A DNA stretch of 43,190 nucleotides. Origin: a virus. Position numbers and translations under genes: made by a program. Where the stretch lies: the IMG/VR virus record IMGVR_UViG_3300005748_000092, positions 1 to 43,190 of that record. One strand, written 5' to 3'. Positions 1 through 43,190 of the stretch are shown one piece after another. The notes under the pieces are model-generated. The model searched no databases. It had not been told where the DNA came from and saw only the letters and a program-made list of their open reading frames with translations. Position 1 is the stretch's first letter; the number at the start of each line of letters is the position of its first letter.

Positions 1-1077
1 GAAGGGTCAGGGTTAATTGACGATAGATTTGGAGTTGATGAATTTGAAGAATCTGAAAAAAACAAAACAGCAATATTAAAAACAGAGACAAAAGAAAGAA
101 CAGATTTTTCAAGTGAAGAAGAACAAAGACAGTTTGAAGAACGTCAACAAAGAGAAAAAGACCGTTTAGCGCAAGAAAAGGAAAACGAAAAAATACGTTT
201 AGATAATGCTAAGAAAACGCAAGATGAAATAGATAAAATCAACAAGCAACAAGAAGATGATGACAAAAAGCGTTTAGACCAAGAAAAAAAACTTGCGGAG
301 GCTAGGAAAAAACAGCAAGAAGAAAATGCGAAAAGGGTTTTAGAATCAATTAAAGAAGCAGCCCAACTAATTGAACAAGAGATTGACAAACAAATTGAGA
401 GCCAACAAGCTAGAATTGAAGGCAGCAAGTCAGAAATTGACAGGTTACAAGCATTGCAAGAGGCTGGAGACCCGAACGCGGCCAAAGCTTTAGTTGCCGA
501 AGAAAAGGCGCAAGCTCGTGAGCAATTGAAATTAGAGAAACTAGAAAAGAAAAAGCGTAATTTACAAATAGTTGTTACAGGCTTAGAACGTGCTAGTCAG
601 CTAATTGGTTCTGGGGTATCTGATCCATTTGGACAATCCCAAGGTGAAATAAACGGATTTTTAAGTTCTTTACCGGCATTTTTTGAAGGTACTGAAACAA
701 CAGTTGCAGATGCTTTAGGGAAACCGCATTTAAATACTAAAAAAGATTCTTATTTAGCCAGACTAGATGGCAAAGAAGGGGTTTTAACAGGTGACAAAAT
801 GGATAGTTTACGTGCTGCCGGACTTAGAACAACAGATGAAATAACACGTGCCGCTATAATGAGCCAAAACCAGCCAACATTTAGACCAATAGAAACTAGA
901 AAAACAAGGGCGATTGATAGAGCCATGTTGGGTGAAATGAAGAAACAAACCAAAGCAATTGAAAATATTGTGATTCCAGAAACTGATTTTGATATGGTTA
1001 ATTTGGTTAAAACAATCAAAAAAGGTAATAAAGTAGTGAGAGAGAAAATTAATGATTCAAACATAACTATATTTTAA
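1..1077 (+). CDS. Tail tape measure protein, C-terminal part (5' end cut by window edge)
   Basis: The frame is open from base 1 and ends in TAA at 1077, giving 358 residues without a start. The first 150 residues are a highly charged Lys/Glu/Gln coiled coil rich in EE, KK and QQ runs, as in tape-measure tails. The later part is less repetitive and ends in short basic stretches. The matching N-terminal part starts at 41020 and runs off the right edge, so this is probably one gene opened by the linearisation of the sequence. The tape measure sets tail length and may leave the tail during DNA entry. The next gene starts in the stop codon (TAATG). The TTG at 454 is internal, not a start. Confidence 0.75.
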   Translation, partial: EGSGLIDDRFGVDEFEESEKNKTAILKTETKERTDFSSEEEQRQFEERQQREKDRLAQEKENEKIRLDNAKKTQDEIDKINKQQEDDDKKRLDQEKKLAEARKKQQEENAKRVLESIKEAAQLIEQEIDKQIESQQARIEGSKSEIDRLQALQEAGDPNAAKALVAEEKAQAREQLKLEKLEKKKRNLQIVVTGLERASQLIGSGVSDPFGQSQGEINGFLSSLPAFFEGTETTVADALGKPHLNTKKDSYLARLDGKEGVLTGDKMDSLRAAGLRTTDEITRAAIMSQNQPTFRPIETRKTRAIDRAMLGEMKKQTKAIENIVIPETDFDMVNLVKTIKKGNKVVREKINDSNITIF

Positions 1078-2912
1078 TGGCTCAAATTTCGACATATAAA
1101 ATAGGAGGTGCCGCCACAACACCTTGGAGAAGTTCAGAGAATATTGAAATAGAGGCTATTTTTGGAATTGAAAACACGGCCTCAATAAGTCTTGATAATG
1201 TTACTTTTCCAAATAGTGAACTAAATAACAATAGTGATTTGATACGAACTAATTGGTTGAGCAAACCCTTAGAAGGGGTGCCAGTTAGTTTTACTATTTC
1301 TGATGGGCCTATAAGTTTTGATTTTAATTTCTTTGCAGATTGGAATAATCTGGTTTTTAAAGCTGAAAATGAAACGTCAATCGGATTAATAAAGGAAAAT
1401 GGAGTAATAGGATTTGAGGAAAGTTTGAAATCAATAACTTTTGCGCTACTTGAGTCTGAAGGTTTGCTTGGCCTTAATTTCTACACAAATGTTCCTTATG
1501 TAATAGAGAATAGAAAAACCTTAATGGAAAAACTGTTCTTATTATCCGAAACATCAAGTACGGCATACCAAGCGGCAAACGAAGTTGTAAAAATAATTCA
1601 AATTGCCTCAAACATAACGTCAGTAGGTATAATTCTCGCTATTGTCAGTTTGGCCTCAGCCATTACCAAACTGATTAAAATGATAATCAGATTGATTAAG
1701 TTGTTTAAGGACATAAAAGAAACGTTTTTTCCAAGCGTTCGTTACCATTCAGGAATACAACCTAAAATATTTTTGACTCAAACAGTTTCATATCTTGGTT
1801 ATTCGGGAATTGATTTCGGAACATTGACAGACACTTTAAATGGATTGGTTATTTGCCCATCAAAATTTGATTTAGTTGGTATTAAAAACAATATAAATCA
1901 AACTACTGGAGCTTTAAACCCTTCGGATTATGGCTATAATGCAAGCGAAATGCTACAGTATTTGAAAGATTCATTTACTTGTCGAGTCGCAATAATTAAT
2001 GATATTGTACACATAAGACCAGAAAATGATCCTTTTTGGGTTTTAAATCCAGGTTCAAATAGTCCAACATCATTAGTTGAAGATAGTATAACAACCGCAC
2101 AAGGCACTACAAGACCAAATTATGATGAATTCTATAGTTCTACTATTTTAAGGTATCAAACTGATGATTCTGACTTATGGACGTTGGAGGATTTAGCAGA
2201 CACTCAAAACCCAGCAAGTTCGCAAAAAATAATAGCAGGGAAAATTGTAAAGCAAATAGGAACAACAAATAACAAACGTTTGATTCCACAAAAAGGTAAA
2301 GTCATTGATATACCGTACGCCCTTTGCACCAGAAAGGATGCGTTTGACGATTTATTAGACATTTTTGACGGAATGTTATTTGATTTTAATAAGCTGAAAG
2401 AAGAAATAAAAGAAAGATATGAAAAGCTATCTGATACACTAGGCGAAGATTTGCCAGCCCTAGCAGCGTTTACAGAAACTTTTGGTGGCAGAACTGGAGT
2501 TATGAAAATAGAAAATCATTTTTTTAGTACTGCAAAAGTTGTATTTTTAAGAGATACACAAACAGGTTTTGGAACTAAACCATTAATTCCAGCCAATTTT
2601 GCTAACTTTGTTGGGGCAAAGCATTTAATTGATAATTACTACAATTACTTTAGTTTTGTGCCAGGTGTTAGAAGTTCGGCCGCTCCACTTGTAACAAACG
2701 CGAAATATATTTATGAAGGTGTAAAAATTAAATTAAACTTGCAGCAATTCAATCAAATATTAGACAATCCTTATTTTAATGTTCCTGGTTTATTAGGAAA
2801 TTCAGTAGGGAAATATACCTCAATAAAATGGGCTGTGGAAAAAGATTTTGCAATTGTTGATTACTGGGTGCCAAATCCTTGGCTAATAAATGCACAAGAA
2901 ATATCAATATGA
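1077..2912 (+). CDS. Distal tail / baseplate hub-like structural protein
   Basis: 611 residues, placed directly after the tape measure where siphoviruses encode the distal tail and hub proteins. The N-terminal 120 residues look like a beta-rich structural domain. Residues about 165-215 form a strongly hydrophobic stretch that could be a membrane-active or buried helix. The remainder is mixed alpha/beta with a short charged helix near 445-460. It starts at the ATG overlapping the tape-measure stop, and the next gene overlaps its stop by ATGA, which indicates translational coupling. The role is inferred from position. I recognise no catalytic motif, so a tail hub without enzymatic function is the best guess. 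Confidence 0.5.
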   Translation: MAQISTYKIGGAATTPWRSSENIEIEAIFGIENTASISLDNVTFPNSELNNNSDLIRTNWLSKPLEGVPVSFTISDGPISFDFNFFADWNNLVFKAENETSIGLIKENGVIGFEESLKSITFALLESEGLLGLNFYTNVPYVIENRKTLMEKLFLLSETSSTAYQAANEVVKIIQIASNITSVGIILAIVSLASAITKLIKMIIRLIKLFKDIKETFFPSVRYHSGIQPKIFLTQTVSYLGYSGIDFGTLTDTLNGLVICPSKFDLVGIKNNINQTTGALNPSDYGYNASEMLQYLKDSFTCRVAIINDIVHIRPENDPFWVLNPGSNSPTSLVEDSITTAQGTTRPNYDEFYSSTILRYQTDDSDLWTLEDLADTQNPASSQKIIAGKIVKQIGTTNNKRLIPQKGKVIDIPYALCTRKDAFDDLLDIFDGMLFDFNKLKEEIKERYEKLSDTLGEDLPALAAFTETFGGRTGVMKIENHFFSTAKVVFLRDTQTGFGTKPLIPANFANFVGAKHLIDNYYNYFSFVPGVRSSAAPLVTNAKYIYEGVKIKLNLQQFNQILDNPYFNVPGLLGNSVGKYTSIKWAVEKDFAIVDYWVPNPWLINAQEISI

Positions 2913-3145
2913 AGTTAGAAGATAAAGAAATAGAGGATTTAAAAAAGATGGCTAAAGAAATGGGTAACATCCAAAGTTCTGCTTCAAAGTCATTAGACAT
3001 TGCTGAAAAGCAAATAAAGGAATTAGCGGGAGATAAATACGAAAAAGCAAAGGGACTTCAAGATAGACTAATTAAGGCCATGTTGTCAGGTAATTCTGCT
3101 ATGGAGGAATCAATTAAAAATGATTTAACAAAACTTTTTGAGTAA
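2909..3145 (+). CDS. Small helical protein between tail genes
   Basis: 78 residues, charged and probably all helical (many Lys, Glu, Leu), with no membrane segment. I chose the ATG at 2909, which overlaps the preceding stop as ATGA, over the TTG 30 bases upstream. Its stop overlaps the next ATG (TAATG). Lying between the hub-like gene and the large tail protein, it may be a structural or assembly helper. The family is not recognised. Confidence 0.6.
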   Translation: MKLEDKEIEDLKKMAKEMGNIQSSASKSLDIAEKQIKELAGDKYEKAKGLQDRLIKAMLSGNSAMEESIKNDLTKLFE

Positions 3146-5541
3146 TGGCAGTAAAATTCAACGCGAAAGACCCCAAATTTTTTAATGAGTACATTAACGG
3201 TAGCACATTTTCATTAAATCCGACAGTTTTCTCAAAAACATTGAAAGGAAATGTTGGCGAGTTGGTTAAGGTTGAGCACGAACTTAGTTTTACTGTTTCA
3301 ATTAATACAGATAAAACTGTTTCTATCGAATACAAGGGCACAACCGACCCAACCTACGGTGAATTTATTTCGGATAGTATTGATTGGGTAAATGAAGGGG
3401 TTTTTGCTGGTGCTTTTTTAGATATACTTTATAATGGATTAGAAGTAAATGGGGTTGAAGTGCTTTCTATAAGCGGAAACAATAACAACACGTTAAACGT
3501 GGTTAAAGCTGGTTTAGTTTCTGCTGGAATATCTGACGGATGTAGGCCTGATTATGAGTTTTATGTTACAACAGCGCCTAAATACTTACTATTTGGTTAT
3601 GGTTTAAACGGGGCTGATCAATCAGACCCAAATTATAAAAGCACTTTAGATAATAATGAACAACTTTATTATTCAAAAAGTCTAGCAACATCCCCAACAC
3701 TTTCAACACTTACTTTTAAAGGAAATGAGATAGGTTCTGATTTATCAGAAAGTGTTGAAGCTAGTTTTGTTAGTTCTTCAGTTGACAAAAGAACACACAC
3801 ATACGAACTAGAACACATATTCAGAATACCTTTTTACATTGAAGGCGAGATAAATAATGTTGAAACAGTAAGAACACCACAAACAACAGCAAGACCAATA
3901 AATGTAAAATATGGTTACGGTTTTTGGTTTGGAGACAGTACAGATACAGCAATATCATTTGAAAATGTAGGCGGTGTTGGTCGTGGTCGTTCTTCGGTTG
4001 GTTATTTTGACCAAAATTTTGATGGACAAGAAAGCAACTATTTAATTTCAAGTTATACGATAACTAATTCATTTGGGACAAACACAATTGAAGCCACTTT
4101 AACGAATACAATAACGTTTAGCATTGTCCCAGTTGCTCCGGCTGTTTTTGGTGGCTCTGAAGACGTTATATTATATATCTCAAAACTACCAACTGAAGCA
4201 GAATACAAAAACAGCAAAGAGGCCTTTAATGATGTTTGGTTGTTCGATTCAATAATGCAAAGAGAAGGCGCGGCGGCTGGAGGTTCTGGAATAATTACAA
4301 ACGCAACAGTAACATATAATGGAGGTACTGGAAATTTAGATATTTCTTTTGATGCAAGTTTCAGTGCTTCAGAACAGGAAAAAATTAGTGGTTCTTTAGA
4401 TACTTTTGTGACGTTTGCAACAGTTGGAACGATTGATTTAACAGACGCTGAAAGCAATGACAGAACAACTTTAAAAGGTGAGGTTTCGCCAGCAGATAAA
4501 GACACCCAGCAATATGGGTTAATCACACAATACAATTTAGAGATTTTTGAGCAGTGGGATTACGATACCGGAACAAAGGCTTTTACTAATTTTGATGGGT
4601 ATAATGGTGATTTGTTAGGACAAAAATTCAACTTTTTAACTGATGTAACGGTTGGCTCTTTGATACGATCATTTGACTTTAAAATTGTTTTAGATGATGG
4701 TACAGATTATCACGAACTTTATAAATACACTGTTCCAATAAGTAAGATTAGCACGGTAACTGTTGCTCCTTATGATTATCAAATAATGAATATTAACGCG
4801 GCACCAATAATTAACAACTTTAACTTTTCATCAAGTGAATTAGTTAATGAAGTTTTGCTTTATGCCACTGTTCCAGGAGCTCCTACAACGACTCAGCAAT
4901 GGTTTGGAAAAATAGGTTTTCAAATTCCTTGGCGTGAATGGGTGCAAAACCTAAATATTCCAACATCTTTTTATGACCCAACAGAGCCAAATGATAATTT
5001 CAACGAAAGAACTTCGAATTATTCTACTTCACCATATACAATAAAAACTGTTTTATGTATGAATGTTCAAAGTGGTGACGGTAGTTTAGGCAATAACTTT
5101 AGCACTGATTATGAATTATTTAGTGATTCTTCAGATATACTTGATTTTAACAACCCTGGAGTAACTGGTTTTAGTCACGATTATAAACTATATGACACAA
5201 ACAACGATATAACAGACGATTTATATACCAACCAAAACGTTCGTATTGAAATTGAATTTCCACACTCTTTAGGAATTGTTTCTTTAAATAATATTCAGGG
5301 AATGATTTGGATTGAAAAGGAATTTGACACAGGCCAACCGTATTTTTTAAGCACTGATAACGACTATACAAACCCTTTGAGCCCAATTCAACCCTCAACA
5401 AAGGTAACACCAGCCAATGTTGAATTTGTTGAAATAGAGAGTATAAACAACTTAATAACATTGATTTGTTTAACCAATATAGATAACTTAGTTAAGAACC
5501 AAAAGTATAACATCTACGGTAGAGTGGGTCAAAAATTATAA
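3145..5541 (+). CDS. Large minor tail / tail tip protein
   Basis: 798 residues, rich in Thr, Ser, Asn and Gly with alternating hydrophobic residues, the composition of a beta-structured virion protein. Cysteines are nearly absent and there are no membrane segments. It probably belongs to the tail tip or a side fibre, because it follows the hub-like gene and precedes three more structural genes with overlaps or gaps of a few bases. No enzymatic motif was found. Host-receptor contact is possible but not shown by sequence. Confidence 0.5.
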   Translation: MAVKFNAKDPKFFNEYINGSTFSLNPTVFSKTLKGNVGELVKVEHELSFTVSINTDKTVSIEYKGTTDPTYGEFISDSIDWVNEGVFAGAFLDILYNGLEVNGVEVLSISGNNNNTLNVVKAGLVSAGISDGCRPDYEFYVTTAPKYLLFGYGLNGADQSDPNYKSTLDNNEQLYYSKSLATSPTLSTLTFKGNEIGSDLSESVEASFVSSSVDKRTHTYELEHIFRIPFYIEGEINNVETVRTPQTTARPINVKYGYGFWFGDSTDTAISFENVGGVGRGRSSVGYFDQNFDGQESNYLISSYTITNSFGTNTIEATLTNTITFSIVPVAPAVFGGSEDVILYISKLPTEAEYKNSKEAFNDVWLFDSIMQREGAAAGGSGIITNATVTYNGGTGNLDISFDASFSASEQEKISGSLDTFVTFATVGTIDLTDAESNDRTTLKGEVSPADKDTQQYGLITQYNLEIFEQWDYDTGTKAFTNFDGYNGDLLGQKFNFLTDVTVGSLIRSFDFKIVLDDGTDYHELYKYTVPISKISTVTVAPYDYQIMNINAAPIINNFNFSSSELVNEVLLYATVPGAPTTTQQWFGKIGFQIPWREWVQNLNIPTSFYDPTEPNDNFNERTSNYSTSPYTIKTVLCMNVQSGDGSLGNNFSTDYELFSDSSDILDFNNPGVTGFSHDYKLYDTNNDITDDLYTNQNVRIEIEFPHSLGIVSLNNIQGMIWIEKEFDTGQPYFLSTDNDYTNPLSPIQPSTKVTPANVEFVEIESINNLITLICLTNIDNLVKNQKYNIYGRVGQKL

Positions 5542-5543
5542 AA

Positions 5544-6512
5544 ATGGCAGTTAGAGTAAATCCTTTTGCATCAACATTAAATACTAGAGAATGGTATCAT
5601 TCTAAAGAAACGTTTAATACTGTTTTTAGTGGTGTTTTAGGTGTTGAAAGATGTGTTTTAAACTTAAATGGGTGTTGTCGCCCTATTCCAGTATTCGCTT
5701 TTTTGGCAGACCAAAGCGATACATATAAAAATGATATTACGTCTTTTATTTCTGAAGTGCCAACAAATGCAACAGTAGTAACAACTTTAACTCATACAAG
5801 TTCAACAGGCGTAGTAAATGAAGTGTTTTTGAACAATAATTTATATGGGATATTTTATAATACTGGAACGTTGAGAGCCAATGTTTGGGGATTCATTGTT
5901 GATTGGTTTAAGGTTGCTAGTGCATTTGGGTTTGGAACTGTTACAATAAACATTAAGATTCAAAACAGCTTGGCCAGTGTAATATCCGATTATACAACCC
6001 CATGCTATAATTTGCAACTTTACAGTTGTGAAAACGCACATGGAACAGTAAGGATTGAAACTCAACAGTTAGGCTATATTGTAAATGGATTTGATTATAG
6101 GAATTTAAATGTAATAATTCCATTGCCTAGCGGTCAGTCAATCAGAGGTAAGGATTGGCCTCAACAGTTTAGATGGTATGGAAGGTTTAAAGAAGATATT
6201 CCAACACTTATAACTGATAAAATCCTAGACACTAGTAGAAATGAACAGCAAGTTCAAACGCAATTGGTTAGAAATTATGAGCTCAAATTGCACGAAATAA
6301 GAGCGAACAATTCAGAATACTTTTTAAATGATTATCTGTTATCTAATAATATAAAAATTACGGATTACAACCAAGACAACATTAACGATTATAGAGAGGT
6401 TCGTGTTAATCCTTTAGAGATAACAGGTAGAACAAACTTTGCTATGAATCAAAATGAATGGATGACATTCTCATTTGAAGAATACAACAAATCAACTTTA
6501 AAACGTCACTAA
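5544..6512 (+). CDS. Minor tail structural protein
   Basis: 322 residues starting 3 bases after the preceding stop, with a typical AT-rich leader. The first third has two close cysteine groups (residues about 32-40); later parts look mixed alpha/beta, with an acidic Asn/Asp-rich stretch near 260-285. It is one of a run of tightly packed genes behind the tape measure, so a tail tip or fibre role is likely. The family is not recognised. Its stop codon overlaps the next start (TAATG). Confidence 0.45.
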   Translation: MAVRVNPFASTLNTREWYHSKETFNTVFSGVLGVERCVLNLNGCCRPIPVFAFLADQSDTYKNDITSFISEVPTNATVVTTLTHTSSTGVVNEVFLNNNLYGIFYNTGTLRANVWGFIVDWFKVASAFGFGTVTINIKIQNSLASVISDYTTPCYNLQLYSCENAHGTVRIETQQLGYIVNGFDYRNLNVIIPLPSGQSIRGKDWPQQFRWYGRFKEDIPTLITDKILDTSRNEQQVQTQLVRNYELKLHEIRANNSEYFLNDYLLSNNIKITDYNQDNINDYREVRVNPLEITGRTNFAMNQNEWMTFSFEEYNKSTLKRH

Positions 6513-6886
6513 TGAGTAGTAAAAATAATAAAGTTCTTTGGACGGTTTTTGATACAGGAACAGGAAATGATGTTAATGGAACAAACGCAACAACTTCATT
6601 TACAAGTGAGCCAATAGAGTTCGTAAGCAACACAGCGTGGAATTTAAATGTTTGGTTTACTAGTTTGGCCGTAACAGGAAAGGCGCCAACATTCACTATT
6701 CAGGTAAGTGATACAACAGATATAAATTCATTTAATGACCTAGACAATGCTGTCGACATTGCTGCGCCTCACATGGTTACCAAAAGTGATTCACCTTGGA
6801 AATACTTTAGGATTGTTTATGATCCTCAAGGAGCAACAGCTGGGACAAAAAACTTTGATTTAATAATAATAAAGCCAGTAATATAA
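6512..6886 (+). CDS. Small beta-rich virion protein
   Basis: 124 residues starting in the stop codon of the previous gene and ending in the start codon of the next (TAATG). Composition is Thr/Asn/Ala-rich with alternating hydrophobic residues, consistent with a beta sandwich; there is no signal peptide. It may be a small fibre or decoration protein working with its larger neighbours. The role rests on position only. Confidence 0.45.
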   Translation: MSSKNNKVLWTVFDTGTGNDVNGTNATTSFTSEPIEFVSNTAWNLNVWFTSLAVTGKAPTFTIQVSDTTDINSFNDLDNAVDIAAPHMVTKSDSPWKYFRIVYDPQGATAGTKNFDLIIIKPVI

Positions 6887-8130
6887 TGTATTTAGATTTA
6901 GATAAAATAGTAAACTCTCAAGCAGTTTATTTTGCTGACTCGGCCAATCTGGACGCAGCAAACAGGCTCAGAACTTCTGAATTAACAACATTATTAGCTT
7001 TAGAACACCTGCATGACAAGCAACCGTTATTAGTAGATGAAGTTTTAAACGGGTCTGCAACATCTACACACTCAACAACAACGTCAAGTGTGTTAATGGA
7101 GACTAGTCTTTCTGGAGACTACGCTATACGCCAAACATGGCAAAGATACCATTATCAAACAGGGAAAAGTCAATACTGTATTTGGACGTTCACCAATTTT
7201 GAAAGCCTTACAAACATTGAAAAAAGAGTTGGTTATTTTTCAAGCTCTACATCGGCTCCATATACCGCAGATTTGGATGGTTTTTTCTTGATGTCAGATA
7301 GTACAGGAATATCAATAAATATTTATAGAACCGGAACACTTGTTGAACAAAAGTATCAAACTGGTTTTAATATTGACAAGCTTGATGGTAAGGGGATTAG
7401 TGGAGAATCAGTTGACTGGAGTAAAGGGCAAATACTTTTGGTTGATTTTTTATGGTTAGGCTTTGGTCGAATTCGTTGGGGGCTTGATATTGATGGAGAG
7501 TATGTTTGGTTTCATGAGTCAAAAATAGCGAACATAGAACAGGATGTGTTTATGTCGTCCCCAAATCAACCAGTTAGATATGAAATAAGACAAACGGGAG
7601 CTGGTGAAGGTAATTTTAAGCAAGTTTGTTCAAGTGTAAACAGTGAAGGTGCACAAAACTTGATAGGAAAGGTTTTAAGCAATAATTCTGGAGTTAATGA
7701 TATACAAGCAAACACAACAGGAAATAGGTATGCTGTGCACGGAACAAGGCTAAAAACAACACATTTGGACGCCTCAGTTGATATATTGTCTTACGATTAT
7801 ATTTCTGAAACAAATGATAGGGCACTTTGGGAAGTTTGGTTAAATCCAACAATAGGTGCTGGAACATTTAACTACTCAGACCAAACTAATTCAGCAGTAC
7901 AAACAGCAATTGGAAACCAAACAGCGGGTACGCCTCCTTTAGTTTCTGGAGGTCAATTATTGGATTCTGGCCATGTTTCAGGAAACAGCCAAATAAATGT
8001 AACAATAGATTCTTCTATAAAGATTGGGGTCGGAATAGATGGTACCAGGGACGAGATAGTCTATACTGTTACACCGCTACAAAACGGATTAGATTTGTAT
8101 ATTGCTGGAACTAGAAGAGAATTAACCTAA
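6886..8130 (+). CDS. Phage structural protein of the MSSPNQPVRYE type
   Basis: 414 residues. The segment from about residue 85 to 245 holds a pattern I associate with a widespread phage virion protein: RQTWQRYHYQTGKS near 85, a Lys-Arg-Val-Gly-Tyr block, an FNIDKLDG block, then LGFGRIRWG, an HESKIAN block and MSSPNQPVRYEI near 225. The spacing looks like a lectin-like beta sandwich. It is the last large gene of the tail block, followed by the lysis region. A tail tip or fibre role is inferred; the exact function of the family is unknown to me. Confidence 0.5.
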   Translation: MYLDLDKIVNSQAVYFADSANLDAANRLRTSELTTLLALEHLHDKQPLLVDEVLNGSATSTHSTTTSSVLMETSLSGDYAIRQTWQRYHYQTGKSQYCIWTFTNFESLTNIEKRVGYFSSSTSAPYTADLDGFFLMSDSTGISINIYRTGTLVEQKYQTGFNIDKLDGKGISGESVDWSKGQILLVDFLWLGFGRIRWGLDIDGEYVWFHESKIANIEQDVFMSSPNQPVRYEIRQTGAGEGNFKQVCSSVNSEGAQNLIGKVLSNNSGVNDIQANTTGNRYAVHGTRLKTTHLDASVDILSYDYISETNDRALWEVWLNPTIGAGTFNYSDQTNSAVQTAIGNQTAGTPPLVSGGQLLDSGHVSGNSQINVTIDSSIKIGVGIDGTRDEIVYTVTPLQNGLDLYIAGTRRELT

Positions 8131-8134
8131 TATT

Positions 8135-8413
8135 ATGCCAAGACCAATAAAAATAACTAGTAGAACAAACAGCGTGTTAGTTGAGTTTTTATCAGAACAA
8201 AACAAACTTAGGGATAAAACAACAATAAGGATTGATTCGGTTAAGGATCTGGATTCTTATCCAGGTGACGGAACAGAAAAAGAGCCCTCAAAAGTTGTTA
8301 TGAGAAGAAATTCTGGGAGCCTGAGTCTTTATTATGAGCATGTTGAGGTTGATGGTGTAGAGCCTGAGTCTCATGAAGAATTTTATACTATTTTAGATGC
8401 GATAATGTCATGA
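8135..8413 (+). CDS. Small protein at the start of the lysis region
   Basis: 92 residues with a basic N-terminus and an acidic C-terminal half; probably soluble, with no membrane segment. It starts 4 bases after the preceding stop, and its own stop is overlapped by the next start (ATG at 8410). The coupling to the peptidase gene suggests a related role, but the family is not recognised. Confidence 0.5.
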   Translation: MPRPIKITSRTNSVLVEFLSEQNKLRDKTTIRIDSVKDLDSYPGDGTEKEPSKVVMRRNSGSLSLYYEHVEVDGVEPESHEEFYTILDAIMS

Positions 8414-8892
8414 CAGAATCAATTTTAACACACCGTCCCTTTGAGTTTGCAAAAGGAATTAGCTATGTAAATGAAATCTCTAGGATTCGCACTGGCTCAC
8501 CTTTTTGTCATATTTCTATCCGAAAAGATGGGTATATTTACGAAAGTACGGCCGGAAAAGGTGTTCACAAAATAGATGCTGATTTATGGATGCACGGCAG
8601 AGAAGGGACAACAATATTTATTTATGAAATGCCAGAACACTATTTAGATTTTGGCGTTTTTGACTACATGGAGGGCAAAGGATATGACTATTTAGCGAAT
8701 ATTCAATACGCTTTAAGAAGGGGCAAAAACTTAGATAAGGCGCTTTCTAAAAATCCAAATGACAAAATATACTGTTCTGAGCTTTGGGCTAATATGGCTC
8801 ATAAAAATAAGCCATGGGAATGGACGCCGCATAAATGCGCTTTGGATATGGCTCAAAAAAACTTACCTTTACGAATGGAAATTATAAAATAA
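8410..8892 (+). CDS. YiiX-like papain-fold cysteine peptidase
   Basis: 160 residues matching the permuted NlpC/P60 papain-like pattern. An early His lies in SPFCHISI (His34), followed by an acidic strand with YES, and the catalytic Cys comes later in YCSELW (Cys122). Permuted members have the histidine before the cysteine, as here. Such enzymes cut peptide or amide bonds in peptidoglycan or lipoprotein-like substrates. There is no signal peptide. The position between tail and lysis genes allows two roles: helping DNA entry as a virion enzyme, or helping lysis. The choice between them cannot be made from sequence. Confidence 0.6.
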   Translation: MTESILTHRPFEFAKGISYVNEISRIRTGSPFCHISIRKDGYIYESTAGKGVHKIDADLWMHGREGTTIFIYEMPEHYLDFGVFDYMEGKGYDYLANIQYALRRGKNLDKALSKNPNDKIYCSELWANMAHKNKPWEWTPHKCALDMAQKNLPLRMEIIK

Positions 8893-8897
8893 GAGAT

Positions 8898-9128
8898 ATG
8901 AAATACATAGTAATTAAAAAATCAGAGTTAACAAGAAATTTAGCAAATTTAGCAGACTCAAATGAAGATGTTGTTGTGTTGAGAATCCCAGAAGAAAACG
9001 TTGTTGATGCCGAAGATGAATTAACTTCTATTGATGATGATTATTGGATTTCTTCTGATGATGTTGAATTGGAAGAGGGCGAATTAACAGAGGGGATTTT
9101 GCTGCCAAAGGAGGCTATAAATGCTTAG
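8898..9128 (+). CDS. Small acidic protein
   Basis: 76 residues, strongly acidic over the last 40, with many Asp and Glu. I took the ATG at 8898, 5 bases after the peptidase stop, because an earlier in-frame start would overlap the peptidase by more than 50 bases. There is no membrane segment. The gene overlaps the start of the next membrane-protein gene. The family is not recognised. Confidence 0.5.
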   Translation: MKYIVIKKSELTRNLANLADSNEDVVVLRIPEENVVDAEDELTSIDDDYWISSDDVELEEGELTEGILLPKEAINA

Positions 9129-9486
9129 TCTAAACAAAATATTAACCTACGTTCCAGTAACACTATTTTTGATAATAGTTGTTTTCAACTTTGTATTTGC
9201 TAGGTTAGATTTGCCAGATTCAGCGTATTTAAAAACTTACTACAATTCAAATGAAATTATTGGATCACCATTAATAATGAATTTATTCATGTTGGGGTGC
9301 TGTTATAGGTATCGATTTTGTTATTATAATATAGTTTCTGTTTTCGGGATGATACTTTTAAACATTGTCAATCTTTTAGCAATAAATACAAGTATTGGCG
9401 AATCAGAATACTACGAAGCTGTAACCCAAATAATAATAGCTCCAGTTTTTGCACTAGTAATAATCTTTTTAATAAAGAAAATATGA
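9121..9486 (+). CDS. Polytopic membrane protein, holin candidate
   Basis: 121 residues with about four hydrophobic segments (residues about 8-28, 48-62, 66-86, 99-118) and a short basic C-terminus ending in Lys-Lys-Ile. Small multispanning proteins beside an endolysin are often holins, which form the membrane lesion that starts lysis. It overlaps genes on both sides by a few bases. Because at least two other small membrane proteins follow, I cannot say which one is the holin. Confidence 0.45.
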   Translation: MLSLNKILTYVPVTLFLIIVVFNFVFARLDLPDSAYLKTYYNSNEIIGSPLIMNLFMLGCCYRYRFCYYNIVSVFGMILLNIVNLLAINTSIGESEYYEAVTQIIIAPVFALVIIFLIKKI

Positions 9487-9824
9487 GTCCAGAAGATTTA
9501 AAACTAATTGCGGAATCAGTTGGTGAAATAATACAAAAAGAGGAAAGTTCAAATGGCCCTGTTTATGTTTTTTTATCATTAGTTGTTACTATTTCACCGT
9601 TTGTGTTTAGATACTTTAAAAGAGCTTTTGTTCGTTCAATTGAAAAGGTTATGCAAATACACGTTTCCAAAATGGATGATATGTTTAGAATAATGGAAAT
9701 GCATATTGATGAATTAGCTCACGTAAAGTCAGAAGTAAAAGAAACAAAAGAGAAAACGATAGAAATATCTGAAAAAGTAGTTGAAAATTCAGCTTGGATT
9801 GATTCCTTAAGAGAAAAGTGCTGA
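9483..9824 (+). CDS. Membrane-anchored coiled-coil protein (lysis region)
   Basis: 113 residues: a polar N-terminus, one membrane segment near residues 27-45, a basic patch (RYFKRAF), then a long charged coiled coil to the end. The start overlaps the previous stop (ATGA) and the stop overlaps the next start. A single membrane helix followed by a coiled coil fits a holin-associated or cell-envelope-spanning lysis protein. The family is not identified. Confidence 0.45.
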   Translation: MSPEDLKLIAESVGEIIQKEESSNGPVYVFLSLVVTISPFVFRYFKRAFVRSIEKVMQIHVSKMDDMFRIMEMHIDELAHVKSEVKETKEKTIEISEKVVENSAWIDSLREKC

Positions 9825-10030
9825 TGAGTTTTTTGAAAGAAAAAAGAAATATAAAATGGCTTATTGGGATTAGTATTTGTCTGGTTCTAGTTGTAGTGTC
9901 AATTGACATTGTTATAACTGGAGACACTGAAATAAAAAAATTCCTTTTAATTGAGATTTTTAGTGTTGTTTCAGTTTTAACTGGTTATTACTGGGGTAGC
10001 TCAAAAGACTCAGAAAATAATATAAAATAA
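9824..10030 (+). CDS. Small holin-like membrane protein
   Basis: 68 residues with a basic N-terminus (KEKRNIKW), two membrane segments (about residues 11-32 and 38-57) separated by a short acidic turn, and a polar charged tail. This is the layout of class II holins. I chose the ATG at 9824, which shares its A with the preceding TGA, over a GTG two codons earlier. The M15 endolysin starts 2 bases downstream, which supports a holin role. Confidence 0.5.
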   Translation: MSFLKEKRNIKWLIGISICLVLVVVSIDIVITGDTEIKKFLLIEIFSVVSVLTGYYWGSSKDSENNIK

Positions 10031-10031
10031 T

Positions 10032-10559
10032 ATGGAGAGAATAAGAGTAACAAATAATTTTATGTTGGACGAGTTGGTTGACCCGTACACGTACTTTAAT
10101 GATATTGATAACGGTTTAGCACGACTAGACATGAAGGCCGTTGATTGTTTGCAATATTTAAGAGAGCTTAAAGGTTCATCTTTACGTGTAAACAATTGGT
10201 GGAAAATGTATCTAAGATTAAAAGATACAGCGCCCTTATCTGAAGTTATAGAAATGATTGAAAAAAGCCGTTCAGTTAGTAAGTTTTCAGGATTTAGACC
10301 GGAACATTGTAATGTTGGAGCTAAAAAATCAGCCCACAGAAAGGGAAAAGCATTTGATCCTAAAGGGGATCAGTTTAAACTTTACCAACTAGTACATGAC
10401 AATTCAGAGCGTTTTTATTCAATTGGATTAAGACGCCTGGAGAACCCAGAAATAACAAAAGGCTGGTTGCACATGGATACTAGTGATAGAAACCATAGGG
10501 ATGGGTATATTCGTGTCGTAAACTGGGCGAGTCATTCACATGATATTAGAGCCGTATGA
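10032..10559 (+). CDS. Endolysin, M15-family zinc peptidase
   Basis: 175 residues with the M15 (VanY / D-Ala-D-Ala carboxypeptidase-like) motifs in order: SGFRP at 86-90, SAHRKGKAFD at 100-109, supplying the zinc ligands His102 and Asp109, and GWLHMD with His147 as the third ligand. These enzymes cleave cross-links in peptidoglycan peptides. There is no signal peptide, so export through a holin lesion is expected, and holin-like genes lie directly upstream. The stop overlaps the next gene (ATGA). The fold class is well supported; the exact bond cut is not known. Confidence 0.75.
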   Translation: MERIRVTNNFMLDELVDPYTYFNDIDNGLARLDMKAVDCLQYLRELKGSSLRVNNWWKMYLRLKDTAPLSEVIEMIEKSRSVSKFSGFRPEHCNVGAKKSAHRKGKAFDPKGDQFKLYQLVHDNSERFYSIGLRRLENPEITKGWLHMDTSDRNHRDGYIRVVNWASHSHDIRAV

Positions 10560-10816
10560 AAAGAGAAAACGTCTTATTCATTCTTGTACTGGCGTTAATA
10601 GGTTGGAATGTTTGGTTATCTTTGCCGAAAAAAGAAGATGATTCGATCAATTATGAGCTATTTCAGGAGCTTTATAAACAGTCAAGCCAACGGATGGATA
10701 GGTTTGACAAACAAGTAATTAAATTCAATGAACAATATGAAAAAGATTCTGTTTTTCTTTCTGTTGCTACAACTAGCCAACGTGATTCATTGAGGCAGTT
10801 GTATAACCCAAAATAG
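10556..10816 (+). CDS. Inner-membrane spanin-like small protein
   Basis: 86 residues: a short basic N-terminus, one membrane helix at about residues 6-23, then a charged helical outer part. This matches the layout of an inner-membrane spanin or similar anchored coiled coil. It overlaps the endolysin stop by ATGA. The next lysis-region gene (11328) is separated from it by an HNH endonuclease gene. The spanin role is inferred from layout and position. Confidence 0.45.
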   Translation: MKRENVLFILVLALIGWNVWLSLPKKEDDSINYELFQELYKQSSQRMDRFDKQVIKFNEQYEKDSVFLSVATTSQRDSLRQLYNPK

Positions 10817-10833
10817 TTGCGTACATTTGTTTC

Positions 10834-11367
10834 ATGGAAGAAATAAAAGGGTTTGTCGGTTATTACATTGATAAAAATGCCAATGTTTATAGTAGACGTC
10901 CAAAAAATGGAATAGGGGGGCTTGTTGAGCCTAGGTTAATAAAGCAGCAAAAAATGAATAACGGATATATTATGGTTGGGTTATCGTCCGGAAAAAAAGG
11001 AAAACCAGTATATAAATCCGTTCACAGGTTAATGGCGATATGTTTTTTGCCAAACCCAGAAAACAAAAAAGAGGTAAACCATAAAAACGGAATAAAACAC
11101 GACAACAGACTTGAAAACCTTGAGTGGGTCACAAGATCAGAAAATATTAAACACGCTTTTGAAATGGGGTTAATTGTTCCAAACCCTCCTAAACCTAGAT
11201 ATGGAAAAGACAATCACAATTCTAAATTAAGCAATCAAAAAGCAATAGAAATAAGAATTTTATATGAAAAAGGGAACATTTCACAAAGGGCTTTAGCAAA
11301 AAAGTATAACGTAAAACAATCAACAATATGGAGTATTTTAAAAAAATTATCTTGGCAGGATGCATAA
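10834..11367 (+). CDS. HNH homing endonuclease with C-terminal HTH
   Basis: 177 residues. The HNH core lies at about 67-107: VHRLMAICFLPNP, then the signature EVNHKNGIKHDNRLENLEW. The C-terminal 45 residues carry a helix-turn-helix (ISQRALAKKYNV) that would give DNA specificity. It is a free-standing mobile gene inserted between two lysis-region genes, and its 3' end overlaps the next gene by 40 bases. Its core is nearly identical to that of the gene at 18857, so the two are recent relatives. It nicks or cuts DNA to spread itself and is not needed for lysis. Confidence 0.85.
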   Translation: MEEIKGFVGYYIDKNANVYSRRPKNGIGGLVEPRLIKQQKMNNGYIMVGLSSGKKGKPVYKSVHRLMAICFLPNPENKKEVNHKNGIKHDNRLENLEWVTRSENIKHAFEMGLIVPNPPKPRYGKDNHNSKLSNQKAIEIRILYEKGNISQRALAKKYNVKQSTIWSILKKLSWQDA

Positions 11368-11684
11368 GTTTGTCTATTGGGTGCTTTTCTCAATTTACAA
11401 TCCCCGTTGATAGTTCGGGCATTTGGTACACAAATAAACAGGATTTAAACTGCTTACGGTGTTTAATGAATGAGGAAACACGCAAAGAAGAAACGTTGCT
11501 TTGTTATGAAGAGGTTGAAAGTTGTCGAAATGATTATTCTGTTTCAGTTGAATTAAATGAACAGCAAAGAGTTGAAAATGTTGGGTTGAGAGAAGATAAT
11601 CACAAATTAAAAGGGCAAAGAAATGCTTTTTTTGGTGTATCAGTTGGCCTTGTAATCGTTTCAATCTTTTTAGGTATTTATTAA
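11328..11684 (+). CDS. Unimolecular-spanin-like envelope protein
   Basis: 118 residues. An N-terminal hydrophobic export segment (residues 7-20) contains two cysteines, Cys12 in LAGC and Cys19 in SIGC. A charged, probably helical middle follows, then a C-terminal membrane helix at about 100-117. An exported or acylated N-terminus plus a C-terminal inner-membrane anchor is the layout of u-spanins, which fuse inner and outer membranes at the end of lysis. The lipobox is imperfect, so acylation is uncertain. The start lies inside the 3' end of the HNH gene. It is the last gene before a strong terminator. Confidence 0.5.
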   Translation: MEYFKKIILAGCISLSIGCFSQFTIPVDSSGIWYTNKQDLNCLRCLMNEETRKEETLLCYEEVESCRNDYSVSVELNEQQRVENVGLREDNHKLKGQRNAFFGVSVGLVIVSIFLGIY

Positions 11685-11767
11685 CATTTACCAAATAAGC
11701 GGTTTTTAATACTTACATTTAGGCTATAAATTTTGTTTTTTTGAATGAATGCTTATCATTCGATTTA

Positions 11768-11798
11768 GGGGTTCACTTCCAACGTGAGCCCTTTTTTT
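11768..11798 (+). terminator. Intrinsic terminator of the late transcript
   Basis: GGGTTCAC pairs with GTGAGCCC (8 bp with one T-G wobble) around a 7-8 base loop and is followed by seven T. A second small hairpin, GAATGA/TCATTC, lies just upstream at about 11741-11762. It ends the tail and lysis transcription unit and insulates it from the early promoter 40 bases further on. Confidence 0.85.
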
Positions 11799-11812
11799 GT
11801 GCTTATTTCTTT

Positions 11813-11874
11813 ATTTAGAATGATTCTAAATTATAACCTTTTTGCAATTGGTATTAATATTTGTTATATATTTA
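11813..11874 (+). promoter_or_regulatory. Operator plus early promoter, copy A
   Basis: A perfect 19-bp palindrome ATTTAGAATGATTCTAAAT lies at 11813-11831. After 10 bp comes TTG (11842-11844, -33 box), then 22 bp, then TATATTTA (11867-11874, -7 box). The -33 and -7 boxes fit the Flavobacterium/Bacteroides promoter pattern. The gene at 11900 starts about 25 bases after the -7 box. The same module with identical spacing recurs at 17126, 19712 and 23414. The palindrome is probably an operator for a phage regulator. The approximately 215-base gap from 11685 to 11899 holds only this and the terminator. Confidence 0.75.
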
Positions 11875-11899
11875 CACTGTAAACAAAAACAAAGTTATT

Positions 11900-12094
11900 A
11901 TGAAAAATAGATTATTAAAAGGCGAGTTGATAGAGCTATCTGATTTAGCCGGAAACTCAATTGCAATTTGGTTTCAAGAAAAAACGAATAATTTCTGCTT
12001 AGAATTAAACGCAAAAGTTATTAAGGCTACCAAAACTTGGAAACCAATTCAAGATAAGTTAGACACATTCAAAGGATTGTTAGAACAATTTTAA
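11900..12094 (+). CDS. Small early protein
   Basis: 64 residues, first gene of the transcript from promoter copy A. I chose the ATG at 11900 (leader AAAGTTATT) because the upstream in-frame ATG at 11861 lies before the -7 box and would not be transcribed. Mixed alpha/beta with no membrane segment. The family is not recognised. As the first early gene it could be a host-takeover factor, but nothing in the sequence shows this. Confidence 0.6.
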   Translation: MKNRLLKGELIELSDLAGNSIAIWFQEKTNNFCLELNAKVIKATKTWKPIQDKLDTFKGLLEQF

Positions 12095-12104
12095 AACAAG
12101 TAAA

Positions 12105-12374
12105 ATGAAAAAAGGAGAGAAAGTTATTTGCATTGAATCAAACGAACCAACAACGTATAAATTTAATGTTTATACGATAAACAAAATTGAAGGTAATTTA
12201 TTAGATTTAGGTTTTAAAGATGAATTTGGAAATGTTGATTGGCAACGTGCAAAGCGTTTCAGATCATTGGAGAACGATAATTTAATTTTAATGTTAGCCT
12301 TTGAAGCGGAAAAACGATCAATTGAGCGAAGCGATAAACCAGCTCGAATTTTTACAACGACAGAAAAATTTTAA
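12105..12374 (+). CDS. Small early protein, hypothetical
   Basis: 89 residues. The first 55 alternate hydrophobic and polar residues as in a small beta-barrel (KKGEKVICIES, then FNVYTINKIEGNLLDLG), and the last 30 are helical and basic. The fold impression is of an SH3- or KOW-like barrel, which I cannot confirm. It starts 10 bases after the preceding gene and belongs to the same transcript. Confidence 0.55.
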   Translation: MKKGEKVICIESNEPTTYKFNVYTINKIEGNLLDLGFKDEFGNVDWQRAKRFRSLENDNLILMLAFEAEKRSIERSDKPARIFTTTEKF

Positions 12375-12384
12375 AATAAAAATC

Positions 12385-12663
12385 ATGAGTGATAAGCAAA
12401 ACAAAAACGAGTACAAAGAAAAGGTAAGCATCAACGATTATGACGCATTGTTACCTGAACTAACAGAAAAAGCAAACGAGGATTTAAAAGACTTTAAAAA
12501 AGTTATGGAGGGGTTGCCAATGGATTTGAAAATGTTGGCACTTGAAAAGGCTTATTTGAAGTTGCACATTTCAAAAGGTATGCAATTATTCATCCAGGAA
12601 AGACGATTGAAAAAAGAAGTTGAAAACTGGAGAAAAGCAGCCGAAAAACATCAAGTAAAATAA
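12385..12663 (+). CDS. Small helical early protein
   Basis: 92 residues, Lys- and Glu-rich and predicted mostly helical. I chose the ATG at 12385 (leader AAAATC), 10 bases after the preceding stop, over an upstream in-frame start that would overlap by 74 bases. There is no motif I recognise. It precedes the DnaA-like and RecT genes, so a part in replication is possible but unsupported. Confidence 0.55.
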   Translation: MSDKQNKNEYKEKVSINDYDALLPELTEKANEDLKDFKKVMEGLPMDLKMLALEKAYLKLHISKGMQLFIQERRLKKEVENWRKAAEKHQVK

Positions 12664-12684
12664 GGTTAAACAACTTATTTTCAC

Positions 12685-12692
12685 TATATTTA
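12685..12692 (+). promoter_or_regulatory. Possible -7 promoter box before the DnaA-like gene
   Basis: TATATTTA matches the TAnnTTT(G/A) -7 pattern, 16 bases before the ATG at 12709 and in the same leader context as promoter copy B (AACAAAACAAAATTTAT). No clear TTG lies at the right distance upstream and there is no palindrome, so this is a weak secondary promoter at best. Confidence 0.3.
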
Positions 12693-12708
12693 ACAAAACA
12701 AAATTTAT

Positions 12709-13104
12709 ATGAATAAGCACGAATTAAGGGAGAAATTATACTCCATTCTATCAAACGACTTTACGCCTGAAGAAATAATTGACATTGTAATTGAATACAA
12801 ACAATTGACAGAAAACGAAAAAGTAAAGATTATAACAGTTATTGCGTCTCAAGTGTGCAATGTAGAAGTGGATCTAATGAAAAGCAAAAGCAGAAAAACG
12901 GAGGCGGTAAGAGCTAGAGCTTTTGTTTTTGATTACCTGAAAAAAAACACTTCATTTTCACTTAAAAAAATAGGCGGTTATTTTGATCGCGACCATGCGA
13001 GTGTATTACATGGATTAAAGTTATTGAGGGATGATTTAGAAACTAAGTTTAGGTCAACACCAAGTCAATACGAAGTATTTTTAAAACGAACAGAAAAAAT
13101 TTAA
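12709..13104 (+). CDS. DnaA domain IV-like DNA-binding protein
   Basis: 131 residues. Residues about 65-110 resemble the C-terminal DNA-binding domain of DnaA: a helix, then SLKKIGGYFDRDHASVLHGLK (residues 84-104), which follows the DnaA signature (iG..FgRdHsTV.ha). The N-terminal 60 residues are helical and unlike the AAA+ part, so this is a stand-alone domain. It may bind DnaA boxes at a phage origin or compete with host DnaA. It lies 2 bases before the RecT gene. The family match is good; the role is inferred. Confidence 0.65.
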   Translation: MNKHELREKLYSILSNDFTPEEIIDIVIEYKQLTENEKVKIITVIASQVCNVEVDLMKSKSRKTEAVRARAFVFDYLKKNTSFSLKKIGGYFDRDHASVLHGLKLLRDDLETKFRSTPSQYEVFLKRTEKI

Positions 13105-13106
13105 TT

Positions 13107-14018
13107 ATGGAGAATAAGTTAATTAAAAAGGATTTCGATAAAATAGAATCAAGATTTATCGAACTTTCAGACAAACAAACATTTTTAAAAGAGGTTTCAT
13201 TTGCAATGCAGTTGTTTAAAGCTAATAACTATTTGAGCAGTGCAACAACCGAATCAAAATTAGAAAGTGTTGTTAATTTGGCTCAAACTGGGTTAACACT
13301 TAATCCGGTATTAAAATACGCTTATTTGGTTCCTTACAGAGCAAAAGAAGGGTCTAATTGGGTTGTAAAATGCAGAGTTGAACCAAGCTATCAAGGATTA
13401 ACGAAATTGGTTACAGATACTGGAAGCGCAAAAACAATATACGCGCATCCAGTTTTTGACGGTGACACGTTCAAAACAACTTTAGGAACTTCTGTTGGAA
13501 TCATTCACGAGCCGCAATATAAATCAACGGAGATAACGCATATTTATGCAGTTGCTATTTTGAGTGATGGGACAAAGCAAGTTGAAGTAATGACAACAGA
13601 GCAGATTGACGCAATACGTGATAACTCAGAATCATATAAATCATTCAAAGCCGGCCGTTCAAAATCTTGCATATGGGAAGATCACTATTCAGAAATGGGC
13701 AAAAAGACGGTTGTTAAGAGGCTGATTAAATACCTTCCAAAAACAGACGTTTGGCACAAATTAGGCCATGCTATTGAAATTGATAACCAGGATTACAAAG
13801 CAACGGACAACCAAATTGATTACATTGACAGCCTTTTAATAAGTGCTGCAATCACTCCAGAGGAACTTGACGAAATAGATAGGGAGAAACACTACATGAG
13901 CCAAGAAAGAGCCAGAGAAGTGATTGAATACCTAAAAAACAGCCAAGTTGACCCAGTTACAGCAGGGAATAATTATTCACAATCCGATATTACCGCAAAA
14001 CTGAATGAAGGGAATTAA
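13107..14018 (+). CDS. recT: RecT-family single-strand annealing protein
   Basis: 303 residues, within the usual RecT range. The N-terminal half carries the family pattern: a conserved FLKEVSFAMQ region, LxSVVNLAQTGLTLNP near 50-65, YLVPYR near 72, and CRVEPSYQGLTKL near 87-100. Further on come IWEDHYSEMGKKTVVKRLIKYLP near 193-212 and a charged tail. RecT proteins bind single strands, anneal complementary DNA and support recombination-dependent phage replication, usually with a 5' exonuclease. The likely nuclease partner is the gene at 14940. Confidence 0.85.
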   Translation: MENKLIKKDFDKIESRFIELSDKQTFLKEVSFAMQLFKANNYLSSATTESKLESVVNLAQTGLTLNPVLKYAYLVPYRAKEGSNWVVKCRVEPSYQGLTKLVTDTGSAKTIYAHPVFDGDTFKTTLGTSVGIIHEPQYKSTEITHIYAVAILSDGTKQVEVMTTEQIDAIRDNSESYKSFKAGRSKSCIWEDHYSEMGKKTVVKRLIKYLPKTDVWHKLGHAIEIDNQDYKATDNQIDYIDSLLISAAITPEELDEIDREKHYMSQERAREVIEYLKNSQVDPVTAGNNYSQSDITAKLNEGN

Positions 14019-14053
14019 TTGCAAGGTAATGGGGAACCTGTAAACAATTGATA

Positions 14054-14572
14054 ATGAAGAAAACAGAAAAACAAAAAAAAGAAGAAAAGAGACTCTATGA
14101 TATAGAGTATAGAAAAAAAAACAAAAAGTTAATAGCTGAAAAGAAAAAAAGATATGCCAAATCTGATGCGGGTAGGGCTATGCAGAAAAGACAGAGAGAA
14201 AAAAAGAAAAAAAGTGGATATTTTAATTCTTACAATGCTAAACCAGAACAAAGGGAAAAAGAGAGATTCCGAAGATATGTTAGACTATACGGCAAAGATT
14301 GGAGAAAAAAAACAAAGAAGTGTCTTGTTTGTGATGAGATTAAGATTTTTTTAGATTTTGAACATTCACCAATATTTCCTGACAAAAGGTCTTACTTATG
14401 TAAAGATTGCGAGAAATTCCAAAATGAAAACTACGGATGCACAACTAAAAACACTATAACAGCAATGATTATGCGTCCATATACGAACTTAGATAGGTAC
14501 GATATCGCAAAACATCCGTACTTGATCGAAGCAAATAAATTTTTAATATTACTTAAAAACCAATTATTATGA
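14054..14572 (+). CDS. Lysine-rich zinc-ribbon protein, possible endonuclease VII / HNH type
   Basis: 172 residues from the ATG at 14054 (a TTG two codons upstream is possible). The first 80 residues are extremely Lys/Arg-rich and would bind nucleic acid. The second part has a zinc pattern: KKCLVCDEIK, 26 residues later LCKDCEKF, with a DKRSYLCKDC segment typical of phage endonuclease VII/HNH-like zinc domains. I see no complete catalytic His-Asn-His set, so nuclease activity is uncertain. It stands between RecT and a small conserved gene and may be mobile. Confidence 0.45.
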   Translation: MKKTEKQKKEEKRLYDIEYRKKNKKLIAEKKKRYAKSDAGRAMQKRQREKKKKSGYFNSYNAKPEQREKERFRRYVRLYGKDWRKKTKKCLVCDEIKIFLDFEHSPIFPDKRSYLCKDCEKFQNENYGCTTKNTITAMIMRPYTNLDRYDIAKHPYLIEANKFLILLKNQLL

Positions 14573-14763
14573 AAAATGTAGAAAAATTAAGAACCGAACT
14601 AGTTAAAGTTTTTGAAGGAGTTAAGGCAGGTGAAATTGATACAACACAAGGAAAAACTTTAGTAGCAACAAGTAACGCTATGTTAAAGTCTGCACAACTT
14701 GAGCTCGAGCATTCAAAATTAACAGGCTCAATTAAAAAGATTAAGTTTCTAGAGACGGAATAA
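14569..14763 (+). CDS. Small helical protein
   Basis: 64 residues, mostly helical (Lys, Glu, Leu, Ala). It overlaps the previous stop by ATGA. Similar short proteins accompany recombination genes in other phages, but I cannot name the family. It is the last gene before the structured leader at 14832. Confidence 0.5.
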   Translation: MKNVEKLRTELVKVFEGVKAGEIDTTQGKTLVATSNAMLKSAQLELEHSKLTGSIKKIKFLETE

Positions 14764-14796
14764 AAAATTAGACGTAGTAAAAATAAGGTCAACTGA

Positions 14797-14826
14797 TTGA
14801 TTTTAACGAATAAATAACTACCTTTA
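14797..14826 (+). promoter_or_regulatory. Promoter of the leader RNA / nuclease operon
   Basis: TTG (14797-14799), 19 bp, then TACCTTTA (14819-14826) fits the -33/-7 pattern; a CTG at 14793 would give 23 bp. Transcription should start near 14831-14834, exactly where the paired part of the downstream leader RNA begins. There is no copy of the 19-bp palindrome here, so this promoter is probably outside that regulon. Confidence 0.5.
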
Positions 14827-14831
14827 CAAAA

Positions 14832-14922
14832 GTTGCGGTCGAATACATAGGCAACAAAGAGATTTATATTAACCTCTATAATGAAACGAGCTTCGACCCT
14901 CGCGGATTTATAGGGGTTTTTT
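14832..14922 (+). ncRNA. Structured, pseudoknot-capable leader RNA with terminator
   Basis: GTTGC (14832-14836) pairs with GCAAC (14851-14855). The loop of that hairpin holds GGTCGAA (14837-14843), which is complementary to TTCGACC (14892-14898), so the two helices form a pseudoknot. A small stem AGAG/CTCT (14858-14861 with 14874-14877) lies between them. The 3' arm overlaps the 5' arm of a terminator at 14896-14922, so the long helix and the terminator exclude each other. This is the layout of an attenuator or riboswitch, or of a short stable RNA. I do not recognise a known class. Confidence 0.5.
14896..14922 (+). terminator. Terminator overlapping the leader RNA helix
   Basis: ACCCT (14896-14900) pairs with GGGGT (14913-14917) around a 12-base loop and is followed by a T run to 14922, then 17 bases to the next ATG. 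The left arm is shared with the leader RNA helix, which would act as an antiterminator. The stem is short (5 bp), so termination may be partial. Confidence 0.5.
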
Positions 14923-14939
14923 AATTTAATACGTAATGT

Positions 14940-15422
14940 ATGAAATTTTTAGAAAAGGATTTGGAAGAAATCCTAGAAGAACAGCTTTCAACAAGAAATG
15001 GTAATGGAGAGTTACAAGAAAAGGGATTGTATCTACCTCATTACATGAGATTATTTAGGCAAAAAAGGATTGGAAACTATGGCGTTACAGATCTTGTAGG
15101 GGTAGAGAGGTGTGGAAATAATCTAAACATTGATGTAATTGAATTAAAAAAAGAGAATATATCAATGAGTTCTTTTCTTCAAGCGACAAGATACGCGAAA
15201 GGAATACAAAGATATTTGTTTGGTAAAAGAAAAATTCAAAATGTATCAATTAATATCAGAATAATTTTGATAGGTAAAACCATAGATACAAAATCTGAAT
15301 TAGTTTTCTTGACAGATATTTTTGAAAATATAGATTTTTACGTGTATAACTATGGGTTTGACGGAATAAATTTTAAAAAAATAGATTATTATTCATTGAT
15401 TAATGAAGGGTTTGTGAAATGA
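14940..15422 (+). CDS. PD-(D/E)XK-like nuclease
   Basis: 160 residues. The middle carries the fold's core: GVTDLVGVERCGN (Asp near residue 48), then IDVIELKKENIS with the E-x-K (Glu74, Lys76), then a helix LQATRYAKGIQRYL resembling the Q-x-x-x-Y motif of RecB-family nucleases. It is probably a DNA-trimming nuclease acting with RecT, or a NucS/Mrr-like enzyme. Expression would be set by the structured leader directly upstream. Its stop overlaps the start of the replication gene. Confidence 0.55.
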   Translation: MKFLEKDLEEILEEQLSTRNGNGELQEKGLYLPHYMRLFRQKRIGNYGVTDLVGVERCGNNLNIDVIELKKENISMSSFLQATRYAKGIQRYLFGKRKIQNVSINIRIILIGKTIDTKSELVFLTDIFENIDFYVYNYGFDGINFKKIDYYSLINEGFVK

Positions 15423-16219
15423 ACAGTTATGAATTAAGTCGATCTTGGTTTGATTTCTGTTTTGAAAATCCGGAAAAAGTAAAACCAAATCATACAGCAG
15501 TATATTTTTTCTCAATAGAGCATTGCAATAGATTGGGTTGGAAAAAGAATTTTGGGTTTCCTACAACTATGGTGATGGAAGCAGTTGGAATAAAATCTTA
15601 CAATACATACATTAAAACATTAAACGAATTAGTTGATTTTGGTGTAATAATCATGATTGAAAGAAGTAAAAATCAATATTCTGCTAACATAATCGCTCTA
15701 TCAAAATTTGACAATGCACCTGATAAAGCACTTAATAAAGCATTGATAAAGCACGGAACAAAGCAAAGTGAAAGCACTGAACAAAGCATTAGTAGTATAA
15801 TTAAACAATATAACAAAGAAACAATTAACCTATTAACAAAGAACAAAGACCTGATAGAAAAAAATCTATCAGGTTGGGTTAAAAAAGAAAATTCAAAACC
15901 AAAACAGGAAGTCATTTTTCCTTTTAATTCAGATAAATTTTTAAAGTTTTGGGATTTGTGGAAGGATTACAAAAAAAACGAGCATAATTTTAAATACAAA
16001 ACAGTTACAAGTGAACAGGCGGCATTAAAAAAATTAATGGGTCTTTGTGGGGAAAATGAAGAAAAAGCAATTTTAATAATCGAAGAAAGTATTTCAAATG
16101 GTTGGAAGGGCTTCTTTAAAATGAATGAAAATGGGAACGGAAATAACAATAATCCAGGACAATCTACCGTCAGCGAAAGTTACAAAGAGCGAATTCTTAG
16201 AGATTTACAAGCCGAGTAG
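15419..16219 (+). CDS. Winged-helix replication initiation protein
   Basis: 266 residues. The N-terminal 100 residues look like a winged helix (MVMEAVGIKSYNTYIKTLNELVDFGVI). A charged linker follows, then a C-terminal domain with FWDLWKDYKK, a Gln-Ala-Ala-Leu block, and ISNGWKGFFK near 220-230. This end is typical of phage replication proteins that recognise the origin and recruit helicase. The ending is Asn-rich. It overlaps the previous gene by ATGA and the next by 95 bases. No helicase gene of the phage itself is visible. Confidence 0.55.
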   Translation: MNSYELSRSWFDFCFENPEKVKPNHTAVYFFSIEHCNRLGWKKNFGFPTTMVMEAVGIKSYNTYIKTLNELVDFGVIIMIERSKNQYSANIIALSKFDNAPDKALNKALIKHGTKQSESTEQSISSIIKQYNKETINLLTKNKDLIEKNLSGWVKKENSKPKQEVIFPFNSDKFLKFWDLWKDYKKNEHNFKYKTVTSEQAALKKLMGLCGENEEKAILIIEESISNGWKGFFKMNENGNGNNNNPGQSTVSESYKERILRDLQAE

Positions 16220-16727
16220 CGCGTTTAAAATTTTTAGAAAGGTAACTTCTATAAAAAAAGCGATTGCGGTAAACGGTAAAGTTCCTTCAGTTGGCGAAAC
16301 AATACGGCAACACGGTGAAACATTCATGGAGGCTTACATTAAGCTTTGGTTAGTTAATTTAAATGATGCTTTGGGGCTTAAACGACCGTTAACTGAGTCT
16401 CAAATGGATGAAACAGCTATGATGCTAGTTGAGGATTTTAAAAATCTTAACATGGCCGATATAAATTTGATATTTAGAAAAATGAAAACTGGTGAATTTG
16501 GTGAGTATTACGAAAGTTTAAACATGGCCAAAGTTGTTTCAATATTCAAATCATATTTTGAAGAGAGAATGAATGTTGCGGCACAAGTATCACTTGAAAA
16601 TCATCTTTCTGGACAACATGAAGGCGAACGATCAGACGAAAAGTTTCAGAAAAAGTGGGATGAATTTAAGGAAATCCGACACCAAGAGAAGCTAGAGGCA
16701 TTCAAAAAAGAGCATAAAGTAAAATGA
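16125..16727 (+). CDS. Possible helicase loader / replication accessory protein
   Basis: 200 residues, all helical in character. The segment from about 60 to 150 (YIKLWLVNLNDALG, then MADINLIFRKMKTGEFGEYY and a final FKSYFEERM) resembles proteins that follow replication initiators in Bacteroidota phages and mobile elements. The tail is highly charged. The start at 16125 lies inside the upstream gene (95-base overlap); the next ATG at 16326 would delete conserved sequence. A helicase-loading role is inferred from position. Confidence 0.45.
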   Translation: MKMGTEITIIQDNLPSAKVTKSEFLEIYKPSSAFKIFRKVTSIKKAIAVNGKVPSVGETIRQHGETFMEAYIKLWLVNLNDALGLKRPLTESQMDETAMMLVEDFKNLNMADINLIFRKMKTGEFGEYYESLNMAKVVSIFKSYFEERMNVAAQVSLENHLSGQHEGERSDEKFQKKWDEFKEIRHQEKLEAFKKEHKVK

Positions 16728-16773
16728 TGAATTACGTAGCCCTGGAAGGTAAAAGCAAAAGAAAATAGATATT

Positions 16774-17040
16774 ATGGAAAATAAAACAATATTATTACCA
16801 ACAGAAATAGCAAGATTTAAGCCGGCATTTTTTGGAATGGAGATAGAATGGATAAACCCATTTGATTCTTTATCAGTTTTTGAACTTAGAAATATTAATG
16901 GCGATTTAATTCACAAAATGTACATGCAAGATATAATATATACGATACCATATCTAGGTAAGTACTTGACAGAATCTTATTCAGTAGAGATTAAAAACAT
17001 ATCAAGTGGAGAGATTAAATTATATAGTGTCGCTTATTAA
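16774..17040 (+). CDS. Small hypothetical protein
   Basis: 88 residues, beta-rich, with no signal peptide or membrane segment, starting 46 bases after the preceding gene. It is the last gene of this transcript, followed by a long hairpin at 17050. The family is not recognised. Between 16728 and 16773 I see only a 14-codon open frame that I do not consider a gene. Confidence 0.5.
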   Translation: MENKTILLPTEIARFKPAFFGMEIEWINPFDSLSVFELRNINGDLIHKMYMQDIIYTIPYLGKYLTESYSVEIKNISSGEIKLYSVAY

Positions 17041-17049
17041 TGCTAACAC

Positions 17050-17094
17050 CCGAATAAAATAAATATTACGTCCTTCAGGATGGATTTTATTCGG
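17050..17094 (+). terminator. Long perfect hairpin at the end of the replication transcript
   Basis: CCGAATAAAAT (17050-17060) pairs perfectly with ATTTTATTCGG (17084-17094), 11 bp. The 23-base loop contains a second stem CGTCC/GGATG around TTCA. There is no T run after it, so it is not a classic intrinsic terminator. It could protect the 3' end of the transcript, act as a factor-dependent terminator, or be a small RNA. It sits 10 bases after a stop codon and 30 bases before operator copy B. Confidence 0.45.
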
Positions 17095-17125
17095 AGTTAT
17101 GAACTGTTTTAATGGTTCGTTTGTT

Positions 17126-17187
17126 ATTTAGAATGATTCTAAATTAAAACAAAATTGCAACTGATATAAATAAAAGCATTATATTTG
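17126..17187 (+). promoter_or_regulatory. Operator plus early promoter, copy B
   Basis: The 19-bp palindrome (17126-17144) is identical to copy A. It is followed after 10 bp by TTG (17155-17157), then 22 bp, then TATATTTG (17180-17187), a perfect -7 box. The gene at 17208 starts 20 bases later. This copy has the best promoter match of the four. Confidence 0.8.
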
Positions 17188-17207
17188 AGTAAACAAAAAC
17201 AAAATTT

Positions 17208-17513
17208 ATGTCAGTATCAATAAAAGAACTAATCGAGTCAAACCCAAATGTAACCTGTTCAAGCCCTTTAGTAAAAGATAGAATTTCTGAAACGGAAATC
17301 ACTTCAAACGTAGGAACTATTTATGTAGATTTTTACATTGACGGTTATGAGAAATATTCAATTGAAAACGTAATTGATGAGGAAGGGGATAAAATAGAGT
17401 TAACTTCTGAAGAATGGGACTTATTGATAAAGGAGTGTGAATACGATTTATTCAAGGCATGGCAATGTGATTTACAGGAATATGATGAGATTCCAGAATT
17501 TGACGAATACTAA
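17208..17513 (+). CDS. Acidic early protein, first gene of transcript B
   Basis: 101 residues, strongly acidic, especially the last 40 (many Glu, Asp), with a leader AAAACAAAATTT before the ATG. No membrane segment or motif is recognised. Small acidic early phage proteins often act as DNA mimics or inhibitors of host enzymes; that is only a possibility here. Confidence 0.55.
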   Translation: MSVSIKELIESNPNVTCSSPLVKDRISETEITSNVGTIYVDFYIDGYEKYSIENVIDEEGDKIELTSEEWDLLIKECEYDLFKAWQCDLQEYDEIPEFDEY

Positions 17514-17525
17514 AAAACAAAATAT

Positions 17526-17675
17526 ATGATACTTACAAAAGAACAACAAGAAAAAATACTAAAAAAGTACATGGATGAAGGTCATAACATTTTTGAGTGT
17601 GACGGATTTGTTGACGGAATAAACGCAACAATCAAATTGATAAATGAATTAACAGCAAAACAAAATGCAAAATAA
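17526..17675 (+). CDS. Small helical protein
   Basis: 49 residues, Lys/Glu-rich with one acidic Gly-containing middle stretch. It starts 12 bases after the previous stop with an A-rich leader and overlaps the next gene by 11 bases. The tight packing supports it as a real gene; the function is unknown. Confidence 0.5.
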   Translation: MILTKEQQEKILKKYMDEGHNIFECDGFVDGINATIKLINELTAKQNAK

Positions 17676-17916
17676 AATTAAATTTGGGAGGTCTTTAAAC
17701 CCCCCAACAATAGCAATAAATGTTGGCGATATGTTGGACGAACTTTACATTTTCAACAAGTCAAGAAGGCAAAAAGGAATGATTCAATTGAGCCATGCGG
17801 AGTACATTAAATTTGTATATGGAATGAATGTTTTTGATTTTCTACGTAGAAATGTTGACCGGTTGGATTATTACAAAAGGTTTGCGAAGTTTGGGAACCA
17901 AGTGAAATTAAAATGA
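17665..17916 (+). CDS. Small early protein
   Basis: 83 residues, mixed and rather basic, with aromatic residues near the end (FVYGMNVFDFLRRNVDRLDYYKRF). There is no signal peptide or membrane segment. It overlaps the neighbours on both sides (11 bases and ATGA). The family is not recognised. Confidence 0.5.
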   Translation: MQNKIKFGRSLNPPTIAINVGDMLDELYIFNKSRRQKGMIQLSHAEYIKFVYGMNVFDFLRRNVDRLDYYKRFAKFGNQVKLK

Positions 17917-18056
17917 AAATACGTTTTTACAAACTACCTAAAAAGGCTGATTGGAGCAAAAAGGATAATTGGCCTGAATGGGTTCCGCATCAAGAATACC
18001 TAAAAAAGTTGGCCGCAATAGAAATGTTTAACAGTGAAATAAATAAATTATTGTGA
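17913..18056 (+). CDS. Very small protein upstream of the NinB-like gene
   Basis: 47 residues, basic N-terminal part (KIRFYKLPKKADW) and a helical end. It overlaps the previous stop as ATGA, and its own stop shares four bases with the GTG start of the next gene. Such tight coupling supports translation. The function is unknown. Confidence 0.5.
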   Translation: MKIRFYKLPKKADWSKKDNWPEWVPHQEYLKKLAAIEMFNSEINKLL

Positions 18057-18499
18057 AATACGATTTATCAAATAGTTTCGAAATCAAAAAGTTTGCAACA
18101 AGATGCAAAAAGCTGATTAAAAAAAGGGCAAAAGTGGATTTAACGGAGCCAAAAGGAAGTCGTTCAGGAGCTCAGAACCGCTACCAACACGTCTTGTTTA
18201 ACTTGTATTGCCTAGAAGCTGGAGAAACATTTGATTACACAAAGCAAGTAATTTATAAGATTTTAGTTAACCGTGATATTTTCGGATATGAAGTTGTAAT
18301 AACTGAAACGGGCGAAATCTTAACAGCTTGGAAAAGCACAGCAGAATTAACAACAGAGGAAACAAGTATAGCAATTGAAAGGTTTAGAAATCATAGTGCT
18401 AGTTTAGGGTTTTACCTACCTTCAGCAGATGAATACCTAGCAAACCAATTCTATTTTGACAAAGAAATTGAAAACAGAGAGTTAAACGTACATAAATGA
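18053..18499 (+). CDS. NinB-like recombination protein
   Basis: 148 residues with a GTG start overlapping the preceding TGA. The pattern resembles the NinB (Orf) family: GSRSGAQNRYQHVLFNLYC near residue 35-53, with the conserved QNR-x-x-H; later a Thr-rich ELTTEETSIAIERFRNH helix; then FYLPSADEYL, like the family's ending with Pro. NinB/Orf binds single-strand DNA and assists recombination. Its neighbours, a NinG-like HNH protein and a RusA-like resolvase, are the same functional group as in lambda-like nin regions. Confidence 0.6.
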   Translation: MKYDLSNSFEIKKFATRCKKLIKKRAKVDLTEPKGSRSGAQNRYQHVLFNLYCLEAGETFDYTKQVIYKILVNRDIFGYEVVITETGEILTAWKSTAELTTEETSIAIERFRNHSASLGFYLPSADEYLANQFYFDKEIENRELNVHK

Positions 18500-18852
18500 G
18501 ATGTCACATTTGCAACATAAAATTTAAACCGGTTTACTTTTTACAGAAAAATTGTGGTTCTGATGAATGTAAAACAGAGTACAACAAGCAAAATAAGCCG
18601 AAAAGAATAAACCAGGTTAGTAAAAAGCGATCAAAACAGAATGCTGAATATTTAAAAGAACGTGAAAAGTTCATGAGTAAAAATCCTCTTTGCCAGATAT
18701 GTAAAAAAAAATCAACTGAAGTGCATCACATTGAAAAAAGAAATGGAGAACGATTAACAAATGTTTCAAACTTTATGGCTGTTTGTCGATCTTGTCATTT
18801 AGATATACACTTAAACCCAATAGAATCAAGAAAAAAAGGGTTTCTAAAATAG
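18496..18852 (+). CDS. NinG-like HNH endonuclease
   Basis: 118 residues. An N-terminal zinc knuckle (Cys3, Cys6, Cys20, Cys25) with FKPVYFLQKNC is like the start of NinG/Rap. The C-terminal HNH has PLCQICKKKSTEVHHIEKRNG and AVCRSCHLDIH, with four zinc Cys and a His-His pair. The enzyme would nick or cut recombination intermediates or free ends. It overlaps the NinB-like gene by ATGA, which fits a host-type recombination gene more than a mobile one. Confidence 0.65.
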   Translation: MRCHICNIKFKPVYFLQKNCGSDECKTEYNKQNKPKRINQVSKKRSKQNAEYLKEREKFMSKNPLCQICKKKSTEVHHIEKRNGERLTNVSNFMAVCRSCHLDIHLNPIESRKKGFLK

Positions 18853-18856
18853 AAAT

Positions 18857-19396
18857 ATGGAAAAAGAAATATGGAGAAAAGCTAAAGGTGTTGAAGATAG
18901 ATATGAAGTTTCAAATATGGGGAATATTAGAAGTGTTTCACGTTATGTAAAAACATATTATGGAGAAAGGTTGGTTAGATCAAAAAATATAAAACCATTC
19001 AGTAATGGAAGAGGTTATATGTGTGTTTGTTACAGTAGTAAGCCCAGAAAAAATAAATATATTCATAGACTTGTTTCTGAAACATTTATCCCTAACCCAA
19101 AAAATAAAAAAGAAGTTAATCATAAAAACGGAATAAAATCAGATAACAGGGTTGAAAATTTAGAATGGGCTACAAGACAAGATAATATTAATCACTCAAA
19201 ACAGAGTGGTTTCGTTAAAAAAGGAGAAGCGCATTCAAACTCTAAATTAAACAGTCATCAAGTGGCTATGATACTTAGGCTTAACAGAATTAATCCTAAA
19301 TTTAATAGGAGTAAAGCTGGAAGAAAGTTTGGCGTACGCGAAGGAGCAATAATTAAAATTATAAAAAGGAAAGCTTGGAAGCACATAGAAATTTAA
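18857..19396 (+). CDS. HNH homing endonuclease (NUMOD4-HNH)
   Basis: 179 residues. NUMOD4-like start (EIWRKAKGVEDRYEVSNMGN), a beta part, then HNH: YIHRLVSETFIPNP and EVNHKNGIKSDNRVENLEWATR, and a C-terminal HTH near 130-175. The core matches the gene at 10834 almost word for word. It is inserted 4 bases after the NinG-like gene, and its 3' end overlaps the RusA-like frame by 22 bases. It is a mobile gene, not part of the recombination pathway. Confidence 0.85.
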   Translation: MEKEIWRKAKGVEDRYEVSNMGNIRSVSRYVKTYYGERLVRSKNIKPFSNGRGYMCVCYSSKPRKNKYIHRLVSETFIPNPKNKKEVNHKNGIKSDNRVENLEWATRQDNINHSKQSGFVKKGEAHSNSKLNSHQVAMILRLNRINPKFNRSKAGRKFGVREGAIIKIIKRKAWKHIEI

Positions 19397-19728
19397 TCAA
19401 AATAGACATAAAACCGTTGAGCGTTAACGAAGCATGGAGAGGTCGAAGGTTTAAAACTGACAAATACAAACAATTTGAAAGGGATTTAATGTTTCTTTTG
19501 CCTGGTTTAAGTGTTCCGGAAGGTGAATTATTTATTCAAATAGAATGGGGTTTATCATCAAAATCAGCCGACATTGACAACCCGTTAAAATCTTTTTTAG
19601 ATATTTTACAAAAAAAATATTCATTCAATGATAAGGAAATAATGGAGTTGATTGTTACTAAAAAGCACGTAAGCAAAGGTGAAGAGTACATAAAATTCAA
19701 AATAAAGCCTTATTTAGAACCGTTTTAA
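19375..19728 (+). CDS. RusA-like Holliday junction resolvase
   Basis: 117 residues. The RusA core ADIDNPLKSFLDILQKKYSFNDKEI (residues about 64-88) shows the Asp-x-Asp-Asn and the final acidic pair that bind metal; an N-terminal LSVNEAW block also fits. RusA enzymes resolve four-way junctions made by recombination. The only available start is a TTG at 19375 inside the HNH gene, or a non-standard codon just after it. The original ATG seems to have been lost when the HNH gene inserted. The last codons (LEPF and stop) are also part of operator copy D. Confidence 0.65.
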   Translation: MEAHRNLIKIDIKPLSVNEAWRGRRFKTDKYKQFERDLMFLLPGLSVPEGELFIQIEWGLSSKSADIDNPLKSFLDILQKKYSFNDKEIMELIVTKKHVSKGEEYIKFKIKPYLEPF

Positions 19729-19773
19729 ATTATAAAAAGGCTGCAATTTATATAAATGAAATAACTATATTTG
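19712..19773 (+). promoter_or_regulatory. Operator plus promoter of the XRE regulator, copy D
   Basis: An imperfect palindrome, ATTTAGAA CCG TTTTAAAT (19712-19730), one base off symmetry, is followed after 10 bp by CTG (19741-19743), then 22 bp, then TATATTTG (19766-19773). The geometry is identical to copies A-C. The left part overlaps the last codons and stop of the RusA-like gene. The ATG of the regulator starts 4 bases after the -7 box, so its mRNA should be leaderless or nearly so. The weaker operator suggests that autoregulation differs from the other three sites. Confidence 0.75.
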
Positions 19774-19777
19774 AACA

Positions 19778-20176
19778 ATGGAGAAATTTATAGAGAACTT
19801 AAAGAGTCTTAGACGAAAATCTGGACTATCACAAGCACAATTATCGATTAAATTAGGGGTGGGTCGACAAAACTACTGCAATTGGGAGTCTGGCCGATCA
19901 ATGCCGAAACTATGTGATGTTGTCAAGATAGCAAAACACTATCAGTATTTAGTTGACGACTTATTAGGCGGTGACGTTTGGTTAAGTCCAGAAGAAAGGC
20001 CAAAAGATAAGGATTCAGGCCGCATTAGGATTTGGCTGTACTGTGAGACTAAAAAAACAATTTCAAGCGGTGAGGGGACATTTAAAAACGGTAAATACTA
20101 TTTGGATGGTGTTGACGTGACAAAAACGGTTAAAAAATGGTTGCCAATTCCAAAGAATCCAGGAACTAAACTTTAA
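19778..20176 (+). CDS. XRE-family regulator with DUF551-like C-terminus
   Basis: 132 residues. Residues about 4-62 form a classic HTH_3 domain: LKSLRRKSGLSQAQLSIKLG, then the recognition helix region GRQNYCNWESGRSMP. The C-terminal part (from DVWLSPEERP near 73 to KKWLPIPKNP near 120) resembles DUF551. It is made from promoter copy D, 4 bases from its ATG. It is the only clear transcription regulator in the window, so it is the best candidate to bind the four palindromes. Confidence 0.7.
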   Translation: MEKFIENLKSLRRKSGLSQAQLSIKLGVGRQNYCNWESGRSMPKLCDVVKIAKHYQYLVDDLLGGDVWLSPEERPKDKDSGRIRIWLYCETKKTISSGEGTFKNGKYYLDGVDVTKTVKKWLPIPKNPGTKL

Positions 20177-20181
20177 TTATA

Positions 20182-20382
20182 GTGATAAAAAACTGCGAAG
20201 ATTCAAACGATACTTGGGTTTATCCTTTTGATGACCTAATAATGGAAATGTTCGAAGCTAAAGAAGATTTAAACAAATTAAAGGCCCTATACGCTTATAT
20301 TATTGAAAATAAATATGATTATTGTCTAGTGCATTTATATACTTTAATTAGTTGCTGCAAAGGGTACATGACATCACTTTAA
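20182..20382 (+). CDS. Small hypothetical protein
   Basis: 66 residues, acidic N-terminal half and a Tyr/Cys-rich helical C-terminal half. A GTG at 20182, 5 bases after the regulator stop, is the only good start. There is no signal peptide or membrane segment of full length. The family is not recognised. Confidence 0.45.
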   Translation: MIKNCEDSNDTWVYPFDDLIMEMFEAKEDLNKLKALYAYIIENKYDYCLVHLYTLISCCKGYMTSL

Positions 20383-20385
20383 ATT

Positions 20386-20793
20386 ATGGAAAACGAATTA
20401 AAATGCGAGATAAAGGGCTGTAATAATACTGGGGCCATGCTTGACCATGACGGTAAAAACAAGTGCCAAGAACATTTGGTTGAATCAGCGTTTAAAAAAA
20501 GGCCTATTAAGGTTGTCCAGTTTCACAGAAACGATCCATGTATTTGTGGAAGTGGATTGAAAAGTAAAAGATGCTGTTTAGACAAAACAAACAAATTACG
20601 TCAATGGTTATTACAAAGGATAGGCCGAAAAATTTACTATAAAAACGCGCCTGAATGTAATATTCAAGATTGTGAAGATTGCAAACAGTGGGCTAGAGGT
20701 GTTAAAATACAAGGTCACACCCATGCCAGACAGTTAGACGAATACTCAAAAGAAAATAAAATTCAATTTACAGATATAAAACCAGAACTATGA
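20386..20793 (+). CDS. SEC-C zinc-motif protein
   Basis: 135 residues. The N-terminal part has Cys pairs (CEIKGCNN, NKCQEH). Residues about 46-63 match the SEC-C motif (NDPCICGSGLKSKRCC), a zinc-binding element also found at the C-terminus of SecA. A further Cys group (CNIQDCEDCKQW) lies near 100. It probably binds nucleic acid or protein through zinc. Its stop overlaps the next start (ATGA). Confidence 0.55.
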   Translation: MENELKCEIKGCNNTGAMLDHDGKNKCQEHLVESAFKKRPIKVVQFHRNDPCICGSGLKSKRCCLDKTNKLRQWLLQRIGRKIYYKNAPECNIQDCEDCKQWARGVKIQGHTHARQLDEYSKENKIQFTDIKPEL

Positions 20794-21134
20794 AAGCAAT
20801 ATATTTCCCAACAGCAAACAAGGTATTTCGAGAAGGCACACCAGACGAATTTTTTATACATGAAACACCAGACGGTGATACAATTTGTTGTTTCGAATTA
20901 TCGAAAGAAGAAATTGAAGAAATACAAAAAACTGGCCGTATTTGGTTAACCAGGCACACGCTCGGAAAAGTACCAAATCCAATTTATCCATATATTGACA
21001 ATCCATTTGAAAATAAATTTGTTGAATGCGGGTGCGGAAACCTAGATTTTGAAGATGAATCAGCGGTTGATACTGACGGCAAATACACATGTTCAAGATG
21101 TATTGAAAAACTAACTAAAAAACAAACGAAATGA
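20790..21134 (+). CDS. Small zinc-ribbon-like protein
   Basis: 114 residues. The C-terminal part has ECGCGN followed 18 residues later by CSRC, a likely zinc ribbon; the N-terminal half is beta-rich. The protein at 24289 shows a similar ribbon. It overlaps genes on both sides, the next one being an HNH gene. Function unknown. Confidence 0.5.
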   Translation: MKAIYFPTANKVFREGTPDEFFIHETPDGDTICCFELSKEEIEEIQKTGRIWLTRHTLGKVPNPIYPYIDNPFENKFVECGCGNLDFEDESAVDTDGKYTCSRCIEKLTKKQTK

Positions 21135-21751
21135 ATCAGAAATACATAGTAAAGTGCAAAAAGGAAAAAGAGGTATGGAGAGATATTCCAGGCTATGAGG
21201 GTTTATATAAGATAAGTGATTTGAGCACTATAAAAAGCTTAGATAGGATAACTATTAAAAGTAATGGTGTTACTCAAAAGAATAAAGGGATTATTTTAAA
21301 TCAGTACAACACTAAAAATATGCCATACTATGTTGTTAGTCTTTCTAAGAATGGAAAAGTTAAACCTTTTGACGTTCATAAATTAATGGCTATTTCTTTT
21401 ATGAATCATCCACTTAAAGGAAGTAAAAAGGTTATTGACCACATAAATAAAAATAAATTAGATAACAGACTGGTGAATCTACAGATAATAACCAATAGAC
21501 AAAACACTGTAAAAGGTTTAATTTGTGAAAACAATAAAGTTGACTCTGTAGGTGTTAAAATGGTTGGCAGAAAATTTATTTCATCAATAAGACCAACAGG
21601 ACAAAGACAAATTAGATTAGGAAGCTTTTCGACTGAAAAAGATGCGTCTAACACATATCAAATAGCTTTACGGAAAATACTGTCAAATGAAGATTTTTGT
21701 ATTAAATCAGAAATGACAAATAAGGAATGGGTAGAATATTTATTAAAATAA
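21131..21751 (+). CDS. HNH homing endonuclease with AP2-like domain
   Basis: 206 residues: NUMOD4-like EVWRDIPGYEGLYKISDLS near 14-32, HNH with VHKLMAISF and VIDHINKNKLDNRLVNLQII near 80-120, then an AP2-like DNA-binding domain (FISSIRPTGQRQIRLGSFST) near 150-170. The first nine residues (MNQKYIVKC) resemble the start of the next gene (MERYLVKC), as if the element had taken the 5' end of the gene it landed in. It is mobile and the most divergent of the three NUMOD4-type HNH genes. Confidence 0.85.
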   Translation: MNQKYIVKCKKEKEVWRDIPGYEGLYKISDLSTIKSLDRITIKSNGVTQKNKGIILNQYNTKNMPYYVVSLSKNGKVKPFDVHKLMAISFMNHPLKGSKKVIDHINKNKLDNRLVNLQIITNRQNTVKGLICENNKVDSVGVKMVGRKFISSIRPTGQRQIRLGSFSTEKDASNTYQIALRKILSNEDFCIKSEMTNKEWVEYLLK

Positions 21752-21757
21752 AAAACA

Positions 21758-22195
21758 ATGGAGAGATACTTAGTAAAATGTAAATATACGCGTGAATTTA
21801 CTGATGGAACACTTAAAAGGGTGTCAGAACAATATTTGATTCAATCGGTTAACTTCACAATGGCGGAGTCCCGTATTCATAAAGAAGTTGGAGCATACCA
21901 AAGAGGTGAATTTTCAGTTCAAGCAATTTCAATTGTAAACCTGGCTGATATTTTCATGTATGATGACAGCGAAACATATTTCAATTGCCGGATTAGCTTT
22001 GTTTCAGAAGATGCAGACAGTGGAAAACAAAAAAAGATCACAAACAACTATCTAGTAGAAGCAGCAAACGCCAGAGAAGCAGAGCAACGAATCACAGAGT
22101 GTTTAAACGGAATTATGGTGACATACGACATTACCAAAATAGAGAAAACAAAAATCGTTGATATTTTTGAGTACGAACCATTAAATGAGGAATAA
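21758..22195 (+). CDS. DUF4494-like protein
   Basis: 145 residues. The pattern fits DUF4494: YLVKCKYTREFTDGTLKRVSEQYLI, then FTMAESRIHKEV, GEFSV near 50, a central NCRISFVSEDADSGKQKK, then NNYLVEAANAREAE and a closing YDITKIEKTKIVDIFEY. The family is common in Bacteroidota phages and integrated elements, and its function is unknown to me. It starts 6 bases after the HNH gene and overlaps the next gene. Confidence 0.65.
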   Translation: MERYLVKCKYTREFTDGTLKRVSEQYLIQSVNFTMAESRIHKEVGAYQRGEFSVQAISIVNLADIFMYDDSETYFNCRISFVSEDADSGKQKKITNNYLVEAANAREAEQRITECLNGIMVTYDITKIEKTKIVDIFEYEPLNEE

Positions 22196-22563
22196 TGAAA
22201 GCAGCGGAATTGAGACTTGGGAATTGGTTCAACTACTTTCATCCAGAAAATGGATTTAGTGACACTCAAATTGACATAGACTACCTAATATTATTAGATT
22301 CTGAAGATTTTGAAAGATCAGATTATGAGTTTGAACCAATCCCACTAACTGAGGAGTGGTTGATTAAGTTTGGGTTTAGTGAGAAGGATGAACGTTTTGA
22401 AGTTATAGATTATTGGAAAGACACCTTAAAGGTTTCTATAGGTAAATCAAGAACATGGTTCTGTATAAAAAACAACAGCTTTTCAGTAACTATTAAACAC
22501 ATTCACCAATTACAAAACCTGTATTTCGCTTTGACTGGTGAAGAACTTGTACTAAAAGAATAA
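22195..22563 (+). CDS. Conserved Bacteroidota phage protein (HQLQNLYFALTGEEL ending)
   Basis: 122 residues. The start ELRLGNWF, the middle IPLTEEWLIKFGF and the end HIHQLQNLYFALTGEEL are marks of a small protein frequent in Bacteroidota phages and elements. Function unknown. The start ATG shares bases with the upstream stop (TAATG). It is the last gene before a terminator. Confidence 0.65.
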   Translation: MKAAELRLGNWFNYFHPENGFSDTQIDIDYLILLDSEDFERSDYEFEPIPLTEEWLIKFGFSEKDERFEVIDYWKDTLKVSIGKSRTWFCIKNNSFSVTIKHIHQLQNLYFALTGEELVLKE

Positions 22564-22614
22564 TCCGTATATTGTGAACGTTTTAAATTCTATTTCATAG
22601 TAGGTTAAATTTGG

Positions 22615-22648
22615 CCGCGTTTATATTCACGTATTTACGCGGTTTTTT
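22615..22648 (+). terminator. Intrinsic terminator before the small terminase unit
   Basis: CCGCGT (22615-22620) pairs with ACGCGG (22637-22642) around a 16-base loop, followed by six T. It ends the transcript that starts at promoter copy D. TATCTTTA at 22650-22657 may be a weak -7 box for the next genes, though no good TTG is at the usual distance. Confidence 0.7.
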
Positions 22649-22679
22649 GTATCTTTATAACTGGAGAAAAATTAAAATC

Positions 22680-22844
22680 ATGAGTGAAAGCAAAGCACTA
22701 GAAAAACTAAAGTCAGCATCAAGCAAGCTGCAAGCAATGATTAAGCAAAACGACAACGCAATTAACGAGCTCAGACCAATTGCTAATCAATTAGGATATG
22801 ACATAAACCCAAACACGGGGGAACTAATCAAAATACTAGGATAA
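22680..22844 (+). CDS. Small coiled-coil protein before terS
   Basis: 54 residues, helical (SKALEKLKSASSKLQAMIKQ) with a Gly/Asn-rich end. I chose the ATG at 22680 over an earlier in-frame start that would lie inside the terminator hairpin. It shares one base with the next start (TAATG), so it is probably co-translated with the small terminase gene. Confidence 0.55.
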   Translation: MSESKALEKLKSASSKLQAMIKQNDNAINELRPIANQLGYDINPNTGELIKILG

Positions 22845-23353
22845 TGCCAGCACCAAAAGGAAATCAATTTGCATTAGGCAATAAAGGAAGATCAAAAAAG
22901 TGGAAAACTGTTGAAGAACTTCAAACAGACATTGACGCATACTTTGGGTGGTGTGAAGAAACACCTATTAAACAATACCACACTAGCCAAATAGACCCAA
23001 CAACAAAAAAACCACTTATTTACAACGTACCAAGACCGTACACAATAGAAGGTTTATGTACATTCCTAGAGTGTGACAGAGATACTTTATTAAACTATGA
23101 AAAAGAGGTAGGATATGAAGAGTATTTCGGCGCAATAAAGAAAGCAAAGAACAAAATCCAGCAAAATAAGGTCGAAATGGCGCTATCTGGAAACGCTGTT
23201 GCATCCGTTAGTATCTTTGATTTAAAGAACAATCACGGCTATAAAGATAAGCAAGAGCATGACGTTAACGCGAAGGTTGATTCGTACAACGTTACCCCAG
23301 AAGAACGTGCCGCAAGAATCGCTGAATTAAGCAAGAAACTAAATAAAAAATAA
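22844..23353 (+). CDS. terS: Terminase small subunit
   Basis: 169 residues. It starts with a basic APKGNQFALGNKGRSKKW, typical of terminase small subunits. Next come PRPYTIEGLCTFLECDRDTLLNYEK (HTH-like, near 64-88) and AIKKAKNKIQQNKVEMALSG, then SIFDLKNNHGYKDKQE near 125-140, the region shared by P22 gp3-like packaging proteins. It recognises the packaging site on phage DNA and forms a ring that hands it to the large subunit. Here it lies 3.5 kb upstream of the large subunit, which is unusual. Confidence 0.75.
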   Translation: MPAPKGNQFALGNKGRSKKWKTVEELQTDIDAYFGWCEETPIKQYHTSQIDPTTKKPLIYNVPRPYTIEGLCTFLECDRDTLLNYEKEVGYEEYFGAIKKAKNKIQQNKVEMALSGNAVASVSIFDLKNNHGYKDKQEHDVNAKVDSYNVTPEERAARIAELSKKLNKK

Positions 23354-23413
23354 AATCGTTCTAAAAATAGGCTAAATTCTGTCTTGGACATACTGGCACT
23401 AAGGATTGCGCTT

Positions 23414-23475
23414 ATTTAGAATTGTTCTAAATTACTATTTTATTGCAATTAGTATAAATATTTGTATTACATTAG
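23414..23475 (+). promoter_or_regulatory. Operator plus early promoter, copy C
   Basis: Palindrome ATTTAGAA TTG TTCTAAAT (23414-23432), 10 bp, TTG (23443-23445), 22 bp, then TACATTAG (23468-23475), a slightly weaker -7 box. A lone half-site-like GTTCTAAAAA lies about 60 bases upstream, near 23359. The transcript would begin just before the 51-residue membrane protein gene. The 140 bases between terS and that gene hold nothing else that I see. Confidence 0.75.
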
Positions 23476-23495
23476 CAGTATAAAACAAGATTTAA

Positions 23496-23651
23496 ATGTT
23501 AAAACGAATCCATAAAGAGTTAAACAAACTAGAGCCAACATTTTATCATGAGCAATACCGGCCTTATAATTTCAGAGAGGCTTGTTTGATTGTGATAGTT
23601 TTGGGGTTGTTGTTTGGATCAGTTTTATTTGGATTAGCATTATTAATTTAA
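23496..23651 (+). CDS. Small membrane protein, first gene of transcript C
   Basis: 51 residues: a polar basic N-terminal 28 residues, then one long hydrophobic helix (about 29-51, Leu/Val/Ile/Gly) reaching the very C-terminus. It starts 20 bases after the -7 box of promoter copy C, the same distance as in copy B, which supports the start. A tail-anchored inner-membrane protein made early could act in superinfection exclusion or host membrane change; this is only a possibility. Confidence 0.55.
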   Translation: MLKRIHKELNKLEPTFYHEQYRPYNFREACLIVIVLGLLFGSVLFGLALLI

Positions 23652-23657
23652 AACACT

Positions 23658-23749
23658 CAACAGGAGCATAGGACAATTCAAGTATAAACAAACAGTTTTT
23701 ACTAGGTGTACTGAAGGGGTTTAGTATAAAGTCGCTCCTGTTGGTTTTT
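23658..23749 (+). ncRNA. Structured RNA closed by a 10-bp stem with a T run
   Basis: CAACAGGAGC (23658-23667) pairs perfectly with GCTCCTGTTG (23734-23743), followed by GTTTTT, so it could terminate transcription. The 66-base loop holds two copies of AGTATAAA (near 23681 and 23723) around a TTTTTACT that can pair with either, so two alternative inner stems are possible. It may be a large terminator or a small RNA processed from the 3' part of transcript C. No known class is recognised. Confidence 0.45.
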
Positions 23750-23766
23750 AACACAATGATAAAATT

Positions 23767-23847
23767 ATGTACGTTGCGCAGCAATGGATTTTATCTAGCT
23801 TGTTAAATATTGCGGTAATGGTTGCTGACGATCTCATGAGTCGTTAA
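23767..23847 (+). CDS. Possible 26-residue leader-type peptide
   Basis: ATG with an AAAATT leader, then 26 codons (amphipathic to hydrophobic, one Trp) and TAA. It lies after the structured RNA and runs through the first half of the tRNA-like element. Either the peptide or the tRNA-like RNA may be the true product. Weak support; listed because the start context matches the neighbouring genes. Confidence 0.25.
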   Translation: MYVAQQWILSSLLNIAVMVADDLMSR

Positions 23848-23887
23848 GGGTAGCCCCCCAGTGGATGTTCGATTCATCCGACCGCAA
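23810..23887 (+). tRNA. tRNA-like element, anticodon CAT, D-arm missing
   Basis: Acceptor arms TTGCGGT (23810-23816) and ACCGCAA (23881-23887) pair over 7 bp. A canonical T-arm, GGATG TTCGATT CATCC (23863-23879), includes the GTTCGATTC consensus. A hairpin with loop CTCATGA (23833-23839) presents CAT with T33 before it, on a 7-bp stem. Only about 9 bases separate the acceptor from this stem, so no D-arm fits. The 16-base variable part has a GGG/CCC mini stem. It could be a degraded tRNA, a mimic, or a new tRNA form. CCA is not encoded. Confidence 0.45.
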
Positions 23888-23917
23888 CACAAAATGTAAA
23901 ACGCAAAATGTAAAATT

Positions 23918-24292
23918 ATGAAAAGATTCAACAAAGACGGTAAAGAGGTTGAGAAGCCAGTAGCAAACTTTGCATGGGGTGATATTGATAAGCAAAAAGA
24001 ATGGACTGATGCAACAAATTTTTGGTTAAGGAATTGTTTAACCCCTCAACAAATGGCTGAGAAGATAAAAGAGTTGGAGAGTAAATTGGAAGACAAGTAT
24101 GAAGAATTATTTAACAAGGTTGCTGAGCTCAAAGATTCACAGCAAGAAAATGAGAGATTGAAAGAGGGAATTAACAAGATAGACACAATGAGTTTGAATA
24201 GTGAAATAATGGGAACTTTTGATTATCATGATTTATCGCTTAGGGAATTACTCGAACAACTTTTAGAAACCAAACAAAAACAAGAAGGATGA
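23918..24292 (+). CDS. Coiled-coil early protein
   Basis: 124 residues. Residues about 45-90 form a coiled coil (KIKELESKLEDKYEELFNKV); the N-terminus is basic, with a Trp-rich segment near 20-36. No known domain. The leader has a repeat of CAAAATGTAAAA twice, ending 5 bases before the ATG. It overlaps the next gene by ATGA. Confidence 0.5.
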   Translation: MKRFNKDGKEVEKPVANFAWGDIDKQKEWTDATNFWLRNCLTPQQMAEKIKELESKLEDKYEELFNKVAELKDSQQENERLKEGINKIDTMSLNSEIMGTFDYHDLSLRELLEQLLETKQKQEG

Positions 24293-24573
24293 AAATAGTA
24301 ATACTTGACTTAATACCGTGCGAATGTTGTGGCGTAGGTAAGTTGCCCGAAGATATGAAAATTGATGAGAACGGTGTTTGGACTTGCTTAGGTTGTATTG
24401 ATGAATTTAAAAATCAAACCTATAAAACATTAATAGAAGTAGATAAGGTTGCTTTAATGGTAAAAGATACTTTAGAGGAAATGATGACTGGATTTGATTC
24501 AATAAATGAAAGGGATGATTTTATCATGGATATTGTGTTAGGGGTTAAAAAAAGAATTCAAAACGAAAATTAA
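24289..24573 (+). CDS. Zinc-ribbon early protein
   Basis: 94 residues. CECCGVG near residue 11 and CLGC near 34 form a four-Cys zinc ribbon; a charged helix follows. The ribbon is similar in layout to the one in the protein at 20790. Possible nucleic acid or protein binding; function unknown. Confidence 0.5.
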   Translation: MKIVILDLIPCECCGVGKLPEDMKIDENGVWTCLGCIDEFKNQTYKTLIEVDKVALMVKDTLEEMMTGFDSINERDDFIMDIVLGVKKRIQNEN

Positions 24574-24576
24574 ACT

Positions 24577-24807
24577 ATGAAAACACTACTGTTTTACATA
24601 TTGCTAAGCACATCACTTTGCATTGTCAAAGAACCATACAAGCCAAGAGCAAAAGAACTATGCAGCAGACCCTATGTAATAACCAAACCAGAGCCAAAGC
24701 AAGGTAAGCTATTCGATAAGCCTATACGCTTTTACGAGATGCCGAGGTATAAGTATAAACCAGGATTCCCTACGTTGGGAATTGATTATTTAATTGTGAG
24801 AGTATAA
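24577..24807 (+). CDS. Small exported or anchored protein
   Basis: 76 residues with a hydrophobic N-terminal stretch (LLFYILLSTSLCIV, residues 4-17) after MKT, typical of a signal peptide or anchor, then a Pro/Lys/Tyr-rich basic chain. No good lipobox (TSLC). It starts 3 bases after the preceding stop. Envelope location is likely; function unknown. Confidence 0.45.
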   Translation: MKTLLFYILLSTSLCIVKEPYKPRAKELCSRPYVITKPEPKQGKLFDKPIRFYEMPRYKYKPGFPTLGIDYLIVRV

Positions 24808-24819
24808 AACAGAAAGAAG

Positions 24820-25014
24820 ATGAAATATAAAACAGAGTATAAAATCCTAGAAGGGGACGCTATTAAATTAGCAAATGAAATTCATGAAGCTGAAAAAGAA
24901 GGCTTTATAACTTGGGGTAACATGACAGCAGTTTTAGCAAAATCAGATGAATGTATTTTGTATGGAATGTTGATGAGTAAGACCACACCAATTAAAACTT
25001 TAAAAGATGAATGA
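24820..25014 (+). CDS. Small hypothetical protein
   Basis: 64 residues, mixed alpha/beta, charged, without signal peptide or membrane helix. An AGAAAGAAG leader precedes the ATG. It overlaps the next gene by 8 bases. The family is not recognised. Confidence 0.45.
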   Translation: MKYKTEYKILEGDAIKLANEIHEAEKEGFITWGNMTAVLAKSDECILYGMLMSKTTPIKTLKDE

Positions 25015-25351
25015 TAAACTGAAAGAGCAAATTGAAGCCGAAATTAAAAAAGGCTGTGGTAGATATTCTGCATTGGTAGATTTAGACTCTATCATGAGAT
25101 TAATTGAACAAAACACCCTAACCTTAGAATCAAAGATTGATGAGAATGGGGTGGTTTTAGCAAAACCTCATGAATGCGCTGAAGGGTATGACGTGGAGTG
25201 TGAATGTACTGGTTTATGTTACGGCTCAGATTATGCGAACCTCCCAACCATTAAACAAATGCCCTCTATAATCAGAGAGTTGAGAGAAGAGAATGAGAGG
25301 TTGAGAAATCAAAACAAAGTACTAACGATATTAAAAGATAAATTGAAATGA
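25007..25351 (+). CDS. Cysteine-containing protein with C-terminal leucine zipper
   Basis: 114 residues. The middle has Cys at CAEGYDVECECTGLCYG (near 57-73), possibly metal-binding; the C-terminal 30 residues form a coiled coil (IIRELREENERLRNQNKVL). It overlaps the neighbours on both sides. The coiled coil may allow pairing with the next protein. Function unknown. Confidence 0.45.
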   Translation: MNDKLKEQIEAEIKKGCGRYSALVDLDSIMRLIEQNTLTLESKIDENGVVLAKPHECAEGYDVECECTGLCYGSDYANLPTIKQMPSIIRELREENERLRNQNKVLTILKDKLK

Positions 25352-25932
25352 ACGATAGAACAGAGAAAGCAGCAACCTTACAAGAACAATTCAGAAAAGA
25401 TACTGGTAGTAGAAGACCAATAACAAGAACAATGGAATCATATGCTACTTACTGGTCTAACTATGCTGAATGGCTTGAATTAAGATTAAACTCCCAACCC
25501 TTAAACCTTGATGTTAAAGTTGATGATAATTGGGTAGAGGTGAAGGAGCCTAAAGCAAACCAATATGATTTTGAAGAAATTACAGAGCGTGTTGAATATC
25601 ACCAAAGATTAGAAGCCTACCAGCAAGCCAAGACAGTTAAAGAGAAGATAGCGGAGTTAACTAAAGAACGGGACGAGTTGAAAGATGTTGTTGAACAGTG
25701 GGAGGGTTATTTTGATGATGCAACAGGAACCCATCCATACAAAAAACAACTCAAAGCAGAACAAGACAAGGTGAAGGAGTTGGTTAGAACGGCATACATT
25801 GATGCGTTAAAGGAAAAGAAGCACATGGATTATGATGAACCTTTGACAGTTGGAGAACACGCTGAGGCATTAATTCACGCTGACAACTACTGCACTGAAA
25901 AACTCAAAGAGCTAAAAGCAAAACAGCAATAA
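25348..25932 (+). CDS. Charged coiled-coil protein
   Basis: 194 residues, highly charged, with a coiled coil at about 88-120 (EKIAELTKERDELKDVVEQW) and further helical segments to the end (LKELKAKQQ). It contains an N-terminal aromatic patch (YATYWSNYAEWLEL). No catalytic motif is visible. It is the largest gene of this island and ends 33 bases before the next gene. Confidence 0.5.
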   Translation: MNDRTEKAATLQEQFRKDTGSRRPITRTMESYATYWSNYAEWLELRLNSQPLNLDVKVDDNWVEVKEPKANQYDFEEITERVEYHQRLEAYQQAKTVKEKIAELTKERDELKDVVEQWEGYFDDATGTHPYKKQLKAEQDKVKELVRTAYIDALKEKKHMDYDEPLTVGEHAEALIHADNYCTEKLKELKAKQQ

Positions 25933-25965
25933 GAGAAACACAAATAAAAATCGTAAATTTACATC

Positions 25966-26262
25966 ATGAAGAATAAAACAACAATACTAGACCGGCACGC
26001 AAGATTAGTTGATGATATTGAAAAATTAAAATTGTCTGACCTTTTATTTGTGGTTCTTTTTTATGCCAAAATTACTGATCAAATTAACTGGAATTGGTTT
26101 TTCGTTTTTTTGCCATTAATTTACAGAGGAATTTTATTTTTATTCTTTTTCATGAGAGAAGGATATTTGAGAGGTAGACTTGTAAAGGCTGAATTGAAGG
26201 CAAAAGAAGAATTAAAAAAAGAGGCTATAAAGTTTGCTGAAGGGGTGAAAGGAGAGGAATGA
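25966..26262 (+). CDS. Two-helix membrane protein
   Basis: 98 residues with two hydrophobic segments (about 24-36 and 43-62) and a charged helical C-terminal half rich in Lys and Glu. TAAATTTA at 25952-25959 may be a weak -7 box, though no TTG lies at the right distance. It overlaps the next tiny gene as ATGA. Function unknown. Confidence 0.5.
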   Translation: MKNKTTILDRHARLVDDIEKLKLSDLLFVVLFYAKITDQINWNWFFVFLPLIYRGILFLFFFMREGYLRGRLVKAELKAKEELKKEAIKFAEGVKGEE

Positions 26263-26375
26263 TATTTCTAGGAATAATATTAGCCGTTTGCAAATACCTT
26301 TTTGATTTGGTATATAATCCAAGTTATTTATTTGAAATGGATGAAAATACATTCACAACAACAATTGAATTATGA
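26259..26375 (+). CDS. Tiny membrane peptide gene
   Basis: 38 residues with a hydrophobic first half (IFLGIILAVCKYLFDLVY) and a polar Thr-rich end. It starts inside the previous stop and ends inside the next start (both ATGA), filling exactly the space between two genes. This packing supports translation. Function unknown. Confidence 0.45.
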   Translation: MIFLGIILAVCKYLFDLVYNPSYLFEMDENTFTTTIEL

Positions 26376-26596
26376 AAAAGACAATACTAATACTATCAAT
26401 AATAGCACTAACAAGCTGCACAAAAGACTGGAGATGCGAAGTTGAAACGACATCAACGTACGTTAATTCTACTTATGAAATAGACTTTAGAGGTACAACA
26501 GAAGAAAAAAACGAGTACGAACAGAAAGGAACTTCTAGCTATTCAGACGGTGACGGAGGAACGATTGAAACTAAAACGACTTGTTATGCCGACTAG
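26372..26596 (+). CDS. Small phage lipoprotein
   Basis: 74 residues with a clear lipoprotein signal: MKKTILILSIIALTSC, lipobox L-T-S-C with Cys16 to be acylated. The mature part is about 59 residues, Thr/Glu/Ser-rich, with two further Cys. Small early phage lipoproteins often block superinfection by covering or blocking the receptor; that role is inferred. It overlaps the previous gene by ATGA and the next by 11 bases. Confidence 0.6.
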   Translation: MKKTILILSIIALTSCTKDWRCEVETTSTYVNSTYEIDFRGTTEEKNEYEQKGTSSYSDGDGGTIETKTTCYAD

Positions 26597-26867
26597 GGAG
26601 GAAACCTTAATTAATTGGCTTGATGGGGGCGGTATTAATGGGGGGTTATACATTGATTGCGACAATATGGATTTTATAATTGATTGTGTAAATGAGTTAT
26701 ATGTAACAGACAGGCGAGAACTAGTAAGAAACAAAGCAAACGCGCGAATCAATAGAAAGACACGTTTAGTTGTCACTAAGTGTTTACGTTTAGGATTACA
26801 CCCGATAATGCAATTAAAAAGGCTGCAACCAATTCAACAAACTTTAGTTTTCGGAGTTTCTGATTAA
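26586..26867 (+). CDS. Small protein upstream of the large terminase
   Basis: 93 residues from the ATG at 26586; a GTG at 26550 would overlap the lipoprotein gene further. The N-terminal half is acidic with a Gly-rich GGGINGG; the C-terminal half is basic (RINRKTRLVVTK), so it may bind DNA. It shares one base with the terL start (TAATG), which suggests translational coupling. The family is not recognised. Confidence 0.45.
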   Translation: MPTREETLINWLDGGGINGGLYIDCDNMDFIIDCVNELYVTDRRELVRNKANARINRKTRLVVTKCLRLGLHPIMQLKRLQPIQQTLVFGVSD

Positions 26868-29323
26868 TGAATTTAACGGATGACGAAATATTAGAGCTTG
26901 AAAGATTAATTCATGAGCAAGAAGTTTATGAATCGCGTGAAAGCCTAATTGAGTTTGCAAAAAAAATGATGCCTGGTTTTGATGAAACGCAATTCCACAA
27001 AACGTATTATCATATTTTATTACTATTTGCAAAAGGATTAATCAAGCGTTTAATGGTTACAATCCCCCCGCAAACTGGAAAAGCTGTTCAAGTAGACACT
27101 CCAGTTTTAACAACTGATGGTTGGGTGAATCATGGTGATTTAAAACCAGGTATGTTTGTTTATGGAGAAGGTGGCAAAAAAGTAAAGGTTTTAGAGGTGC
27201 ATAAAAAATCATTAGTTGAATCTTCAAAAGTTCATATTGCTGGGTACAATCCTATAATTGCATCAAACAATCATGAATGGGTTGTTTTATGTGATCGTGA
27301 AAAGTACAGAAATCGCAACGCTTCAGGAACAAAAAGAGTTAAAGAAAAACTAGAAACTAGCCAATTATTGTTAGGTCAAAGACGAAATCCAGCTATCCAG
27401 TCAGACAATGTAATTGAAGGGGAACATAAAGAGTTGCCGATCGACCCATATATTTTAGGTTGCTGGTTGGGTGATGGAAACTCAGAGGGGGGCCGTTTAA
27501 CGTGTGGTGTTCAAGATATTGACCATTTTAAAAAGTTTGGGAGTTATCGAGAGGTAAAACCAGGTATTTACAATATTAGAATTGAAGGATTAACAAAAAC
27601 TTTAAGACTAAATAATTTACAATACAACAAACACATACCAAAAGACTATTTATTTTCTAGTGTTGAGCAAAGACTAGAGCTGTTGCGTGGGTTAATGGAT
27701 ACAGATGGATGCATTGACACTAGACATAGATGTGAGTTCACTCAAAAAACGGGGCAATTATCAATTGATTTTTATCAATTAGTAAGAAGTTTAGGAATAA
27801 AAGCAACATTCAATACTTACGTTGCTAAAATCTACGGAGCAGATAAAGGATTTAAAGATAGAATTACTTTTAGTAGACCAGTTTATGAGGTGTTTAAACT
27901 AAAAAGAAAACTAGAAAGACAGCGATTTGATGGGCGAAAAGATGGAGATAGATTTTTTATTGATAAAGTTGAACCGATAGGAAAACGATTAGTTAATTGC
28001 ATTACTGTTGAAGGCGGTTTGTATTTAGTTGGTAAAGATTTAGTGTTAACCCATAACTCTACCGGATCAACTATTATGCTGCCATCGTTCCTTTTTGGAA
28101 TTGACCCGAATAAGAAGATTGCAGTGGGTAGTTATTCAACAACTTTTGCGCGTAAATTTAATAGAGAAATTCAAAGAGTCATAGATACACCCCAATATCA
28201 TGAAATATTTCCAGAAACAACATTAAACGCCTCAAATGTTGTAACAATCTCCAGTTCTTATTTAAGAAACTCAGAAGAATTTGAAATCGTAGGATATAAA
28301 GGCAGTTTAAAAGCAGTTGGAAGGGGTGGGCCATTAACGGGAAACCCGGTTGACATTATGATAATGGATGACTTATACAAAGACGCAAGCGAAGGGAACA
28401 GCCCAGTAATAAGGGAAGGCGTTTGGGATTGGTATAGCTCAGTAGTTCAAAAGAGGTTGCACAACAAAAGCCAGGAATTAATCGTTTTTACCCGTTGGCA
28501 TCAAGACGATTTGATTGGATTACTAGAAAAAAAAGATAAGGTAGTTTTGATTGAATCAATTGACGATATTGAAGCACTAGGCCCAGATTTTGACGGATGG
28601 ATTAAAATAAATTTTGAAGCGATAAAAGAAAGTGAACCGACTCCAATTGACCCACGCCAAAAAGGAGAAGCACTTTACCCAGAACGCCAAGGTTTAAAGA
28701 AGCTGTTAAAAGAACGTGAGCAAGACCCAGAAAAATTCAACTGCATGAATCAAGGCAATCCGATTTCACAGGAGGGATTAATGTATAAACCTTTTGGATC
28801 GTATGTAGAATTGCCACAAATCAAGATCAAAAAATCTTATGTAGATACTGCCGACAAAGGGACGGATTATTTATGCGCTGTACATTATGCGGTGCCACTA
28901 GACGCAAATGACGATAGGCGCTTTGTTTTAGATGTTGTTTATAGCCAAGAGGCAATGGAAACAACCGAACCGTTATTGGCTAAATCTTTAGATAATAATC
29001 AAATTGACGAATGTATTGTTGAGTCAAACAACGGGGGTCGAGGGTTTGCAAGGGCTGTTGAGCAAATAGTAAACGGCAAAACAGAAATAAGTTGGAAACA
29101 TCAAAGTAAAAATAAAGAGGCTAGGATTGTATCAAATAGCGCAACAGTAAACAGAAGAATTGTATTTCCTGAAGGTTGGGAAAAGCGCTGGCCTACATTT
29201 TATGAGCATCTAAGATTTTACAAAAAACTATTTAACGCAAACAAGCAAGATGGAATCCCAGATGTGTTAACAGGGATAGTTGAGCAAGATGTTGAAGGGT
29301 CGTCAACTGAAATTTATTGGTAA
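26867..29323 (+). CDS. terL: Large terminase subunit precursor with intein
   Basis: 818 residues. Exteins 1-72 and 398-818 join into a 493-residue terminase. P-loop PPQTGK then STG is split between Lys72 and Ser398; Walker B is IMIMDD (497-502); the coupling motif is TRWHQDDL (542-549). The nuclease acids fit Asp660 (YVDTAD), Glu719 (VESNNGG) and Asp799 (DGIPDVL). The ATPase drives DNA into the prohead and the nuclease cuts the ends. Splicing is needed for activity because the intein breaks the ATP-binding loop. It starts at the stop of the preceding gene. Confidence 0.85.
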   Translation: MNLTDDEILELERLIHEQEVYESRESLIEFAKKMMPGFDETQFHKTYYHILLLFAKGLIKRLMVTIPPQTGKAVQVDTPVLTTDGWVNHGDLKPGMFVYGEGGKKVKVLEVHKKSLVESSKVHIAGYNPIIASNNHEWVVLCDREKYRNRNASGTKRVKEKLETSQLLLGQRRNPAIQSDNVIEGEHKELPIDPYILGCWLGDGNSEGGRLTCGVQDIDHFKKFGSYREVKPGIYNIRIEGLTKTLRLNNLQYNKHIPKDYLFSSVEQRLELLRGLMDTDGCIDTRHRCEFTQKTGQLSIDFYQLVRSLGIKATFNTYVAKIYGADKGFKDRITFSRPVYEVFKLKRKLERQRFDGRKDGDRFFIDKVEPIGKRLVNCITVEGGLYLVGKDLVLTHNSTGSTIMLPSFLFGIDPNKKIAVGSYSTTFARKFNREIQRVIDTPQYHEIFPETTLNASNVVTISSSYLRNSEEFEIVGYKGSLKAVGRGGPLTGNPVDIMIMDDLYKDASEGNSPVIREGVWDWYSSVVQKRLHNKSQELIVFTRWHQDDLIGLLEKKDKVVLIESIDDIEALGPDFDGWIKINFEAIKESEPTPIDPRQKGEALYPERQGLKKLLKEREQDPEKFNCMNQGNPISQEGLMYKPFGSYVELPQIKIKKSYVDTADKGTDYLCAVHYAVPLDANDDRRFVLDVVYSQEAMETTEPLLAKSLDNNQIDECIVESNNGGRGFARAVEQIVNGKTEISWKHQSKNKEARIVSNSATVNRRIVFPEGWEKRWPTFYEHLRFYKKLFNANKQDGIPDVLTGIVEQDVEGSSTEIYW
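27083..28057 (+). mobile_element. Class 3 intein with LAGLIDADG endonuclease in terL
   Basis: 325 residues (73-397 of the precursor), in frame. It starts with Ala, not Cys or Ser, and ends VLTHN followed by Ser398. The class 3 signature is visible: Trp138 two residues after block B His136 (NHEW), Cys378 in block F (VNCITVEG, in place of the usual Asp), Thr395 before His396-Asn397. A DOD homing endonuclease is inserted, with LGCWLGDG (197-204) and LRGLMDTDG (273-281); both Asp are kept, so it may be active. The branch nucleophile should be Cys378. Confidence 0.85.
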
Positions 29324-29347
29324 TTACCCTTATACAAAAAAAAATTG

Positions 29348-29355
29348 TACTTTTG
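29348..29355 (+). promoter_or_regulatory. Possible -7 box before the portal gene
   Basis: TACTTTTG fits TAnnTTTG, 17 bases before the portal ATG, in the 49-base gap after terL. No TTG lies at 17-23 bp upstream, so support is limited to the -7 box. Confidence 0.3.
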
Positions 29356-29372
29356 TTATTATATCTCTAGTT

Positions 29373-31037
29373 ATGATTTTTGAAAGTGATGAACAAGCAA
29401 TAAAATACATTAGAGCGAATCAAAGTGTTTCGCCTTATATTGAAAAAGCCCGAAATGAGGCTAGAGAATTGTTTGCACTTGTTGAGGGGGACGGGTTCAA
29501 AGACGAACTAATTAAACGGATTGAACACATTGAAGGCACAAAAAAGGCAATTGCCAGAAAGAAGTACAGTCGATCAATTGTAGACCTTTACCAAAGAATT
29601 TCACAGCCAATTTCAAACGTATTTAGCGCAACAGGTGGAAGCGCCGAATATAATATTGACAACGAAGACAAGAAAAAAGAGTTTCTTTTGAAGATTGGAA
29701 ACATTCGAGACAACAAAAGCATTAAACAATATGCTGAGGACGTTTGGATGCCTTTATACCATACAGACCCGAATGGAGTTGTTTTCATGGAGTACACAAC
29801 AGAGGCCAAACATGGTAAAAATGACGTTTATCCAACATACAAAAGTATTAATAAAATACGTTCTTACATTCCAGAAGGGCAAAATTTAAGTGCTATCTTA
29901 TTTGAACCAAAACATGAAAGGTTTTTAGAAAGCTCAGAAGAAACACAATTAGTTTGGCGTTTGGTTGACGATAAAAAAGACTATACATTTATTCAAAGGG
30001 GTGACGCTTTTATTCTAGATGAAGTCAGAACATTTGAGCACCCGTTTGGAAAGGTGCCAGGGATAATAAACAGTGATATTATCAAAATAGGTTCTGTTGA
30101 ATTCAGATTAAGCCCTTATCATAAGATAAAAGAGTTAACGAGAGAATACGCCCGTGACCAATCTATCAAAACAATTTATAAATTTTTACAGGGGTTCCCG
30201 ATTCATTGGCGTTATGTTACTCAGTGTAAGCCATGCCAAGGAACAGGGAAAGAAGGTAACGGTAAATGCAAGGTTTGTGATGGAAAAGGGATTTATCAAA
30301 GCAAAGATGTTACCGATCAGGTAAATATTACAATGCCAAAATCAAAAGATGATGTAATTGTTGCTCCAGATATTACGGGTTTTATATCGCCTGACCTTGA
30401 AACATGGAAAAGATATGATGAAGAAAACGCATTGTTAGAATTTCTTTCAATGGGAACACATTGGGGATCACATAAAGAGAAGTCACAGGACATGACCGCC
30501 ACAGAGGTTTGGATTGACGTTCAACCTGTTACAAATAAGCTTTGCAAGTACGCAAGAACAACAGAATATTTTATTAATTGGATGTCAAACATGGTTTACG
30601 CGTACCAGAACCCAGGAGCGGCAAAACCAGTTTCAAATTACAATCTAGGAAAGCGGTATATTATAGAAAGCCCAGACGTAATTTTAGAGAAGTACCAGAA
30701 ATCAAAAGAAAAAGGTGACGCCATAACAATACTTGACAGATTATACAATGAGTATTTGACAAGCAAATATGAAAACGATCCAGAATGGTTAAGATTTGAA
30801 TTGCTTAAATCAGAGGTTGAACCATATTTGCATTATACACTTGAAGAAATTTCTACTATTTTTGGTCAAAAAGAAGCCATGAGAAAAGCTTTGTTTGTTG
30901 ATTGGTGGCAAATTATCACGAATGAAGAAAAGCTAATTAATGACGGCGTTAAATTACGTAAAATGTTTGACGCTTGGATTGAACAACAAAACTTATCTAT
31001 TGCAGAAAGTACTCCGGAGGTTCCGGATGAAATATAA
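29373..31037 (+). CDS. Portal protein with a DnaJ-like zinc motif
   Basis: 554 residues directly after terL, the standard place for the portal. I chose the ATG at 29373 (MIFESDEQ), since the earlier in-frame start overlaps terL by 44 bases. The charged N-terminus, the central Tyr/Trp-rich body and the final helices (LGKRYIIESPDVILEKYQ) fit phage portals, which form the 12-part ring through which DNA passes. Odd: Cys285, Cys288, Cys299 and Cys302 (CKPCQGTG, CKVCDGKG) form a DnaJ-type zinc finger not present in most portals. Confidence 0.65.
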   Translation: MIFESDEQAIKYIRANQSVSPYIEKARNEARELFALVEGDGFKDELIKRIEHIEGTKKAIARKKYSRSIVDLYQRISQPISNVFSATGGSAEYNIDNEDKKKEFLLKIGNIRDNKSIKQYAEDVWMPLYHTDPNGVVFMEYTTEAKHGKNDVYPTYKSINKIRSYIPEGQNLSAILFEPKHERFLESSEETQLVWRLVDDKKDYTFIQRGDAFILDEVRTFEHPFGKVPGIINSDIIKIGSVEFRLSPYHKIKELTREYARDQSIKTIYKFLQGFPIHWRYVTQCKPCQGTGKEGNGKCKVCDGKGIYQSKDVTDQVNITMPKSKDDVIVAPDITGFISPDLETWKRYDEENALLEFLSMGTHWGSHKEKSQDMTATEVWIDVQPVTNKLCKYARTTEYFINWMSNMVYAYQNPGAAKPVSNYNLGKRYIIESPDVILEKYQKSKEKGDAITILDRLYNEYLTSKYENDPEWLRFELLKSEVEPYLHYTLEEISTIFGQKEAMRKALFVDWWQIITNEEKLINDGVKLRKMFDAWIEQQNLSIAESTPEVPDEI

Positions 31038-31051
31038 ATAAACAAATAAAT

Positions 31052-31738
31052 ATGAATGGAGAAAAAATGAATGTCATTTCAAATGACGTTTTAAACCTTA
31101 TTGACGGTGTCAGTGGGGAAATGATTGCGTGTCAGCAATATCAACTTTTTAAACTGGGTAACAGTTTTTCACTAGAACAAAAAAAGGTTGTAAAAACAAG
31201 AACAGTAATTACCAAAGATTATTTCTTTCAGCAAAACGATCAGGTTGCCTTGTCTGGCAGGCTGTATGTTTATGACCATGACGAGACTTTGAAATATTAC
31301 GCAGACTCTAAAAAACAAAGGGACGCAAGAAAACGAGCAAAAGACTTAAAAGACGCAACCAATAGTAGTTTCATTGGTGCAATGGAGTCAATACAAAAAG
31401 GGGCGTTGAGCCAATTATCACAAAAAGCGGCAGTTGTTGAAGAGCCTGAATTTAAAACACCTGTAAAAGAAACGGTCACTCTAACTGAATCCGATTCAAA
31501 AGCCGATTTAGAAGGCGAGCCGAGACCGGACAATCCAACAGACGAAGCAACAAAACTACAAAACAATGAAAAAACAGTACCAAACGACACATGGACAAAA
31601 CAGGAGATTTGGGATTGGATAGAGGATCAGCCTGACGAAATAGTGTACAAAAAAACATTAGGAGTGGGGTCATTGATTGAGGCGGTTGTGAATCCTTATT
31701 TAGAAACTTTAAAAACTGGAGAAAATGGCACTAAGTAA
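31052..31738 (+). CDS. Head-region protein of unknown role
   Basis: 228 residues. The N-terminal 110 look globular; the middle (125-185) is Glu/Thr/Pro/Asp-rich and probably disordered; the last 40 form helices (TKQEIWDWIEDQPDEIVYKK). It lies between portal and scaffold and overlaps the scaffold start by 14 bases, so a head-assembly role is likely. An internal ATG at 31067 is an alternative start. The family is not recognised. Confidence 0.5.
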   Translation: MNGEKMNVISNDVLNLIDGVSGEMIACQQYQLFKLGNSFSLEQKKVVKTRTVITKDYFFQQNDQVALSGRLYVYDHDETLKYYADSKKQRDARKRAKDLKDATNSSFIGAMESIQKGALSQLSQKAAVVEEPEFKTPVKETVTLTESDSKADLEGEPRPDNPTDEATKLQNNEKTVPNDTWTKQEIWDWIEDQPDEIVYKKTLGVGSLIEAVVNPYLETLKTGENGTK

Positions 31739-32540
31739 AGAAGCAATTGAAAAATTAGAAAGCACGTTAAAATTGGAGGCTGGCACAATATCGGCTGCAA
31801 TGGAAAATGAGGAAGAAACAGGGATTGAAATACCTGAATTAGTTGTAAGAAGTAAAGAGGAAGAGGATAAATATTTAGACAATCTAAAAACTGAATATAA
31901 AAAGGTGGGTTTAGAAATTGGCATCAAAGATGCTAAGAGTGAACTTGGATTAGATTTTGAGGGCAAAAGCATTTCAGATTTCGCAACAGCACTGCAAAAC
32001 AAAGCAATTGAAGAAAAGAAAGCTGAATTGGGAGAACCAAACAAAAAGATTGAAGAACTTAGCAAAAACCTTGAAACCCTTCAAACAACTATCAAAGCGA
32101 AAGATGATGAAATTTTAAGCATTAAAGCTCAGGCAACACAAAAAGAGGAGCAATCAACATTGAATCAGCATTTGATGGCTGCAATTCCTGACAATGTTAC
32201 ACTTCCAAAATCTGACGTAGCAGTTTTATTCAAAAACAATTACTCTTTAGGTTTTGACGACAACAAAAAACCGGTATTGAAAAAGGACGGTGAAATATTA
32301 AAGAACGATATTTTGGAGCCTTTACAAATCAAAGATGTTGTAAATACCTTTGTTACTGAGCGTAAATTTTTAAAAACGGCTGAAGGTGGCACGGGAGAAA
32401 AAGACGAGCTCGGCAGTGCAAAAGCGGGCTCAATGGAGGCGTTTATAAAAGAAATGGAAGACAAAGGAGTTAACGCAAGTTCTGTTGAGTTCAACAAAGA
32501 AATGATGACCAGAATTGCAAACAAAACTCTCGAAGGGTAG
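31725..32540 (+). CDS. Scaffolding-like protein
   Basis: 271 residues, highly charged, helical, nearly free of aromatic residues and Cys, with a coiled coil at about 105-150 (KKIEELSKNLETLQTTIKAK). It lies directly before the major capsid gene, separated from it by a terminator and a promoter. These are marks of a phage scaffold protein that shapes the prohead and then leaves. No protease motif is visible. Confidence 0.65.
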   Translation: MALSKEAIEKLESTLKLEAGTISAAMENEEETGIEIPELVVRSKEEEDKYLDNLKTEYKKVGLEIGIKDAKSELGLDFEGKSISDFATALQNKAIEEKKAELGEPNKKIEELSKNLETLQTTIKAKDDEILSIKAQATQKEEQSTLNQHLMAAIPDNVTLPKSDVAVLFKNNYSLGFDDNKKPVLKKDGEILKNDILEPLQIKDVVNTFVTERKFLKTAEGGTGEKDELGSAKAGSMEAFIKEMEDKGVNASSVEFNKEMMTRIANKTLEG

Positions 32541-32563
32541 GCTGGAGACCATGCACTAATTAA

Positions 32564-32590
32564 GGGGATGTTAACACATCCCTTTTTTTT
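32564..32590 (+). terminator. Intrinsic terminator after the scaffold gene
   Basis: GGGATGT (32565-32571) pairs perfectly with ACATCCC (32576-32582), with a 4-base loop, followed by eight T. It would end or weaken the packaging-scaffold transcript just before the capsid promoter. Confidence 0.9.
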
Positions 32591-32606
32591 ATGTCAAAAA
32601 GTTTTT

Positions 32607-32614
32607 TATATTTG
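32607..32614 (+). promoter_or_regulatory. Promoter -7 box for the major capsid gene
   Basis: TATATTTG is a perfect -7 box, 17 bases after the terminator. The -33 region is T-rich without a clean TTG. The ATG is about 110 bases further, giving a long leader with a possible stem CTTGA/TCAAG (32653-32657 with 32689-32693) around a TTAGCTGGTAGCTA palindrome. A separate strong promoter for the capsid gene would explain higher capsid output than scaffold. Confidence 0.5.
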
Positions 32615-32723
32615 TATTAATATTATTCTTTTAACCAAATAGTCGAGTGGTACTTGACAAGGGTTTATTAGCTGGTAGCTAGGATTAATCAAGACATTAA
32701 TTTTTAACTTAAACTAATATAAA

Positions 32724-33752
32724 ATGGCAAATTACACGCCGTCAAACCTTGTCAAAGCACAGGCAAGATTAATTGGCAAATTTTCATCAAGCGAAAAAAG
32801 ATTCGCAGACGCTCCAGTTTGGATGGAGTTTTTAAGACAATCCGAAATCATGATTCCTGGTTACTCTGAATTGAGAACTAGAGAAGATAGAACAGTTGAA
32901 ACGTACTACAAAACTAGAACTTCAAGAGCTTTAGGAACAGGACGTTCTCATAATCACACAGGGCCAAAGGGCGATACTGCGGTATTTACTCCAGCTTGGA
33001 CAACTTACAATGATGAGTTTTCAATCTCATTGAAGCAAGCAGATAACAATGTTTATGACTTTCAAGAAATGTTTAACAACGAAATTGAAAACGCTGTTAT
33101 CAACTTTTACGAAGGTTTAGAAACTTTAGCGACTGCTTATGTATTCAACAACCGTTCAGGTGTTAATACATCTACGTCAGGTGAGGGTACTTTTAACGCG
33201 GTTCAAGATACTTACGAAATTACTGAATCAACAAACGGAGACAGAGCAGTTCAAATTGCTAAATCTGTAATGAAAGAGAACAAATATAAAGGTTCAAAAG
33301 TCTTTATTTGTGATACAATCGCTTTCAACAAGTTTGAAAAAGATTCGGCGCAAGGTTCAGGAAATAATGAAAACCTTTCTTTCCAGTATTCAGGAGTTAG
33401 ATTTGTACACGCTTTAGAATTAGGAGCGTTGGCGGCTGGTTTAGCGGCACCATATACAAGCGGTTTCTGGATTGCAATGGACGAAGGCGTTCTTTCTGCA
33501 TTGCCTTGGATTCCAAAACAAAACAGAATGGGGATTAACACTAAATTGCAGACTTATGCAACTTTAATGAATCCACTTGACGGTTTAACTTATGCTTTAC
33601 ACTCTTACGAGGTAGCAGAAGATGCAACAGCAACAAATGGTTTTACTCAGGATGAAACAACACAATACGAAATTTCACTCGATATTGCTTTATCTGATGC
33701 GCCTTTAACAACTGCAAACGAAACGACTTTACAGGCGTTCGCTTTAGTTTAA
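32724..33752 (+). CDS. Major capsid protein
   Basis: 342 residues, the usual size of a HK97-fold capsid protein. It follows the scaffold gene and precedes the head-tail joining genes. The N-terminal 40 residues are charged and helical; a beta region follows (YYKTRTSRALGTG, FTPAWTTYNDEFSISLKQ) and then a long helix with ENAVINFYEGLETLATAY, the likely spine helix. A late LDGLTYALHSYEV strand fits the P-domain end. Its own terminator-flanked promoter fits the high demand. No signal or membrane segment. Confidence 0.75.
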   Translation: MANYTPSNLVKAQARLIGKFSSSEKRFADAPVWMEFLRQSEIMIPGYSELRTREDRTVETYYKTRTSRALGTGRSHNHTGPKGDTAVFTPAWTTYNDEFSISLKQADNNVYDFQEMFNNEIENAVINFYEGLETLATAYVFNNRSGVNTSTSGEGTFNAVQDTYEITESTNGDRAVQIAKSVMKENKYKGSKVFICDTIAFNKFEKDSAQGSGNNENLSFQYSGVRFVHALELGALAAGLAAPYTSGFWIAMDEGVLSALPWIPKQNRMGINTKLQTYATLMNPLDGLTYALHSYEVAEDATATNGFTQDETTQYEISLDIALSDAPLTTANETTLQAFALV

Positions 33753-33775
33753 TCTATTAACTTAATATTTTAGAC

Positions 33776-34039
33776 ATGGCAGAAAAAAAAGGGGCTGAAA
33801 AGCCAAAAGAATCGAAAAAGGGAATGGGCGTTTACACTGTTAAACAAGCCACTTCAACAAAAGGTAAATTCAGCAAATCTGGGGCTGTTGTAGTTCGTGC
33901 GAAAGCGTGTATTACTCATGCGGCGGCAGATCAAATGAATGCACATTTTGAAAAGGGATTCAACGGTCGTTTTTGTGAATTAAACGAAAAGGCTGATAAA
34001 GAATACCAAGATTCTAACAAATCAAAGGCTAAAAAATAG
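33776..34039 (+). CDS. Small basic head protein
   Basis: 87 residues, very Lys/Ala-rich, starting and ending with Lys-rich arms and a short globular centre. It lies right after the capsid gene, so it may be a capsid-cementing or head-completion factor. The composition also fits DNA binding. The family is not recognised. Confidence 0.5.
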   Translation: MAEKKGAEKPKESKKGMGVYTVKQATSTKGKFSKSGAVVVRAKACITHAAADQMNAHFEKGFNGRFCELNEKADKEYQDSNKSKAKK

Positions 34040-34042
34040 TCA

Positions 34043-35119
34043 GTGATTAATGTATCAAAAATAAAAACTGGATTAAATGGGGTTGTTGGTTTTCAGCAAT
34101 CCCTAAATCCAGATTATCCAACTTTGACGGCTGCAAACACAACGTCAAGGTCTGGACTGTATGCAACAGATAATCCACACTGTAAAATTGAATACATTTA
34201 TGACACGACAGACTATAAAGGTTTGTCAGACCCAGCTTTTAATACTGAGTTAACTAATATTCAAAACAATTCGATTGTTGAAGTTGCAAACCGTGTTTTT
34301 AATATGCCTGACTTTATAGATAGACAGCTATTATTTAAAAATGCAAACAATAAGGTCAATACGTTGACTTTAGATAGTGGGTTTGCTTGTTATAAAATAC
34401 AAGTAAGTGACAAAAAAAACATTGCCTTTGAAATTAAACGGGTAATCTTAGAGTTTGACGGGGCTGGAGACGTTGAAATATTACTTTTTAATAGTGCTAT
34501 TTCTACACCTATTAAAAGTCAAATAGTAACAATCACAGGGACTCAACAAATTGAGCAATTAAACTGGGTTATTGATAACACAGATAATTATTACAAGGGC
34601 GAATTTTATTTAGGTTACTTAACAAATGCGCCAGCACTTGGAACGTTGAAACCTTTTGAAAGTGAGTACAACAATTCAGATATTATGAGTTGCATTACTT
34701 ATTTAGATGTACAAAGAATATTATTTCCAGGTCACACAACAGCAACGTTGCCAGATTTGGAGAGTGATGACGGATTAAGCGATAATATAGGGTTAAACCC
34801 AGATATAACAGTTTACGAAGATTTCACGGATTTAATGATTCAAAACGAGCGATTGTTTTATAAAGCAATACAATTGCAAATGATAGTCAATTGCTTGCAA
34901 AAATACATGGCCTCTTTGAGGTCAAACAGAAATGAAAGAGAAACGGAAAGAGTGATTGACAGGGTTTTAAATTTAGTTGTTGAGGACTCAAACGGAAATA
35001 TAAAAATGAGTGGTTTACAACCAGAATTAGCAACTGAGTTGATACGCATTCAAAAAGAAATTAAAAAACTTAGAGACGGTTATTTTACTGGAGCATTAAC
35101 AGTTTCAACATTAGATTGA
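34043..35119 (+). CDS. Head-tail joining region structural protein
   Basis: 358 residues with a GTG start 3 bases after the preceding stop. The first two thirds are beta-rich; the last third is a long charged helical part (NRNERETERVIDRVLNLV). It stands between capsid and tail genes, so a head or connector role is probable. No motif I recognise. The next gene starts 1 base after its stop. Confidence 0.45.
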   Translation: MINVSKIKTGLNGVVGFQQSLNPDYPTLTAANTTSRSGLYATDNPHCKIEYIYDTTDYKGLSDPAFNTELTNIQNNSIVEVANRVFNMPDFIDRQLLFKNANNKVNTLTLDSGFACYKIQVSDKKNIAFEIKRVILEFDGAGDVEILLFNSAISTPIKSQIVTITGTQQIEQLNWVIDNTDNYYKGEFYLGYLTNAPALGTLKPFESEYNNSDIMSCITYLDVQRILFPGHTTATLPDLESDDGLSDNIGLNPDITVYEDFTDLMIQNERLFYKAIQLQMIVNCLQKYMASLRSNRNERETERVIDRVLNLVVEDSNGNIKMSGLQPELATELIRIQKEIKKLRDGYFTGALTVSTLD

Positions 35120-35120
35120 T

Positions 35121-35444
35121 ATGGCAACTAAAAGAACATTAACAACACCGGATATTTCAACTTTAACAAATGGGGACGTTTTTAGAATGGGCTCAATATC
35201 TGAATCAAACGTATCGGCGATTTATCCAGGTTCGGGATTAACAAGCGAGTCTTCAACTTGGTTTTTTGTTCAATCGGTTGATGGTGAAATATGGGAGCAA
35301 ATTGCTGGAACTGATTTTACAGGGGAAGACGGAACTCAAGGCTCATTAAGTTTTACTTGTAATTATCCATTAATAGGTGTTCAACTAAATTTAAAAAACG
35401 GAGAAACAACAGGTAGTTTATCAATTACACTTGTAGCAAAATAA
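35121..35444 (+). CDS. Small virion-associated protein
   Basis: 107 residues, Thr/Ser/Gly-rich, probably a beta sandwich, with no cysteine pairs or helices of note. It lies between two larger structural genes with gaps of 1-3 bases. A head decoration or connector protein is possible. Function unknown. Confidence 0.45.
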   Translation: MATKRTLTTPDISTLTNGDVFRMGSISESNVSAIYPGSGLTSESSTWFFVQSVDGEIWEQIAGTDFTGEDGTQGSLSFTCNYPLIGVQLNLKNGETTGSLSITLVAK

Positions 35445-35447
35445 AGA

Positions 35448-36788
35448 ATGTCAATAGTCAGTAAAACAAATCCAAAAGGTGTTGATAACGTAATAGATGC
35501 GATTCAACAATACCTTTACCCCAGTTTATTGGGGTTAGGATGGACTGATTATGAAATGTACCCAAGAGCGAATAAAAACGCAGACGGACAAAGCATTATA
35601 CCAGAAATTTCAACAGACCCAAAAGATTATCAAGAGGTTTTATTTAGTGATAAATACAACGCAACCTCATTTTTTTTAGTTAGTGATGAGGTACAGATAA
35701 ACAATGAGGAAAGATTAATTGTTCAAGATGTTTCAATCATTTTTCAGTTGAATTTAAAAGAACTTTACCCAACAGTAACAACACACAGAGCAGATGAAGA
35801 GGCCCACGCACACTTGACGCAATTATTTACTTCAAATGATGAGCTTTTTGTTGATACAACCGGCTATGTAACAACTGTTCAACGTGTTTATTCTGACTTG
35901 TCAATACAAAACTTTAGTCGTGGAAATCTAAACTTGGACGACATGAGCCGTTTTCATGTTGTCAGATACGATTTCACAGTAACTTACGGTTTAGATGATT
36001 GCCAATTGAACTATTCTCCAACATGTGACCCCGCTAGTATTTCAATCAATGGGGATGCTTTCCAGATTGTTCCTAGTGGGGGAGCATTGGATATAACGAT
36101 AGTTGACACTTTAGGGGCTGATCCAGTACAATCAATAGTGGGTAATATTGTGACAGTAGCTCCAACAGGAGGTATAACGGGTATATCTTATTTAAGACTT
36201 TCAGCTTTAATGAATGTACCAACGGCAACTTTGACGCATGGCATACAATGGTATTTAGACAATACAAATTACTTTGACGAATTAGGTACGGGGGCAATGC
36301 CTATAGTAGACCAAACGAACCCAACTACACTGCTAACGAATAACGCTTTCGGCAACACAAATAGGATTACAAATGATTTAGGTGCGCAGATTTGGGATGG
36401 ATCAGATGGTTCAACAGCAGATTACGCTATTGATCACTTAACTGGTATGGGTATCTATTTGCAAAACGCAGTAAACACCAGCACCTCATGGATAACATCA
36501 GCGGCAAATGTAAACGGAGCAAGTTATGCAGGTTACTCTAATTGGCGCATGTTCACCTTTATGGATTTAAGGCTTATAGAAAAAGGTGAAGGTAATGACG
36601 AGACAGTTTTAGACGGTATTCAATCATGGAGTTTTGACGCTACTTTTTGTATGGATTGTTTCTCAACTACACAAGGGTCATTTGCAAGATTCAACAGAAG
36701 ATATGAAAGTTCCCAAAAGTGGAACGCATTTACAGCAACGAGTTCAAGCTCAGGAATAGGTACAATAGCAATTAGAAATCATTATTAA
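35448..36788 (+). CDS. Tail-terminator-like protein fused to a DUF1566/Lcl-like domain
   Basis: 446 residues in three parts. Residues 1-190 look like a tail terminator or joining protein (AIQQYLYPSLLGLGWTDY, later FHVVRYDFTVTYGL). Residues about 195-240 form a beta-rich linker. From about 300 to 380 there is a pattern close to DUF1566/Lcl_C: QIWDGSDGSTADYAIDHLTG, then SYAGYSNWRMFTFMDLRLIE, with the W-x-A and NWR marks of the family. The C-terminal domain could be displayed at the tail or neck for host binding. Confidence 0.5.
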   Translation: MSIVSKTNPKGVDNVIDAIQQYLYPSLLGLGWTDYEMYPRANKNADGQSIIPEISTDPKDYQEVLFSDKYNATSFFLVSDEVQINNEERLIVQDVSIIFQLNLKELYPTVTTHRADEEAHAHLTQLFTSNDELFVDTTGYVTTVQRVYSDLSIQNFSRGNLNLDDMSRFHVVRYDFTVTYGLDDCQLNYSPTCDPASISINGDAFQIVPSGGALDITIVDTLGADPVQSIVGNIVTVAPTGGITGISYLRLSALMNVPTATLTHGIQWYLDNTNYFDELGTGAMPIVDQTNPTTLLTNNAFGNTNRITNDLGAQIWDGSDGSTADYAIDHLTGMGIYLQNAVNTSTSWITSAANVNGASYAGYSNWRMFTFMDLRLIEKGEGNDETVLDGIQSWSFDATFCMDCFSTTQGSFARFNRRYESSQKWNAFTATSSSSGIGTIAIRNHY

Positions 36789-36803
36789 AAATAAATAAAA
36801 ATT

Positions 36804-37073
36804 ATGGGATTTTCAGACGCAAGTTCAGGAACATTTAAAGTAACAACATTATCAACACCAGACACAGTGGATTGTGTTGGTTTCAGATGTGATTCAGACA
36901 CAGTTTTAGCAGATTTAAGAGCAGATGACCAAGTAACAGATGTAAGAGCAACTTACATTGATGTAGCGGGGGCTACTTTGGAGGCTGGTACAATTGTAAG
37001 AGTTCGACAAGGTGTTCATAATAAATTTTCTAGCATTACACTTACTAGTGGATCAATAACAAAAATACTTTAA
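36804..37073 (+). CDS. Small beta-rich virion protein
   Basis: 89 residues, rich in Thr, Asp, Val and Gly with short alternating strands, the pattern of a small trimeric decoration or tail-spike cap protein. It shares one base with the next start (TAATG), so the two proteins are made together. Role inferred from position. Confidence 0.45.
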   Translation: MGFSDASSGTFKVTTLSTPDTVDCVGFRCDSDTVLADLRADDQVTDVRATYIDVAGATLEAGTIVRVRQGVHNKFSSITLTSGSITKIL

Positions 37074-38752
37074 TGTTTAGTTTTAGTTTTAACATATTTA
37101 ATAGCAATGTAAGCGAAGGCACCCCGGTACCGCCACCGGTAATTTTGAGTGTGCCACAAGATATTGCATTAGTTGAAGACGTTATAAAAGAAATGTTAGT
37201 TACTTGGACTGACGTGCCTGAAACAGTTGACGGATACAGGATTTACAGAAGACTAACAAGTGTTGGTGGCTCTTGGGGGTCTCCAATAGGAACGGTTGGA
37301 GAAGGTGTTCAAGCGTTTACTGACACAACTATTGCGTCAATGACTGAATACGACTATAAAGTCAATGCTTATTTAGGTGCTGTCGAAACAATACCAGCAA
37401 ATTTTGGTGAAAACTACGGCCTAATTACTTCACTTGAAATTATACCAGGAATATGTTTTGAGTATGACAATTTAGAATTTTTATTAAAAGATGTACAGCA
37501 GGATTTAGTTGCGCCATGGGGTGTTAAATTAGGTATTCAAGATGTATCATTTGGTTCTGGTTCTTTAGTTGGTTTATTTGGCAGAAATGTTAGTACAACA
37601 TGGCGTGTCTATGCTAGCAGCAATGCAATTGCACAAAGTAGGTCGGGGTTACCAAATAAAAATTCTGGAGACATAGGTAGTTTAGACTTTATTAGTAGAG
37701 GTGTTCAGGAATGGTACTGCGAAGCGGGAGGAGATGTTTACTATAAGCCAACTCCAACAGCAACGCCTATATTTTTATGGAACCAAGAAGACCCGCCAGT
37801 TGTTACAATGCCCTTAACTGCAATTTTTAGAGCAGGAAATACGATAAACGCAGAAGGTTATTTGTATTACATGGAAATAACAGATAATGGGGTTACAGAA
37901 GTTTATGATATAAATGAAGGTTCTGGCGCAACTGTAACAGGTGACTTAGGGTCTACATGGACAATACAAACAACAGAAGATTTAACTCATATCAATAACG
38001 TAATGTGGCAACCGACACTGCCAGCGCCAGCCGGATTTGTTCCATTTACTTCTTTGAGTTCCGGAGGCCGTCCAACAGCATCTATTGATATTGTTTTAAG
38101 CGCAGACCCATCAAGCTATACTATAGGTAGCATTGATTATCAAATAGCATCAATTTACAACATAGGAAATCATAACCCAGACGGATGGACTCATGCTTTA
38201 ATAACTCCAGGAACTAACGATATTGCCAACCCAGACGCATTTGCAACGCCAGATGAATACGAGACAGCTTTAACGGCAGTAGTTCAAAAGTTAAAAACGG
38301 CTGGGGTTACACCTATTATTTGTATTTGCGGATCAATGGTGACAAGCGTTAAGCAAGCTCAAAAAGATTATGACGACACCATAGGCGCAATGTTAAGCGG
38401 AGACCCTATGAACCCAACACCAGAAAGCGGCTGGGATTTTAACGAGTCTAGTGCTGGAGTGGTAGCGGTAACACCTCTTTATGTTGCAAAAGCGGTAGCA
38501 GTAGCGGCAGCAGAAAGCGTAACTTTTATAGATACTTTTCAACATTTTATTGATGGACAGGTGGCACCATTTGACCAATGGATAGGTGCGGACGGAATAC
38601 ATTACAATCCTACAGGATATACAGAATACGGAATAGCGGTAGCAAATGTGTTAGATACCTTAGGTTTCGTAGGAACAGAAAAAATATGTGTTATTGGTGA
38701 TAGTTTAGGTAATGGAATAGCTGAATCTATTCAATCACAATACAACAGTTAA
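37073..38752 (+). CDS. Virion protein: fibronectin III, lectin-like and permuted SGNH hydrolase
   Basis: 559 residues. Residues about 22-115 are a fibronectin type III domain (LVTWTDVPETVDGYRIYRR, TEYDYKVNAY). Residues about 125-320 look like a ConA-type lectin sandwich. Residues about 333-559 carry SGNH hydrolase motifs out of order: block III GTND (380-383), block V DGIHYNPTGY (507-516) with its His510, and only then block I VIGDSLGNG (540-548) near the C-terminus. It probably removes acyl or acetyl groups from host surface glycans. Membership of a tail fibre or decoration is inferred from gene position. Confidence 0.6.
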   Translation: MFSFSFNIFNSNVSEGTPVPPPVILSVPQDIALVEDVIKEMLVTWTDVPETVDGYRIYRRLTSVGGSWGSPIGTVGEGVQAFTDTTIASMTEYDYKVNAYLGAVETIPANFGENYGLITSLEIIPGICFEYDNLEFLLKDVQQDLVAPWGVKLGIQDVSFGSGSLVGLFGRNVSTTWRVYASSNAIAQSRSGLPNKNSGDIGSLDFISRGVQEWYCEAGGDVYYKPTPTATPIFLWNQEDPPVVTMPLTAIFRAGNTINAEGYLYYMEITDNGVTEVYDINEGSGATVTGDLGSTWTIQTTEDLTHINNVMWQPTLPAPAGFVPFTSLSSGGRPTASIDIVLSADPSSYTIGSIDYQIASIYNIGNHNPDGWTHALITPGTNDIANPDAFATPDEYETALTAVVQKLKTAGVTPIICICGSMVTSVKQAQKDYDDTIGAMLSGDPMNPTPESGWDFNESSAGVVAVTPLYVAKAVAVAAAESVTFIDTFQHFIDGQVAPFDQWIGADGIHYNPTGYTEYGIAVANVLDTLGFVGTEKICVIGDSLGNGIAESIQSQYNS

Positions 38753-38807
38753 AAAAACGGTGCGAAGTGTAACGGCCTAAAGCGACACAAAATTAAAAAA
38801 TGACAAA

Positions 38808-39773
38808 ATGAGTCAAACAGGATGTACGTGCAACGGAGCACCTTTAAATTCCGGAACATCAGGTTGCATTGAGCAAATAAAAACCTGGGACTATGCAGTA
38901 TTAGTTAGAACAGTAAATTCAACTGGTGCAAAAAACAACATTCCGAAAGGAACGGTAATTGACGAAACGTTCGTTAAAGCCAAATTAAACAATGTCGATC
39001 AAACATTAAAATGGTGGGTTATGCCAAAACTGTTTTCTGTTGAAGATTTAAGGGACGACCCAGTTTATGAAACTCTCGATAATATTGAGTTTTTCGGAAC
39101 GGAAGGGCCAAGAAATTTCAACGGATTACATACTATTCCTTATGGAACACCGCAAATGGCTGCAACTTGGAACAGCTTTAGATGTAAAGATATGTCTGTA
39201 TTTGGGTTGACTTCTGGAGGTCAAATTGAAGGGATTAACCCAGATATTGCAGTTGGCGATTTAGAACCAATTAAAATACAAACAGGCACAATTTATGCTA
39301 AGTACGAAAAGCCAACAAAAACACCAACAAATCCAAAGTGTCTAGTTAGGTTTACTGTTGACGAAACGGTAGATGATGATTGTCTAGATTTTATTGGTTC
39401 TGGAGGTGTTGCATACGGCACTGTTAATTGGTATTCAGATGCCCCAATTGATGTAATTGGCTCTGAGGTTTCAAACGCAACACAAACAACGATTGTTATT
39501 AATATGACTCAAAGATTTGGGCCAGTTGATAAAAACAAAATCACTGGATTAGTTGTTGCTGATTTCTCATGGGATGACGGTACAACAACAAGTGCGGTTT
39601 ATAATCAAACAACGTCTTCAAGTGTTGCACTTGTTACGGCTGTTGAAACGGCTGGGACTCCAGGAGAATATACATTGACTTTTGCGGCTCAAACTGCTGC
39701 AGATATTATTCAAATCGACATCTTTAAAGAAGGTTTGGATATGAGAGACCCGTTATTAGTAACATTAAACTAA
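38808..39773 (+). CDS. Major tail tube protein with C-terminal Ig-like domain
   Basis: 321 residues. The N-terminal 225 residues look like a tail tube protein; the C-terminal 95 (from about 226, IDVIGSEVSNATQTTIVI) form a separate beta domain of the Ig-like kind often fused to tube proteins and exposed on the tail. The N-terminus has two Cys pairs (GCTCNG, SGC). It is followed by a small gene and a terminator, then the genes before the tape measure. The assignment rests on order, size and domain layout. Confidence 0.55.
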   Translation: MSQTGCTCNGAPLNSGTSGCIEQIKTWDYAVLVRTVNSTGAKNNIPKGTVIDETFVKAKLNNVDQTLKWWVMPKLFSVEDLRDDPVYETLDNIEFFGTEGPRNFNGLHTIPYGTPQMAATWNSFRCKDMSVFGLTSGGQIEGINPDIAVGDLEPIKIQTGTIYAKYEKPTKTPTNPKCLVRFTVDETVDDDCLDFIGSGGVAYGTVNWYSDAPIDVIGSEVSNATQTTIVINMTQRFGPVDKNKITGLVVADFSWDDGTTTSAVYNQTTSSSVALVTAVETAGTPGEYTLTFAAQTAADIIQIDIFKEGLDMRDPLLVTLN

Positions 39774-39780
39774 TTGAGTC

Positions 39781-39984
39781 ATGGAGAACAATAAAAACGT
39801 CTTTGAAAAAGGGAATCTTTCTTTTAATTTGGATGCGGATTTACCAACTAAAACAGAGTTTAAATCTTTGTGGGCTGGTAAATTGAATGTTGACATTTCA
39901 TTATTATATGATGAATTGAAAAAGGCACATTCTAGCTACAACAAACCAAAGAAAAGGGTTTCTAAAGAAGAAAAGGCAGATTAA
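39781..39984 (+). CDS. Small tail-region protein
   Basis: 67 residues with an acidic middle and a Lys-rich end (NKPKKRVSKEEKAD). It starts 7 bases after the tail tube stop and ends just before a terminator. It may be a tail assembly factor made at the level of the tube protein. The family is not recognised. Confidence 0.5.
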   Translation: MENNKNVFEKGNLSFNLDADLPTKTEFKSLWAGKLNVDISLLYDELKKAHSSYNKPKKRVSKEEKAD

Positions 39985-39991
39985 TAATTAA

Positions 39992-40025
39992 GATGGCCTA
40001 TTCATTTTGGGTAGGCCATTTTTTT
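39992..40025 (+). terminator. Intrinsic terminator after the tail tube unit
   Basis: ATGGCCTA (40000 side: 39993-40000) pairs perfectly with TAGGCCAT (40012-40019), 8 bp, with an 11-base loop and seven T. Placed between the tail tube unit and the tape-measure unit, it would lower expression of the later genes relative to the tube. Confidence 0.9.
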
Positions 40026-40033
40026 AACTTCTT

Positions 40034-40537
40034 ATGAGAGATTTATTTTTGGATAATGACGCTACGAAGTTTATAGAGAATCAGAAAAGATTAATAAATG
40101 AAGGGCGAATTTGGTTGAACATTGTAAATAATGAAGAGGTAAAATCTTTTATTATTTCACTAAATACCGAAGATCAGTTGTTTGAAAAAGGGATTAATTC
40201 AAAAGGGGTTTCTTTAAAAGAGATTGGCGGCAATGATTTCACCGCCTCTGGATATTCACCAGTAACAATTGAAATCAAAAGAAGAAAAGGTGGTAAAAGT
40301 GGCCGGATAACAAATATAACCCTGTATGATACGGGAGATTATTACGACAGCCACGAGGTTGAGGTTGATGAGTCTGGTTTTGAAATAGACGCAAACCCAA
40401 TAAAAGAAGATACAAACCTTTTTGAAGAATGGGGAGAGGATATTGTTGGATTAACAGACGAAAGTTTGAATAAATTGAGTAGGTTTTTGCTTGAAAAATA
40501 TATACAGTACACGCGTGAGGTTATTTTCAAAATCTAA
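40034..40537 (+). CDS. Tail completion / virion morphogenesis-like protein
   Basis: 167 residues. The C-terminal half (ITNITLYDTGDYYDSHEVEV, then EEWGEDIVGLTDESLNKLSRF) resembles a minor tail or completion family: a LYDTG-x-YYDS strand followed by a WG-x-D-I-x-GLTDE helix. The gene follows the terminator and has no clear promoter, so it is read by read-through or from a weak promoter. The next gene overlaps its 3' end in another frame. Confidence 0.5.
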   Translation: MRDLFLDNDATKFIENQKRLINEGRIWLNIVNNEEVKSFIISLNTEDQLFEKGINSKGVSLKEIGGNDFTASGYSPVTIEIKRRKGGKSGRITNITLYDTGDYYDSHEVEVDESGFEIDANPIKEDTNLFEEWGEDIVGLTDESLNKLSRFLLEKYIQYTREVIFKI

Positions 40538-41027
40538 GTCAGAACCAAATATTGAAAAAATAGAACTTTTCAAGTCTTTGGATGATATGTGGTTACATAA
40601 CTGGCAAGAACTTAATAAGTCAAGCGATTTGAAATGGTTGATTAGAAACGAACATGACAGAGAGAAAAAAGTTAACTCAATTGAATTAGATAACAAGTTT
40701 TTAGAGTTAATGGATGAGTGGTTTGAATTAACCAAACAAGGGAGCAACAGAAAAGAACTGTATGCAATTATGAGAAAATTAATAATTGCAAGAAATAAAG
40801 TTTTGAATGGTGATACTTTTCAAATGAATTGGGTTAACCAGTATGAGCAAAAAATAAAAGATTTGGTTGGAAAACCTCAAAAGATAGACCCAGACAAACA
40901 AAGGATGGAATTATCATTGATTGCGAAAAGAGAAATTGATAAACACCGGATAACGGTAGTCGATTATATGAAATTAACAGAAGTAATAATTGAACAAAAC
41001 AGTTCTAATACTACGATAGATGGCTAA
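40515..41027 (+). CDS. Tail assembly chaperone-like protein
   Basis: 170 residues from a GTG at 40515 (VRLFSKSKSEPN), preferred over a TTG at 40491 because proteins in this place often start with a short LFSKSK-like strand. It is highly charged and helical, and lies directly before the tape-measure gene, the usual place of a tail assembly chaperone. It overlaps the previous gene by 23 bases in a different frame; I see no slippery heptamer. Its stop region overlaps the tape-measure start. Confidence 0.45.
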   Translation: MRLFSKSKSEPNIEKIELFKSLDDMWLHNWQELNKSSDLKWLIRNEHDREKKVNSIELDNKFLELMDEWFELTKQGSNRKELYAIMRKLIIARNKVLNGDTFQMNWVNQYEQKIKDLVGKPQKIDPDKQRMELSLIAKREIDKHRITVVDYMKLTEVIIEQNSSNTTIDG

Positions 41028-43190
41028 AATAAACAGGAACGAAGTAATACAAGATGATTTTTACGGGCCTTATATTGATAGCCTTGATGCTGTAATTAAA
41101 AAAACACAGGAAGCATCAAAACAGCAAAAAGCATTCAATGAAGAAGCCGCTAAAACAGCTCAAATTGTAGATAATTCTGCTAAGGGAGTAAGAGATTTGA
41201 ACGCTGCAAATGACAAATCAAAGTCATCACTAGAAGCAAAACAGAAACTAGACAAACAGATTGTTAAACTAGAAGCTGAAAAAGCCAATATTTTAAAAGA
41301 AGAAAAAAAGCAATTAGCTGCTTTAAGATTAGAACGCCAAAGAGAAAATAAACTTTTAAAAGAAGAAGCAATTTTAACCTCAAAAAGTTCAACTGAGTAT
41401 GAAAAACAAAGCGTTCGATTAAACAGGCTTAGAAAAGAGTACAAAGGTTTAGTATTAGAAGAAGGCAAAACAACGGCTCAAACTAAAAAACTACTAAAAG
41501 AAATCACTCAATTAGACAGCCGATTAAAAGCGGTTGACAAATCTGTTGGACAATCTCAAAGAGAAGTAGGAAACTACGGAAAATCAATTGACAAATTAAA
41601 GAGCACTTTAGGTCAATTAGGATTAGCGTTTGGAGCCTTTACGCTTGTTAGAAATGTATTCAAAATCAACAAAGAATTTGAAGAAAGTTTAGCGAGTTTA
41701 TCGGCTATTACTGGTGTTGTTGGAAAGGATTTTGAAGAATTTAAAGTAAATGTTCAAGATGTAGCAACAGAAACTAAAAAGAGCGCAACAGAAGTAGCCC
41801 AGGCATTTGAAATTGTAGGATCAGCAAAACCTGAATTATTAGCCAACGCTGACGCACTTGCTGAAGTTACCAAACAAGCCATTATATTAAGCCAGGCAAC
41901 AAAATTAGACCTCGAAACTACTTCAAGAAGTTTAACAGGTACACTAAATCAATTTAACTTAGCGGCTGAAGAAGCTGGTAGAGTTACAAATGCTTTAGCG
42001 GCTGGTTCGCAAGCAGGGGCGGCTCCAGTTAACTTGATTACTGAATCACTAGATAAATTTGGTACGGTTGCCAATAGTATTAATGTATCGGTTGAACAAT
42101 CTATTGGATTAATTGAAACATTAGCTGAAAAGAACATCACAGGAGCCGAGGCCGGAACAAAACTAAGAAACGTATTAACAACAATTGCAACGGCTGAAAC
42201 ATTACCTCCTAAAGCATTGGCGGCACTTGAAAAATATGGGGTAAATACAGCTTTAGTTGCTGATACTTCGGTTGATTTACAAGTACGGTTAAAAGAATTA
42301 TCAAAAATCCAAGGAGATGTAAACGCTTTAAATGATGTATTTGGAAAACAAAACTTAGTTGTTGGCCAAACATTATTGCAAAATGTTGATAAAGTACAAG
42401 ATTATACAAGTGCGGTAACTGGAACAAATACGGCAGTTGAACAGGCGGCAATTAATCAAGACACGTTGTCCGCTATAATTGACAAATTAAAGGCAGCGTG
42501 GGAGGCTGTGGTAATTAAATTTACAGAGGGCACAGGGTCATTAAACTTACTCAAAGCGGTTTTATCATTTGTTGCAGAAAATTTAGAGGCGTTATTGAAA
42601 ACAATCGCAACAGCTACGGTTGCATTTGGAGGGTATAAAGCGGCTGTAAAAGCGGCTGAAGTAGCTAACAGTTTGTTTGGAAAATCAGTAATTAAAAACA
42701 CTAAAAATGCCGGTTTGCTTGGTGCGGCTTTGGGTGTTGTTGCAATTGCAGCGTTTGAAGTTTTTGACAAACTAACAAGAGCGACAAAGGCAGAGGCAGC
42801 ATTAAGCCGTGCCTCAGAAGAAACAGCTAAAAGATTGGATGAAGAAAAAGTTCAAATGAGCTTATTAGGAAAAGCAATAAACGACACAACGGCTGGAAGT
42901 AAAGAAAGACAAAAGGTCATTGATGAAATCAACGCTAAATACGGAACCACTTTAAAAAACCTAAAAGATGAAGCAGCATTTTTAAAACAAATTGAAGGTG
43001 CTTACAAGGATATCGTAAAACAATTAGAATTAAAAATTGGCATTCAAGTAGTAACAGACGAATTAATTGAAGCTGAAAAAGAGTTTCGAGGTATCAAAAG
43101 ACGTATTGAATCCGGAGAGGGAACAATTGACGATTTTTTACAAGCAGAGGAAGCCGAGCAAGCGGTAAAAGCTCTTAGAAATGAATTAGC
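41020..43190 (+). CDS. Tail tape measure protein, N-terminal part (3' end cut by window edge)
   Basis: At least 723 codons, open to the right edge, starting at the ATG inside the previous gene. Residues 1-190 are a charged coiled coil (QKLDKQIVKLEAEKANILK). Residues about 230-440 match the TP901-type tape measure core: LTGTLNQFNLAAEEAGRVTN, then GTVANSINVSVEQSIGLIETL and a GAEAGTKLRNVL block. Hydrophobic helices near 515-590 could cross the host membrane during DNA entry. The end of the gene is probably the frame at 1-1077, though the two edges do not join in frame directly. Confidence 0.85.
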   Translation, partial: MAKINRNEVIQDDFYGPYIDSLDAVIKKTQEASKQQKAFNEEAAKTAQIVDNSAKGVRDLNAANDKSKSSLEAKQKLDKQIVKLEAEKANILKEEKKQLAALRLERQRENKLLKEEAILTSKSSTEYEKQSVRLNRLRKEYKGLVLEEGKTTAQTKKLLKEITQLDSRLKAVDKSVGQSQREVGNYGKSIDKLKSTLGQLGLAFGAFTLVRNVFKINKEFEESLASLSAITGVVGKDFEEFKVNVQDVATETKKSATEVAQAFEIVGSAKPELLANADALAEVTKQAIILSQATKLDLETTSRSLTGTLNQFNLAAEEAGRVTNALAAGSQAGAAPVNLITESLDKFGTVANSINVSVEQSIGLIETLAEKNITGAEAGTKLRNVLTTIATAETLPPKALAALEKYGVNTALVADTSVDLQVRLKELSKIQGDVNALNDVFGKQNLVVGQTLLQNVDKVQDYTSAVTGTNTAVEQAAINQDTLSAIIDKLKAAWEAVVIKFTEGTGSLNLLKAVLSFVAENLEALLKTIATATVAFGGYKAAVKAAEVANSLFGKSVIKNTKNAGLLGAALGVVAIAAFEVFDKLTRATKAEAALSRASEETAKRLDEEKVQMSLLGKAINDTTAGSKERQKVIDEINAKYGTTLKNLKDEAAFLKQIEGAYKDIVKQLELKIGIQVVTDELIEAEKEFRGIKRRIESGEGTIDDFLQAEEAEQAVKALRNEL

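Follow-up and report, generated by a model that had tools for sequence, protein, structure and literature searches.

K/T-type inteins in the P-loop of phage terminases have already been published for mycobacteriophages (PMC5050341; the slash marks the insertion junction). TerL1-a and TerL1-b (NelitzaMV, L042, and Baka, L034) lie in the Walker A motif of the large terminase (TerL), TerL1-a between its Lys and Thr, and experiments have shown both splicing and cleavage of intein-free terL DNA for the terminase inteins of the Mycobacterium phages Baka and Bethlehem (PMC5050341). Crass-like phages of Bacteroidota often carry TerL inteins, one example being of the Hint-Hop type (PMC7886860). Class 3 inteins are defined by Trp at block B position 12 (B:12), Cys at F:4, Thr at G:5 and Ser or Thr at +1, the nucleophile at residue 1 being dispensable; class 2 inteins are described in the same work (PMC5222942).

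Here we analyse the terL intein of a virus record without a host entry (IMGVR_UViG_3300005748_000092; 43,190 nucleotides, referred to as the window). In the NelitzaMV and Baka inteins, W, C, T and LAGLIDADG follow one another as they do in the window intein, but the two inteins are ~31-34% identical to it and occur in a different terminase family and in different hosts; the +1 residue is Thr in NelitzaMV and Ser in the window. The TerL intein of Porphyromonas phage005b (PP754928, L030) shares with the window intein the GK/S junction, W-C-T and LAGLIDADG, and its TerL is of the same family (48% C-extein identity), but the intein begins with Gln, is 31-34% identical and belongs to a separate lineage. 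An intein in IMG/VR contig 3300028797_001085 (L046) shares TerL family and junction and is 45-47% identical, although the C-extein is merely 42% identical. The class 3 DnaB inteins of Mycobacterium chimaera (6rix) and M. smegmatis (6bs8) have the Hint fold and W-C-T in register, but they lack an endonuclease and reside in a bacterial replicative helicase. PI-SceI, the yeast VMA intein, has the same overall two-domain fold and two LAGLIDADG motifs, but is a class 1 intein (Cys1) with an additional DNA-recognition region.

Insertion in the P-loop of TerL

The terL gene of the window is a single open frame of 818 codons (26867-29323) with no break. Terminase sequence makes up residues 1-72 and 398-818, flanking a 325-residue insert (residues 73-397), and the C-extein matches TIGR01630 (1.4e-15) and PF22530 in a family profile search. 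Viral contigs, phage records and bacterial genomes supplied TerL homologues, and tblastn was used to place the N- and C-extein in each of them. The site is empty in 166 homologous TerLs, where GK directly abuts the start of the C-extein, nearly always as PPQHGK/S; the gap between the extein halves is 0 nt in the intein-free TerLs checked for both. Because these homologues read GK followed by S or T without a gap, the insert can be placed exactly between the P-loop Lys72 and Ser398 (PPQTGK/STGS), running from Ala1 (GCT, 27083-27085) to Asn325 (AAC, 28055-28057) and followed by Ser (TCT, 28058-28060; Table 1). A sequence-only reading of this DNA had proposed an intein that starts with Ala, ends with His-Asn before Ser and sits between Lys and Ser of the P-loop, and had suggested a search for terL alleles without it. 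The 166 empty sites bear out that position, and the coordinates and residue numbers given there proved exact.

The Walker A motif would therefore be broken in unspliced TerL, and a precursor that still carries the intein would presumably be inactive. Among 169 related TerLs the junction is occupied in three, namely the window, Porphyromonas phage005b and L046.

Table 1 Features of the terL gene and its intein in the window (numbered from intein residue 1 unless TerL is stated)
Feature	Position	Strand	Basis
N-extein of TerL, residues 1-72, ends PPQTGK (Walker A)	26867..27082	+	extein location, alignment
Predicted class 3 intein, 325 aa	27083..28057	+	empty-site alignment, family alignment
His64, block B:10 (TerL His136)	27272..27274	+	family alignments
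Trp66, block B:12 (TerL Trp138), two after block B His64	27278..27280	+	family alignments, PDB profile
LAGLIDADG motif 1, PYILGCWLGDG, catalytic Asp131	27446..27478	+	alignments, PDB profile
LAGLIDADG motif 2, LLRGLMDTDG, catalytic Asp208	27680..27709	+	Pfam, alignments
Cys306, block F:4 (TerL Cys378), proposed first nucleophile	27998..28000	+	family alignments, PDB profile
Thr323-His324-Asn325, block G:5-7 (TerL Thr395-His396-Asn397)	28049..28057	+	family alignments, PDB profile
C-extein of TerL, Ser398 (+1) to stop codon	28058..29323	+	terminase family matches, empty-site alignment

Predicted fold and endonuclease domain

The AlphaFold model of the intein (pLDDT 93.9, pTM 0.90; alignment with 53 relatives) consists of a Hint domain and a two-motif LAGLIDADG endonuclease. 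Foldseek aligns the entire model with PI-SceI (4.7e-18, TMq 0.79), and its splicing domain with class 3 DnaB inteins (about 4e-5, TMt near 0.8). Asp131 and Asp208 align with the LAGLIDADG motifs of PI-SceI. In Pfam and NCBIfam, no Hint or intein model passes for the window intein and LAGLIDADG alone does, with PF14528 exceeding its cut-off.

The endonuclease had been described as apparently intact, and it still appears so: both motifs and both Asp residues are kept, the frame is open without stop or frameshift, and the two-domain model is confident. These features argue against an intein that splices competently but whose endonuclease is by now inactive, so that its inheritance is merely passive. 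The occupation of three of the 169 junctions and the 47% identity of the sister intein, which means that recent spread is not seen, would both suit such an element; we regard it as unlikely, though as the likeliest of the alternatives.

Class 3 splicing motifs

All the sequence features of class 3 are present in the window intein: Trp66, Cys306, Thr323, Ser398 at +1, and Ala1. Trp66, Cys306, Thr323, His64, His324 and Asn325 are invariant in an alignment of 14 sequences (the window and 13 inteins from phages and viral contigs), and in a larger set of related inteins His64, Trp66, Cys306, Thr323 and Asn325 are each found in 95 of 95. Recruitment to this larger set did not use the splicing motif, since ~80 of its members were retrieved with peptide patterns taken from the endonuclease domain and not from splicing blocks; full-length coverage was required. 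A point against the assignment is that block B of the window intein reads SNNH where TxxH is usual, although B:7 is highly variable among related inteins. By tblastn, the window intein matches other phage inteins with E values down to 2e-44. A profile of the 14 inteins searched against the PDB returns the class 3 DnaB inteins at the top (6rix, 2.1e-37; 6bs8, 6.5e-37), their W, C and T lined up with those of the profile. Together with the fold match to PI-SceI, these similarities are far too strong to have arisen by chance. The triad that had been read from the letters, Trp138, Cys378 and Thr395 of TerL at B:12, F:4 and G:5, is the invariant one, and alignment places Cys378 inside block F, in register with its 6rix counterpart.

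A class 1 mechanism through Cys1 or Ser1 is excluded, as residue 1 is Ala and the junction is fixed by the empty alleles. Ala at residue 1 also fits class 2 inteins; in that class, or in a degenerate intein of class 1, Ser at +1 would attack the N-terminal junction directly, the block F Cys being incidental. Against this stand the W-C-T residues at B:12, F:4 and G:5, all there and invariant in the 95 relatives, and the profile, which scores class 3 structures far above every other splicing domain (6rix 2e-37 versus 5e-13 for unmodified gp41-1); the class 2 assignment was rejected on the complete W-C-T triplet, and we hold this whole reading to be very improbable. That the insertion is splicing-dead, either in a terminase pseudogene or through an assembly joining two alleles, is scarcely credible, as no supporting evidence was found for it and it is opposed by the clean 818-codon frame, by the retention of every catalytic residue and by the role of TerL as the phage packaging motor, with the portal gene next downstream. 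Judged from its sequence and structural model, the window intein is very probably a mobile element of class 3, complete in length and lodged in the Walker A P-loop of the large terminase; we assign this reading a probability of about 0.93.

Proposed splicing and homing

In the window intein, splicing most likely proceeds via Cys306, and the element most likely homes into terL alleles that lack it. After translation, Cys306 (F:4), aided by His64, Trp66 and Thr323, would attack the Lys72-Ala73 peptide bond and take over the N-extein, forming a first branched intermediate. The N-extein acyl group would then pass to Ser398 (+1), giving a second branched intermediate, and cyclisation of Asn325 would release the intein. 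Conversion of the ester to a Lys-Ser peptide bond would restore the GKST sequence, and with it ATPase activity. The LAGLIDADG nuclease within the intein would cut the P-loop DNA of intein-free terL in co-infecting relatives, and repair after the cut would copy the intein into the empty allele.

The order of steps, the splicing proficiency, and the activity and target of the nuclease are inferred from studied relatives. Splicing and cutting activity are carried over from distant ones, because the nearest intein (L046) is only 47% identical; the results obtained directly on the intein cover where it sits and its exact junctions, its motif residues and homology, the fold predicted for it and its sporadic distribution.

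In M. smegmatis, splicing of the class 3 DnaB intein is reportedly redox or metal dependent. It is a long shot that splicing through the Cys306 thiol would likewise depend on redox state or metals and time the release of terminase by the state of the cell. If it did, DNA packaging would be timed by that state, and the intein would be more than a parasite.

Distribution and descent

A related intein was found in 747 of 50,697 phage records, the genes concerned being mostly annotated as terminase, helicase or endonuclease. A scan of viral contigs with the single intein protein found only two mycobacteriophages, and an alignment-based scan was needed to find more. In the set of 95 inteins, 68 have GK immediately before them and Ser or Thr immediately after. 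Three class 3-type inteins from viral contigs (L120, L125 and L090) have an apparent Cys or Ala at +1, with boundaries that were set automatically. The 395 sampled Bacteroidota genomes gave three intein matches only, one of which (L274) lies in DnaB, starts with Cys1 and lacks the block F Cys, which makes it class 1.

A tree built from 26 inteins places the window intein as sister to L046 (96/97), and in it the Porphyromonas phage005b intein groups with L063 and L118 (100/100), which are inserted at PPQHGK/S of other proteins. A common origin of the three same-site inteins, a group named before the tree was made, costs 50 log-likelihood units and is rejected by the AU test (p-AU 6.4e-5), on a tree with long branches; a quick tree of the 95 inteins splits them in the same way. 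Because common descent is rejected, at least two invasions are the simplest reading, and a single P-loop junction of one terminase family was probably entered at least twice by class 3 lineages.

The sequence-only reading had implied that such an intein is not known from a flavobacterial phage terminase. We likewise found no publication that reports a class 3 intein in the terminase of such a phage, within a partial coverage of the literature. The implied rarity does not extend to the kind of element: hundreds of phages have relatives, terminase P-loop inteins are published (PMC5050341), and phage005b is occupied at the same junction. The window intein is a new, well-supported example from a Bacteroidota-type phage terminase. 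These findings accord with the view that class 3 inteins reside chiefly in phages, and they raise no new question. In practical terms, the window offers an additional divergent class 3 splicing domain with natural intein-free alleles for homing tests.

Host and other features of the window

Relatives of the TerL come from Bacteroides, Elizabethkingia and Porphyromonas phages and from Alistipes, Vicingaceae and Mesonia genomes; by these sequence matches the TerL family is Bacteroidota-associated, and a flavobacterial host is plausible. The best matches of the portal protein (29280-31037) are in Rhodobacteraceae and Pseudanabaena phages, followed by Polaribacter phages. The portal also matches a CXXCXGXG-type zinc motif (a weak match to the DnaJ central domain). 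A small terminase-like gene (22844-23353; PF16677, phrog_606) is located upstream of terL at the unusual distance of about 3.5 kb, with many small genes between them.

An 83-nt element occurs in three intergenic copies (11791-11873, 17104-17186 and 23392-23474). Each contains a perfect or near-perfect palindrome, TTAGAATnATTCTAA, at 11815, 17128 and 23416, with Fur/PerR-like 7-1-7 spacing and followed by a TTG...TA..TTTG stretch that resembles Bacteroidota promoters. Matches to the palindrome family outnumber those in shuffled sequence (15 with <=2 mismatches versus 4.9 expected), and the element may serve three operons as a common operator-promoter.

Besides the intein, the phage is rich in homing-type endonucleases. 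Three freestanding genes are HNH endonuclease-like (10834-11367, 18857-19396 and 21131-21751), two of them with NUMOD4, and the first two share a 111-nt repeat with 78% identity.
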